Assembly (NCBI GenBank): GCA_027574665.1
Contig: CM050656.1
Location: 11,979,501 to 12,043,500, forward strand
DNA from: Rhynochetos jubatus
Taxonomy: Eukaryota > Chordata > Aves > Eurypygiformes > Rhynochetidae
Direction of reading: 5' to 3'
DNA: 64,000 nt
Under the pieces are notes generated by a model. It saw nothing but the letters and a program-made list of their open reading frames with translations, was not told where the DNA came from and searched no databases. How positions within the stretch are numbered: position 1 is the first letter of the stretch; each line of letters begins with the position of its first letter. The translations under genes and the position numbers were made by a program. Below, piece after piece: positions 1-64,000 of the stretch.

Positions 1-573
1 TGGCCCCCGGCCCGCAGGTACACGAGCAGGGGAGCTGCAGATCGCCCCCGACCCCGCTCCCCTCTGACCCCGTCCGGCCCACCCCCTCCCCTCGGTTCCT
101 GAACCGAGGCTTGGGCCCCCCCCCACGGGCCACGCCGTGCCCCCGGCAGGTCCCCGCGGACGCTCAGCAGCAGCTGGCTTGTTGCCTGAGACGAGCTGCC
201 GAGCACATCCCCCTCCGGCTGGGTGGGCTCCCGGCCGGCCAGGGCGCTTTGGGGGGAGGCAGCCTCGGGGCAGGCCGAGGGTGCGCAGCCCACCCACCCC
301 CCCGGTGTCACCCAGCCCCGGTGAACGGAGCCCCGGTCCGGGCACTGACGTGCAGGGAGGCTCAGCCCCGGGCCCGTGCGTGCATGGCCTGGAGCGAAGC
401 CGGTGACGGCAGCCAGAAGGGCAATACAGGCACTGAACTTGGCGGTACATGACTGCATGGTGTGTGGTGTTCCAGTTAAACAACCGATAATGCAAACCCA
501 GCATTTCCATTGTCTAGTTATTCCAATCCTTGCTGTAAATGTGCCACATGAATAAAGTTTGGGGGTAAAGGAG
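1..573 (+). other. ERI3: 3' UTR of a plus-strand gene, probably ERI3
   Basis: This stretch contains no recognisable coding exon, but it ends in a textbook plus-strand mRNA 3' end. An AATAAA lies at 551-556 and a GT-rich downstream element at about 594-609, so cleavage is expected near 570-575. The last 150 bases are AT-richer than their surroundings, as 3' UTRs often are. ERI3 (an ERI1-family 3'-5' exoribonuclease) is proposed only from gene order: in human, as I recall it, ERI3 lies tail-to-tail with DMAP1, and DMAP1 is the next gene here on the opposite strand. No ERI3 protein sequence is visible in the window, so the identity is an inference. The 3'-end call itself is firmer than the gene name. 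Confidence 0.5.
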
Positions 574-637
574 CCCGGGCTGTGCCCCCCGGCATGTGCG
601 AGTGTGTGCAGGGGAGGGGAGGCGGGAGGCGGGGGGG
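551..637 (+). terminator. Poly(A) signal, GT-rich element and G-rich pause-like tract
   Basis: AATAAA at 551-556 is followed by a GT-rich stretch (594-609) and then a G-run cluster at 611-637. That cluster starts with GGGGAGGGG, resembling the MAZ-type pause element, and can form a G-quadruplex. Together these look like a complete cleavage, polyadenylation and termination module for a plus-strand transcript. The termination role of the G tract is inference. Confidence 0.6.
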
Positions 638-2469
638 TGTCACCTGGGTGGGTGGGAGCAGGGTGTCTGCACCCTGTGGCGGCCCAGCGTGTCCGTGCTC
701 CTCAGAAAGGCACGTTGTTGGCTGCGAATGGAGTTCCCGGGAGCGTTGTCCTGCTCCGCGCAGGGGCCCCGTGGGTGGGCCCGGCCGCCTCCCCCACCGC
801 CCGGCTTTGCTTGCGCCCCAGGGCAGCTCTGCGCCCCATGGGTGCACCCCAGCCTGCCCAGCGCGGGGTGACAGCTGCCACCGCATCCCGCTGGCGTCCG
901 TCGCCGCTCCCGGCAGCCCGACATGCCGCACCCCACGGCCGGTACCGCGCTCGGAGCAGCTCCACTACGGCCGGAACCGGCGTGGCTCTGCCCCGGGTGC
1001 TGGGAGCCGGTGCCCAGGAGCCATCCCGAGCCGCGCAGGGAACGCTTCCATGTCCAGGTGCCCAAGGGATCGGCCCAGCGCCGCGGTGCCGCCGGGTGCC
1101 GGGGATGCTGACACGGAGCGGGCAGCTCCCGGAGGGAAGGGGTGGCCCTGGCCCCCTTGCTCCAAGCCAAGGTGATGGGGGCTTGGATGGCTCCCCCCGC
1201 GCAGCCCCCGATCAGCCTCACTGACCTGTTTTCGATGGAGTCGTCTAATTAGTTTTCTATGAAAACGAAGAAGTTGGCCTTTGCCCTTTATCCCGGCCGG
1301 CGAGAATGTGACTCGAGGACGTTGTCACCGGCTCCATGGCCAGCCCTTCGAGAGGCAGGCGGCAGGGCGGGCGGCAGGGCTGCGGGCCAGAGCCCAGCAC
1401 GCGGCCAGCGGCCACAGAGGCAGCGCAGGGCCCCAGGCTCCCGCTGCCGGCTTCTGCGATGCCTCGGCCCCTCCGAGGCCCTGTCAGACTCGGGGCGCAG
1501 GCACCGGGGGTCCCGCTCGCCACAGGCTGAAGCCGGAGGCGTCCGTCTGCCCTGGGCAGGGCAGCAGGAACCGGGCCTGAGCGCGGGTAGAGGGACACGA
1601 GGGGGACGTTGGCGGGAGCTCCCCAGCCCGGCGCAGGGCCTGGCAGCCCGGAGGGCAGCGGAGGCAGCAGCCCCAGGACCGAGGCGGCAGGCGCGGTGCA
1701 ATCCCGTTCCCCAGGCTGTCCGGGGCGGAGGCGAGAGCCCGCACCATCTCCCGCTCCGTGCGGGCTCACCAGGGCTAATGACGACTCCGCTCCGGTGCGA
1801 GCGCCGGGTTCTGTGCTCACAGGGAGGCTCCCTACGACCTGGCGTGGAAAAACGCCGCCAAACGGCAGCGAACGCCGGCGGCCGCGGGGGCAACCATGCG
1901 CGGCCGTGCTCCGGCACCTGCTGCAGGTATCCGGAGGCTGCACCGCTCCGGAGGTCCTGAGGGGAGAGGATGTGGAGGCCGTGGGGCAGGGAACTGCTCC
2001 CCAGCAAGGTCCCCGTCCTGCCCCGTCCGTCCCCGAGGGCTGTGGGACGGGACCATCCTGCACACAGCTCCCACCTCCTCCGCGCCCCGCGTCGGGGGCA
2101 CCGAGGAGGAGCTGGAGGCTGAGCCCCATCCGAGGGGGCGATGGGAAAGGAAAGAAAAACCAGGGTCAGCGGGTGGGAGCGCCAAGGTCGCATGGAAAAC
2201 ACGAGCCTGTCCCGGAGCCTGTCCCGGAGCCGGCCACGAGGCTCCGACATCACTTGCGGCAGCGCCCAGCGGGCCACGCTGCCGTGTGTCCAGGTGCGAA
2301 GGCAGAGCCAGGTCCCTGCACGACGGGAGGGACAGATCCAGCTCTGAGGAGGGGTTGGGATGGATGGAATCCTGGCAGGGAACGTCACCTCCCCGCAGGC
2401 AGGGCTTCGGGATCATCATCTGCGCCCGGGAACCCTGAGCCCTAAGGAGCAGCGGAGATGCTCTCCCTC
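638..2469. other. GC-rich intergenic DNA, no gene recognised
   Basis: Long overlapping reading frames occur on both strands, but they are low-complexity (Pro, Arg, Gly, Ala) and reflect GC content. None carries a recognisable domain. The one structured item is a 12-bp tandem repeat at 2203-2231. This stretch separates the presumed ERI3 3' end from the blocks downstream of DMAP1. Confidence 0.5.
2203..2231. repeat. 12-bp tandem repeat, about 2.4 copies
   Basis: The unit GAGCCTGTCCCG is perfectly repeated twice and followed by a partial third copy. It lies in GC-rich intergenic DNA with no sign of function. Confidence 0.8.
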
Positions 2470-2546
2470 GGCAGAGCAGCTCCAGCGCTACGACCACGCT
2501 ACGTGCGTTGCACGTAGCGTGGTCGTAGCGCTGGAGCTGCTCTGCC
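2470..2546. repeat. Perfect 37-bp inverted repeat with 3-nt loop
   Basis: The left arm (2470-2506) is exactly the reverse complement of the right arm (2510-2546), separated only by GTT at 2507-2509. No mismatch occurs in 37 pairs, and the symmetry stops abruptly at both ends. A transcript in either direction would fold into a 77-nt hairpin. The arms are GC-rich and not made of simple repeats. A perfect stem with such a tiny loop is atypical of conserved microRNA precursors. It could be a recent fold-back mutation, a template-switch event or an assembly or sequencing artefact. Confidence 0.9.
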
Positions 2547-2984
2547 CCCGGCACGCCAGAGCCACCAGCCCTTCATCCACCCTGGTCCCCGAGGACCTGC
2601 AGAGCCACCCTGCAAGCACCCAGGGGTCGGCCAAGGCAGCGCCGACGCGCTCCCCAAAACACACCAGCACTGCCCGTCCCGAGCAGGAAGGCTGCACACC
2701 CCCCCCCAAAACCGATCCCCGGCGGGCGCGGGGCCAGAACGTGGAATTTGCAGGGCTGAAAGTTAAATACAACGCACAGGCGGATTGCGGCAGCGGCCCT
2801 GGCGAGGTTGCCTTGGCGGATCCGATGAACGGGGAAACAAACAAAAAAAAAAAAGGGTCCGGGGACCGCGCGCGGCGGCGCGAACGGATGCCGTGTACAA
2901 ATCAAATCCGTGGTAATCAAGGGGTCCGAAAGGTACGTTTTAAAATAAAAAAACAAACCCAACCCCACCCTGAAAACAAAGGAG

Positions 2985-3250
2985 CTGGGCTTTGTGGCTT
3001 TCCTGGGAGAGCCGTGGAATTAACGGGGAAGAGCACATGTGTTTGATAATCTTTATATGGCAAAAGACCCATCTTTCAAATATGTCACAAACCGGTATTA
3101 ATCACCTTCCTATTGCCTTCCGCGGCGCAGCTATTCCCCTCGCCTCGGGCGAAACGGGGAACTGTCTGGTGAAAAAAAAAAAAGATGTTGCACGTTATAA
3201 TTTACAAGAGCCTATGAGTCTAGTTTCTTTTAATGGAAAGGATTAAAAAT
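2985..3250. promoter_or_regulatory. Candidate conserved noncoding element A
   Basis: An AT-richer island inside GC-rich DNA, with clustered short motifs (GTTTGATAATC, AATTAAC, TATTAATC) and no open frame. It contains at 3072-3087 a 16-mer found again at 4957-4972 in a second such island. Conservation cannot be measured here, so the regulatory role is inference. Confidence 0.3.
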
Positions 3251-3332
3251 AAAAAAAAAAAAAAAAGAGGAATATCTATACACCCCGGTATATGTACACT
3301 ATATATATATTAAAATATATATATATATAAAA
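3244..3332. repeat. A-rich tract and AT microsatellite
   Basis: A run of adenines at about 3251-3266 is followed by an interrupted (AT)n stretch at 3300-3332. It is simple sequence, probably polymorphic and prone to unwinding. Confidence 0.85.
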
Positions 3333-3679
3333 GAGAGATATTGTAACTCCATCTGGAAAGAGAGAATGTTTGATCTTAACAATGTAACTTCTGGCTTTCA
3401 AACGGGCTCAGAAAACAAGAAGTCAGCAGGAGTTCGGATAAAGGAAGCTTAAAAGTCAAATAATTCTGACTCTGAACCCGAGACTTCTTAGACTCGAGGT
3501 CCTTTCCTTTCCCCATTAACGGGCTGACTTGTGAGCTCGGGAACAAAGCGCTGCAACGCGAGGATTTCTGAGAGTCAACTCATTACACGTCGCTGAGTGG
3601 AGTCTGAGTCGCGGGAATCAAAGGATCCAATCTGGAGTAACTGGCTGAACTTCTGCTTGGAACTAATTTGTTCCGAGTT

Positions 3680-4580
3680 CGGCTCAACCTTTCACCTCCC
3701 GAAGGCCCCGAGCCAAGTCCCTCCCGGGGTCAGCAGAGACGGCGCCGGGGGGGAGCCCGGCGCGGCGTTAATGGTCAGCCGCGGGCACCGCGGACCCTCA
3801 GAGGGCGGACGGGCAGCCAGGGCGGGGGCGCGCGGTGGACGGTGCCGGGCGGCGCCTCGGGACCTTGGCGTGGCTTTGCCCACGGCGCCTATTCCCGCAA
3901 AGGAATCCAGGCACGCTGGGCCGGACGCAGGACTCCCTAGTCCCGGCTTTGCCGCTCGCTCGCCCTCCAGCATCTGGAGCACGATGCGCTTCGGGGGAGC
4001 AGCTGCTCTGGAGGCTGAACTAATCCACGCTTAATCCAACCCGCCGAGCGCCCCGGCCAGCGCTAAGGGATTCTCCAACTCGCAGGAATTTGAGGCAGGG
4101 AGATAAAAGGATTCCCCCGGGGGCAGCTCAGTGGCGGAGCACCACGCCCGGGAGCTGAAGGCTGGCGTGGGGCAGGGCGAGGGGTCACCCGAAAGCCGCC
4201 AGGCTGGCTACGGCCCAGCACGACGCTTGCTCCGCAGAGCTGCTCGCGGGCACTGCCAAAATCGCTACCCCCGCGGCGAGCGCCCCCGGGGAGGGGGCAG
4301 GGAACAGCACCGCGCTGCCTTCTCAGCGCCCGTCCCGGGCCCGCCGCCTCCCACGCCACCCCCAGCGCAACCGGGGCCTGGGACGCCTCGGGGTTACGGC
4401 GGGACGGGGACACGCGCGTGCGCCCCAACAGCCGGCGCCTGCCCCAGCCACCCCTCACCTCAGAGCCGAGCCCAGATCGCAGGCCCGTCTTCCCGAGGGC
4501 CGTTCCAGACCTGACGCCGAGCGGGAGGCACCGGGCTGCTCCCGCCAGCGCTGGGGGGAGCTCAGGGAGCACCCCCAGCA
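3680..4580. other. CpG-rich stretch without recognised gene
   Basis: This GC-rich segment is dense in CpG and looks like a CpG island. Its reading frames are low-complexity in all six frames and no domain is recognised. It may be an orphan CpG island, but no transcript start can be named. Confidence 0.35.
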
Positions 4581-4799
4581 CACGGCCACCGCTCGGCTGA
4601 GGCTACCGTGGAAAAGCTGGTTGGGTGCCACAGGTCTGTCCCGCCACCCAGAACCGCAGGAAAGGGTCAGGGCGAGCGCGGTGCCCGACTCTCCAACCAC
4701 AGCCGAGCCAGGCAGAAGATGGTAGAGCAGCCCCGTTCCCCTCCTCTCCAAGACACCCCTCCAGCTGGGCTGTAATTCCCCCCTCCCCAAAAGGTAGCA

Positions 4800-4985
4800 T
4801 AAAATGGTCACAGTGTGAATGTGCTTGACCTTTTGTCTTGGACTAATCTAATTGTGTCGTCTTTGTGTAATCAGCCGGTAAAGGTCAGTGCTGTATTTAA
4901 CATGGGGGCCCTTTAGGTACTGAATTTGCCTTGCAGTGAATTAACTTGATTATATTTCTTTCAAATATGTCAGAGACCAGGTCAG
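4800..4985. promoter_or_regulatory. Candidate conserved noncoding element B
   Basis: An abrupt AT-rich island between two GC-rich segments, with TGACCTTTTG, CTAATCTAATTG and TGAATTAACTTG motifs. It holds the second copy of the 16-mer (4957-4972) shared with element A. The boundaries and motif density resemble vertebrate developmental enhancers. Function is inference. Confidence 0.35.
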
Positions 4986-5443
4986 TTTAACCCTCTCTGC
5001 GCTGCCTGGGCCCACCCCTTTGTTTCCAGCGCCAGGAGGAGGCACCGAGGAACGACGTGGCGAGACAGGCGCGCAGCCGCGTGGGCTCCCTCCTCCTGCG
5101 CCGCCACCACCACCTCTCCCACCTCCCCCAAGGGCAGAGGCTCAAGGGAGAGCAAACCAGGACACTCCGGATCGCGGGGAAAGGGTGAGATTTCACATGG
5201 AATGCGGTAGGGTTGGGAAAAAAAAATAAAAAGTATTCAGCAGACTGCTTTGCAAACATGAACCCGTCGCAGTGGAACGCTTCCTTACGGCTCCGTATTG
5301 TCACAATCAGACAGGACATCGCCCAAGTCCAGCCTAAGGTGCGGCCTCTGCGTCGACGGACAAGGCGTTCTCCGCGTCCTGCGACAGGCTGCGCGTTACA
5401 GCGACGGTCTGCGCCGCTGCGGCCCAGCCGAGGCGTCGGGGGT

Positions 5444-5477
5444 GCCGCTTGCGTGGAGACGCCGCTTGCGTGGAGAC
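5444..5477. repeat. Perfect 17-bp tandem duplication
   Basis: GCCGCTTGCGTGGAGAC occurs twice in a row without mismatch (5444-5460 and 5461-5477), in GC-rich DNA downstream of DMAP1. Confidence 0.9.
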
Positions 5478-6155
5478 GGGCAGCTTTTAGCAGGCAGTTC
5501 GGCTCAGCGGTGCCAGGGGGAAAAGCAGCCTCAGCGGACCCCCGGGCATACCCTTGGGCCTGAGGCGGCGGTGAGGGGCTGGGCGGCCTGCCCTCGAGGA
5601 GGCGGGGAGGAGAGGGCTGGCGATCGGCATCCTGCAGATGTACGCGCAGAGGATGCTCACAGGGCTCGCAGCGGAAGAAGCCCTAGGTCTGGCTTTCCTT
5701 CCTCGGCACTGGAAGTAGGGTATAAGCACACCCCTTCGCTCTTCGAACATCCCTCTCCTTCCCAAGCCTCCTGCTCCAGGCAGGGCTACTGCTTGGCTCC
5801 TCATCCCCAGACTGCTTTCCCCACTCGCTTCCCTCTGCCGAGCAACCCTCCCGGGGCTCTGCCCAGAAGGAAACGCCCCAGGCCTGCAGCTATACCGGCC
5901 CCGCTGCTGCCGCCCCAGCGCGAGCTCTTGTCACCCAAAGCCTCGCTGCTTTGGTCCACGGTGGCACCCTCGTCAAGCCGTGTCCGCAGGCAGGATGCAG
6001 AAAGCCCCGCTCACCCGCCCATAGCACCGAGAACACTGTCCAGCGCAGGAGACGAGCCCAGAGAGCAGCACCGGGACGGGGGTGGGGGGAGCAGGCGTGC
6101 TGTGCTCCCTTGGGCGCGCCTGGAGGGAGAGCGGGGCAGCGTCCCCAAGAGGCTG
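5478..6155. other. Region downstream of DMAP1, no recognised gene
   Basis: This is where a short terminal DMAP1 exon and 3' UTR would be expected. I found neither the lysine/serine-rich tail codons nor an AATAAA on the minus strand. A minus-strand acceptor-like site near 5718 opens a frame that does not resemble the DMAP1 tail. Confidence 0.4.
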
Positions 6156-9100
6156 TCAGGGCATCTGCGTCGGAGACCTGAGTGCTCCCTGTTCTGCCCC
6201 CCCGACCTTCCTTCTCACCGAGTTGGGGGTCAGTGGTGCTCCTACTACATCAATGATCTGGTCCTTGGCATCTCCCTTGACCTCCTCGATGCCGAGCCCC
6301 GCCTGGCCGTCCGGGTGGGCGCCTTCCGCACTGAGGGGGCCGATACTACCGGCTTTGGCCAGGGCCTCGTAGCGGTGCCGTAGCATCTGCAGCTCATACT
6401 CGCAGTTGGCAAAGGCTTGCTTCAGCTCATACAGCAGCACCAGGTCACTCCGCAGCTCGTTGAACATCTGCACGATCTCCTCCGTGGGCATGGGGTTGAG
6501 ATCTAGGGAGAAAAAGGGGTTCTGTTCAACACCCAGACCTGTAACCCTACAACGGAAGATCCCTAGGAAGGTCCTGGCCGCCCAGCTGGCTCCCACACAG
6601 GAGGAGCCTGGCTCCCATCCGCGGTTCATTAGCAACCAGCATCCCCGTGGGTCGGAGACCTGAGTTTCCAGGCTGTCCTTTGGCTCTGGCCAAGGACTAA
6701 GGGTGGGCCTGCAAAGCCCAGGACGCGGCAAGGGAAGCACGACGGAGGGCGCAGACCAGCGCAGGCGACTGAACCTTGCTACCCAGCGGGTCCCACGAGG
6801 GAAGCTCAGTCTCGGGAACAAGCCCTCACACGCTGCCGCAGGACAGGAACGCCCCTGCTGTCCCCCACAACCTCCCGAAAGAGGGGTGAACAGGCTGAGC
6901 CCCCTCTTCCGCTCCTCCCAGGGTAGGACTGCGGCAGAGAATTGCTCTGCTGCCGCGACACAGACGTGTTTCAATGCAGACGTGAGCCGCGTGTAGCGGG
7001 GGCTGGCGGATCCCCTCCCCACACCAGGCATCCTGCTGCAGCCCATCACGCGTGCACACGGAGCCAGGAAGCGCTGCGTGTGCCGGAGCAGAGAAGGGCG
7101 AAGCTCCGTGTGTTTCTCCTGATATACAGCAGTGGACCCTGCCCCCAGGGCTGCCCGCAGACCCCTTCCTGCCAGCACTCTGTTCACCCACCCAAAGTCC
7201 AGGTGTGTTTCCACTCTGGGGCGCAGCAGGGCTGGAGCACCAGGAAGCCCTGGAGATATGTGTATTTTGTAAGGCAGGAGTGTGGAAACTGAGCTCTAAG
7301 AAGCACTCGCATCCGTCCCCAAGGCTTCCCTAGCAAGCAAAGACGGCAACTCCCTTAGTTTTAAAGCAGAAAGGGGAAACCACCCTGGTTGAGCTGCTTT
7401 CACCAGCCCCAGGAGACCTTCAGAACTACACACGGTCTCCGAGACAACGTACCGAGCCGTAAACCGGTTGGTCCAAAAACCTAATGCGAGTTAACAGAAG
7501 CCAGTGCTGGGAGCAGGCTCTAATCTCTTGTAAATCTTTTTTTTTTTTCCCCCCCCCTTTTTTTTCTTTTAAAATCCCCCCCAGCCACAGTGGGGGAGAA
7601 CAGGGATCATCAGGCCTCTAATCAAGGGGCACTGCATGCTGGGACCTGTAGTACCTGCAAATTGTACCCACTGCACGGAGGGCAGCAGCTAGCCACGGGC
7701 CGCGCTTCTTCCCCTCTAGCTACGAGCGGGTATTGTACGTGGTAAGTGAACCCTTCTTTCTGCTGCTAAGACACTGGAGTTCAAGAGTGAGGGATGTGTG
7801 TTTACTCGCCTTTCAGCGGAGATGCTCCAGATTTTCACACAGCATGCAACCTATAAGGGGGGGATGAACAGTCCCAGACGCATTTTGGACTTGCCACCGC
7901 GAGCAGTAAATTAAGAGGAAACGAAGCTTGAAAGCAAGACAGGGCAGCCCCGAACAATGCGCGTGCCGTGGTCACTAACACACTTAGAAGTACCTCTCCC
8001 GGCAAGGCTGAGATTTGCCTTCCTAATACTGTGCTGCCTCTCTTGATGTTTAAAAAGGCCCAAACAAGAGAGAAACAAAGGCTCTTTTAAAACATTTTTC
8101 TACTGGGAGGAAAGAAAAAAAAAAAAAAAAGGCCCTGTGCATCTTGTTCTGGCTTTTACCCTCTCTTTCTTTTTTTTTTTTTAAACACATAAAATATTTT
8201 AAAAACCATTCACATACTGTTATTCAAGAAACTGGCTGTATTACTAGGGGAAAAAATAGCCCATCTTGAGAACAAAGGCTAGCTCTGTGTGTCTCTTTCT
8301 CTCTCTCGTGTGCCCCCTTTACTCACCTACTCCGAGTTCCATCAGCATCTGCTCCAGGGCTTTAATCTTCTTCTGTCCCACCGAGCTTGGCAGTTTCATC
8401 TGGAACACAAAGGTAACAGAGCCACACAGCTCAGAGATAGCCCTCACTCACAGCCGTCTAGTTCAAAAGGCGAGAGAGCTTTTCTTTTTATAGTGCAGGG
8501 GGAACAAAAAAAGAAAGGGAGAGAAAGGAAAATCAAGTGGTAAGAGCGGGAGACAGGGGCTGAAAGTTTTCAGACTAGGTCCGAGGGCAGGTATTGAAAA
8601 AGCCCGGTCGCGAGGGCTTTTATTTTCTCTCGCGCGTGTGTGCAAGACACGCTGTTTTACAGTTTCCATGTGTCACTGAATTAACAACAAAAGTTCTTCT
8701 TGGCTTCAAACCCTCTCCCGCGGTGCCCAGCCCATCAAAGGGCTCATTTACACAGCGGCTAATGTGCAATGCTGCCCTACTTTATTCGCTTTAGCCGGCC
8801 TGATTAGACTCATGCGCTAACAGACTCACTTCTCCTTTTACCTGCTGAGCCCCAGACCTGTGGGATTCATTTACAGAGCAAGCTTTATAACAAAGGGGAG
8901 AGACAGAGAGAGCACAGTTACTTGACTGGCGGAAGTGTGAACACACATTTACATCGGAGCTAAGGGGCTAGGTGAGAGAGGAAGCATCAGATGTGAGCTA
9001 TGAAAGGGAAGCGGAGCTGGCCAGGAGAGGAAGAATGCATACACTTAGCAGGGTCCTTCCTCTGCGTTCATTTGGGCTCCAGCAGGAGTGCGAGCTGCTC

Positions 9101-12100
9101 AGACCAAGCGTTTATTAGATTACAAGCAGCACAAACGCAGCTGGCACAATATGGCAGGGAGAACGGGTTTCCAAGCCCTGCGGATATATCCGGCAACAAA
9201 TGAAAGCGCTTTCCTTCCTCTGCAATGCTCCAAGACAGAGCAGGAGAGAAATGACTCGCAACACCTCACCGGAGACAGGCGCGGGCCGTCGCTCCACGTC
9301 CAAGCCTGGGAAGGTGAGCCCCCCCCGCCCGGGCAGTGCTATCCTGACAGCCCACCCGCAGGCTGCTGAACAGCCACGAGGCGAGAGCGCCCATCCTGCG
9401 CACCACTTACCGACCGGTGGCCCCAGCCTCGGCCAAGCCAACCCCGAGACCGCACCACCGGGCTGGGAACGACGTGATGGAAGAGCCGTTCTTTACTCCA
9501 CCTTAAAACCAGCCTCTGAGCTCAAAGGGTCCCGCAGTCACCTCATTTCCCGTAAGCCACAGGCTGAAGTTCCCCAAAGCAGCCCAACGGGAGCCTTCCA
9601 AACGAGGCGCATCTTTTCCGCAGCGTTCGCTGCCCCAACGCAAAACCAAGGGACACCGCGTGGAACTTTGGAATTCCTCTGAAGCACTGCACGTCTATGG
9701 CCGAGTATGTCCCACCAGCTGCTCCACGCCCCCGGTGCAGGATCTGCTGGGAAAACCCACCTCCACCACATCATTTCAGCCAAGAAACCAGAGCACGGAT
9801 GCCACAGAGCACCCGGGGGGGACGGGCCTCTCGCAGTATGTGCCAAGAAGCACCTAGTCCTTCTGCTAGGTGTTGGGATCACAGCTAAGGCTCCAGCAAA
9901 GGACCAAGAGGACTATCAGGAGAGGATTTCTAGGAGACCAACCTGATCCAGGGGATCCAAAAGGAGCACTAGGGAAAGAGGAAAACCCAGCCTCGTGCAA
10001 ACAGCCAGCACTGGCAGGGCCTAGGGGACACCTCTATCCCGTTCTTAAACCACGCCTTTGGCTTAGAGCCGGGCTTTCTGCACAGCAGGAGATTTCATAC
10101 CTCAGAGGCCGAATCTTTACACCTGAACACAAAGCGATTGTTTTAGCAGAAAAAAGGCTATCAGGTATTTGGATTTCAGTAAATTCTTTGGCCCAGAGTC
10201 TTAACTTGAGCAGAACCTCACTAAAACAGGCTTGCACAGGAGCTCCGCGGCACAGACTACCGGCAGCAGCTCCGCTGGAAGGGAGCAGGGCTGGGGAGAG
10301 CCCTAAGACAAGGCAGCAGGAAGCACTGGGACAGGAGATGGTCCATGTTTATCTGGTGGGTGCTGCGCTGCAGCTAGCAGCGGGTGGCCAAGGAAGGAAA
10401 GGTCACTTGGTACAGCTTAGCAGGAGACAGGATGCTTAGCCTGGAGGGTGGGGAAGACATTCCCGAGAGCAAGAGGCCTCAGTCCAGAGAACTGTCACGC
10501 CCCATGAGGAATCACACAGAATATTTAAGATGGGCAGTCCAGAGAACTGTCACGCCCCATGAGGAATCACACAGAATATTTAAGATGGGCAATGCACCCA
10601 GCTCTGTCTCCTCTGGGGGATGCATGGGCTGAGCTAGTCAGGTGGTGCTATCCGTAACTCCTAGGACACAAGGAGTTAGCAGAGCCCAGCACTGAAGAGC
10701 CGTGGACACACAACGTTCACGTGATTATCAGAGCCCCCAGAGTCTGTCTTCACCCCTGCCCCTAACATCAGCATCACCGTCTTTCTAACGAAAGGCAGGA
10801 TTCCCTTCTGGCAAACACCAGCTGGCAAAAGCCTGCTGGACTTCAGGAACAAGGGACAAGACATAGGAAAAGTCCATGCTTGCTAGGCTAGGCGGGCAGA
10901 CAGGAAGCCTTGGTGTCTCGGCTAGAGGAAAAGCACAAGCTCTTCTCCTGAGAGGCTTCCACCCGCTCAAGGAACCACTGGCAACACCAGCGATTAGCCT
11001 GGCAAAGCCTTCAACTGTAACGCTGCGTGCGTCTTGCTCACGTCCCACGGGAGTCCGGTCAACAAATACTGAGGCAAGGCCTTCACTGACACTCCTGAAG
11101 ATCAGAGGATGGAGCAGGGAAAGGCAGGACAAATTAATTTCACTTCAAAGAAAGGAGCACTAGAGATGCTCAGGAGGAGTGGGGCTGTGAGTTTAGTTTA
11201 AAAACACATCAATTAAGCTTCCTTTTAATTCAGGGAGGAGGATCTGGCCTGCAAACAGGAAGGCTTCATTGGTTTCTCAAAGCAAGAGTATATTTTAATT
11301 TTACCATCATTAAGAAAATGTTATGATTTATGTGGCTGCTGTCGGACTAATATCTTTAGAATTTAGCTGGCTAAGCCAATTCATCTCTAAGACTGATGAA
11401 GGCTGATTGCTCTCTATGCAAAATGTATTAAAACTAAATGAGCAGTCTATTACTCAAATGCAGCTGATAATCTGTTAGCCAGGGTCCGTTAGCCGGGCTG
11501 CCTCGGTGCAGGAGAGAAGCCTTCATCCCCTGCACAGCTCTGATAAGCCCACGCTTACTTCAGCAAGCCCTTCTTTGTTCGGTCTTTAGATGTCCAGAGA
11601 TGCATCAGAGCGCTGGAAGCGGCGTATTGCCTGCCCGCATTCCCGAGGAACAAGGCAATCCGCAGGGACCACCGATCCCAGCCCACAGCAGAGAGAAGGG
11701 CTTCTCTGGCTCCCGCCGCGTGCGCTGGGATACGTGGTTTCTGCAGGCCGTATCTCCGTGTTAATGAAAACACCACTCAGGCCAATCTCGTTGCTTACAC
11801 CACGGCTCCTGGGATGCTCTCGGTGTTGTCATGGATCGAGTCCTCCACAGGGGCTGAGGAAAATTATGTTCCTCTGAGAACTCCGGCAAGCCACCACAGC
11901 TTCTGAGGTGAATGGCATTTGCCCTTTTCTTTCCTTCCTCATACTAGACTATTATTGTTATTTATTATCTTTAAAGTCCCCATATAATAATAATACCTGG
12001 GAAACAGATTGCTCCAGTCAGAAAACTGATTAGCCAGGATTTTTGAGGTTACTATATTTTGGATGCTCTTCTCCTTTGACAGCCTCTCCCTACAGCCCTC

Positions 12101-15100
12101 TTCGCAACACCAGCCCGCGCTTATAATTACACCAACGTCGCTTTTGATTTAAGGACTGCAATCCTTTGTCCTTGCTATAAACAACCCGCATTAAACACAC
12201 CAACTGCGTGTACCAAGAGAAAAATAAATAAAGAGCTACAGAAAATTGCGTGAATCAACCCCACGAAGCCGCAGCTCCAGAGCCTACCTACGCAGAGCCG
12301 ACCCTGGGATACACGGCCTCGCGCGCCGGCGTGCGCTCGCCCGGGGTACAGCGGTACTGCTCGGGAATTGGGCTGCGCAGCTCAAGGAGGTGAACGCAGC
12401 ATCCCCCCACAAGGGTCAGAGACTCGGGGGGGGTGTCCCCGAGCAGTCTGGTTTCCACAGAGGGTCTTCACCGCGGAGTACCCTTGAGGTTCTGAATGAT
12501 ACAGGGTTTTTATTTAACGTTTGAGACATTCCGCCAACAAAACCTCGCTAATTCGCACTAATGATTAGGAGACCTGGCGCAAATTAATTGCTAATTGGCA
12601 AAATTCATTAAATGAACAAACAGGGTAAGAAATAAAGGAAGATAAAGCCTGCCCAAACAGACTTGGTTCGTTTATTTGTGTGTGCTGCTCAATTTTCATG
12701 ATTTATACTAATACTTTTAAGCACAGTTGTAAAAAGCACCTGAGTAGATTTTGGAAGAGTAATGAAGCCTAAGCAATAGCAGAGCTTGCGACACAGTGCC
12801 CCGTCGTGCCTTACAGCACCACCGCCCGGCAGGCAGGTTCTGCCACGGGCAGCCGCGCTAGGAACGGGAGAGGTCTGCAGGATCTACAAAGACAGATTCA
12901 GCCAGGTCTTACCTGTGCGGTCATCTTAAATGTCCTGCTCTCAATTTATCCCTCTCCTCATAAATGCTCCATTTCTGGTGCTCCCGACTTCCGAAAAACC
13001 CCTGCCACTTCCGTGCTGAAACCTTTTGTTTGGTCCCTCACCAAAATACAAGGTTTTTTTAAGTTAATTGAGAGTTATTTGGATATTTCACACGTGCCCT
13101 CCCTGCTGCTGCACTTCATTTTAATTCAATTTTGAGACAACCTGTTCCTTAAATTCACCCGTCCCCAACCCTAAACAGCATGAACGTCCTAAAACCGTTA
13201 ATCCTGAAAACTCCACACGGCTGACCCGTGCCTGCACAGCTGTAAACCGTGGGTTTACGCCCCGGCACCAGTGCCGTTGTTCAGCATTACAACACAGCTC
13301 CCTGACATTGAAAACCACCTTCTTCGCGGATTTCAGCAGCGAGGAAACTTTCTCATTAGGCCCTTTCCTCATGGATCTCTTTATAGTACTGAATCGCCGA
13401 GCGGATCTCCGGGAAGGAGTGCTAAAGTTTCAGATAAATGACGTTTTCTGCATTTTCTGGCTTAAGATGGGGAAAGAAGGTCAACCTCTCCGCGGCTGCA
13501 TGGCTCCACTCCGCAGGAGCGCCGTGCTTTGTACTGGTAGCTAGATCTTGGAAGGGGACGCTTTACCTTGACCCACGAGGATTTTTCCATGTTACTCTCT
13601 CCTCCCCTCCATCCTGCTGAGGAGGGGAGTGACAGAGCAGCTTGGCGGGCACCTGGCCCCCAGCCAGGGCCAACCCTTCACAACGGATACACGCAAGAGT
13701 TTGAGAAGCTGGAAGTCGCACAGGCATTCTCTGCCTCAGCGAACATCCACGCTTCCCCCCGCCCCAGCCGCGGACCCCCCCATCACACGTCGGTGCCTGC
13801 TGATCTGCCAGACTAAGAGTTAGGACGGGTGAAAATAAAGAGTCCTATCCCTACGCCATCTCTGCTACGCTACGTAACACATCAAACACAGCCATCGCTC
13901 TGGGATGGCAGGCAACCGTCAACCTGCTCCATCAGCGAGGCTCAGTGCTAAACAAACCCATCTTTTAAGGAGAAAACATTCCTGTACTAACCTATGTCAA
14001 CGGCTCTTTTGGGGTTTTTTTGGACTGAAGTGAGACATCGCTCACAAATTCCCACATCAATTGTGCAAAATATAAATTCTGTGCTTGAATCCTCCTACTA
14101 CATTAAACCTGTTGGACTTGTTAGAGGAATATACCCAGTGAAAGCTCTGTCAAGGACGAGGGAGGCCAACAGATCCCAGGGAAGCACAGCACGCTCAGGC
14201 CTACGGCAAAGTAGCAGCTCACTGACCCTATAAACGCTGACGCCCCGTTATGCGCCTAGAGCACCGATTCAAGAGGTAACGCTAAGAGATAATTCCTAAA
14301 GAAACCAAAGGTCCTGGCGCATCGAGGCCTCAGCACGATGGGTTTTCACCGGTGCAGGTCACTAGGTCTTCAGTGGTTTTATACTCTCCCACCCTTTCCC
14401 CCCAGGAAGGGGGTACAGATCGCTTTGTCCCAGCACAAGTAGCCCAAACCAAGAATGACTTGGAATCCACACAAATGATGGCTGATAAGCTGGGAAAAGT
14501 CAGCTTTCTCCCAGTTTGACATACAGGTTGTGACAAGAAGGATGACATCTGGGAAGACAAGAAGAATTCACACCTTGCCAGCACTGCCTGCCATTGAGAT
14601 GGTCATCTTCTGCACCCAAAGTGTTCTCTGCCAGTTCTGAAAATTCCTTGCCCTTAAATACAGTTTGCTTTACACACAGTGTAAGCCTGTAAATCAACTG
14701 CAAAAGGCCTAGAGGAGGTGTTTGTGTAGGGAAACGTGGCAAAACGCAGGGTGCAGCAGGAAGAACTGCACCAGGGGGTGTTTTATGTTGAAAGCACGTC
14801 ACCAGTACAAGACTATAGTATTTTCCTTCAGGAGATCTGCAGATTCCCACACAGTCCTACCCCTGCCTCTTGCTACAGGCACGGAGACCAAGCTGAGCCC
14901 CGTGGAAGTGGCTGCAGGAAAGGGGAATGGGTGCAGGCTCCGAGCTGCATCGGAGTGAAACAAGGCAAGAGCACAGAAGGGTGTGCTGTGATCACAGGGA
15001 GGGCCCTGAGAAGGGCCACCAGACCCCATTACTGTACCCAGAGCACTCTCTTTACACCCGAGAGCCTACTATGGCTTTGGTCCAGATGCTCTCCCACACC

Positions 15101-18100
15101 AAAGAGCTCCACGAAAAAGGCGACGAATGCATTTTCTATCAGCAACATTAACTGCCTTTCAGTTTAGCTAAGAATGAGAACGGAAGCGTTGGCTTCACCT
15201 TCTCGAGCTCATTCAAGATTTTGTGTCCTTTGCCGTTCTCTTTAAAAATAAACACTCCAATATTTTCACCTTATTTCATTCTCTACAGGCAGGAGTTTGA
15301 TTAGGAAACGCACCAGCACTCTCTTGGTCCTAATTAAAGGGCATGTAATACAACAAAGAGATGGCAATGCCACACCGCGAATTCCATCCAGCCTGCGTCA
15401 TTTGTTCATAACTTTTATTCACAGAAATGAGACTACCACTTTACTTCCACACCTCTGCCAAGCTCCCCGTGGAAATCACTCTCATCCACTCTCCTGCGGA
15501 GTGCCAAACATACAACTTCGCCCATGAAAGACTGCTAGCAGAAGCAACAAGCACATCGCCGCTAACTAATCCACGGGATGTCCAGATCTGGAAACATAAA
15601 CTTTCCTACCTAATAAGGGTGTGCTGATCTCCATCGGATTGATGCCAGGATGCCTTGGAGTGCAATCAATACAAAGCAAATAAATTATTAATTGCTCCAA
15701 GTAATTAAATTTATCAAATCCAAATAAAAATAACTGATATTTTATGGAACTGCTTCCCAAGCTGAACCTCTGAAGGGACAATATTGATCACAGGAGGACA
15801 GACAGAGGTTTCGCGTGTTCGCAGCCGATGAGGTCTGGGTTTGCATTAATGACCGGGAAGGAACAGAGCCAACAGCCTCCCATGCAGAGTAAACAGGTGG
15901 CGTGCTTGGCCATTTAATTGTGGGTCAGATCAAATATGGAGAATAAACATGTCTAAACACATACATACAACCCCATCTTCCCCTAGAAGTATCAGTCACC
16001 TTGGAGCTGTAGTAAGCACCCAGTTCCCACTCCAAGAATAAAAAAAACCAGAAAACTCGCACACACGCATTCCCCTCACTACCACAGTAAATTCTTACTC
16101 ATTAATCAGTGCTAAAAACACTGCTCTGCAGGGCTAGTAAATATTTAAAAGCTGGTGAGTATGAATATTTGAATCAATGGGCACTAAAGCTGTACTTGTA
16201 ATTTTCCTTCCTCTACTTCTTTTGTACTTGGTCCAACTGGCAAATTGTCTACAAGATCCCAGTTAGCAGACGGAGTCGGGCTGCTGGCTGGAAGCCTTCT
16301 CTGAGGGGAGGTGGCCAGCCCTGAATGGCTAAGCTGCAGCATCCCTCAGTCCTTTCCACGGACTGGGAGCTCTACAAACTCCTTTTCACCCTAGAGTTTT
16401 GTTTTGGTTCCAGGTGAGCCATCACTCAATTCTCTTCCAGTTCTTTTGTTTCCAAACCCATGACAACAGAGCAAGGACACAGACTTACACCTCAACATGC
16501 AGGAGCGGGGACAAACATCCATGCTTTTCCGTTCATCACCTTCCTTCTTCAAAGCCCTGATGGAGCAACTCAACAGCATCATAGAAATCGTAACTTAATG
16601 TTTGAAAATAAGGCAGAGAGAGAAGATGAGCAACTGAAAATGCACCAAAGATATTAAGTATGTCAAAGTCAAGTGTTCTGAACACAATAAAGTCAAAGGT
16701 TGAGCTTAAGAGAAAGCAGAACATGACACGGCACGGAAACGCTGCGGTGAATTCAAAACAAACTCAGCTCTGCCCAGCACGATGCCTGGATCACAAACAT
16801 GCGGTTACTGTTGGTTTGTCTGGGCCCTGGAGGAGATTCGAGTTCAACTGCCCCCCTTTTCCATTCCTCCAGGCAGAATCTCAGCAAAGCTTTCCTTCCT
16901 CATAGCTCCCTGCTTTCCCTTTAGTCTCTTCCTCTGCTTTCCCTGCACAAATTCCCTACCCATCTCTCGTTTCCTCTGGCTCTTTGGCTGTCTGCCCTCC
17001 CAGCTGAGCAGACCTGGTGTAACAGGAAGTTTTCCAGAAGTTAACGCTTCGGATTAATAATACATTGCTGGTGTTATTTTCATAACACTGTTTTACTAAC
17101 AGCAAAGGCCCCAAGTTCCTTTTCAAGGAACTCATGAAAGGTTTACCCCCTTCCAAAACATCTGCTACCGCCTCCCGTTCCCCGTGGCAACAAGGCGATA
17201 CGCCGCCTTGAATTAAGACGGAGCTTTTCATCACGCCCAGCTTCCCCCTGCCCCGGAGAGCCTTGCAGTCTGTGCTGTCAGGAGGCAGAGGGGAAATCCC
17301 ACGCAGAGCAAGGGCAAGGGGGCTGTGCCCTTCTTTGCCTGTGGCCACAGCCCCACGGAGAACAATGGGAGACTGAAGGCATTGTGATAGAAGGCAGCTT
17401 GTCGAACTCACTGGAGAAGATTACTCTTCAGCCTCTGCTGAAGGAGAAACTTTCGGTTATGAAGAATAATGGCCGTAAGTGACCATTAATCCTAAGGGGG
17501 GAAAAAAAGAAGTCTTCAAATTCAGCCTGTGCATAAGATTTTGTAAGCTTTAACAACAGGGGGAATCTGAAAAGCCAGGGCTATTGTCACAAAAACTACT
17601 GGGAACACATTAAGTTGAATACGGATTGCTAACTTTTTCTTCAAGGATTCATTTCTATAAACTGATTTATAGCTCAAGTTTTCAGGCTAATTGTAAATCC
17701 TCAGGAAAAAAAAAAATAATATCTCTAATCAAAGCGTAAGTGCTATTATCCTGGGGATGACACGGTACATTTTTCAGATGTGACAGAGGTTGAGTCCCTG
17801 ATCTCAGTGCAAAATCCAACTTCACCTAACCACGAAGGCGTAAAGCACGGCAGCAAAGTACAAAATAAAGGAGAACAATAGAAGCCTTTAGGTGAGGAAA
17901 CCTTGAGGTCCTCAGGCAAAAGAACTTAACTGTAGGGTGTCACAAGCCTTCAAAAATCATTTTTCAATGTGCTCCGGGCAAAACATCCTATGCTGGATGC
18001 CACCAGAGTGCAAGTTTCCAGCACAGCATCCCATTTCCTCACTTAGTCCTAGTCAGCTCCCAGCCTTACCAATTCCACACCACCGGTGTGTAGAGGGTTT

Positions 18101-21100
18101 GCCACATAAATCCCACAAGCAAAACAGTTCAGACTGAGCGTGGATTGTCAACTCTGTACCACTGAGCGCTTCAGCATCTCTTACCCGTTCAAAAGGCCCA
18201 TACTGACCTCGTGTAATTAATTCTCCCCATCACACATCTGTAAAGCAACTGAGTCTATTTGCTCCCAGTTTAAAAGCCAGAAAGACTTGAATAAGGAAGG
18301 CAGGTGACTGGCTAAAAGCCACAAACGAATTAATGATTTTGCTGGGTTGGAGGCAGGTTTCACATTTCCAAGCAACAAAGTGTTGGGTTTTCACCTAGAT
18401 CAGTCATTTGCATTCTTTTTCAATTCACAAACCACTGGTACTTCCAATAACAGCATTTATCTCCTTAAAAATTTCAAGCAGAGCACAAGAAGTTGCTCTA
18501 GGTCATCCCAGGAGCTTAGATGTTGCAGGCTGAAAGTTGCTGAATCAGACTGCCATGCCTCAGCTGGTCACTACATTTTGGGAGCATTAAAGAGAACAGG
18601 GAGAAGCACGTAGCACATATCTTCCCAAAGACTGGGATTTGAATCACCTATTTGGCACACGGAAAGGCTGCTGGCTTTGCCAGATGGTTCCATCACTGAT
18701 AGGTTATTGCTCAGCTTCTTTTCCACAGGAGATAAATAAACCATAAAATATCAACCATCACTTGTTAGTTTTCAAAATTCAAACCAATCTCCGTTAATTA
18801 TTTATCTTAGCGTCGGAGAACACATCCGCCACGTCTCCATAAATCGCACCACGTGCTCTGCAGTCTTGCCTGTCACTCGCCCACGGCTTCCTCACGGCTG
18901 TAGCCCCTCACTCAAACAGGCAGCCTGCAGATGGTGACACCTGTCCACCAAGGGCGTCCCCCAGCAGTGACCTCGCCGAGGCACGCCGTCCTCAACGTGC
19001 ACACGCACCCATACGACGAAGCAGCATGATCCCAAACACCTTTCTAGAACAGCCCCAGGGTGTTCCCAGCAAGATCTGAAACTATCCTGACATCACAAGA
19101 ACATCCCATACACCAATCTTTAAAAGTGACCTAGAAAATTACTTTGCCAAGTGAGGGTGAGGGAGAAGGAACCTACTTCTCCACCTTTGCTACAATAAAG
19201 CAACTAAGGATTATTTTGTTTGGCTGGGAAATAAAAGCCCTTGTACTGGGCAACAGGGGTTTGCTATCAAAACCCCTCCGAAAACACTCAGTCGCCAGGC
19301 AGGTTTAACTTACTTGACATCCCAAAACCTGTCGCCAAGAGACGGGCGCCGAGCGTTGCCGACAAAACAGCAAGAAAGCTCTTTTCTCAGGGATACCTGT
19401 GCAACAGAATGAACAAAGGGGCTTCTCCCCAAGTATCTGAAGGTAACGAAAACAGGAAGGCTAAAAATTGTATGTTTGTGTGTGTCTCTGTTGTTTCAAA
19501 ACACAACCTGAACAGTTCCCAAAGGCACCTCTCCTCTACCAACACACGTGCTCTGAGGCCTGTTGGGTTCGGCTGTCAGCACTGTTCGGACTAGACGCCT
19601 CCATTTGGGCCTGTCACGTGTGTCCAACAGCAGAGCGGGCACACTGGTCACAAACACCGGCAGGTTCAGGTGCCCTGCAAGGCGCACAGCACCAGCATTC
19701 CAGGTTTCTGAGTCTCCGCATTTATGGAATTCCTTTCTTATTTTAGAGGCAAAATCTTGACTTGGTTTAGCTACAAAAGGAGAACAGATGAGGAGACAGA
19801 CAGGCAGACGGAAAGACATTAACAGGAGTCCCAAGGGACCAGGACAACAGCCTACCCTCTGGCTTCGCAGCGTGACACCTGCAGATTTGAAGTCAGGAAA
19901 CTTGATGCCAGCAGTCTCAGGAACAGCCTGGAAGAGATCGAAACAGGATGTGTTGATGGAGGAAACACAAGAAACAGGGTTTCATACAGAGACTATCTGA
20001 AGGGGAAACACTGCTTCCTATGACAGAGAACCACCTGCCACAGCCACATGTCAGGGCTGAGGCAAGAGGAAAATCCCAAGCAACGGGATTCAGTGAGAAA
20101 ATCCCAAGCCATTCACTGAGAAAAATACTCCAGTTGAAGGTATCTTTGGAGAGCTCAAGCATTTTTGTTTGGCTGGTTGAAATGCTCTGCTCTACACAGA
20201 GCCTTACCCCCACCCACGCAAGCATAACCCCTAACCCTCAGTGCTACTCTTTACACTAACATATGCATGTTTGCACAATATCATCCTTGCCTAACTGATC
20301 AAAAGTGATCCATTTCACTGATCAAAACAGCCCAGGACTTGCCTAAATCTTGGCTTTTGACTGCAAGTCCTCTAAGGAATGATCTGAGAAACCTCTGATC
20401 TGTACAGACGTGAGCCCACTAATGAGGATGTAAGGACTGCACCCCTCCCGGGAGGCCTGCTGTTTATACACGTTTTGCCATTTGTCCACTCGTTAGACAG
20501 TTTTCTTTCTTCCCCACTTCACATTTTAAGCACAGCAATACAAGGCAGCAAACTCGTAACGCTGCTGCTGCTAGACAGCATTTAGTTGCATTTCAAAAAA
20601 TAAATGGAAAAAAAATAAATGCAATGCCTTGAAAATCTGTGTGGCTGAGCAAAGCACAAGGTGAGCAAACTTTTAAACGATTAAACCCAGCGGTCTGCAG
20701 GGCCCTGTGCACCAAAACTTGTGGGTTCCCCTGAACGGATCAGCGACACTCACGATTCCACCCAAGAGCAGCCACAATCTCTGCAAAACGCATGCTCAAT
20801 CGCGCTTTTCCAAAAGGAAGAGTCACCTCAAATCTCCCGATTTCCTTGGAGACGGCGTTCGCCTCGGTGCTCCCACATTTCTCTGCAGAGAGGCTCTGCA
20901 GCGTGCTCTGTGTGTGTCCCCCCAGGCAGGGCTGAGACAACCAGGGCTACCCCAAGATCATAAGAGATGCTGAAGGACAGTGACTCAATTCCTCCAGTTC
21001 CCTGCAAATGACTCTCACATCCCTATCAGCTCCCTCTGTGTCTCGGTCTTGAGGTGGCACCTCACAAGTCACTCTGCATGGTCAGGCATTAAGATTTTTT

Positions 21101-24100
21101 TCTCTTATCTGTGGTCAGTCCAATAAACAGAGGCCCCAGGAAGAGATTTCTAAACATGACCATGGTGGAAAAAGCACTCTCTAACCACCAACAGGGCTCA
21201 TGAACTTTCAGGGATCACTTTGATCTTTGGTAGGATGTAGCCTCCCTGCTTGGATTACCAGAGACAAAGAGGGCTGCAATCAAAACCCAATCCTCTCGGC
21301 TTCCTCTGGATGAAGGCTGGCTTTCAGACCCCTCGAACTCTGCCCCCCACAGCCTGTTGCTGGACACCCTGTACAAGCAGGGAGGGTAAATCAGCCTCGC
21401 TGGCTTAGCGGAGGCAGCTCCGCACTCGGCGCATAAGCAATTAAATGGGTTCTTTTGCCTTGCCTGCCTGTACACGCTGTAAACGCTTCAACCTCAATTG
21501 ACTCTTTGGTAAATGATTTTCCTTTGTTGAAATGATGCTGATGCAGCTCCCGATTCAAATTCTTAGTTAAAATGCAATTTTTTTCTTAACATTTCCCGGC
21601 TATAGTTGGTAATTGACTCCTAATGGACTCTGTCATGGTTGAAACGATGCTAGTGCAACAACAGAAACTGCTTCTCTGCCCACCCTGGCGTGCCTATCCA
21701 CTACATGCCTGCAGACAGGCGCCAGTCAAGAGGCAATATTTAGGGCTGGCCTCCCTCACCTTGGCATCCTCAGCATCTTTCCAGCCCCATTCTCCATCAC
21801 CACCACCACCGAGCTGCTTTCTTCAGAGGGAGATAAGCCAGCCGTGGTTGAGCTTCACCAGATCAACCCTCAAGGGAATTCAGCGCACAAGGTGCGCAGG
21901 GACAGTGTATTAATTACATAATGGGGCCGGGGGGGGAACCAAAACAGTGTTTTAAGGAAGTGGTGGCCATTAGGCACACTCCATCAAGCAATAACTGCCT
22001 GGCATTCACTGCTTCTCCCCCCTTCCTGCACACAGCCTTTCGGAGGACAATGACACAAGTGCTCTCCGTTCACAAGGTGAAGAGACAGGAATTCCCGGGG
22101 ACTCACTGGAAACATCTGAGATTTTGTAACAGCCCTTTCCTGCTTGAAGGTGCTGAATTTAGTTCAGTCCACGCTGTCCTCAAATGGGAAATTGAGGTAA
22201 CATCAAATGTGAATTGTAACCTGTGTTCCGGGCTCCCTAGGCTTTCGCTCGGCTCAGGGAGAAATGAGAAGCAATAGCTTCCAGAATACAAGAGTTCTCA
22301 GCAGGGCTGCTCTGATCACAGCCTAGGATCAGGAGAGGGGCATGCACTGAGCTTGGGGAGACGTTACCGGGACTCAAGAGAGTGGGCAAGAAAAGGTAAA
22401 CCTGGACTAGAAAAAGAAGGCAGGTGAAAGACAACGAGTGTGTGGGACAACCCTGCACAGCAATACTGGAATACACTTGGGAGAAGCAGGGAGACAGATG
22501 CTTCTCCCTGCCATGAGGCATGAATGGCTGGCAGCATTTCATCCCATTTCTCAGGGAGAGAAAGGGAAAACAGGACTTAAACCAGCATTTTTCAAATGGG
22601 AGAGAGACAGAGAGCACACCAGAGGATTCTGACAACGGCTGCCTTAGACCAATCTGCCTTCCAAAAGACGTAACCAAAAAAGCATCTGCCACAAGGCAGC
22701 CAGCAGCTACTTCCCCCAGAAGAGCTGAAGGCCTGATCCCAGTAGGATTGCTGAAGGAAACATGTTACCCAGCCAGAGCATAACAGGGGGAAGGAGGAAA
22801 AGCAAAAGGGAAAAACCCAAAGAGAAATGGTTACAGGTTTCTCCGTCTCCTTCTTCTGGGGCAGCTTCTTCTTGGGAGCCTTGCGCTCGGCACGTCTCTG
22901 CTCAGTGGTTGTGTCAGCAGCTGTGATGAGCTTCTGCAGGTCTTGGGTTCTCTTTTCTCTCTCTTTCTTCCTGGTTTCGATTTTGCGGAGCTCCTGGATG
23001 AGGTATTCTTCTTCTGCCACCTGCAGACCAGAGCATGTAAAGGCAATCAGAGCAGCAGAGGAGGGCCAGCAAGGCACGGAGGCCATCTACCGATAACAGC
23101 TCTGCTCTGGGCCAGCCTGGGAATGACCATCAGCTCTGCTGCCCAATATCTTGGATTTGCAGAGCACATTATGCTGCACAGCCTTAGCCTGCATCCACGG
23201 CAATGCCAATCTACAAACTGGCAGGTACTGTATCACAACATCCACGATGTTGTGATATGGATGCTTCAGCAGCATCCATAAATGGTTAATCCCACTTCCA
23301 AAGAGACCAAGAGCACAGATAGAAGGGTTAAAAAAACCAAACATACTGTAGTTGCAAATGCAGTGTTGTGAAAAGCTGGCTCCCCTCCCCAGACACAGCA
23401 GGTGGAACCTAGAGCAGCTATGCCTCATGTCAAGCACAGTGTGGGAAGGACAAGCAGCGTCATTACATACAGGAACTTGTCATTAGAGGGAACTACCAAT
23501 AGAAAAGGATGCTCTCCCCCAGCCTTTGGGGAACACACAGTTCCTTAACCTCTAAACCCTGGGACCGTTACACAGCTTCAACAAAGAGGAGAACTAAACA
23601 TGCAGATTTACAGCCTTTGATGTTTTCTGGCAAGATTTTTACTCTCAAGGAAATAATTCTCTCTCCATGGGACTCGGGGACTCATAAGGACATTGATCTG
23701 AGAACGCGTTTCTGTTCGGAGGACTAGTGTAGCGTCACAGAGAAGGTGTTGGCAGTTACCAGAGACCATAACGCTGCTCACCCAGCCCTCCCTCCTGTGT
23801 AGTCAGATTTCTCAGTTATTGCCCTTTTGCATCCCTTAAAATGACATGAACTCAACAACAAAAGCAGAACTCAGGTGTTGCTCTTTCCTTCTCCAGCCTT
23901 TCTTTCTCTTTCCCACCCTCTGGCCTACCTCATCCACCGACTGATTCAACTTAGCATAAATCTTTCAGAGCAGCAATGCTCTCTTCCCCAGGTTACCTGC
24001 TCCGGTGTCCTATTGTACAGCCTTTCCAGTTGTTCCTTCCTTCGCCTCTCATGGCCAGCATCGAAGACTGGGATTTTCAGGTCTGTGCCTGGAGCTGCAC

Positions 24101-27100
24101 GAATATTAGCCAGCTTGGCACAGATGTGGTAATACCTTTCCTTCAGGTCCTCCACCGATCTTTTCTGGGGAAGACATCCCAGGAGGACAACGTCAGGGAA
24201 GAACCAAACAAAACAGTGCGCAGTAGCCAGCCACGCACCACCGGCTGAGGGATGTCAGGTGGGGTATAAGACACAGTGCCTGGGAGGCAGATCAGCAGGG
24301 AGCCTTGCCAGTCCCAGAGGAACCACAGGGAAGGGGGAGTTTCTCAGTGAACCTGTGAATAAACTGTCACAGGTTCACAGCTACTGCTTTAGAAACACCC
24401 ACCAGAGCCGTCCAACAATACAGCAGAGGGTGAGAGACAGTGAAGCACTCCCAGATAAACGGATGCAAGGATAGTTGGCAGGTTCTCCTCCTGAGACAAC
24501 AGGGAACTGTGACAAATGCACAGGAGGCCTCCTCTGAGCTGCTCCAGACAACGGCCAGTCAAGCCACAACCAAGAAGGTATCAGCTGCAACAATTCACTG
24601 CCCATCATTACCTGGAGCCTGAGCTGTGTTCCCCTGCTCCAAGCACCGACGGTGTTTGGGCTGCCCAGCTGGGCAGACTCCTCTTATTTCACTTTGCTAC
24701 AGGCTCTTCACGTGAGCATTTCAGAGAGCAATAAAAAGCTCCAGCATTTGGAGCTGTTCTGTAGGAGTCACATCATTCCCCTGTATCACCAGAAGGCGCG
24801 GAACCAGCAGTTACAGATTTATGATCATGACACCAGGGGCACATCTTCAGAGCGCTGATGGTCCCTGCTGCACAGCAGAGGTGACAGAAACCTGCGCCAG
24901 GTCAGACCACGAGTCAGGAGCAGCACCAGGGAAAAATCCCAATCCCCAGGGACCATCATCAGATCCTTCTCCCAGCGCCTGGACTGCAGTCCAGGACACC
25001 CAACCTGCTCAGCTAAACAAACTCCCCAGCTGCCTTCTCTTCAAGGAACAAGGAATTGTTCTCCTGGCAGGGGGGAAATTTCTAACTTTCTAATAAAACA
25101 CAACAGGGAACGAGCACAAGTCACAGTGGATTTAATTACAGACAAAGCAAGCAGCAATGCCCTGTGCTGGAAATTCAATATTCCTCGCTGCCAATAATTC
25201 ATTATTTTCCCCTAATTAAGTTGATATAAAGGGTAATTCGGTCTTTGCAGTGCAGCAAGCCCTGCATGTGCCGCAGCAGCAGGTTGCTAGCAGCACCTTG
25301 GCCCCTGGCACTTACCTTGAACTGCTGGTGATCATAGCGGTCATGAATCACCACGAAGCGCAGATCAAAACGCCGAGCCAGGTCAAAGAGGTGGTCTGTC
25401 TCAGCTTTGGTCCACGCATCGTCGTGGAGATACATCTGGTACTCCTGCTCCGAGTAGACGGGTACCTGCACTGTCTACACAGTGAAAAGAAAAACGTGGT
25501 AGCCCTCCTGCAGCACTGCCCTTCTCACTGCCAGCTGGTAAGGGCTGAGAGAAGCGGAGCCAAGAACAAAAGCAGCACGCTGACGGGAGAGGGCTGCCAG
25601 GACCCTGAGCGATGGGTCCTGGTAGGTAACATGACGAGCAGGCAGAGCACTTGATAAGGAGCAACGTGTGATCTCAGGGCCACAGATATGACATTCTGGG
25701 GAGCCGAGCAGGAGGCTGAGGCTTGTGTCAGGTGGCTGACACAGGCAGAGGTTAGCAACCCACATCCTGACAACAGGTTTCAAAATTAATCAGGCTAACA
25801 TGCCAGAGAAACTGAGGTTCAGCCAGCCTCCCTACATTCCTCCCATCTAGCAGCACCAACACCTTGACATAAACGGCTCTGACAGTCGACTCCGGCTGGG
25901 ACAGGCTCACCTGTACAGGAAGAACAGGAAAGGCAAGGAACGGCAGCTCCGAGCCTTTAGCACACCTTCTGCTTTGATACACAACTTCTTTCATGAAGAT
26001 CTGAAAGGCTGGGTGCTGTACAACTGAGGACCATAAACTTGGCAAACAACTTTGTCCCTCCCATCCTCATCCACCCCTTCTCCAGCAGAGCCACGGGGCC
26101 AAACCACAGTCCAACTCTCAGAGTGTCCCGGGTGCCTAAAGGCCAAACCCACACTGCTGTCCGCAGCCTGGAACTGCTCTGCCAGGGCTCTATCCAGAAC
26201 ACAAGAGTCACATGAGCACTAAAGGAACAGTAAAAACACTGACTGCATTAGGGGAAGTCCTAGCACATGGTAAAGCAAAAGTGCAAACAGGTCTTTCCTC
26301 CCTTACACCCTCCCGCCACTCCTGCAGCGGAACTTTGCTCAGCTCGAGGAGGTCCTGCCTCCGCAATAAAACATCACATGCCTGTGAGCAACACACATGC
26401 TTCGACACCTCTATGTCCTCCCGAGTCCTACACCAGGGAAGTCATCCTCATGAGCTCCATATGGCTCGGAGGAGCATTTCTGAGCCCACAGGTAAAAGCT
26501 TCTTTAGATCTACGGCCCTTCTTCAGGTCCAGGGCCCTTCTTCCATCACTCAGACACAGAAGCTTAAAGGTGAAGCATGTCTCTTGGAGATGCACTGCAC
26601 CTCAACTTTCAAGTACCACTTCCTGCAAGAGAAAAGCCATCCTACTAGATAGACACTGTAAGGATGTCCTATGGACATCATGAAAAATAGTAGTTTCCAG
26701 AGTAGGAAATTTTCATTTCCTACATGGAAAGAGCCAGCAGGGCCCTCTGCAGGGGACAGACGGGAAGGCAGCAGATGCCTGATCAGAGGAGAGAATGGGA
26801 CAAGAGCAAAGAGCTCCCCAAAACACATCCTCAGCCCCACTCACGGCTACTGAGGTGAGAACTGACGAGAAGTGAGAAGGTGGCAACTCAAGATGGAAAG
26901 CTTGAGCCAACCACGGGATGACTGTTTAAAATGCATCATAGCCATGAAAATGCAAATATCACACACACACACCCCTACCCCCCCAAGGGATTTCCAGCAG
27001 AAGCTGGCAGGGTTTCAGTTGCACAAGACCTTGGCAGGAATACCCACCACAACTCTACTGACCCCTGTTCAGGAAAGATGAACTGAAATGGGAACAAGTA

Positions 27101-30100
27101 CAGAGAAGAGCAACAAGGATGAATAATGGGGTGGGGAACTTGTCTTCCCACAGCAGACTGGAAGAGAAAGCGGTCTAGCTAAGGAAGTCTGAAAGGGAAT
27201 CTGACTGCAAGCTTCAAGCATGCTAGATGGAATGGAAGGAATACCCACAGGAAAAAAAAAAGAACAACTGAAATGAGAACAAAGAAATTGGCTTGCAAAG
27301 AAATGCCAATTTCACATGGAAAATTTAACCTGTAAATGAGAAATGGAGCAGAGTCAGTCTGGAACAGCTTCCCAAGGAAGCGCAGGGGCAGGACCATCCA
27401 AGTGCTTTTCAAAAGGAACTTTATCAGTTTATGAAAGGGACTGGATGGTGCAGGACCTGAAAGAGCCAAGAAGAGGATTCAATGGCCCAGAAAACCCCTC
27501 TCAGAACTACATTTCACACTACAAACTCACACAATGATGAGCACTACATTAGCTAAAACTGCTTGGGAAAGATACTGGAGCCATGAGACAGTTCTGTGAC
27601 AACCATCAGCACAATGCCCAGCAGTGGTAAAGAGACAAACTGAAGATTAAAAATGATCGGAGGGTGGGAGAGGGGGAGAAGAGACAGAGAGAAAAAACCC
27701 ACGGACACACAGCCAATGTAAAAACTCACCAAGTAAGTGAAACACTAGTCCACCCATTTCAAAAATTTCAAAGGAAAGGATATTTGAGAACAACAGGGGT
27801 GACGCAGGGCACAGAAAGGCAGAGGTATGTCAAATTATGGAAAACACAGAACATAGCAAGGACAATTTACTACATCGTGTGACACAGAAGATCTCAGATG
27901 GACCAAATGAAACACCCAGGGAGCAGTTTAAAGCGAACAGAAAGAAGCACCTTTGCACACCGAGCAAAATCAACCTGCAGAACTCATTACCATGGTATAT
28001 TCACAAAGCAGCTTTCTGCCCTGGATGTACCGAGCAAGAATTATTAAACACAACTTCCAAGTTAAGAAATACTTAAGCCAAAGACCGCCAGAAGCTAGGA
28101 AGAAATGATCCGTATTTGCCGCATCCTCAGTCTCTTTCTCTAAGCCTTTACTAACAGTAGCCAGAAACAGAATATCGGCTGAGGCGGGCTTCTGCTCTGA
28201 CATCAGCGAAGCTGCTTTTAGATTCCTGTTTCACACCCGGGATCAAGGCTCGGCATACACTGTGAAACCCAAGTTTACATTTTGGATTTCACAAAGAGGA
28301 GGGATTTGGGTCGGAGACTGGGAGCGAAGAGAAAAGGCAAAGCAACTGTCAGTGATGTGGGAGCTGGGTTAAAAAGCACGAGTGTCCAGTGGGACAAAAC
28401 ACACAGGAAAATGGGCTCACGCCAAGGGGAGTAAGAGATTCAGACAGAAGTGAAAATGAAGCCACAGAAGAGTCTGGAAAAGTAAAATAAATTCCTCTGA
28501 CACAGCAAATATCTGCAAAACTCCTCATCAGTGGCTTCTATCCTCTCAAGCACGGATCCACAAGGGCGACGACTTGCTCCTAACATTATGCCATCTGCAC
28601 ATGCACAATTACAGAGGTCTGTGCCCCTAATCTAAAGGTTGCAGCCTTGCTGAAGGCTCTTCTGTCTGTCAGGTCATAGTACACGATAATGCTAAGGAAG
28701 CAAGAATCATATAATTACAACACCCGTGTGTGGTCCCCTGATAAACTGAGTTGAACTCAGCCAAAAACTGTTAGAGCAGCAGAAGTCTTAGAGACAGTTA
28801 CAGCCCCAAAGTTTCACCCAGACGGCAAGGTAGGTGCCTCGACTGAGTCACGCTTCAGATGTCCACCCTAGACATCAGAGAAGAGATACCCTGGGAGGCT
28901 CTTACCAATGTCCCAGCAAGGGGAAAAGCATCAGCGAGAGCTTGAGCCTTCTAACACAGAAGGTCAACCAACCACTTAACTCCACAGGAAGCCAAGCTTT
29001 GTCAGAGCTGATGCTCCGAGGGTTACAAACTTAAAATGTTGTATATACAGTCACACGGAAGCAGAGCTTTTGTGGAATCACGTTAGCACACACAGGTTTT
29101 TTTTCCCTTCAGATTTCCATCATGAAGGAGGTTAAATTACATTACGGAGGCACCCTAACTCTGTTCCTTCCTAACTCTGGAGGTCCTGACTTAGAAATAT
29201 AAATCTTGGTGTAGTTTTCTTTGTGCATACACATGAAAGCCCCAGTCACCTAAAGCAGATACATTTGGGAGAAAACAGCAGGAGGCTGCAACACCACATT
29301 GTGACAATTTAATATGAGATGCACAGAAGAGGGTACTGCGCCACGCTGATAGCACAGAAGCAATTTCAGAGGGAACACAACGTAATTCAGCATCTGGGCT
29401 GGAATCTGGCCAAGAGGTTGCAAGCCAGCTTTTTGGCCACAAAGCTCAAGCGAATTTTTTCACATTGGGCAAAATAACAAGACCCACGACTTTAACGTCT
29501 CACTCAGAAAAGAGTATCTTTTACTACCCAAAGCCTGTAATCAGGTGGAAGACATTGGTTAGGAACTGAATCCTTAGCAAATGAATGACTGCAGACCCGA
29601 AACACGGGGGGCTCTGGCAAGCTCTGACCACATACAGAGCCCACTTAGCTTGAATGATTCGGAGACATCATAGCCTGCGGTCACTTTGTCATTGTGGTCA
29701 CCAATTGCCAAATCTAACTCAGCCTTTACTAGCTGAAAGAACCACCTTCCTGTCTGGACATTCAAGAAGCTGGCCGAAGGGTATTTTCCAGCTGCTATTT
29801 ATATACTTCTGTTTGAAAGTGCCCCCACTTACTTTATTAAACCTGGCAAAAGGGTAGTCCTTCCCTTCCTCTGCTGCTCTCCTCCAGTGGTAGAACATCG
29901 CTCCATCTTTTCTCGCTGGGTTGGTGAAGGGCATCCACTTCCAAGGCCGGACTTTCTTGGACCCCAGTTTTGCTTTGACCGTTCGATAACCCTGAGTTGT
30001 GTCACTCGGCAGCAGCGGAGGTGCATCCCTGAGGTGGAGAAAAGCACCAGCTGATGAGAAGCAAGAAGCAGCCCAGGACAAACCCAAAGAGATTTCGGAC

Positions 30101-33100
30101 TCAACGTGGGATCTGCCACCACAACATTTAGGGTGAGAAAACCTGAGTCTAAGCTTTACTCCAGGATTTGCACTACACTGCAACACTTCCTGCATCCCAG
30201 GACATCACGGATGGGTTTGAACAGAACCATACAGAGAACAAACTACGCAAGAGACGTCTGGGGCAAGGGCAGAATCCATAGCGAGCCAAATACAGGCTGC
30301 AAGAGAACTCTTTTGGCAGAATTAACAGCAGGTGCTATTCCTGCTTGCAGATAAAAGAGAATTAGATACAGAGTGGTAAGAACACTGTCTTGTCTGCACT
30401 AGACTATTGCGCCTGTACCTAATTCACCTCCTACCCAGAGCAAGCCTCTCAAATTTAGAAGAGACACTGTCCATGACTGTCTAAGAGAGAAGGGCACAGG
30501 CCAAGCACAAAGGGCAATCTGGGAAGCGAGACTGCCCATGGTTTCAATGGGGTGCTGCCCTACCACCAAAAGCCCAGGCCACCCCACAACCTGCACAGAT
30601 GACCACAAGCCCTTACTTTTTGTCAGAGTAGAGGAGTGCATAAACTTCTCGGTGCATTCCTTCCGGCCTCTTGAACGTCAGCGTCTCTGAAGATTTCTTG
30701 GATTTTTTCTGAAACAAAAGAATTGAATTTTAGATTCAGAAGGAGCAATCCCTGAAGGAACATTAAACTACATAACCTGGTGCCCTGTGATGGTTTTCAC
30801 TTTTATCTGGGTTTAGACACCTTGAATTTCTCCAGGAAAGTTCCTGGTGAATAACATCGACAGACAAAACATGCCCAGCTTCAGTGATAGCACTCGCCAC
30901 TACTCAGACACTTGCTGTTGCTGATAACACGCACTTAAATTCCAAGTTGAATATCTGGCTGTAATTTTCAGGGGCTAGTGCACCGAGCTTTTTTTCACTC
31001 GCTAAGTGCTGTCCCCACGTGAAAGTACTAATGCATTCAATTAAATCATTTTTTAACCTTTCAGAGAAGATGCTAAGAAATGTCTTCCCACCCCCTCTTA
31101 GTTTTTTTTCACTTGGTTCTGCAGCAACTTCAGTTTCTACCAGCTGTGATCAAGGTCTTGCAGTTGCACGCTGTCAAAACTACTGGTATCACCTACAAAA
31201 GCAAACCCCCGTTCCTGCATCTGCTCTCCCATTTATGAAGCCAAGAATTTTTTTGACATAGCTCCTTCATAGTAGGAATTCAGGGTAAGAGACTCAATCT
31301 GCCCCCTAAAACCTTGTCAGACTTGATGATTTCTAGGACACGTTCCATCTCATATGACATATGCAGGTTTATAAACGGCTTGTGATTCAGGCTGACACAG
31401 TACAGCCGCGTTACCAAGGTACACTTCATCTGGGCCAAGTTTACTGAGTAGTCCAGAGCATTTGGTCTAACTGCACCATCTTTAACAACAGTGACACGGT
31501 AAGTAGTTATAAGTACTTGTTTACCATATCACTACCAACTTTTTAATCAGAATATCTTGCAGTAGTAAAACTAACACTGTATCATAAATTGTTTTAAATT
31601 CACACAGTCACCTTTATCGAGCAAATTCAAAATACCATTAAAAAAATAATTTATCACCTTGGACTACAACAATTTTCCATAAAACTCCACGACAGATATT
31701 CATTAGATCAGCACCTTTTCACTCCTAATCAAACACCTTTCTCCTAGTGCGTCCATCACTTCACCCAGGAGTGATGTAAGGCCAACTGAGGCACTTACCC
31801 ACGGGTCACCACGTACCATCTGTGAACACAGGCTTCTGGAATTCCCCCAAAGTTCCCAGATTTATTAAAAGTTAATATCAGCAGGCCAGAGATCAGCTCA
31901 GCCAGCTCTTTCAGGAGTTGAGAACAAATGACTTGCTCCTGCTGATATAAATGTTTTTATGCCTAGTAATTTTTATTTTAACATTCTCAGTTACTAATGG
32001 ACTGGAAAGTACTTCATGGTTTTCTTGTGATTTAAAGACATCAGTCTGTATCTTTTCTAATTGAGAACAGATCTATTTCCTGAGCAAGTGCTGCGCTGTT
32101 ATTAGTAATTTTGCTCTCTCCATGCAATAACAGCTTATACCTTTGCTTTGATTTAGCTTCTGTACTTTGTAGAAATCCAGACCGTTACACTCACAGCCGC
32201 AAGCGGCCTCCTGGGCTCCTTCCAAAACCTCCCACTGCACCTCCCCTTCCTCTCTCTTTCCATTACAGTAAATTTGAGGAGAAACCCATCTTATTCTCTG
32301 CTCCAAAAGAGAGACAGCCAGCCACTGGTATTCCTTCAGCTCTCTGCTAGCTAACAAACAAACGCATCCAAACCAAGAACGCGCAGCTCCAAACACCCAC
32401 CGGCACAACATCGCAGGCCGAATCCAGCCCATCGAGCTGCTCCCCGGACACACCATTCACCAACACAGCTGATAACTGGCGATTTTAACATTTCAGCCTT
32501 TAAATTACTGACACTCAGCAGTTTTCCATTACACCAATTGTACTGTGCGTCCTACCCCCAGCAAGGCAGTCATGAAACCACTCTGTTGCTCTTCAGAAAC
32601 AAATGTTTCAGGGGAAGCAAACAAAGCCAGTCAGAAAGTATTTTCAGGGATCAGGGGGTTGTTTTGGGGGTTGTTTTTCTAAACAAATGCACAGGCTTTA
32701 CTTCAGATCACCTCTGTACCAAAGAGCTCCAGGGGATTGCACCTCCCTCGTCTCGTTTCCAAGCATCTCCACATCTCATAACTACTCATAAAGTGACTTT
32801 CCCAACACCTCGCAAAGCACGGGACAGCCAAGACTTTGCCCGAATTTAAAATACAGAAGGCAACAACATACCGCAGCACGTTACCACACAGAACACAGCA
32901 CGTGACAGCACAGGTCCTTAACAGAGCTTACTAATTTGCCCATATTCCCACAGGCAACACATCCCAGTTCTCCCAAACGCACCTTTCTCTCACAAGGCCT
33001 GCTCCCATTTACCGTTCAGTCGGCCCAACAATGGGGTTTTTTTTTATTCTAATACAGGACTGTGTCATATTATTTCCATCTGCTTGGGAGCTAGACCGTA

Positions 33101-33533
33101 AACACACTTCACGCTTACTCCACAAAATGGGAATTTTAAAGACAACTGAAAATATCCCAGGCCAGGCCTAGCTCACCAGGACACCACTCACACAGCTCCA
33201 GCTTAAATACCGCCCCAAATGCCACATCCCAGTTAACTGAGACCACCAGGAACACTGGAGCGGGGCCCTCCAGGCACTTCAAGACAGTCCCAGAAAGACT
33301 GAAAATAAAGGGACTATGGTAGGAACATGCTTTATCCCATCTTTTTTCTAATATTTACCCCAGACACCACATGCAAGGTACAGTCAGTGCCCAGAAAACA
33401 ATCAGCAGCCCGTCGGGACGTCGCAGTTCACCTTATCCGAGTTGATGATATCCTTTTTATTGATGGTGCCCGTGTTCTCCGACTCCACGCCGCCCAGCTC
33501 CAGGATGTCCCGCACGTCTGCGCCCGTCGCCAT
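6156..33533 (-). CDS. DMAP1: DMAP1, DNMT1-associated protein 1 (spliced gene)
   Basis: Nine coding exons join in frame: 33533-33432, 30708-30617, 30028-29833, 25474-25316, 24164-23997, 23020-22835, 19927-19856, 8399-8327 and 6502-6219. All introns are GT-AG. Residues 1-444 follow vertebrate DMAP1 almost residue for residue, starting MATGADVRDILELGG. A SANT/Myb-like segment lies at about 149-200 (DDAWTKAETDHLFDLARRFD). A basic, charged helical region at 240-295 leads into the DMAP1-specific domain (about 240-400). DMAP1 is the Swc4/Eaf2 homologue, a nuclear subunit of the TIP60/NuA4 acetyltransferase and SRCAP H2A.Z-exchange complexes, and a DNMT1 partner. The end is uncertain. Human continues after PNS with a 19-residue Ser/Lys-rich exon that I cannot find. 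Reading through the last donor adds 20 unrelated residues to a stop at 6156-6158, giving 464 aa against 467 in human. The gene spans over 27 kb, much longer than the roughly 8 kb I recall for human. Confidence 0.95.
6219..6502 (-). CDS. DMAP1: DMAP1 coding exon 9 (residues 350-444)
   Basis: It encodes DLNPMPTEEIVQMFNELR, the LVLLYELKQAFANCEYELQ helix and a diverged linker, ending VVGAPLTPNS. The acceptor is CTCCCTAG. The donor TCG|GTGAGA follows at the position where the human protein crosses to its last exon. If it is not used, translation stops at 6156-6158. Confidence 0.92.
7537..7565. repeat. Homopyrimidine mirror repeat (T12-C9-T8)
   Basis: Uninterrupted T12, C9 and T8 runs form a mirror-symmetric homopurine-homopyrimidine tract in the last DMAP1 intron. 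Such tracts can adopt H-DNA (triplex) in vitro. Run lengths may be affected by sequencing error. Confidence 0.8.
7634..7652 (-). promoter_or_regulatory. ZNF143/Staf-like binding site in DMAP1 intron
   Basis: Read on the minus strand, the site is ACTACAGGTCCCAGCATGC, differing at two central positions from the ZNF143 SBS motif ACTACAATTCCCAGCATGC. About 90 bp downstream on the plus strand is a strong splice donor (GTG|GTAAGTGAAC at 7741). ZNF143 sites normally lie in promoters, so a small antisense or alternative promoter is possible. The motif match is seen. The promoter role is inference. Confidence 0.55.
8327..8399 (-). CDS. DMAP1: DMAP1 coding exon 8 (residues 326-349)
   Basis: A 73-base exon encoding MKLPSSVGQKKIKALEQM through ELGV, ending in phase 1. 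Acceptor TTCCAG, donor G|GTGAGT. It is separated from exon 7 by the 11,456-bp intron 8400-19855. Confidence 0.93.
8660..8910. promoter_or_regulatory. Candidate regulatory island in DMAP1 intron
   Basis: An AT-richer segment just upstream of exon 8 contains a TCF/LEF-like CATCAAAGG and CTAATGTGCAATG, TGATTAGACTC motifs, with no coding potential. Function is inference. Confidence 0.25.
10480..10591. repeat. Perfect 55-bp tandem duplication
   Basis: Two identical 55-bp copies (10480-10534 and 10535-10589) plus two bases of a third lie in the large DMAP1 intron. The absence of any mismatch suggests a recent duplication or a variable-number locus. Confidence 0.92.
11190..11490. promoter_or_regulatory. 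Candidate conserved noncoding element C (DMAP1 intron)
   Basis: An AT-rich island with TCAATTAAGC, CATCATTAAG, CTAATATC, CTAAATGAG and GATAATCTG motifs, flanked by GC-richer DNA. It has no open reading frame and no repeat signature. Confidence 0.35.
11935..12240. promoter_or_regulatory. Candidate conserved noncoding element D (DMAP1 intron)
   Basis: AT-rich island with TTATTATCTTTAAAG, ATAATAATAATACC, ACTGATTAGCC and TTATAATTAC motifs. It resembles a developmental enhancer in composition only. Confidence 0.3.
12525..12765. promoter_or_regulatory. Homeodomain-motif cluster in DMAP1 intron (element E)
   Basis: Within about 75 bp (12548-12622) there are several TAAT/ATTA cores, including CTAATTCG, CTAATGATTAGG, AAATTAATTGC, CTAATTGGC and CATTAAATG. 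This density is typical of deeply conserved homeobox-bound enhancers. Conservation itself was not tested. Confidence 0.4.
15590..15960. promoter_or_regulatory. Candidate conserved noncoding element F (DMAP1 intron)
   Basis: It contains GTGCAATCAATACAAAG, AAATTATTAATTGC, AAGTAATTAAATTTATC, TTGCATTAATGACC and CATTTAATTG motifs. AT-rich, noncoding and unlike the flanks. Enhancer role is inference. Confidence 0.35.
18755..18850. promoter_or_regulatory. Small AT-rich island, candidate element G (DMAP1 intron)
   Basis: The segment holds CACTTGTTAG, CCAATCTCCGTTAATTA and TTATCTTAG in a compact noncoding block. Support is limited to composition and motif clustering. Confidence 0.2.
19856..19927 (-). 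CDS. DMAP1: DMAP1 coding exon 7 (residues 302-325)
   Basis: A 72-base exon encoding AVPETAGIKFPDFKSAGV through LRSQR, with acceptor TTCCAG and donor AGG|GTAGGC. It matches the human exon at this place almost exactly. Confidence 0.93.
21485..21660. promoter_or_regulatory. Element H with two related modules (DMAP1 intron)
   Basis: Two modules, at 21496-21545 and 21611-21657, share the same layout: AATTGACTC, a spacer of 17 to 21 bases, then GTTGAAAYGATGCT and TGCA. They lie 115 bp apart in the same orientation. The layout suggests either an old local duplication or two binding sites for one protein complex. Confidence 0.35.
22835..23020 (-). CDS. DMAP1: DMAP1 coding exon 6, charged helical region (residues 240-301)
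   Basis: It encodes VAEEEYLIQELRKIETRK and a long Lys/Arg/Glu-rich stretch with probable nuclear localisation signals (KAPKKKLPQKK), ending TEKP. The acceptor is CTGCAG and the donor CCT|GTAACC. Confidence 0.95.
23231..23280. repeat. Two adjacent perfect inverted repeats
   Basis: TATCACAACATC (23231-23242) is inverted at 23246-23257 with a 3-base loop. TATGGATGCT (23256-23265) is inverted at 23271-23280 with a 5-base loop. The two hairpins overlap by two bases and cannot both be complete at once. They lie in the DMAP1 intron between coding exons 5 and 6. Confidence 0.85.
23997..24164 (-). CDS. DMAP1: DMAP1 coding exon 5 (residues 184-239)
   Basis: It encodes KRSVEDLKERYYHICAKLAN through ERLYNRTPEQ, completing the SANT-like fold. 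The acceptor is TTCCCCAG and the donor CAG|GTAACC. Confidence 0.95.
25316..25474 (-). CDS. DMAP1: DMAP1 coding exon 4, SANT-like segment (residues 131-183)
   Basis: Acceptor TGTGTAG and donor AAG|GTAAG, phase 0 at both ends. It carries VPVYSEQEYQMYLHDDAW and the start of the SANT/Myb-like fold, ending RYDHQQFK. Confidence 0.95.
27062..27500 (+). mobile_element. Decayed CR1-type LINE 3' portion
   Basis: The segment tracks CR1 3' sequence with many changes: GTACAGAGAAGAGCAACAAGG near 27098, then TCTGGAACAGCTTCCCAAGG near 27357 and a stretch matching the CR1 end of the reading frame. It is old and has no intact frame. It lies in the DMAP1 intron between coding exons 3 and 4, antisense to the gene. 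Identification is from memory of CR1 consensus sequence. Confidence 0.65.
27760..28215 (+). mobile_element. Second decayed CR1/L3-like LINE 3' end
   Basis: It contains AGAAAGAAGCACCTTTGCAC and GCAGAACTCATTACC, matching the CR1/L3 'aggaagtacttcttcacac ... tggaactcattgccac' region, and ends with CCAGAAACAGAATATCGGCT before TTCTGCTCTGA, like the L3 tail. It has the same orientation as the copy just upstream, so the two may be fragments of one region or nested old insertions. Confidence 0.65.
29833..30028 (-). CDS. DMAP1: DMAP1 coding exon 3 (residues 65-130)
   Basis: Acceptor CTCAG and donor AAA|GTAAGT. It encodes DAPPLLPSDTTQGYRT, the PWKWMPFTNPARKDGAM core and ends DYPFARFNK. This is the most conserved N-terminal block of the family. 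Confidence 0.95.
30617..30708 (-). CDS. DMAP1: DMAP1 coding exon 2 (residues 35 to first two bases of 65)
   Basis: The acceptor is TTTGTTTCAG and the donor AA|GTAAGG, phase 2. It encodes KKSKKSSETLTFKRPEG onward to LLYSDK, identical in register to human DMAP1. Confidence 0.95.
33432..33533 (-). CDS. DMAP1: DMAP1 coding exon 1 (residues 1-34)
   Basis: It begins with ATG at 33533-33531 and encodes MATGADVRDILELGG through INSDK, then meets donor AAG|GTGAAC in phase 0. The N-terminus matches known DMAP1, which fixes the start. The preceding exon sequence is GGAGAG. Confidence 0.95.
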
Positions 33534-33588
33534 CTCTCCGCCTGTCCGCTGGCCTTCTCTGCCGCCGTCCTGTCCGTCCCCTCCAGTT
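33534..33588 (-). other. DMAP1: DMAP1 5' UTR portion adjacent to the start codon
   Basis: A good acceptor (TTCCCCGCACCCCAG, ending at 33589) lies 55 bp before the ATG. If used, these 55 bases are the 5' UTR on the first coding exon. Confidence 0.4.
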
Positions 33589-33646
33589 CTGGGGTGCGGG
33601 GAACCAGGGGACCGGGGTTAACGTGCACCTCCCGCGCGGGCTATCC

Positions 33647-33776
33647 CGTGTACGCGCAAACACGCGTAGGTGCGTACATATACGCACGGATATCTACGCA
33701 CGTACACGTGTGTGCGTGCTTATGTATCTATGCATACGCGCACACACGTATGTCTACACACACACCCCCCCTCAGC
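33647..33776. repeat. Alternating purine-pyrimidine (Z-DNA-like) tract
   Basis: About 130 bases are dominated by GT, CG, TA and CA steps (for example TACGCGCAAACACGCG and ATGCATACGCGCACACACG), with few breaks in alternation. It is not a clean microsatellite. It sits about 115-245 bp upstream of the DMAP1 ATG, within the proposed 5' UTR intron. Confidence 0.75.
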
Positions 33777-33963
33777 CGCCTCCCCATCCCCCCTCAGGCC
33801 CAACAACGGGGCCTTGTACCCGGCCGGTCCCGGCGGCCACGCGGGCCGAGCACGCGGCCCAGAACCCCGCAGCAGCGTCCCGGGAAGCCCGCGGGAGGAC
33901 GAGCGGGACGAGGCGCCGCCGTGGGAGCACAGTAACACCGAACCAAACCGATCCCGCGCTCAC

Positions 33964-34060
33964 CCACCGGCGCCGGCTCCGCAACCACCGGGACGGTGCG
34001 ACACCCACAGGGTCCCGGGTAGCGCCACTTCCGCTCCCGCCTAGCGGCGCCCGGAAGTGC
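33964..34060 (-). promoter_or_regulatory. DMAP1: DMAP1 promoter and probable 5' noncoding exon
   Basis: A TATA-less CpG-rich segment carries two inverted ETS sites, CACTTCCG (34026-34033) and CGGAAGTG (34052-34059), typical of housekeeping promoters. On the minus strand a strong donor (GTG|GGTGAGCG, exon end at 33964) follows about 60 bp further on. It would splice across about 375 bp to the acceptor at 33589. The transcription start is expected between these landmarks. The ETS sites are seen. The noncoding exon is inference. Confidence 0.5.
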
Positions 34061-37000
34061 CCGGAGCCCTTTGGGGGACGCACCCGCGGGGGTGAGGGGA
34101 GCGGTAGCGGGTTCGCGCCCCGCTGTGGGCAGGTCGCGGCCGCCCCGGGCCTGGTGCTGCTTCTCCCGGGGCCCAGCGGCAGCACCGGGACCCGGTCGGG
34201 GCCGACGTACCTCCTTCTCCGCTCCGGACGGAGAGCCCGCTGCAGGCAGGACTCGCTGCCGTGCCAGGAGGTGGCAGCACAACCGTGCTCGGCCTGGGGC
34301 CACCCCCCAACCTCCGTCGGGCCCGCGGCCGGGAGTCGCCCCGTGCGTGGGAGCAGCGCGCACGGGGCCGTCCGTGGTGCCCCCAGCCTCGCCCCAGGTG
34401 GCGAGCCACGGGTGTCTGTTCTCCCGGGTGGCTGGGCTGTGCCCCGGCGGGGGCTGTGGGGCAGAGACAGGCAGTCCCCACCCCACAGCCTGCCCGGCAC
34501 GATGCCAGAGGGCAGCCCGGTGCAGTGCCCTGCTCTGCCGGGGGTCCCAGTTCCCCACAGAGCTCGTGAGGAGCTTTCTCTCCTCCTGGCTGGGTCCCGA
34601 GGTGCTGGCCCGTGGCTGTCGCACCCTCTGGCCTTGCCAGCGGCGGCCCAGCCGTGCCAAGTGGCCACCTGCCAGGCGGGCAGTGCACCATGGGCTGCCC
34701 ATCCCGGCTTCGTTGTACAAAGCGTGTGCTCCTCGCTCCGTGCTTGGCAAGAAAATCCTCCTGAAGCACTCCAGAGCTGCACGCTCACCTGAGGCTGCGG
34801 GCAGCCAGGAGGGAAAGTTTTATTAATAAGATTGTTCCGTTTCCTCTTCCCTGTGGGAAGAGAGTTCCGCTGCAACAAAGCAGGAGCAAGCCTGCCTGGC
34901 AGAGGTTTGTCCGAAGCAGAAGGTTTTGGCGTCGGGCACAGGGATCTGCCAAGCACCTTGGTTTGCCCTAAGCGGGATGTCCCTGAGGGCATCTCTTTCT
35001 CCTGTACAGCAGCCCTGAGATGAGCTGAACCCCACTGTGCCGGGGTGACTCTGGCACACAGCCCCTCAGTGCCAGCCAGGCTCTGCTGGAGTGCTGCTGT
35101 TCCCATCCCACTGGTGATCCCTTCCCACAGGGACAGACACATCACTGTGCCCCAACAGGAACTGGTGACACCCCCAGAGTGTCATCTGTTGTCCCCAAGA
35201 GTCATTTAACCCCTTTTCTGCCTCATCCCCTGCTGCCAGGGATGGCTTCTAGCATCTTGGCCCTTCTTCACACAAGGACAGAGCTGATCCCGATGTTTCT
35301 CCTGTCTTGCTCATTTACCTTCAGCTCTGCCACATCCACCCAAGTCCTCCCCTCATCAGCACATGGGGCCGTTCCTAATAATTTCTAGCACCTTCCCTTG
35401 CTCTCTCACCACAGCTGGTTGGGAGGTGGGGTCCACGCTCTGGGTCTGCAGGGGGAGACAGCGCTTCCCCAGCACTGTCCTCCTCTGCCTTTATGGCCTC
35501 ACCCTTGCTCTGCCTGCCTGGCACTGCTGCTCCAGGGAGAGCTTAGTAGGACCGGAGAAAGAGGGCATCTGGTTTTGCCCCTTGCTGAAATGTGGTTCAC
35601 AGTCTGTTCATGCAGTTAAACAGCACTTACAGAAAACAAAACTAGTCCAGAAATAAAATCCAGAGACAGGTGGCCATTCAATGGTCCTGGAGTTTGATTA
35701 TATCCCCCATTTTTTAGGCCTGACTCAGCCCAAGCTCTGCCCCAATGCCAGATGACCAACTCAACAACCTAATTCAGTAGCACCTTTTGTGCTCCTCTAC
35801 CCAAATTAACAGCTTTTTAACCTCATGAAAGGTGGAGATTGTGGGCAGCTGGGTTGAGTTATTCACAGCCTGCCTCCCCGCACCTTCCTGAGCGTGGGTG
35901 TCACTGCAGGTCCGTGTCCCACCTGAAGCTGTATGGACCTGCAAGCAAAACACATTAGCTGGGTGCTTCTGCTAACCTGATCAGCAGTGGAGCAATTAGC
36001 ACTGCCTTCAAAAGAGCCCAGAGGTGTTGTTTCTGGACAGTAGCTGCTGCCTCCCAGAGCTTGCACGGCCTGCAAAGGGCAAAGGGACACAGCAGGAGAC
36101 CTTCATCTGCCTGGACATGTCTGGTGCATCCTTGAGAGTCCTGCTTGGGAACATGTGCCCAGGTCTGTCTCCTCCCTGGGATCCTGCCTTGCCAAGGCAT
36201 GGGGAGAGCCCGGGGGATGTAGTGGGTCAGGGAAAGCCAGCGATGGCAGGGAGCCCAGTGCTCCTGTACCCTGGGACTTTGGCAGAGGGACAACAAAAGC
36301 CAACAGCACTGTCGCTGCAACCCCATCATCCACCTCCTGCCAGGCGCAGGGTGCCAAGCCTGGGCGACCTCACTGCCACCCAGCAGCTGGGGGAAGGATG
36401 TCCCCCACACAGAGACCTGACAGGAAGGCAGCACTGGCCCCCTCCCAGTCAGCTGCCTGCCCACCCAGGGTCCTGAGGGAAGGATGCTCCAAATGCCCTT
36501 TGCCTGTGTCCCAGCTGCCAGGCATGGCCAAAGGTGGCCTCAGGCCAGAGGTGTGCGTGCCTCCAGACCAGGGCTCAAGGTGTGCGTGTCTACCAGCCTG
36601 GCACCAGCGGAGGAGGACAAGTGCAAACACCATGGCCAGTGGGGTGGGAGGAGGTTATCTGGGGCCCAGCAGTGGAAAAACTCTTGGTGTATGACTAAGG
36701 CATGATAGCACCAGGTGTGGGTCCAGGCATGGTGAGCGAGCCGGGGAGTTATCGCTTCCCCGTGGGTTCAGGTGCCTGAAGCCAAATGTTTCCTAAGGGT
36801 GCGGTGACAACCACAGCCCCGTTATCACGGCGCCTGGCCCACCCCAAGCGGCGGGGACATGAGGGCAGGCTGCTGGACATTCCCCCGTGGCAGGGATGGG
36901 ACACTTCCCACCAGCCCACTGGGAGCAGGGACACCAGCCCTGGGAGCATCCTTCAGCAGGGACTCCCCATCCCTAGACTCCCACCTTGTGTTGTGGTGAG

Positions 37001-39740
37001 GAAAGCCCCTCCAAGCACCCTCAAATCATCCCTCCCACCCCAGAGCACCCAGGCTCCTTCCCACCTCTAGCACCTGCATCCCCTCCCCAGCTCCATGCTG
37101 TCTCCATGGACCGCAGCAACCCCAGGGTCAAGCTCTAGGGAAGTAGCCCTCCCAGACCTGCAACCTCCCCTTCTCCCCACAGCCCCACATCCCCAGACCA
37201 GCTTTGTGGGACTTGTTTGCTGCAGCACAGGGGATCCCCATAAACTGGGTCACCCCCCAGGCGGTGGAAACCCACCGGAACTGCTCTTTTGTGCCCCTCC
37301 TCCAGGCACGAAACCCCCAGGGCCCTGCTCCTGCTGGCAGGTGACTGCAGCATGCAAGGCCATGATGCAGCTGTGACTCACTCCTCTGCCGGGAGGTGTT
37401 TCTCCATGCCTCACTCCTTCCCTTCCCCATTTGCCTTCCCGCTGTGGCAGTTCAGCTGCACCCCAGAGCCATGGGACTGAGCTTTAAGGTTTGCAGGGGG
37501 GCTCAGAGACCTCTGTATTGCCCAGCACTACATCTCCTGGGGCCTTTTTTGCCTGGAGGTGACCAAAGAGGGAGGGGAAGGCCGGGCTGGCAGATGTCCT
37601 GGATCAGGCTCTGCGTGGGCCTGGTGTGGGCACCTTGGCATTGCCCTGTCAGCCAATTTTTCCTCTGCACTGTCCCTGCAGCAGCCCAGTGTGTGATCCA
37701 GGACACCAAGACCTGCCCCAGGCTGGGCCAGTCACAGACCCAGGGGTTGTATGGGTCAATCAGCCCTTCAGGAACCAGCCTGGCTTCGCCAGAGCATCCC
37801 ACCCTCCTCCAGCACAGCACACGCCGTTAGTGCCGCATCTCCTCCAAAGCAGCATCCTACACGGTTGACCGGTGCATTTTGGGTCCCCATGTGCCCCTGC
37901 CAGGATGGGGCAAAGCGCTTTCCAGCTGACTGCGGGTGCACGGACCGCAGGCAGGGATTGTGCCTCAGCCCTGCCTTCCTCAGCACTGCCGAGGGTGTTT
38001 TCTTGCTGCCCTCATCGCTTTCCAGGGCAGGTTTTGCTGGGGTTGGGACTGGGCTCCCTCCTCCTCCAACGGACACTGCATCTTGGCCCAGGCAATTGGA
38101 AGAGGGTGTTTTTTATTAACAACAAATTAACCGTAATTGCCATTTCCACTACAGCCACTCCTCGCCCAGGCAAGGTTCCCAGCCACGCCGGTCCCTGTGA
38201 CCGCCATGCCCCATCGTGTGCCCGAAGGAGCGCCTTGCCCCGGGCCTGGGGGAGCGAACCTGGGGTGGCTCTGCCTGGAGAAGGAGCCAAAGCGTCTTCC
38301 CCTGCTCTCGCCTCCATGTAAGGCAGCGGCAGCAGAGCTGGGCCCCGCTCCCGCCCCAGCACAGCGATGATGAAAGGCGAGGAAGAACTGGTTTGTGCTC
38401 TGATCTCAGAGCTGAACCTCAAAACAGCCGCGAACCGTCACTCTGGCTCCCAGGATGCTTAGGGAGGACAGGACAGCAGAGCCAGCCTTTCCAGTGGGAC
38501 AGGATGGTTGGAGAAATTCATCGTTCCCCTGGAAATAAAAATAATAATCATAATAAAAACACAAAGCCAGAGATTACTTATACGCACACAAACACACAGG
38601 CACGCACTCTCTCCCCATCTGGCTTTGCCAGCCTGACTCATCGCTAATTCAAACAGCCCACACCTTTCCCTCTCCCTCTCCTTCCATGGGACGTTTTGAA
38701 CGAGACTCCAGGGAAGAGGCAGCAGTTTTGCTCCAGCCACCCACCACTGTCAGACTCTCGCTCTTGGGTACTGGGGGTCCCAGGAGCAAGATATCCCCAG
38801 TACCCCATCACAGGTCCCTTGTGTCCCAGTACAGCCACCCCTGCGCAGGCACCTCTCAAAGTGGGGCAAGCAGAGGGCGGAGGCGGCTGTGGAAAGGACA
38901 AGTGATTGAGCCCGGTGGATCTGTGACACCTGTGGCTGCAGTCCCATGGTCCCAGTCCCAGGCCCGCGGGCAAGATGCGACATCCCAAGGTGCTGCCACC
39001 CTGCCTGGAGACACTCACACCATTGTACCTGCTCAGGGCAGACCCCAAGGCTGGACACCAGCCCTGGGACACTCAGCCTAACCCCAAAACACTAGCCACC
39101 CCTCAGGGAGGCATCAGTCCCGCTCTGCCATTCCCATCTTTTTCCAGCTTGACTCTCCACAGTTGCAAGCAGGGAAGAAGCGGGATCAGCCCTGCCCAGG
39201 CTATGCTGGCAGCACAGCTACATCCCGTTTCCGCTTGCGGGGCGAGGAGCTCCAGGGCATCCCCCGGCCCTGGCCGGCTGCCGGGGGTTGTGGCAGCAAG
39301 CACGGGAGGAGGAAGCCACCACCACCCTGGGCCAGGGCACCACACAGCCCATACAGCGCGCACCCTGCACAGTGTCAGGTCCGGACAAGCCCCAGCTTTC
39401 TGAGGGATGCGTGCATCACAGGTAATCAGCCGTGGGAGGGAGGGATGGAGCCAGACCTGCTTGCTGAGCTCGGGACCTGCCAGCACGCTTGTGCTGAGTC
39501 ACCACCTATTAACGCAGGGAAACCTCAGCACCTGAACCCCGCCAAGCTGACGGGCCACCCCCAGGAGGACAGCAGGGACAGCACACTGGGCCAAGCGGCT
39601 GCCACCGACCTCCCTGCTGTGACCACAAGGCCGGTGCTGCAGCAGTCCCGCTGCAGGGGACAGCGGGACAGGACTGCTCAGGAGGCAGACGGGACCAGCA
39701 AGGCTCCCGGTACGGTTTCGGCTGCCATTCCTCTCAGCAG
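34061..39740. other. Interval between DMAP1 and KLF17, no recognised gene
   Basis: The segment is GC-rich near DMAP1 and mixed further on. Long frames on both strands at 33.8-35.1 kb are low-complexity and conflict with one another. No C2H2 finger remnant is present, so there is no counterpart of the KLF18 locus known between these genes in human. A minus-strand AATAAA with GC-rich flanks lies at 34818-34823 and could end an unrecognised transcript. Confidence 0.45.
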
Positions 39741-39749
39741 TGACTCACC

Positions 39750-39865
39750 GCAGGACCAGTCACGCCATCCCTGTGCCACAATTGCCCCACGTACAGATTA
39801 GGTAAACTGAGGCACGGGGAAGTGAGGTGACTCAAGAGCTGTTGCACAGGAGATGCTGCTCAGAT
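39750..39865 (-). mobile_element. MIR-like SINE remnant
   Basis: The plus strand reads CAGATTAGGTAAACTGAGGC then a GTGAGGTGACTCAAGAGCTG-like stretch and GCACAG. This follows the reverse complement of the MIR core (cagatgaggaaactgaggc ... gtgacttgcccaaggtcacacag). The copy is old and short, and lies about 150 bp beyond the KLF17 3' end. Confidence 0.6.
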
Positions 39866-39999
39866 GCCGAGGCTTGGGCGTTCCCCATCGATCCTCCGCA
39901 GCTAACTTAAGCAGAAATGAACATCGATATAAATATTTACTGACAAGCAAGCCCAGCCTCACCCTCTCCTTAGAAGAAAGCTTTAAAGTAAACTCTCCT

Positions 40000-41216
40000 G
40001 GCTCTTTCATGTTTACATCTTGTTTATTTATTATACAGCAGATCACAATATTTCAACAGTTTGCATATAAAGAAAAGTAACATTTCAGAGTGCGAGAGAC
40101 CTAACGTGCCCAAGCAGAGAAATGTTAATTAACAATATACACAGACGGGAACAGTGCACTTCCCAAAGCCGAGACTCATCTGCGTTCCCAGCTGGAAGAA
40201 AAAAAATACATTAAAAAAAAAAACAGAAACATTATATATTACTGCTTTGTTTAATTTACAACTTGCTTTGCAGAAGCTGCACATAAAAAGACTCATCTTG
40301 TTTGAGTTTTCTCTTTTTCCCTCTACAAAAGTTTCAAGTATAGCAGAGACCTGGGCATTCATATAGCTGGACTCACTGTCCTTTACACACTAAATTTTAA
40401 AAAGCAGCATGGGGAAGGCAGCTGCAGCAGTACCTGGTGTCATCCCGAGGGGAAGAACAAGACAAATGAAAGCAGATGAGAGCCAGGAGAGCCAATTTAG
40501 GCTCCCAACTAGAAAACTGTGGGAATGGCCAGGACCAGACTGCCTAGCGGGGTCGCAAGCTGGCAACGGAAGCATCCCCACTCCCTGTGTGGGGTGACCC
40601 TGCGCTTCCAACCCCTGCAAACCTTTAGCCACGAGCCACAGTCAGGTCCCACTCTCGCCCCATTCAGCCTGGGCTTTTGGGTCGGGAGGTTTGTTCTGAT
40701 GGCCACAACCGAGAAGACCAGCAACCCACTTCCCAGCGTTGTGACCCACGCACCCAGCGGGCACGGGTCTCCAGGCAAAACCTGGCTGGAGTCAGCCAGC
40801 ACAGTTCCTGGAGCCAGGGGGGTGCCAAGGTCAGAGGGGAAGGAAGGTTTTTAAGCTGATACCAAATACAAGCCAGGAGCTCTGGGGTGAGATCCCTGCT
40901 GCACCAGCCCGCCTCCCCACCCACTGGGTGCCCAGCTGTGGGGGAGCCCTCCAGACATTGGGAGCTGAGCAGTGGCGCCCGGCAAGGGCTAGAGACACTG
41001 CTGGCAGTTTTGCTCCCATCTACACTCCAAAGCAGGCCTTCCCCACCACTCCACTGGGCCCAGCTCTCACAGCGGGGGCAGGAGGAGAAAACTAATTATC
41101 AACTACAAGCCGAGAGGGCTGGGTGGCCAGGCTGCTCCCCAGTGCCATCCCCAGCCCGACGCTATTTACACTGTGAGCTGGCTCTGGGGACACCAAGTCC
41201 GGCCATGGCTCGCCGC
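40000..41216 (-). other. KLF17: KLF17 3' UTR
   Basis: From the stop codon at 41219-41217 the minus strand continues without another exon into AT-rich sequence. It reaches overlapping AATAAA signals at 40032-40023 (AATAAATAAA). A secondary ATTAAA lies near 40256-40251. Length about 1.2 kb, with cleavage expected near 40.0 kb. Confidence 0.7.
40023..40032 (-). terminator. KLF17: KLF17 poly(A) signal
   Basis: Two overlapping AATAAA hexamers on the minus strand, in AT-rich DNA about 1.19 kb past the stop codon. Confidence 0.7.
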
Positions 41217-41392
41217 TCACATGTGCCGCTTCATGTGGAGGGCGAGGTGGTCGGAGCGGGAGAAAGCCCGCTCGCAGAGGTGGCACTGGAAGGGTCTGTG
41301 CCCTGTGTGCTTGCGGTAATGGCGGGTCAGCTCATCGGAGCGGGCAAATTTCCAGCCACAGCCTTCCCAGGTGCAGTGGTAGGGCTTCTCAC
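41217..41392 (-). CDS. KLF17: KLF17 coding exon 3 (fingers 2 and 3)
   Basis: Acceptor CTCTGCAG. It encodes [20 protein letters not shown], then finger 3, and ends LHMKRHM followed by TGA at 41219-41217. The KLF signature linkers HTGEKPY and HTGHRPFQC are intact. Confidence 0.96.
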
Positions 41393-43524
41393 CTGCAGAG
41401 GAGATGGGGTGTCAGTGGGCTTGGAGGTCGGTACCCCTATCCTCCCCTATGCCTTCACCCCAGTGCTCCCCTACACAGCATCCCCTTTTTGGGGGGCGAT
41501 CCCTGCCTACCACCCTTAGTGGAGGGGAACCTCACTGTGTACTTGTCCCCTGCACACCTCTGCCTGACCCACCTTTCCTTTTGTCCCCCCTATCTTCCTG
41601 CCCTTCCCTACGTGATCTATTGTCCCACGTGCCCTGAATGGGGCTTATCCTCTGGGCACCCCTGCCCCACTTCAAATTGTGGGTGCTCCCCTGCCCATCC
41701 CTGCTGTGGGGTCACACCATGTGCCCTGCCGGGGGTCTCACCACACCCCTCCCAGTCCATCTCCTCCTTCCACTTGCCCCCAGCCCAGCTGGGACACTTC
41801 TCCATCTTCCCCCAGGCCCTGCCCCTTCAGACACCCGGGGTCCGGGTGTCATCTCACTGTGTGCCTTGGTCCCCACGTGCCCAGCCCCACCACGGGGGTC
41901 CTTCTGAGCACCCTCGGGAGCATCCCCACTTGCACCCTGCCCCTCCGTGCAGTCCCGTGCCAGTTGTGGGGTCTCTCTCTGGGTGTCCCCACCACGGGGA
42001 CCCTCCATGTGCCCCCGGACTGACCACGTGAGATCTCCACGCGCCCTCGGTGACACCCCACCCCCTCCCCAGCGCCCCTCCCCACCTCCAGGAACCACGC
42101 GTAAGCGGGCTCGCGGGTCTCGCCGCGTGTTGCCCACCCGGGACCCTTCGCGCATCCCTCCCCCGCGTGGCCGCCCTCCCCGACGTTTCCTTACCCGTGT
42201 GGGTCCTCATGTGCGCCTTGAGGTGGGAGCTCTTGGTGTAGGTCTTGCCGCAGCCCGGGTATTCACAGTTGTGCGTGGCCGTCCGCTTCCGCGCCCACGA
42301 GCGACGGCCGCGCTTGGGCTTGCAGTCCTCGGGAGGGGCCCCGGCCGGGAAGTACTCCAGCACCGGGGAGTTGGGCGGCGTGACCAGCAGCCCGGGCAGC
42401 CCCGCCGGGCCCGGCCCCGGCCCCTTCAGGGGCTCCCTGAAAACACTGAAATGTCCATGAAACTGCGGAGGCGGCGGCTGGGGGGCGAAGTGGGGCGCGT
42501 AGCGGTGCGGGGCCACGGCGTAGTGGGGCGGCAGGTCGGCCAGAAGGTGGGGGTCGGCGCCGGACAGCGGCTCCTCGGGGGGACCCAGGCGGCCGTGGGC
42601 AAAGCCCGGGTAAGGCAACGGCGGCCCCGGCACCGGTCCCGGTCCGGGACCCGGCGCCACGCGTGGCTTGTGCTCGCCGCCGCCCGGCCCCAGGTACTCG
42701 GCGGCGGGCATCCCCAGCATGCAGGCGCGCTCCTCCGGCTGCTCCTTCTTGATGCGGGGCCCGAAGGGCTGCGCGGGGTCCAGGGGCAGCGGGCGGGCCA
42801 GAGCCGGGTGCAGAGACGGGTGGTGATGGGACTGATGGTGGTGGTGGTGGCCGCCGGGCACCCGCAGCTCCGTGTACTCCCTCCGTTGCAGGTCGCAGTG
42901 GCCGGGCAGGTCCGGGGTGAGCAGCTCAGCCACGTAGCTGTGGCCCTGGCCCTCGGGGTACGGCGCCGGGAACTTGCCCGGCGTAGGGTAGGAGCCGTCG
43001 CTGTCGTAGGTGGTGCCGCAGCTCTCGGGGGTCTCGGGCAGGGGGTAGTTGGGGCCGGGCGGCCCCTGCCCTCCGCTGCTGGTGTGCGCCAGGATGAAAT
43101 CCAAGTCCACGAACTTGCCCAAGTCGTCCTCCTCCCGCTTGACAGCGGCGGCGCCGTCCTGCTGCAGCATCCTCTGCGGGGAACAGGGGCGTAAGGACCC
43201 GCGGGGCGACGGCTGCGGCGGCGCCCGCCGCTCGGGCACCACGATCCGCGCCTCCCGCTCGGGGCGGCGGCTCCCCCCAACCCGTTCGACGGGTCGGCAC
43301 CGCTCCGGCTGCGCCGCCCCCGGGGCGCCCTCCGACGGCGGAAGGAGGGGCCGCCCCCACCAGTCGGACTGAACCCCAGCCCGGGACGCTCTGCCCTGTA
43401 CCCCACTTGCCGCCCCCTCCCCGGTGCTTACGTGGAGCATGTCGGCTGGCCGCTCCTCTAGCGGCAGCAGGTTGGAGAAAGTAGAGATGGAGGGCAGAGC
43501 GCTCTCATCCACGGCCGCCGCCAT
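41217..43524 (-). CDS. KLF17: KLF17, Krueppel-like zinc-finger transcription factor (spliced gene)
   Basis: Three coding exons, 43524-43432, 43173-42195 and 41392-41217, join in frame to a 415-residue protein. Three C-terminal C2H2 fingers use C334/C339/H352/H356, C364/C369/H382/H386 and C394/C397/H410/H414. A basic KLF-type segment, [18 protein letters not shown], precedes them. Residues 46-60 ([15 protein letters not shown]) match the KLF4 acidic activation motif. [10 protein letters not shown] at 111-120 and LLVTPPNSP near the fingers match KLF2/4 repression-linker motifs. Sumoylation consensus sites occur at VKRE (K43) and IKKE (K173). A His-rich run lies at 140-149. The identity as KLF17 (fish biklf/klf4b, frog neptune) rests on the adjacency to DMAP1, as in human, since KLF2 and KLF4 map elsewhere. 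It would be a nuclear factor binding CACCC/GC boxes. The start has a strong GCCATGG context. An in-frame ATG lies 20 codons upstream. Confidence 0.9.
42195..43173 (-). CDS. KLF17: KLF17 coding exon 2 (activation region to finger 1)
   Basis: Acceptor CCCGCAG and donor ACGG|GTAAGG, phase 1. It carries the activation motif, both sumoylation consensus sites, the His-rich tract, Pro/Gly-rich linker and finger 1. Ending within the HTG linker after finger 1 is the usual KLF2/4 exon boundary. Confidence 0.92.
43432..43524 (-). CDS. KLF17: KLF17 coding exon 1 (residues 1-31)
   Basis: It encodes [20 protein letters not shown] and [11 protein letters not shown], then donor CAC|GTAAGC in phase 0. The LPSISTF motif is shared with KLF2 and KLF4 N-termini (LPSFSTF). 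Confidence 0.88.
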
Positions 43525-43629
43525 GGCGGGCCGGGCTGGGGAACCGGGGCGGGCTGGGGGAGCGCGGTGCGCGGAGCCCGGCACCGCTCCGCTCCCGGCG
43601 GCGGCAGCGCTGCTCTGCCCCGCGCCCCT

Positions 43630-43710
43630 AAGCTGTTAACAGCATGGCTACGCGCCTATTGGCCCTTGTCTTCATTGATATTCACCGCCGCCGCCTCCCA
43701 TTGGCTCTTC
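43630..43710 (-). promoter_or_regulatory. KLF17: KLF17 proximal promoter with two CCAAT boxes
   Basis: On the minus strand, GCCAATAGG (CCAAT at 43662-43658) and GCCAATGGG (CCAAT at 43704-43700) lie 42 bp apart, about 135-180 bp before the ATG. An AT-rich TGAATATCAATG between them contains an ONECUT-like ATCAAT. There is no TATA box. Paired CCAAT boxes at this spacing suit NF-Y binding. Confidence 0.55.
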
Positions 43711-44924
43711 CATCACCCGAGCCACGCCTCCTCTCGTAGGGCTGCTCCGGCGGGCGGGGGTCGGCGGTCGCCCCGTCCCGACAGCGCTGCGTGCCCGCCG
43801 GACCGGGACACGTGGTGGGGGTCCCAGCGCCCTGTCCCACGCTGCGAGAGTGGGTTGCGTAGCCGGGTCCCACGGCGGGAGAAGGGGCAGGGGTGCCGGT
43901 GTGGATTGTAAAACCCAAGGTCCCTCCTGTCCGTCCCCACGACGTAAGTGGGGCAGGGGTGGTCCTGACCCCTCGCCCCACGCGTGGAAGGAGGGCTGTA
44001 AATCGCAGAGTCGGGGGTCCCCCGGCACCGTGCCGCGGGTGGGACGGCAGCGTGCACGGATGCGAGTGGGGAGGTCTGGCGCGGGGTCACGGCGAAGACC
44101 ACGCCGGCCGTCAGCCATCAAAGGTGCCGTCGTAACGGGTGGCTGAGCCCCGGTGCCCCCACCCCACCCGCTTCATGTCGCAGCGCCCGTGAGGCCGCGG
44201 CCCCCCGCGCCGGTGCTGTCGGTGGGGCCATCAGCGGCCCGGAGCGCGGCAGCTCCCATCTGTGCGTGTGCGAGGCGAGATAACCGCGCGGCAGACCCTG
44301 CCGGGGGGCTGGCACGCTGCCTGCGTCGCCTCATCTCGCCCCACAGCCCCCGCGGGACGTTTGGCTGGGGACCTGTGCCGCAGCCGAGCCCCCGACCCCT
44401 CTGCCATGGGGGGCACGGGCTGGCTGGCCCACCCTGCCCGCCCCACGGAGCCCCATGGACAGAGTTGTCCCCCCGAGGGCTTTCCACAGTGGGGGACGTG
44501 AGGCAATCAGGATGTCCCACCTCACAGGGGACACCCAGGTACCCCACTGCGTGCTGGCGAGTCTGGACCTGGCATGGAGACTCAGGGCACTGGGCATGCC
44601 TCCCCGGGGTCTCTCTGCCACCCTGTCCGGCTCGTAGCGAGACCGCTTGGCCCCCCTCCAGCCAGTACCAGGAACGGCCCTGCTACTGTTGTGCTTGTCA
44701 AGAAGCAATGGCCCTTATCTCCTGGAGCCTGTCTCCCTGCTTTCTGGGGCTTTCCATCCCCAGATACCTTTCTAAGAACTGGGGCTGCTGCCTGCGCTCT
44801 TCAGAAGTGAGGAGTCGATTTAAAAAAAAAACAAATATAAACACCAAAGGTGAGGTGCGCGCACACACATGCACACGCTGCTCCTGGATCCAAAGCTACT
44901 CTACCAGTTGCTTTCATCACCGTG

Positions 44925-45350
44925 CTTTAATTATAAGGGTGGAGCCTTGCAATAAATTATTTCAGTAATCCAGTGGAACAACAACAATTCAGATCTTCCC
45001 CCTTTTACCAAGAATCCCTGCCCTGGTTTCCAGATCACACGCTGGTTGCTGCCTGGGCCCCGCATGCCTGGCTGCCAGCGAGGGAGCGGGTTTATTAATG
45101 CCGCCCGACAGGTCAAAACACATGGGCTGCAAAGATCTTCCTCAGAAAAAGTCACCTCTGAAGTGTCAAAGAAGCATGTGGGCATCACTTAAAATCCCTT
45201 TTATCCTGACCCCCTAGAGTAGCTTATTTAAGTCACCAGTTAATCCCATTCTTTGTTTCTTGACCAAATAATAATTAATACCAAGGCAGTTCCTGCCCCA
45301 AACTTTTATAGATAAGTGAGAGCAGATGCCACAAGAGACAAACACTAATT
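44925..45350. promoter_or_regulatory. Candidate regulatory island upstream of KLF17
   Basis: AT-rich noncoding block 1.4-1.8 kb upstream of the KLF17 start. It carries TTTAATTATAAG, AATAATAATTAATACC and a consensus GATA site (AGATAAG at 45310-45316). Orthologues in frog and fish are expressed in primitive blood, so a GATA-driven element would fit. Function is inference. Confidence 0.3.
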
Positions 45351-46559
45351 CCACTTGGTTTTCCCCTCTTCCAGGCAGTTTTGGCACCCGCACCTGTGCA
45401 GCGCTGGCTTATTTTAAGAGAGGCATCGCCGGCATATCAGGTTCATTTTCACAGCCAATATTTCTTGCAAATGTGGGATATTCCCCAGGAAACTCTTATT
45501 ACTGATGTTACAGTGGGAGGGCGGGTGCGGAGGGGAGCGGCACCACGCCAGGCACCACACCAACACCAGCGCTGACCGCACAGGGAACTGGGGAGGGCAG
45601 GATGGGAGGGTTTTGCCCGCTGTGAGCCACAGGCTGGGCATGGGGGGTGGGGGTTCCCCACCACAGCCCTGCTGGCCCCTTGGCCACAAGAACCTCCTCG
45701 GAGCCAAGAAAGAGGCGAGCGGGAGCAGCCGGTGTGCACGCAGCCCGCTGTTGACAGAAGCCCATCTAGGAAACGTGGATTATCTCTCGCGCCACTACGG
45801 CAGGCTATAAAGTCGCTGGCATCCCAGGAGATCAAACGGCAGCCTGGTAGGAGAGCAAACAGCGGGTGGGAAGGGCCGTCCGCTCAGGTGATGGCCAAAG
45901 AGGAAAGGGTTAATGGTTAGCCTTGCTCTTGGCACATCTGGCAGCAGAGGGGCGTGTGTGCCATGCCCAGCGTGGTGTGCCGGAGGTAGCTCCATCAAAC
46001 CGACAGCATAGGCAGCCCTGCCAATATTGCCATGGCAATGCAGCACCCTCCCTGCGGCACGCAGCAGCCGTGGGGCAGACAGAGGGGCCATGCCCCATGG
46101 CACTGCCAGAGATAGCATCAGTGCCCCCAGGGGAGACCCCATCCCCACAAAACACCAGGGACTGTAAAACACCTGTTCTCCATCACCCCTGTGCTCCATC
46201 AGCTGGAGCTGGGGGCCTGGAGTGAACCTGGGGACTCACCTTTGGGGCATTTTTGGTCACCCCTCTTTGACAGGAACCCCTCCAACACAGCCACGGTGTC
46301 ACAGCCCAAGAGTTTCTGCTTTTCTGGGAGGCAAAACCTGAGCCCCAAAAGATCTGCAGGTGACGCCATGGGGAGGTGCCATGAGCACCAATACGGCAGG
46401 ACACTCCGCGTGTGATGCTCTGGAGTTAACATCCCTTAGAGCAGAAAGTGTATCTGCCGGGTTTTACTCTCTGTCCTTCCCTCTGCCACGGGGCTAGCCT
46501 GCCTGGAGAAGGGTCCAGGAGCCCCCAAGACTTGCCCGCACTCCCCCAAGCCCCCTTCC

Positions 46560-46720
46560 CCTCCTGAAAAGAAAAGAGGAATCGAAAATGAAATTAAAGC
46601 ATAATTCAATCCGGAGCGGGTCCAGAGTAAAGTCATCTGCTCTTATCGTGTGCTGGCAGGCTCTTCCCGCTCTGCAACAAACACAATGTTATCAGGGCAC
46701 AGAGGGCAGATTCGTTTGCA
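46560..46720. promoter_or_regulatory. Candidate GATA/E-box element upstream of KLF17
   Basis: It contains ATGAAATTAAAGCATAATTC, an E-box CATCTG (46634-46639), CTTATC (46642-46647) two bases after it, and TTATC at 46689-46693. GATA and E-box pairs are common in haematopoietic enhancers, though the orientation here is not the canonical one. Confidence 0.3.
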
Positions 46721-48779
46721 CCGGCCGAGCGAGCTGCTGTGTCCGCCCTGCCTGCCGGAGCCTGGGGAGCACCGGGATGCACGGCCAAGGACCGGGACTG
46801 CCGGGGGCTCGGGGAGGCAAGCAGCACCCTATCAGCAGCGGTGGGGTGGGGTGCTCTGGTTGGGGGCCACATCCAGGCTCCCTGCGCAGCTCTCTGGCCA
46901 GGGATGCCGGGTCAAGTCCCTCCTGGTGAATATCACCGTGGAGTGAATGCGGCAGAGGGACAGGGCTACAGAGGGACGGGGCTCGGGGGCGACGTCTTTG
47001 CCTAAAGGAACATACATGGTCCCATCTCCCACTGCCCAGCTGCCCCCTCAGGGAGACTGCTGAGCCAGCAGAGCTGGGCATCCCCAGCCCCGGCACAGCG
47101 GCACCCCCAGACCCCACACGTGCCCCCGGCCACACTGCGCCGCCTGGACAGCATCCTGCTTTGATCTCTGCCTGCTGCCTGGCTGTACCCCGGCGGCTGC
47201 AGGGCCAGTGCAGCCCGCTCCATCCTTCTTTATATACCCCTGTTATTTTTAACTCTGCCTACGCAAATCCCGAATCCGGAATGAGCAGCGGCCGGGGGCC
47301 AAGGGGAAATGGACATGGTGCAAATTTCCTGCCCTTTTTACCTCTCTTCCTCTATAGCATACAGCAACATTTTTCCTCCACTGCTTAACTTTCACTGGTA
47401 CAGGAAAGCTGAAAGCACCGGGGTCTGCACAGGCACAGGGTCCAGCACCATGATGGACGAGGCATCCCCCCACTTAGAGAGGACATCGCACCCAGGCCGG
47501 TGCTGAGAGATGTCCGAACCCGTTATGCACGCCGCAGCCTCCATCAGCAGTGCAACGTGCTCGAGGCGTCCGGCCAGCCCTCGCAGCAGTGGCCTCATGT
47601 GTGAACGCGTGCGCTCACGTGCCAGACCAGGGCCGCATCCTGCCCCCTGGCCTGGCGAGCCCCCCCGGCCCCAGCCACAGCAGCCGGGTCTGGACCGGGG
47701 CCGTGGGAGCTGTTTGCTTTGGCTGCCACCTTCAACAGCACTGGAGAAGACGGGTTCCACCCCAGCAGCTCCAGGCGTAAAAGGAGGGATGGCTGTTTTC
47801 TGGTTCCTTCTGAGCAACAGGGGACGCCAGGAAGAATGCAGGATATTTTTCCCAGCATCTCTGGTTTAATATTAAAAAAAAAAAGGCCCAACACACAGTG
47901 CCAGCAGGTTGCACAGGCAGTTTCGCAGTGGGCATCACAGTACGGCTGCACAGCACAGGGGCTGTGCATGTTGTGCGTGGGGAATAATAACTGTACATGT
48001 ACGAGCAATTAGACTACAAAAGTTCCAAGTAATCCAGGTAAAAATCCCTGCTACTCTTTTCCAAGAAGCCTCCATCCCTCCTCCCCAGCCACGCTCCAAG
48101 GTATTCAGCCTCCAATGAACCCAGACTCTCGTCAGGTGGGCAATACCTCCCTTGCCCATGCACAGAGGCAGGGAAAGTGCAGGTGCCAAGCTCAGCACCA
48201 GTCAGCCCTGCTCCACGCAGGTCCATGCTGTTTCGCAGCCCGGAGAAAGCCTGGCTGGCCATGAAGGCTGGCCACCGGTGTGGCCACAGTATAGGGGGCA
48301 CCGCCACCCCAGTAGGGGAACGACTTTCCGATGGGAGCTGTGGTGTGGAGCTGAGCAAACGGGCTGCCCCATTAATCACTGGCACCCATGGGGACACAGC
48401 CCTGGTGTGAGGCAAGAGGACAGCCTGGGGGGCAGCAGGACAAGCAGGGAGCTGGAGACCCATCCTGCTCTGCGTGGTAGCTGTTTTCCAGGAGATCTGG
48501 TTTGTTACTGCTCCCATGCAGCTATCTGCCCGCAGCCACCTCGCCGGTGTAAATCACACACCATGGAGCATTGCTCGCGAAAGCCGTCCCGCCGCCATCC
48601 CGCACCCTTGGGACACACGCCGCACCGAGGCCACCCATCCTGGCACAGGATGTGACGCCGGCTCACAGCCGGCCACACACACATGCCGCGGTGCAGGTGC
48701 ACGCGCACAGCCCATGGCGGTGTCCGGCAGGAGCAGCGGCCGTCCCGCATCAGGAGCAAACCCCTTTGCACCGGCATTA

Positions 48780-49160
48780 CATAAAGCTGCTTCATTCTGC
48801 TCCAGGAAGTGGCATTTAATTACCCAGCCTCCCTGGTAGTAAATAGGTTTGCAACACATTACAAAAGGCTGTATTATTTTTTTTTTTTTTCCCTAACCCT
48901 TGCTCATGCGCTACGCCTGTGAGCTCATCCCCTGGGAATACCGGCTCCAAAATAGATTCGCTCCCTTGTTGGAAATAATCAAATGGGAATACAAGCTGGC
49001 TGAGCCCAAGCCCAATTCCTCCCTTTGTTCTGGGGCTCTGGCAGTGAAGGGGTTCGGAGCGGGGTGACAGGAACTCGCCTTCTCTTTAATTGACCTCCGA
49101 TGACGAAACAATCAACCAAACAATTTAGAAATGTGCATCCAGTGAGATCATCGGGAAAAC
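48780..49160. promoter_or_regulatory. Candidate conserved noncoding element I
   Basis: AT-richer block with CATTTAATTACC, GGAAATAATCAAATGG, a SOX-like CCTTTGTTC and TTTAATTGACC, ACAATCAACC motifs. A T-run splits it near 48877. No coding potential. Confidence 0.3.
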
Positions 49161-52100
49161 TTCTCCGGGAAGGAGCCTGGGGAAAGGAAGGTGGCGGTAA
49201 TCCACCTGCTCCGGCCGCCTCGGCAGGCCTCGCTGCGCGGCACGGCTTTGTTTGGCCACCCAGCGCCCCTTAGGCCACCTTGCCACAACTTCACACCGGC
49301 AGCCGCTGTGCCGGGGCCAGTACCGGGTCAGGTGGCAGTGGGACCTTCCCCAGTGGGGTGAGATGAGCAGGGACAGCGCATAAATGGCACTGCTTCCCAT
49401 CCACCACAGCTCCATCACTGCTGGCAGGGTCACGATATCACCAAGCCCACCTTGGATGCCCCTCAGTCCCAAAGGCAGAGGGGTGGCCGGAGCCAACTGC
49501 TGCTGTGGAATGCCCATCCTCATTTCCAGCCTCAGCCCACCCTTAGCTGCTGGGTGACCATTTATCCCATGCCAGCGCCGTCCGTCTCCATCCCCAGCTG
49601 CCCCGGCCCCACTGTGAGTGCTGTCACCCCAACAGGCATTTCTAGGACAGGACCTGCTATTCCAGGGCGCTGTGGAGGAAAAACCCTCCCGTCCCCATGA
49701 AGGCTACCTCCCTGGGGATTTCCATCCCTGGCACCCTTTCCCCAGGTTTTAACAGCCTGGTGGGAGGGCAGCCACCCGGGAAGGGCTGGCACAGCTCCCT
49801 GGCCCCGGCTGCAATGTCAGGGCTGCCCCGGCTTCCCCAGCCTGGGCTAGAGGAGGCTCCGGCTTGGCATGCGGCAGGGGCTAATTTTGGCCCAAAGGGT
49901 TTCCCTTCAGCAGACTCTGCCGCCAGAGTGGTGTTGAAGACAATCTTAGCCAGAGTCTTCCTTCCTTGGCTGCCAGCGACCCGGAGCCGGGCTGGTGTGT
50001 TTGTGTTGTGTGTACGTGTGTGTGTATCTCCAAACCGCAACAAATATTTCATATTCATTTTCTTTCTTTCCCTTTTTTTTTTTTCTTTTCCCCCTCTGAG
50101 CCCTTGGCTGTGGTATTTAAATAGTAGGTGTGGTCCCGGCGCTGCGTGCCAAAACCAACACCAGCTCTGGAGCAGATAACCCTGCGAGCAAATGCAGCAG
50201 CGAAACCACGCCGAGCTGCCGGGAGAGCCGGGACGGGATGGGCAGCGTTGCCGGGTACGGGCACAGCACGGCCCCACAGGCAGGCGGCAAGCGGGCACAG
50301 TGGCCTCGTGGCTCCTTGGCCCCCCTGCACGAAGGCTCAGCCGGAGGGGCCAGGGCAGAGGGAGGAGGTGGTGGATGCTGAGCGTCCCGCTGCAGGGCCA
50401 CGCACTCGCTAAGTGCAGCCAGGAGCTGTTTGGGATAGACCCGGGTGGTCTTCAGTGTTTTTGTTTTTTTAATCAAGACAAAACACTTTGCTTAATTGTC
50501 TATTTTCCGTGTTATAAAGAATCAAAATGTTTTTATTAAAAATGCTATTTTTCTACCAAAAAAGTAGAGTGTGAGCAAGTGGGAGGAGAAGTCCCTCAAG
50601 TGCTTTAAAAGCAGCTCACAGAGAAACTTTCTTACGCCCTGATGTTTTTCTCATCCAAGCCAAAAGCCCTGAAATATGGTGAACGTCATGTATTTCAGCA
50701 TGAGTCACTCGAAGAGAACCGGCTGCTTCACCTACCCTGGCAAGTGCTGGCAGTGCCGGTGTGCACTGGGGACTCTGGGGACAGCAGCGATGGAGGGTCC
50801 CTCTGGGTGCTCTTGGTCCAAGGATGGACAGAGACAAATCCAGGCAGGCAGGAGAGAGATGAAGAAAGACCACTACAGACCCAGAGCCTGAATCCTGCCC
50901 TCCCCTTCACTGGGACTGCAGCCCTTTCTGGGGATGGAGCAGCCGGCAAGCTTTGAAGCTTTGTGGCGTGAGCATAATCCCCAGGAAGCTCGCAAGCTCA
51001 CCTGCAGATGTATGTGCACACGTGTGTGCGGTGCTGGCAGTGCCGCAGCCAGTCAAGTGGGAGCCGCAGGACCCCGGCTCCGGCAGAGCCTGTGCCTGGC
51101 TGCCGGTGTTCCCTAGGGCATTCAAAAAGACAGAGGAAGATCCTTATTGCAGCAGTCGATCCCCGAGCATCCTTCGAGGCTGGCAGGCAGTGGGCTCCTG
51201 GGAGGGTAGGCGCTTGCAAGGTTTTGCTCCCAAGGGGACCTGGTAGCCATTCTCAAGCACTGGGATAGCGAGGCAGTCCCCTGCGGGAGGAATTAGAGGG
51301 AAGCCTGGGCCTTCCCAGCCCCAGCGTGCACACCCCACTCTCCTCCGCACTCCCTGGGTGGTCCTGATGTAGCAACACTGCTTTGCTCCCGCACTAAGCT
51401 GGTGCCCTGAAGGAAGCAGGCAGGGGGGTACTGCCATCCTCCAAGTGTGGTCCCAAAGCAGAGACCACTGCCCTGGGCTGAAGGGTCCCTGGGCCCCCCA
51501 GCTGCTGGGGGTGATGCCGGGAGATGGGGATGGTCCCCTCCACCTGCTCCAGGGCACCGTGCTGCCTGGCTGGAGCCCAGCAGCCTACCCGGTGGATGCC
51601 TAGGGAGGAGTGTCCCCTGGCCAGACCATGCCCAGGGGTGGCCGCAGGCTGCTTGTCCCCAAGCTGGGCTGGTGCACAGCCACGGCCAGGCGTGCGGCAG
51701 GAGCAGGCGGCACACCCCTCCCTGCCTCCCGGCCCCACAGCGGCTGCGGCGCTGGAGCGGATCCGGCCAGGAGTATAGCGCTTCGCCAGCAGCACAAGGT
51801 GCACAGCGGGGCCGGGATCCACCCAGCCCGTGGCGGAGTAGGAGGGTCCTTGGCAGACGAGGTGCTATTTTAAAATCCACAGCCGAGCCGGCTCCCTGCC
51901 TGACCTCGGCGCGTGTTCGGGCTATGGGCAAACAGCCCCGAGCCCAAACCCAACCTCTAGCGGCCTCCATTTTCCCTGGATCCATCTTCCCTGCCACGCC
52001 TCGGTCCCGCTCTGCCGCTATATCCCACGCCCTGGCAAGGCGCTTGGTCTAGCCGTGGCGTCCCGTGGCTCCCCGGGGACCCCTCAGCCCCACTGGCGTG

Positions 52101-53639
52101 TGTCCCAGTGTGGAAAGGAAAATAAGGTTCGGATGTCACCTCCCCAGTCAGGAGAGGAAAAATCTTTCCAACAAAACACGCTTTTAATTCCTCACTGAGT
52201 GTAGCCAGAGTTGGAGTCCCCAGCCCCCCAGATTCCTGGCCAAACAGGGAATTTTCCACCTACATCAAAGCAGAGCCACGTGGTTCTGCAGGGATGGACA
52301 CAGAGGCCATGCCCTGCGCACCTGCCCACCTGCCTCCTTGTTTTGGAAAGCGATGATGACCGTGAGTGAGTCACCACACAGGACCTCCAGGTCCCCAGCT
52401 CCCTACCATGCCAGCTGAGCCTCTCCTGCTTCCCAGGTACCCTATGCCAGGCGGGATGCAGGGGACCCAGGGGGGCCTTTACCAGGGCTGATGGACCTAA
52501 AGCCCCTCAGGGAGATGTGGAACGAATGAGACCTGACTGAACTCGTGGCACCTGTGAGGGCGAGGAAGCTGCTGGAGGGGGTCCATGGCACAACCATGCT
52601 CATGCCATAGGGAGGGCAGAGTCTGGTGGGAGAGAGGGGGTCTTCAGTGGGTTGGAGCTGCAAGACCCTGGCCCCATTGCTGGCCTGCATGGGCCCACAA
52701 TCCTGCTTGGGGGCAGGGCTGAGGCTGCTTGGGGGCAAGGGGAGTTTCTGTGGGGCTGCAGTCCGGCTCTATGGGACTGTGGAGCTCTCCATGGATCTGT
52801 GGGGCTCTGTGGGGCTGTTTTTTGGGCTTCCCCCAGGGCAGTGGGCAAGGGACCATGCAGAGGGGAGCCCAGCCCCACATCCCAGGTGCTCCCCGCATCA
52901 AACCCTTTGTGGACACTGCCCTCGCAGGCTTACAGCCCAGGGGTGGGGGTAAGGAGCTGTGGGGCAGTGGGCAGCGCCCCCCTCACACACCCCCTGCCTG
53001 AACTGCCCGCAGCAGCTTAGGGGACAGGTGTGGGGTGGGGTGTGGGGTGGCACAAGGTGCCCCGGGGGCAGTAGAGCAGCACTGGAATGTCCCCAGGGTG
53101 TTGGGAGCTGCCACATCCCATTGAGGACGGTGGCCCAGACTCACTCCAAGCACTTGGGTAGATTTAGGGATGCTCCTAAAGTGACTCAAATCTGGGGTTC
53201 ACCCAGTGACTCTGCTCCAGCTCACCCGGTGTAAATGGGGCCACGACGGGCGCAGGAGCTTGGGGCATGTCAGGGCACCTCTCCTGGACCATCCCTGCCC
53301 TGGATGGGGGTTTGGTGGATGTACCTCCCCATTAGCCCAATCTGATGCACTTCAAAGCTGGGAGCAGAGCCCAGCTCCAGGCCCTGGGGCAGGAGCCACC
53401 TGCCCTGGGGACATTAGTGGCAGGCAGGGAGACATGCGGGCAGCCCGGGCTGGTGGTGGGAGATTCCTCCGGGAACCTGCACTTCCCGTAAAGGGGCTGG
53501 TTCCGGGAAGGCACTGGGGCTGATGCCCCACACCTGAGGCATCAATGGGACCATTACGGGGCCACTCAAGCCGCCTGGGAACCTTGTTGTCTCAGCCAGG
53601 TCTGCTTCCCCCCGACGGGGATTTGGGGATGTTTCTCTC

Positions 53640-53800
53640 CTCCGAGTCCACAATTGCGGGATCATTTGCATCTAAAATGGGACCTGGGCCCTTTGGCAGC
53701 TCGTCTGCTCCTGATAGCCGGGGCTGCTCGGGCACTAAACCCGCTAATGCAATCAGCGGAGCCCGAGGCTTCTGCATATCAAAGGTGCCGGGTTCCCTTA
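53640..53800. promoter_or_regulatory. Candidate element with POU octamer and TCF/LEF motif
   Basis: It holds a perfect octamer ATTTGCAT (53664-53671), CTAATGCAATCAGCGG and a TCF/LEF-like ATCAAAGG (53778-53785), amid GC-rich flanks. Motifs are seen. Activity is inference. Confidence 0.35.
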
Positions 53801-54311
53801 GCGCAGCCTCCGGCCACAAACCGACCCCCCCTCCGCCACCTTTCATTCCTGCCGGCGGCTGTCACCCCCCTCCGGGGAGCCCAAGGAACGGGGATGGGGA
53901 AAGGCCACCGGCCCTGCCTGGGGTCCCGGGATGGGGACACCGCCGCACCCCTCTTTGGCACCCCGCTGCTGAGGTTTCCTTCCCCCTAGGGCTGCACGGA
54001 GGAGGTTTTGTCCCCATGCGGGTCGTGGACAGGCGCGGAGTGGGGGGAGGGCCGTGGGTGCAGCGTGGGGCAGGAGCACCCAGAAACACCCTGACTCACG
54101 TGCAGGATTACTAACAACATCCGAAAGGAAACTGGCTGGGGCAGCCCTAGCCCACATTCCCTGCGCCAGGGAGTGGCACCGTCCTCATCCTGCTGCGAGG
54201 TGTCCCCTAGGGAAAGGACCAGCGGCCTCGGTGCCACGTACCAGCAGGGAGAGCGCCGCTCGCCATTCGCCTAACGGGGTGCCAGGTGCTGGAGGCTGGG
54301 CTGGGTGGGAC

Positions 54312-54377
54312 GGACAGCACCCCTGGGTGGCACAGCCAGCACCCCAGGCTGGGACAGCCAGCACCCTGGGGCGGCCT
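54312..54377. repeat. Degenerate minisatellite, about three 22-bp units
   Basis: Imperfect repeats of a GGGACAGCCAGCACCCC-like unit occur three times in a row in GC-rich DNA. Confidence 0.6.
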
Positions 54378-56289
54378 GGCTATGGCTGCTACATCCCCCG
54401 AGGTCATGCTTGCAGATCGACCAGTACCTCCTCCTCTTGGGAAAGGGCTATCCTTCTTGCCCATCTCTGTACCCACCAGGCCTCCCGCCAAGTACCTGCC
54501 CTGGGCGTGGAGAGGACAGTGCCCCGTAGCCCAAGGTGGCATCTCGCTGCACCTGCACGCAGGACAGACCTGAGCCACCTCCGCATCCAGAGGGATGTGC
54601 TGGGTGCTCCTTCACCGCAGGCTGGTGAACCTACGCATCCTGCTCCAGAGGACCCCAGAGCCCCCTTGGGTCACTGAATGATCCTCACTGTAGTCAGCTG
54701 CTGGAGACCAAGCCCTGCCTGGACGAGGTCTCCTAGTGTCCACCTACAGTGGTGTCCCAGGTCAGCTGGAGGGATGGCACGGTGTTCCTGGAGGGACACA
54801 CAGACACCTACGTGGTGGCATTGCTGCCTGTGTGGGCTCGGCACCTTCCAGGGCGCTGGCCTGTGGCTCCCGTCCGGCAGTCGCCTCTCATGACAAACAC
54901 AGCTGCTTCCCCATCCTTCTCCGTACCCCGCTGGTGGTGCCAGCGCCGGTGCCAGCAACTGTTGCCATATGGCGCTGATGTGTACACAGCGCCTGGGTAG
55001 GCACAGCGTGGCAGGAGTGCTTGTACCAGGGGGACACAGCACCCCTCATCTGCACCCTTTTGCAAGGAGCAGGGTGGGAGACACCAGGTGCCTGCACAAG
55101 AGATGGGGTCCCACAGCTGCCTGTCCCACACCTGATCTGCCCTGCTGGAGTGGTGAACAGGCCCCTGGCATGGCTGGGAGTCCCCACCTGTTGGAGAAGG
55201 AGCCCCTGGGGCAGGGGAGCGGGTTTTGCCATGCCTGCCAGTTGCTCGGCGCTGCTCAGTGTGACCAGGGAGTGCATTGGGATGTGGGGTGGCTGTGGTC
55301 CCACCCTGGTAGGGAAAGCTGGTGACTCACCGCCCTCACCAGCCCTGCCTGCTGGGCTGCTCCTCCCGCACCCTGTCCCTTGGCTCCTGCCAGCCCCTGC
55401 ACCCTCGCAGTGACAGCAGCCACCGGCCCAGATCCTGCGAGGCGCTGGGAGGATGCTGGCGGGGATGGCTGCTACCCAGAAGGGACATTCCCTGAGGATG
55501 GAGGGACCCCACGTGCTGTGACAAAGTTGCACCAGTCCTGCAGCTGGGCAGTGGGGCACCCCTTGTCACCCTGCTCCCATGTCCTGGCTTGGTGGTGCCA
55601 AACCCAGGACAGGGGACGGGAGAAAGTCATCCCCCAAATGTTTTCTTCCCCTTTTCCCATCATCTGGGCACAATACACATCCGCCCCCTTCCATAGGGTC
55701 CCTCTTTCTCCTTGCTCCCAGTGGGTGCACAGGGCAGGGAGAGAAGGAGCCCTTTTGGGGCTGTCCCTGTCCCCAGAGCAGCGCCTGGGGCTGAACAGCC
55801 TGACAGTCAACACCTTGCACCGACACCCCGGAGCTCATAGGGATGTGCACATCCCGGGGGAAGGATGCAGGCAGCATCTCCTGGGCACCTGAGCTCCCGG
55901 GGACCTGCACCCGCTCTCAGCCAGCACCCCTGGGCTGCAGGAGCGCAGCCATGGATGCGCAGGTGCTTTGCTGCTCCTTGTGCTCCCACGGCTAAACGTG
56001 GGTCACGTGAACCAGCACATGGAGCCAAGGACCCCAAAACCAGTGCTGTGGAGGGGTGCTGGGCATGGCACAGGTGGTGGCAGGGAGCTGCAGGAGAAGT
56101 TGGGGTTAGTGGGGGCTGGTTTCTGCAGGCAGGGTCAGGCAGTCAGCTCCTGGGGGTGTGCTGGGGGGAGTTAGCTGGATGTTTGCATTTTTGGGGTGTT
56201 CCCAGCAGCACCGCTCCATCCTGGGGGCTGGGTATGGCAAGGGACAGAGCAGAGGGATCAAAGGGGCGGGGGAGAGGAGAAGCTCGTGA

Positions 56290-56470
56290 GTTGTGGGTCA
56301 TTATCTGTTATTAACATCTGTAATCTCCCGTAGAGCAAACTGAGATTTACAGCCTGTTATTAGGCTGTTACTCAACCTGTTGTGCAACAGCTCAATTAAA
56401 AAAAAACTGAATGTGATTAATAGCCCACTAATAAGGGGGAAATCTCTCCTATTTAATTCAAACAGCCTCT
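56290..56470. promoter_or_regulatory. Candidate conserved noncoding element J
   Basis: A sharply bounded AT-rich block in GC-rich DNA, with CATTATCTGTTATTAAC, CTGTTATTAGGCTG, CAGCTCAATTAA, GTGATTAATAGC and CACTAATAAGG. The motif density is the highest upstream of KLF17 and suggests an enhancer. Confidence 0.4.
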
Positions 56471-59059
56471 GCCTGGGCACTCCAGGAAGGTATGGGCTCT
56501 CAGCCCAGGTTCCCAGGCTGGCTGCTGGACTCCTGCTGGAATCTCCTGGGACCCACCATGCCACAGGACACTGGTGCTGAGTGGGGGTCCTGGGCAGCAG
56601 CGGGTGCTGCTCCCCCCATCACGTCTGGGGTCTGGAGTCTTGAAGGCAATCGATGCCTCCTCCCAGTGCTGGCTCCACACAAAAGGGGGTCCTGGATGGT
56701 CCCTGGCCATCCCCTGTGGTCACCCTCTGGAAGAGGTGGAAACTCTGAGTCAGCTGCGGTTCTGCTCACCTTTTGTTTGGCCGTGACTCGCATCTGACTC
56801 ACTTTGACCCCACAGCTTCCTGCCCTCCCGCCTTTCACTGCCCATGGTCCAGAGGCAGCCATCTGCCCCTGAGTCCCTACTCCAGCTACAGTTTCACCTC
56901 TTGGCTCTAACACCTTTTTCCAGGCATCCGAACCAGTCCTGCCTGTAAGCACCTCTTCAGCCCGGAGACCACCGCACTGGGTGTTGTCCCTGGTTCCTAA
57001 ACTGCTCTTCCCCTGGGTCTCTGCCTTTTTGAGTTGTCCCTTGGTAGGACGGAGCCAAGCAGGCAAGTGTCACGTGACTGTTCCCCCCAGACCGAATCTC
57101 TAGTCACTATTTGCATCCCACCTGGGCTCCAGGGACCTGTTCCTGGTCCTGGACGGGATATTCAGCACAGCCACAGGTGGAAGAGAAGACGCCAACAACC
57201 CCCTTGTGCTTTGCAGCCTGGATTCAGCCCCTGCTACTCATTCTGTCAATGGCCTCACTCCGCCAGCTTTGATCTGGTGCCTAAGCACTGTCGTTAATTG
57301 GATTGCATCCGGCCCCGTTCCTGCCCTTGCTGCCAGCCCAAGTCCTGCCTGCGCTCCTGGGATGCTCCAGGAAAGCCACTGACCGGGACCCACCTCTCTC
57401 CAGCCTTTCCCTCTCCCTGTGGCGTTAAATCCCTCAGCTGCTTCCCTCTGGGCACACTGTGCACACTGGGCTGTCCCTGCCCAGAGGGACTCGCAAGCTC
57501 TGCCCTGGGTGGAGAGTGCGGGTGCCCGGGAGCTGCTGCCGTCTGCTCCTGCAGAGTCTGCTCCATCCCCAGTTGAAGACAACATTGCTGGCAAATGCTG
57601 GTGCTCCAGGTCTTGCCAACAATACCTGGTCTCCAGGGACATCTTCTGCCTGTCCCAGGGTTGTTGGAGGCACCTGGGAGTGGAGAAACAGCTCGTGGCA
57701 CCTCCAAATGACCCCTTGGGGACTGGGGGTCCCTGGGCAGCTCCTTCCAGCAGCATGAGGTCTGGTTGGGAGCAAATAAGCCTGGGGAGGGATGGGGTTG
57801 GGCTGGAGGGCCTGGAGGGCTGTGTGGGCACAGACAGCATCCATAAGACTGGGGCAATGGCATGTCACAGTGGGAGACACGAGCCTGGAGCTGGGCTCCC
57901 CGCTTCCCACGCCCCCATCACCCTGCAAGCTCAGGCAGCTTTTCTTCACCCTGTCCAGCCGCTGGTGATCGTCGGTGGAGCTGCCACCCGCTACCGTCAC
58001 CCAGCTCAGGGTGCAGCGGGCAGGGGCTGAGCCCATGGCCCCTGGGCTCCCAAAAACATCCCAGATGGCTGCCACTGCCAGCTGGGCAGGCAGCCACAAC
58101 GTGCCAGCCTGCCGCATGGTTGCTCAACGCTACAGAGGAGGGCAAGCTGAACCTGTCCCGGCGACCCACGCACTTAATTAGGGCCTTGGCGGCGCCTCGT
58201 CAGCAGGCCACACTCGCTGCCCCGGCTGAGCGTCGCTCCGGTGCACGCGGCGCTGGAGCCCGCCGCGCTGGCAGGCCTGGCCCTGCCTGCATCTCACGTG
58301 GCGTGGTGGCCAGGCTGCATTTTCCACATTCCTCACGGCTCTGAGTCACCGGCACCACCGCTGCCAAAACCTTTACCCGCTCCAGCGACTTCGCACGCCT
58401 CCGTGCAAGGTGATGGGTGCTTGTCCCCACATGGACCCTCTGAGGTGCCCTCCCCTGCCCGGGGCTGGGTTTCCCACCCAGGACCCCAACAGCGCAGCCC
58501 CTGCCCTGGGAATGCTTCAGTGCTGGGGGTCCTGCACCCTGCACGGATCTGGGGAGCACCCACCCTTGTCCCCTTCGCCTCAAGCAGCCTGGGAAAGGGG
58601 TTTACATCCTCTACCATCACTCGGGACCACAGCGCCTCAGCTCTGGGCACGGCACACAGCCTCGCTAACCTCTGCCTCCTGCCCGGCTCACCGCACCCAA
58701 CTCTTTCGAAGAGTGCAGCGGTGCTGCCAGCAACCTCACCTTCCAGCAGCCAGCTTCCCCGGCCCCAGCCCCTGCTCGCAGCCACCTGCACTGCCCCAGG
58801 TCCCCATCTGGGCATGCAGGACTGTCAGCCCCGGGACCAGGGATGACCCAGCCCCCGGGGCACATGGAAAGCACTTGGCTGATGCCACTGAGTGCCAGGG
58901 AGGCCACAGGGATAGGATGCGGAGGGAGGGGGTACGGGGTGCCTGGTGGGGTCAGCACAGGGTGAGGATGCTTCCTGCTCTGCTCCAGCAACCCAGCTCT
59001 GCCACCTCCCCTGCCTCCTCCCCTGGCTGAGGGGTCTGGGTGGGCTATGCATGGGTGTT

Positions 59060-59330
59060 GGTGGGTGCGGGTGGTGTGTACGCAACGTATGCCTGTGTGT
59101 AGGGAACGTACATACGTGTGCAGGGTGTGCGTGCCTGTGAGGGGTGCACATGCATTCAGACGGGGGCCTGTGCACGCGTGTGGGATGGGCAGGGATGTGC
59201 ACGGTGCCTGAGTGGGAGCAGTGGGGGGGGCATGCATGTATACAGCGGGGTGCGCACTGCAAGGTGCATGTGGCACCAGGGTGCGTGTCTGTCCAACTGC
59301 ACCACATGCATACACGTGCGAGTGTCCCCG
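59060..59330. repeat. Degenerate GT/GTGC-rich tract
   Basis: Alternating GT, GC and AC steps dominate, with frequent interruptions, like an old dinucleotide repeat or minisatellite. It can look like an alternating purine-pyrimidine tract but is less regular than the one at 33647-33776. Confidence 0.5.
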
Positions 59331-60079
59331 GTAGCAGCTCCCGGTGTGCCGGTGAGCACCGCCGCCTCGCTCGGCAGCGTGTTGGCAAGCTCCGGTGCAA
59401 GCAGGTGGCTGGGGAGCACCCCCGAGCCCTTCCTGGTGCCTCTCCCCAGCACAGTGGCTCCAAGCTGTGACACAGGGGCCAGGCTGTCTCTTTCCGGCTC
59501 TTTCCCAGCCTGTCAGGCCAGTCATGTTGGGTCTTGCCGCGATTTCCCGGATGGCTGTTTGGCACCTGCCTCTTCCCCGTCCGGATGGGCAAGTTCCTGG
59601 AGCACCAAGCTGGGGCAACGCATTGCTCTGGCCCCTGTCCTGCCTCTCCAGCTCCATGCCCTGGCTCCAGCATCCCGCCCTGTTGCTGGCTGGCTCCTGG
59701 CGGTGCCCCAGCTGCCCTGCCGGCGTGATGCTGGGCAGATGAGGGAGCGGGGCTGCGAGTACCGGCAGCAGGTGGGCACTGAGTCATGCTGGGGCTGGGA
59801 GTTGCGGGGGGACCCGACACCTCTCTGCTGGGCAGTTGGGGTGGCCGGACTGGCTGGGCAAGTCAGGCCTGGGCAGGCAGTGCCGTTTGCTTGCCGCTGT
59901 GGCTGGAGGACGTGCCGCGAGGATCGGTGCTGGTGGGGACAGGCACCTCCCAGGGCTGGAGCCTAGGGAGAGGTGCCCACCAAGGCCAGGAAGCAGGGGC
60001 TGCCCGGGGCTGGGAGCTGGGCAAGCAAAGACGGGTTGGGATGGCTCCAGTGAGCTGGGCTCTCCCTCCCGCTGCACAT

Positions 60080-60149
60080 GATGGTACCAGACCCACAGGG
60101 ATGCTTGTCCTTGGGATGGTACCAGCCCCACAGGGATGCTCAGCCTTGG
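60080..60149. repeat. 35-bp tandem duplication, about four mismatches
   Basis: Units at 60080-60114 and 60115-60149 share GATGGTACCAG and CCCACAGGGATGCT. No function visible. Confidence 0.85.
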
Positions 60150-60384
60150 GGAGAGGCCAGACTTCCCACCAAACTCACACTGCCCATGGAAAACCCCTTC
60201 CCTGCCCTGAGCCGCCCGCAGCTCCACACCGGGGGTGAGGATACGGTTCTGAGCAGAGGGTGTAGCTGTGGCTGAAGGTGGGTGCGTGGGAGCTGCTTGT
60301 CCTGCCTTGCTGTCCCTGCAGCCTGCCTGGGACAACTCAGGCTGTGCCACCACTCCTGCCCAGCAGGTCATGCACCCGCTCACC

Positions 60385-60500
60385 CACTCCTCCTTCTGCA
60401 CATGGGGAAACCAAGGCAGAGAGCATGGCAGAAGAGATGTGCTGGGTTAAGCCCTGGAGAAGCCACAGGCAGCAAGCCAGCAGCTCTGCCCAGCCCCACA
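60385..60500 (-). mobile_element. Possible MIR-like SINE remnant
   Basis: TCTGCACATGGGGAAACCAA followed by GGCAGAGAGCATGGCAG and a later GCCACAGGCAG resembles the reverse complement of the MIR core. It is weaker than the copy at 39750-39865. Confidence 0.4.
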
Positions 60501-60714
60501 CAGTCCCAGAGCATCCTTCAGAGAGAGCTGGAGTGTGAGGCTCAGAGTGATGCCAGACACATTTCCAGCTCTTTAGCAGCCAGGGGACTGTCCTGGGCAC
60601 ATCCCCCACCAGCTACTCCAGGCTGTGCCTCCATGCCCTCCTCCTGGCCATGCCAGATGGGACACAGGCTCATGGCAAGGACAGGGGAGCTGCAGGTCCC
60701 TGGGGCATTCTGAC

Positions 60715-60785
60715 CTGCTCCGTTTATTCCCACAACTGGTGATTAGCATTGCTGCCAGGGTCTGTAATTACCTGCAGCTCTCCCT
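60715..60785. promoter_or_regulatory. Small AT-rich candidate element
   Basis: CCGTTTATTCCC, GGTGATTAGCATTGC and CTGTAATTACCTGC cluster within 70 bp of GC-rich DNA. Support is composition and motif clustering only. Confidence 0.25.
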
Positions 60786-61027
60786 GCTGGAACAGGGGCT
60801 GCCTGGGAAGCACAGTGGTACTCAGGGTCCCACTGCAGCAATCCCATAGCAGGGAGACAAGAGAACCCCAGGCTAGGAGTCCTCCCTGGTACCCCTGCTA
60901 GACCCAGGGGCTGCATCCCCGCCAAAGGGATGGAAGGACTCCTTTCATCCCAAGCCTTTCTGGGAGCCCCTCAGGTGTGGTGTCCCGGCAGCAGCTGCAC
61001 AGGGTTCTGGGTGCAAGAGCAGGAGGT

Positions 61028-61075
61028 ATGCAATGGGGGCACTGCTGGGGCATGCAATGGGGGCACCGCTGGGGC
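61028..61075. repeat. 24-bp tandem duplication, one mismatch
   Basis: Two copies of an ATGCAATGGGGGCACYGCTG-type unit lie in direct succession, differing at one base. Confidence 0.88.
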
Positions 61076-63894
61076 AGCCCACGGGATGGAGGAGCGGGGC
61101 TGGCCAGCCCCACTGCTGAGTCAAGGTCTCCTCCCTGAGCAAGCCTGGATGCTCGATGATGGAGGAGGGATAGAGCCCCTTGGTGCCCAGAGGCTGGGTC
61201 CTTTAGCTGGCTCTCCATCCCTAATGACTTCCCTCCCATCCCTGCCACCCTGGTTAATGAGCCCCATAGCTCCTGCTGGGAAGGTGTTGGGAATGTGTTC
61301 CGCTGCGTCAGTAACCCTTCCCTGCCCAGGCCCCTGCAGCCTGCTCTGCACCCTCTTCTTGCAGACACCCAGAGGGTAAGGATGACCCAGCCACAGGGAC
61401 CCAGACTTTGGGTCCACTGACTAGTCCAGATGCCCCAGTGGAGCCAGGATGTGCCCAGCTCATGTGATCCCATCCAGTGCCATAAGTGTCCCGGGGAAGA
61501 TGTCCCAGGGTTGGGGAAGTTGGGGCGGCTGTGCTGGGGAGACCCAAGGGTTGCTGTGGTCCCCGCAGGGCAGCAGGGTGGGGTGCAGGGACAGGACACA
61601 GCAGGATGGAGGTGCAGGGATGGGGCCATGGCAGGGGCCAGGCTGCACCCCAGAATGTGTATCTGGGGGGCAGCTCTGTTCACTGCAACCCGTGGCCAGG
61701 GCCTGCCACGGTGTGAAGCAGCAAGCGCATTGCCCCGAGTGGGACAGTAACAATTTGCACTGCTGGAGGAACCTACTCCTGGGCATGAGAGGGTGACAGA
61801 GCCTGGCATACCTGCATACACAGGTGTACAGGGCTGTACATGTCTGGCACACACAGAGACATGCAGAGCATGAGCAGATCCCCTGCAGCAGCATCTGGGC
61901 AGCATCTGCAGCCTCTGCCCTGTCTCCAGTGTCAGCATATCGCAGCAGTGTCTAGGGCAAGGGTGCTGTACACCAGCACCCCAACAAGCCATGTTGGCCC
62001 TGTTGTCCCCCACGTTGGCCTGCCAGGGCCATCACCCCATGAGCGATGCTCGCCTGGGGCCAGGACAGGTAGAGCAGGATCCCCACCCCAGCCTGTCATT
62101 TCGGCTCTAATTGGATCCCCTGCTGTTCCCCTTCATCAGGGCTGAATGAGGGGCTGGCTAAGGAGCGAGAGTGTGATTAGCGGGGCAGGGGGCTGGCTCT
62201 GAGCACAGAGAGGTTTCCCTAGGTTGGATAATGACAGGCTTTTGTCCCCTCTGCTCCTGACCTGACAGCAGCAGGTGGATGAGGATGCCCGGGGCAAAGA
62301 GTGGGCACCAAAGGGCTGAACTCAGCAATCCCGGCCATTCCCACCCTCCTGCAGTGCTGTACTAAGGGGATGCCTCAGCTGTGGGAGCCTGACCACAGAC
62401 CCAGTAGTCCTGGCTCCAGCTGGGCTGTCCAGCCCCACTGTTTTGGCTGAGGGGACAATCCTAACACTGTCACCCCCAGGCCTGGGGATCCTAGTCCCAG
62501 CTGGGAAACCCAAACAGCCATCATGTTTTGTTCTGGGACACCACATTTCTGGTAGCCAGGGTATGTCCATGCCTGGAAAGCATGCAGCCTGCATCTGCCC
62601 TGGGCCAGAGCAGCACGGGGTGCAGAAATGAATGGGGCCGGTTTCCCCTCTCATGCTGCTCACCCATGCAGGGGCCAGAACAGGGATCCACAGCAGCCAG
62701 CACTGTTGGGGACATGTATTTGAGCCCATGGCTGCTGGGACCCAGGTACAGGGTCTGGCTCTGAAGGGCTGGATGCTGGATGCCTGACCCAGGAGCAGCC
62801 AGGCAGAGCAGGGAGTGGAGCAGGACCGGATCCCACCTTGCTGAGGGTGCTGAGGGTGCTCTTAGGCTTATGGGGATGAATGTGCAGGTCCCTACTTTAG
62901 ACAAGCACACATGGCCAGCGCTGACACACTTCAGCCCTGCTGGAGTCCTGCATCCTGTGAGGGTGCAAGGACATGGGGACCCTGGGCTGGACACAGGGCA
63001 TGCACAGGCAGGACCCTGTGGTGGGAACCCTGTGCACCCAGGACACCGGGTGGGCACCGTGCCTGCAGCCTGGCAAGCAGGCGGGTGGAGAGGCAGACGG
63101 ATCGCGTGCGACGGGCTGGGGATAATTCACTGCTCCAGAGGAGAGGAATCCTCCACCTGGAAAGGAATCTGCCCCCCTCCACCCTCAGCCCAGGAGGCTG
63201 GAGGGCCCGGAGGGGCAGGGAGGGGTGTGCAGGTGGGCTGCTGCACCATGAGCCTGCGCAGGCAGGGCAGGCAGCCCCCCTTGCTGAGGTAGGGCACTTG
63301 CAGCACTGCTGTACCTGGTCGGGATCCATGTGCCCCATGGATGTGAGTCCAGACATAACAGTGGGATGCTAGGGAGGGAGCTGGGGTCAGTGCCAGCTGC
63401 TCACCCATCCTGAAGCTGCACATGCACACCCGCCGTGGCCAGCGTGGTCCCTATGCTGGGGTCACATGCTGGGGTGAGCTGGAGGGCACTTCGTGATCCC
63501 AAAGGCCACCAGCCACCAACAGCCAAGCAATGCCCATCCCTGGGTGGGAAGGTGATCCGGGTGGAGTGTGGAGAGATGCCCCTGCAAGGTGAGGTACACA
63601 TAGCTATGGGAAAAGGCCATGCCAGGCAGTGCTGAGAGGGCTGGGAGACGGAGCGGATGGTATAGCCTGCGTGCCCCAGCCCATCACCGCTGTGTTAGGG
63701 AAGCCAGCTGCATTGCAGGCCCTGGCATGAAGAAGCATCTTTGCTGAACACCTCTCTTGTCTTAGCATCTCCCAGGGGATGCAGCGTGTTCCCCTGCGGG
63801 TGTCCCGGCCCTGGGACTGCTGAGTGTGCGCAGGCACGTGTGCGCATGTACGCATATGTATGAGCATGAGCATATCGACTGTGCACATGACACA

Positions 63895-63950
63895 TCTTCA
63901 GTCAGGGCTAATTCTAATTAGGTAGCGAGCTAATCAGCAAGCAACCTTTC
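63895..63950. promoter_or_regulatory. Homeodomain-motif cluster at window edge
   Basis: GGGCTAATTCTAATTAGG and GAGCTAATCAGCAAGC lie within about 40 bp. The element probably continues past the window end. Role is inference. Confidence 0.25.
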
Positions 63951-64000
63951 CTCGATGGCTTTCTGGGGACAGCAGAAACAAGTGAGGGTCAGTAGGGGCA

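What the first reader, a model, noticed from the sequence alone, without database searches (positions are those of the whole stretch)
2470..2546. Perfect 37-bp stem with a 3-nt loop in intergenic DNA
Arms 2470-2506 and 2510-2546 are exact reverse complements, and symmetry ends sharply at both edges. Random DNA does not yield a mismatch-free 37-bp palindrome. No flanking repeat or transposon end is visible. It may be a very recent template-switch inversion, a novel double-stranded RNA source, or a fold-back artefact of sequencing. Each would be informative, since long perfect palindromes are normally unstable in genomes.
Basis: seen in the sequence. Interest (0 to 1): 0.7.

Follow-up and report, generated by a model that had tools for sequence, protein, structure and literature searches.

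The report
Likely young template-switch DNA hairpin
A short stretch of single-copy DNA near two ordinary genes appears to have been copied backwards next to itself, making a flawless 37-base-pair hairpin; it is most likely the scar of a recent, well-known kind of replication slip and not a new kind of element.

Summary
Arms 2470-2506 and 2510-2546 are exact reverse complements around the loop GTT, and the symmetry stops at the first base outside each arm. About 1.2e-10 such hairpins are expected by chance per genome of this size. The next longest perfect hairpin in the window is 14 nt of poly-A; the longest others that are not simple repeats are 12 nt.

The window lies in a 34.9 Mb contig of an unnamed 1.33 Gb assembly with a bird-like spread of contig sizes. 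A 221-bp query across the hairpin matched only its own place (E up to 0.001), so a dispersed element or a duplicate locus is unlikely. It lies between ERI3 (+) and the part of DMAP1 (-) that could be identified. Rfam gives no match.

A short-range template switch during replication explains it best. In 354 kb of the same genome one other perfect hairpin above 20 bp and one decayed hairpin were found; three resampled controls of 264 kb gave none. Which arm is the original, the age, and any RNA product cannot be settled without related genomes, raw reads or small-RNA data. It is a new instance of a known kind, of low interest.

The parts
2470..2506 (+). Left arm of the perfect hairpin, 37 nt, 25 of 37 G+C, 4 CpG
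   Evidence: Exact reverse complement of 2510-2546
2507..2509 (.). Loop, GTT
   Evidence: Sequence
2510..2546 (+). Right arm of the perfect hairpin, 37 nt
   Evidence: Exact reverse complement of 2470-2506
551..556 (+). AATAAA in the context AATAAAGTTTG, a possible ERI3 polyadenylation signal, which would put the hairpin about 1.9 kb beyond the end of ERI3; further AATAAA/ATTAAA on the plus strand at 2944, 3242, 3248 and 3309 lie beyond the hairpin and would put it inside a long 3' untranslated region if used
   Evidence: Motifs only; the ERI3 last coding exon ends 1,090 bases before the window
6219..6512 (-). DMAP1 coding exon, opposite strand to ERI3; ends in PLTPNS followed by GTGAG, a possible splice donor; the final exon was not located
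   Evidence: Pfam PF05499, E 1.3e-23, on ORF 6156-7214, residues 235-288; translation; recalled tail probe inconclusive

Best explanation
A short-range template-switch mutation. During replication of this single-copy, G+C-rich stretch a polymerase paused, the nascent 3' end folded back (or switched to the other strand), copied about 37 nt of the adjacent sequence in reverse, and then returned to its own template. This left a perfect inverted repeat around a 3-nt loop. A close variant is that an older imperfect inverted repeat at this place was made perfect by such a switch. The event is young enough, or the arms have been re-copied from each other often enough, that no mismatch is seen. Shown here: perfect arms, sharp ends, no second place in the genome, no known RNA family, and other hairpins beyond chance in the same genome. 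Inferred: the mechanism, the direction of copying and the young age. No function is needed to explain it.
For: Perfect 37/37 arms with a 3-nt loop and abrupt ends. Only its own place matched in the 1.33 Gb assembly. Chance excluded. In 354 kb of the same genome (200 kb adjoining, the window, nine 10-kb samples of other contigs) two perfect hairpins above 20 bp not made of simple repeats were found, this one and a 24-bp one with a 54-nt spacer at L007:8441-8542, plus one decayed 27-bp hairpin with 4 mismatches at window 33655-33716, which sits just at the threshold; three Markov-resampled copies of the 264-kb part gave none. Template switches in great apes often leave perfect inverted repeats, with a median copied length of 12 and a maximum of 128 (PMC7954356, passages seen), so 37 is long but within range. 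New RNA stems consistent with this route are described in PMC8794818 (abstract and one section seen).
Against: No relative was available, so the ancestral state with one arm is not shown. No microhomology beyond chance at the outer junctions: the best alignment of the two boundary regions (15 columns: 13 matches, one mismatch, one gap) was equalled or passed by 645 of 20,000 random flank pairs, and by 1,126 of 20,000 when flanks were limited to 60-90% G+C. The arm is about three times the published median length. Nine of nine distant 10-kb samples held no hairpin above the threshold. The window was chosen because of this hairpin, so the background rests on one independent perfect example and one borderline decayed one.
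Confidence: 0.85

Rival explanations
1. Assembly or sequencing artefact: a fold-back or consensus error placed a false second arm.
For: Fold-back artefacts exist in long reads (PMC12870357, part 1 of 5 seen). Raw reads were not available.
Against: Those artefacts are of read scale, with the two halves of a read on opposite strands; here unique sequence resumes after 37 bp, inside a 34.9 Mb contig. That a consensus of many reads would not keep a one-read fold-back is inference.
Confidence: 0.06
2. A functional RNA hairpin: a transcript of either strand gives a perfect 37-bp duplex that is cut by Dicer into small RNAs, or sensed as double-stranded RNA.
For: Very stable fold on both strands. The DMAP1 end was not located, and plus-strand AATAAA/ATTAAA motifs also lie beyond the hairpin, so transcription across the site is possible. 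MicroRNA loci consistent with birth by template switching are described in PMC8794818 (section seen).
Against: No Rfam match in 64 kb at gathering thresholds. A 3-nt loop and a bulge-free stem are unlike typical microRNA precursors (recalled). AATAAAGTTTG at 551 is a plausible earlier end for ERI3.
Confidence: 0.05
3. A mobile or fold-back element, or the relic of one, inserted with a target duplication (CGGCA at 2469-2473 and at 2549-2553).
For: A 5-bp direct repeat can be drawn at the outer edges.
Against: Only its own place matched in the genome. The junction similarity that includes this repeat is not beyond chance, and four of the five bases of the left copy belong to the arm.
Confidence: 0.02

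Closest known systems
Short-range template-switch mutations (four-point model of Loytynoja and Goldman, as described in PMC7954356 for great apes)
   Same: Perfect inverted repeat from adjacent sequence, small loop, sharp ends, length within the reported range
Novel RNA stems consistent with template switching, such as MIR633 (PMC8794818)
   Same: A perfect stem of the kind said to precede later bulge-making changes
   Different: No evidence of transcription or processing; loop of 3 nt
Perfect inverted repeats with short spacers catalogued across genomes (PMC13155455)
   Same: Meets that catalogue's definition: arms of 10 or more, spacer of 8 or less, no mismatch
   Different: Longer eukaryotic arms there are disproportionately rich in AT/TA; this arm is 25 of 37 G+C

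Membership tests
Template-switch mutation | Reverse-complement copy of adjacent sequence | tested here: met
   37/37 match, 3 nt apart
Template-switch mutation | Ancestral allele with one arm, and a change explained by four switch points | not testable with these tools
   The search tool states that this genome has no relatives there
Template-switch mutation | Source is local and not a dispersed repeat | tested here: met
   Only its own place matched in 1.33 Gb at E up to 0.001; very common words are skipped
Template-switch mutation | Microhomology at the switch points (recalled as common, not required) | tested here: inconclusive
   645 and 1,126 of 20,000 random flank pairs score as well
MicroRNA precursor | Match to a known family | tested here: not met
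   0 matches at gathering score in 64 kb; a new gene would not match either
MicroRNA precursor | Small RNAs with fixed ends from the arms | not testable with these tools
   No RNA data
MITE or fold-back transposon | Multiple dispersed copies | tested here: not met
   One candidate, its own place
Sequencing fold-back artefact | Read-scale palindrome with the two halves of a read on opposite strands | tested here: not met
   37-bp arms inside a 34.9 Mb contig, other sequence resumes on both sides; raw reads not seen

The most novel reading that the evidence does not exclude
A very young hairpin locus caught before any bulge has formed, transcribed in a long ERI3 3' untranslated region, as read-through, or as part of the DMAP1 transcript, and already yielding small RNAs: a microRNA or short-hairpin gene at birth.
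Probability: 0.04. Interest if true: 0.5.

Novelty: new member of a known kind. Interest (0 to 1): 0.15.

Why it matters
It is a clean example of how one replication slip can make a long perfect stem at once. If dated in relatives it could serve as a data point on how fast such stems decay. By itself it changes nothing known.

Tried and rejected
Chance palindrome: rejected. Known RNA family: no match at gathering thresholds. Dispersed repeat or transposon: only its own place matched. Phage sequence: no match for 401 bases in the phage collection. Coding origin: of 37 open frames of 80 aa or more listed for the first 8 kb, I gave 8 to Pfam, and 1 of 8 matched, DMAP1. Junction microhomology and target duplication: not beyond chance. 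The last DMAP1 exon was sought with a recalled tail; the best hit (SASSSSSV, minus strand, 2122-2099) was not accepted, since the residues on either side do not fit. Age: with a recalled avian rate of 1.9e-9 per site per year and no re-copying between the arms, no mismatch in 74 bases gives a 95% upper age of about 21 My, or about 7 My with an assumed ten-fold rate at CpG; this is only a guide. Papers 10.1073/pnas.2310752120 and 10.1101/gr.214973.116 (ids recalled) are not held. Of eight paper searches, searches found nothing.

Full report
What is there. Window 2470-2546 holds two 37-nt arms that are exact reverse complements around the loop GTT. The first bases outside the arms, C and C, do not pair, so the symmetry ends sharply. 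With the base composition of the first 6 kb, about 1.2e-10 such hairpins (37 bp or more, loop up to 100 nt) are expected per 1.33 Gb. In the whole window the next longest perfect hairpins are 14 and 13 nt of poly-A; five 12-nt ones not made of simple repeats were seen, against about one expected at 12 or more. The plus strand folds at -95.2 kcal/mol, z -13.8 against 200 shuffles, and the minus strand at -96.3, z -11.4.

Where it is. The window is C11:11979501-12043500 of an unnamed 1.33 Gb assembly of 148 contigs. Contigs 1, 2, 3, 4, 6, 8, 11, 14, 18 and 20 measure 148.6, 135.8, 126.0, 79.2, 63.6, 42.6, 34.9, 26.0, 22.1 and 18.3 Mb, a bird-like spread; that it is a bird is inference. ERI3 exons lie on the plus strand upstream, and the last coding exon, with a stop codon right after it, ends 1,090 bases before the window (the probe was recalled). 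A DMAP1 exon lies on the minus strand at 6219-6512 (Pfam PF05499). It ends at a possible splice donor, and the final DMAP1 exon was not found, so a DMAP1 intron or 3' untranslated region could reach the site. AATAAAGTTTG at 551 is a plausible ERI3 polyadenylation signal, which would leave the hairpin about 1.9 kb beyond the gene; but plus-strand AATAAA or ATTAAA also occur at 2944, 3242, 3248 and 3309, and if ERI3 ran to those the hairpin would lie in its 3' untranslated region. 'Intergenic' is therefore likely, not proven.

What it is not. A 221-bp query covering the hairpin found only its own place in the genome at E up to 0.001, in a search that skips very common words. There is no Rfam match at gathering thresholds in 64 kb and no match for 401 bases in the phage collection. 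A 5-bp direct repeat (CGGCA) can be drawn at its edges, inside a 15-column similarity of the two outer junctions (13 matches, one mismatch, one gap), but 645 of 20,000 random flank pairs from the same 6 kb, and 1,126 of 20,000 with 60-90% G+C, do as well, so I give it no weight.

Background. I scanned 354 kb of the same genome: 200 kb next to the window (1,162 of these bases masked), the window, and nine 10-kb samples from other contigs. At a threshold that three Markov-resampled copies of the 264-kb part never reached, three hairpins not made of simple repeats appear: this one; a perfect 24-bp one with a 54-nt spacer (L007:8441-8542); and, just at the threshold, a 27-bp one with 4 mismatches (window 33655-33716). 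The nine distant samples gave none; a 13-bp perfect hairpin was seen in L025, below that threshold. So other hairpins beyond chance, one perfect and one decayed, occur near by in this genome, but the one studied is the longest and the count is tiny.

Mechanism. The anatomy fits a short-range template switch: an adjacent stretch copied in reverse by a polymerase that left its template and came back, or an older imperfect repeat made perfect the same way. Great-ape events have a median copied length of 12 and a maximum of 128, 65.0% lengthen the sequence, and they often leave perfect inverted repeats (PMC7954356, passages). That such events can create new RNA stems, with microRNA loci among the cases consistent with it, is reported in PMC8794818 (abstract and one section seen). 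Perfect arms up to 140 bp occur in human (PMC13155455, passage), and a review gives about 180,000 near-perfect human palindromes longer than 40 bp (PMC7999016, passage), so 37-bp arms are no paradox of stability. The lack of mismatches over 74 arm bases, 16 of them in CpG, suggests youth, with an upper age of roughly 7-21 My under recalled or assumed rates, or re-copying between the arms.

Limits. No relative, read or RNA data could be consulted. The direction of copying, the age and any RNA product remain inference. The genome-wide search for the arm with up to three mismatches did not complete by the server (twelve tries, listed in Tried and rejected). A true background rate would need the whole assembly.

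Verdict. The explanation is most likely ordinary: a recent template-switch hairpin, a new instance of a known kind.

Noticed in passing
10480-10591: Tandem duplication of a 55-bp unit, two copies at 100%: another apparently young local duplication in the same window.
   Followed up: no
L007:8441-8542: Second perfect hairpin, about 154 kb upstream on the same contig: 24-bp arms, 54-nt spacer, G+C-rich.
   Followed up: partly
33655-33716: Imperfect 27-bp hairpin with an 8-nt loop and 4 mismatches.
   Followed up: no
3072-3093 and 4957-4978: A 22-nt stretch repeated directly at 91% (TCTTTCAAATATGTCA...).
   Followed up: no
41857-43635: Minus-strand open frame that contains [23 protein letters not shown], reminiscent of a KLF first exon (KLF17 by recalled synteny; one search gives only the frame).
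   Followed up: no
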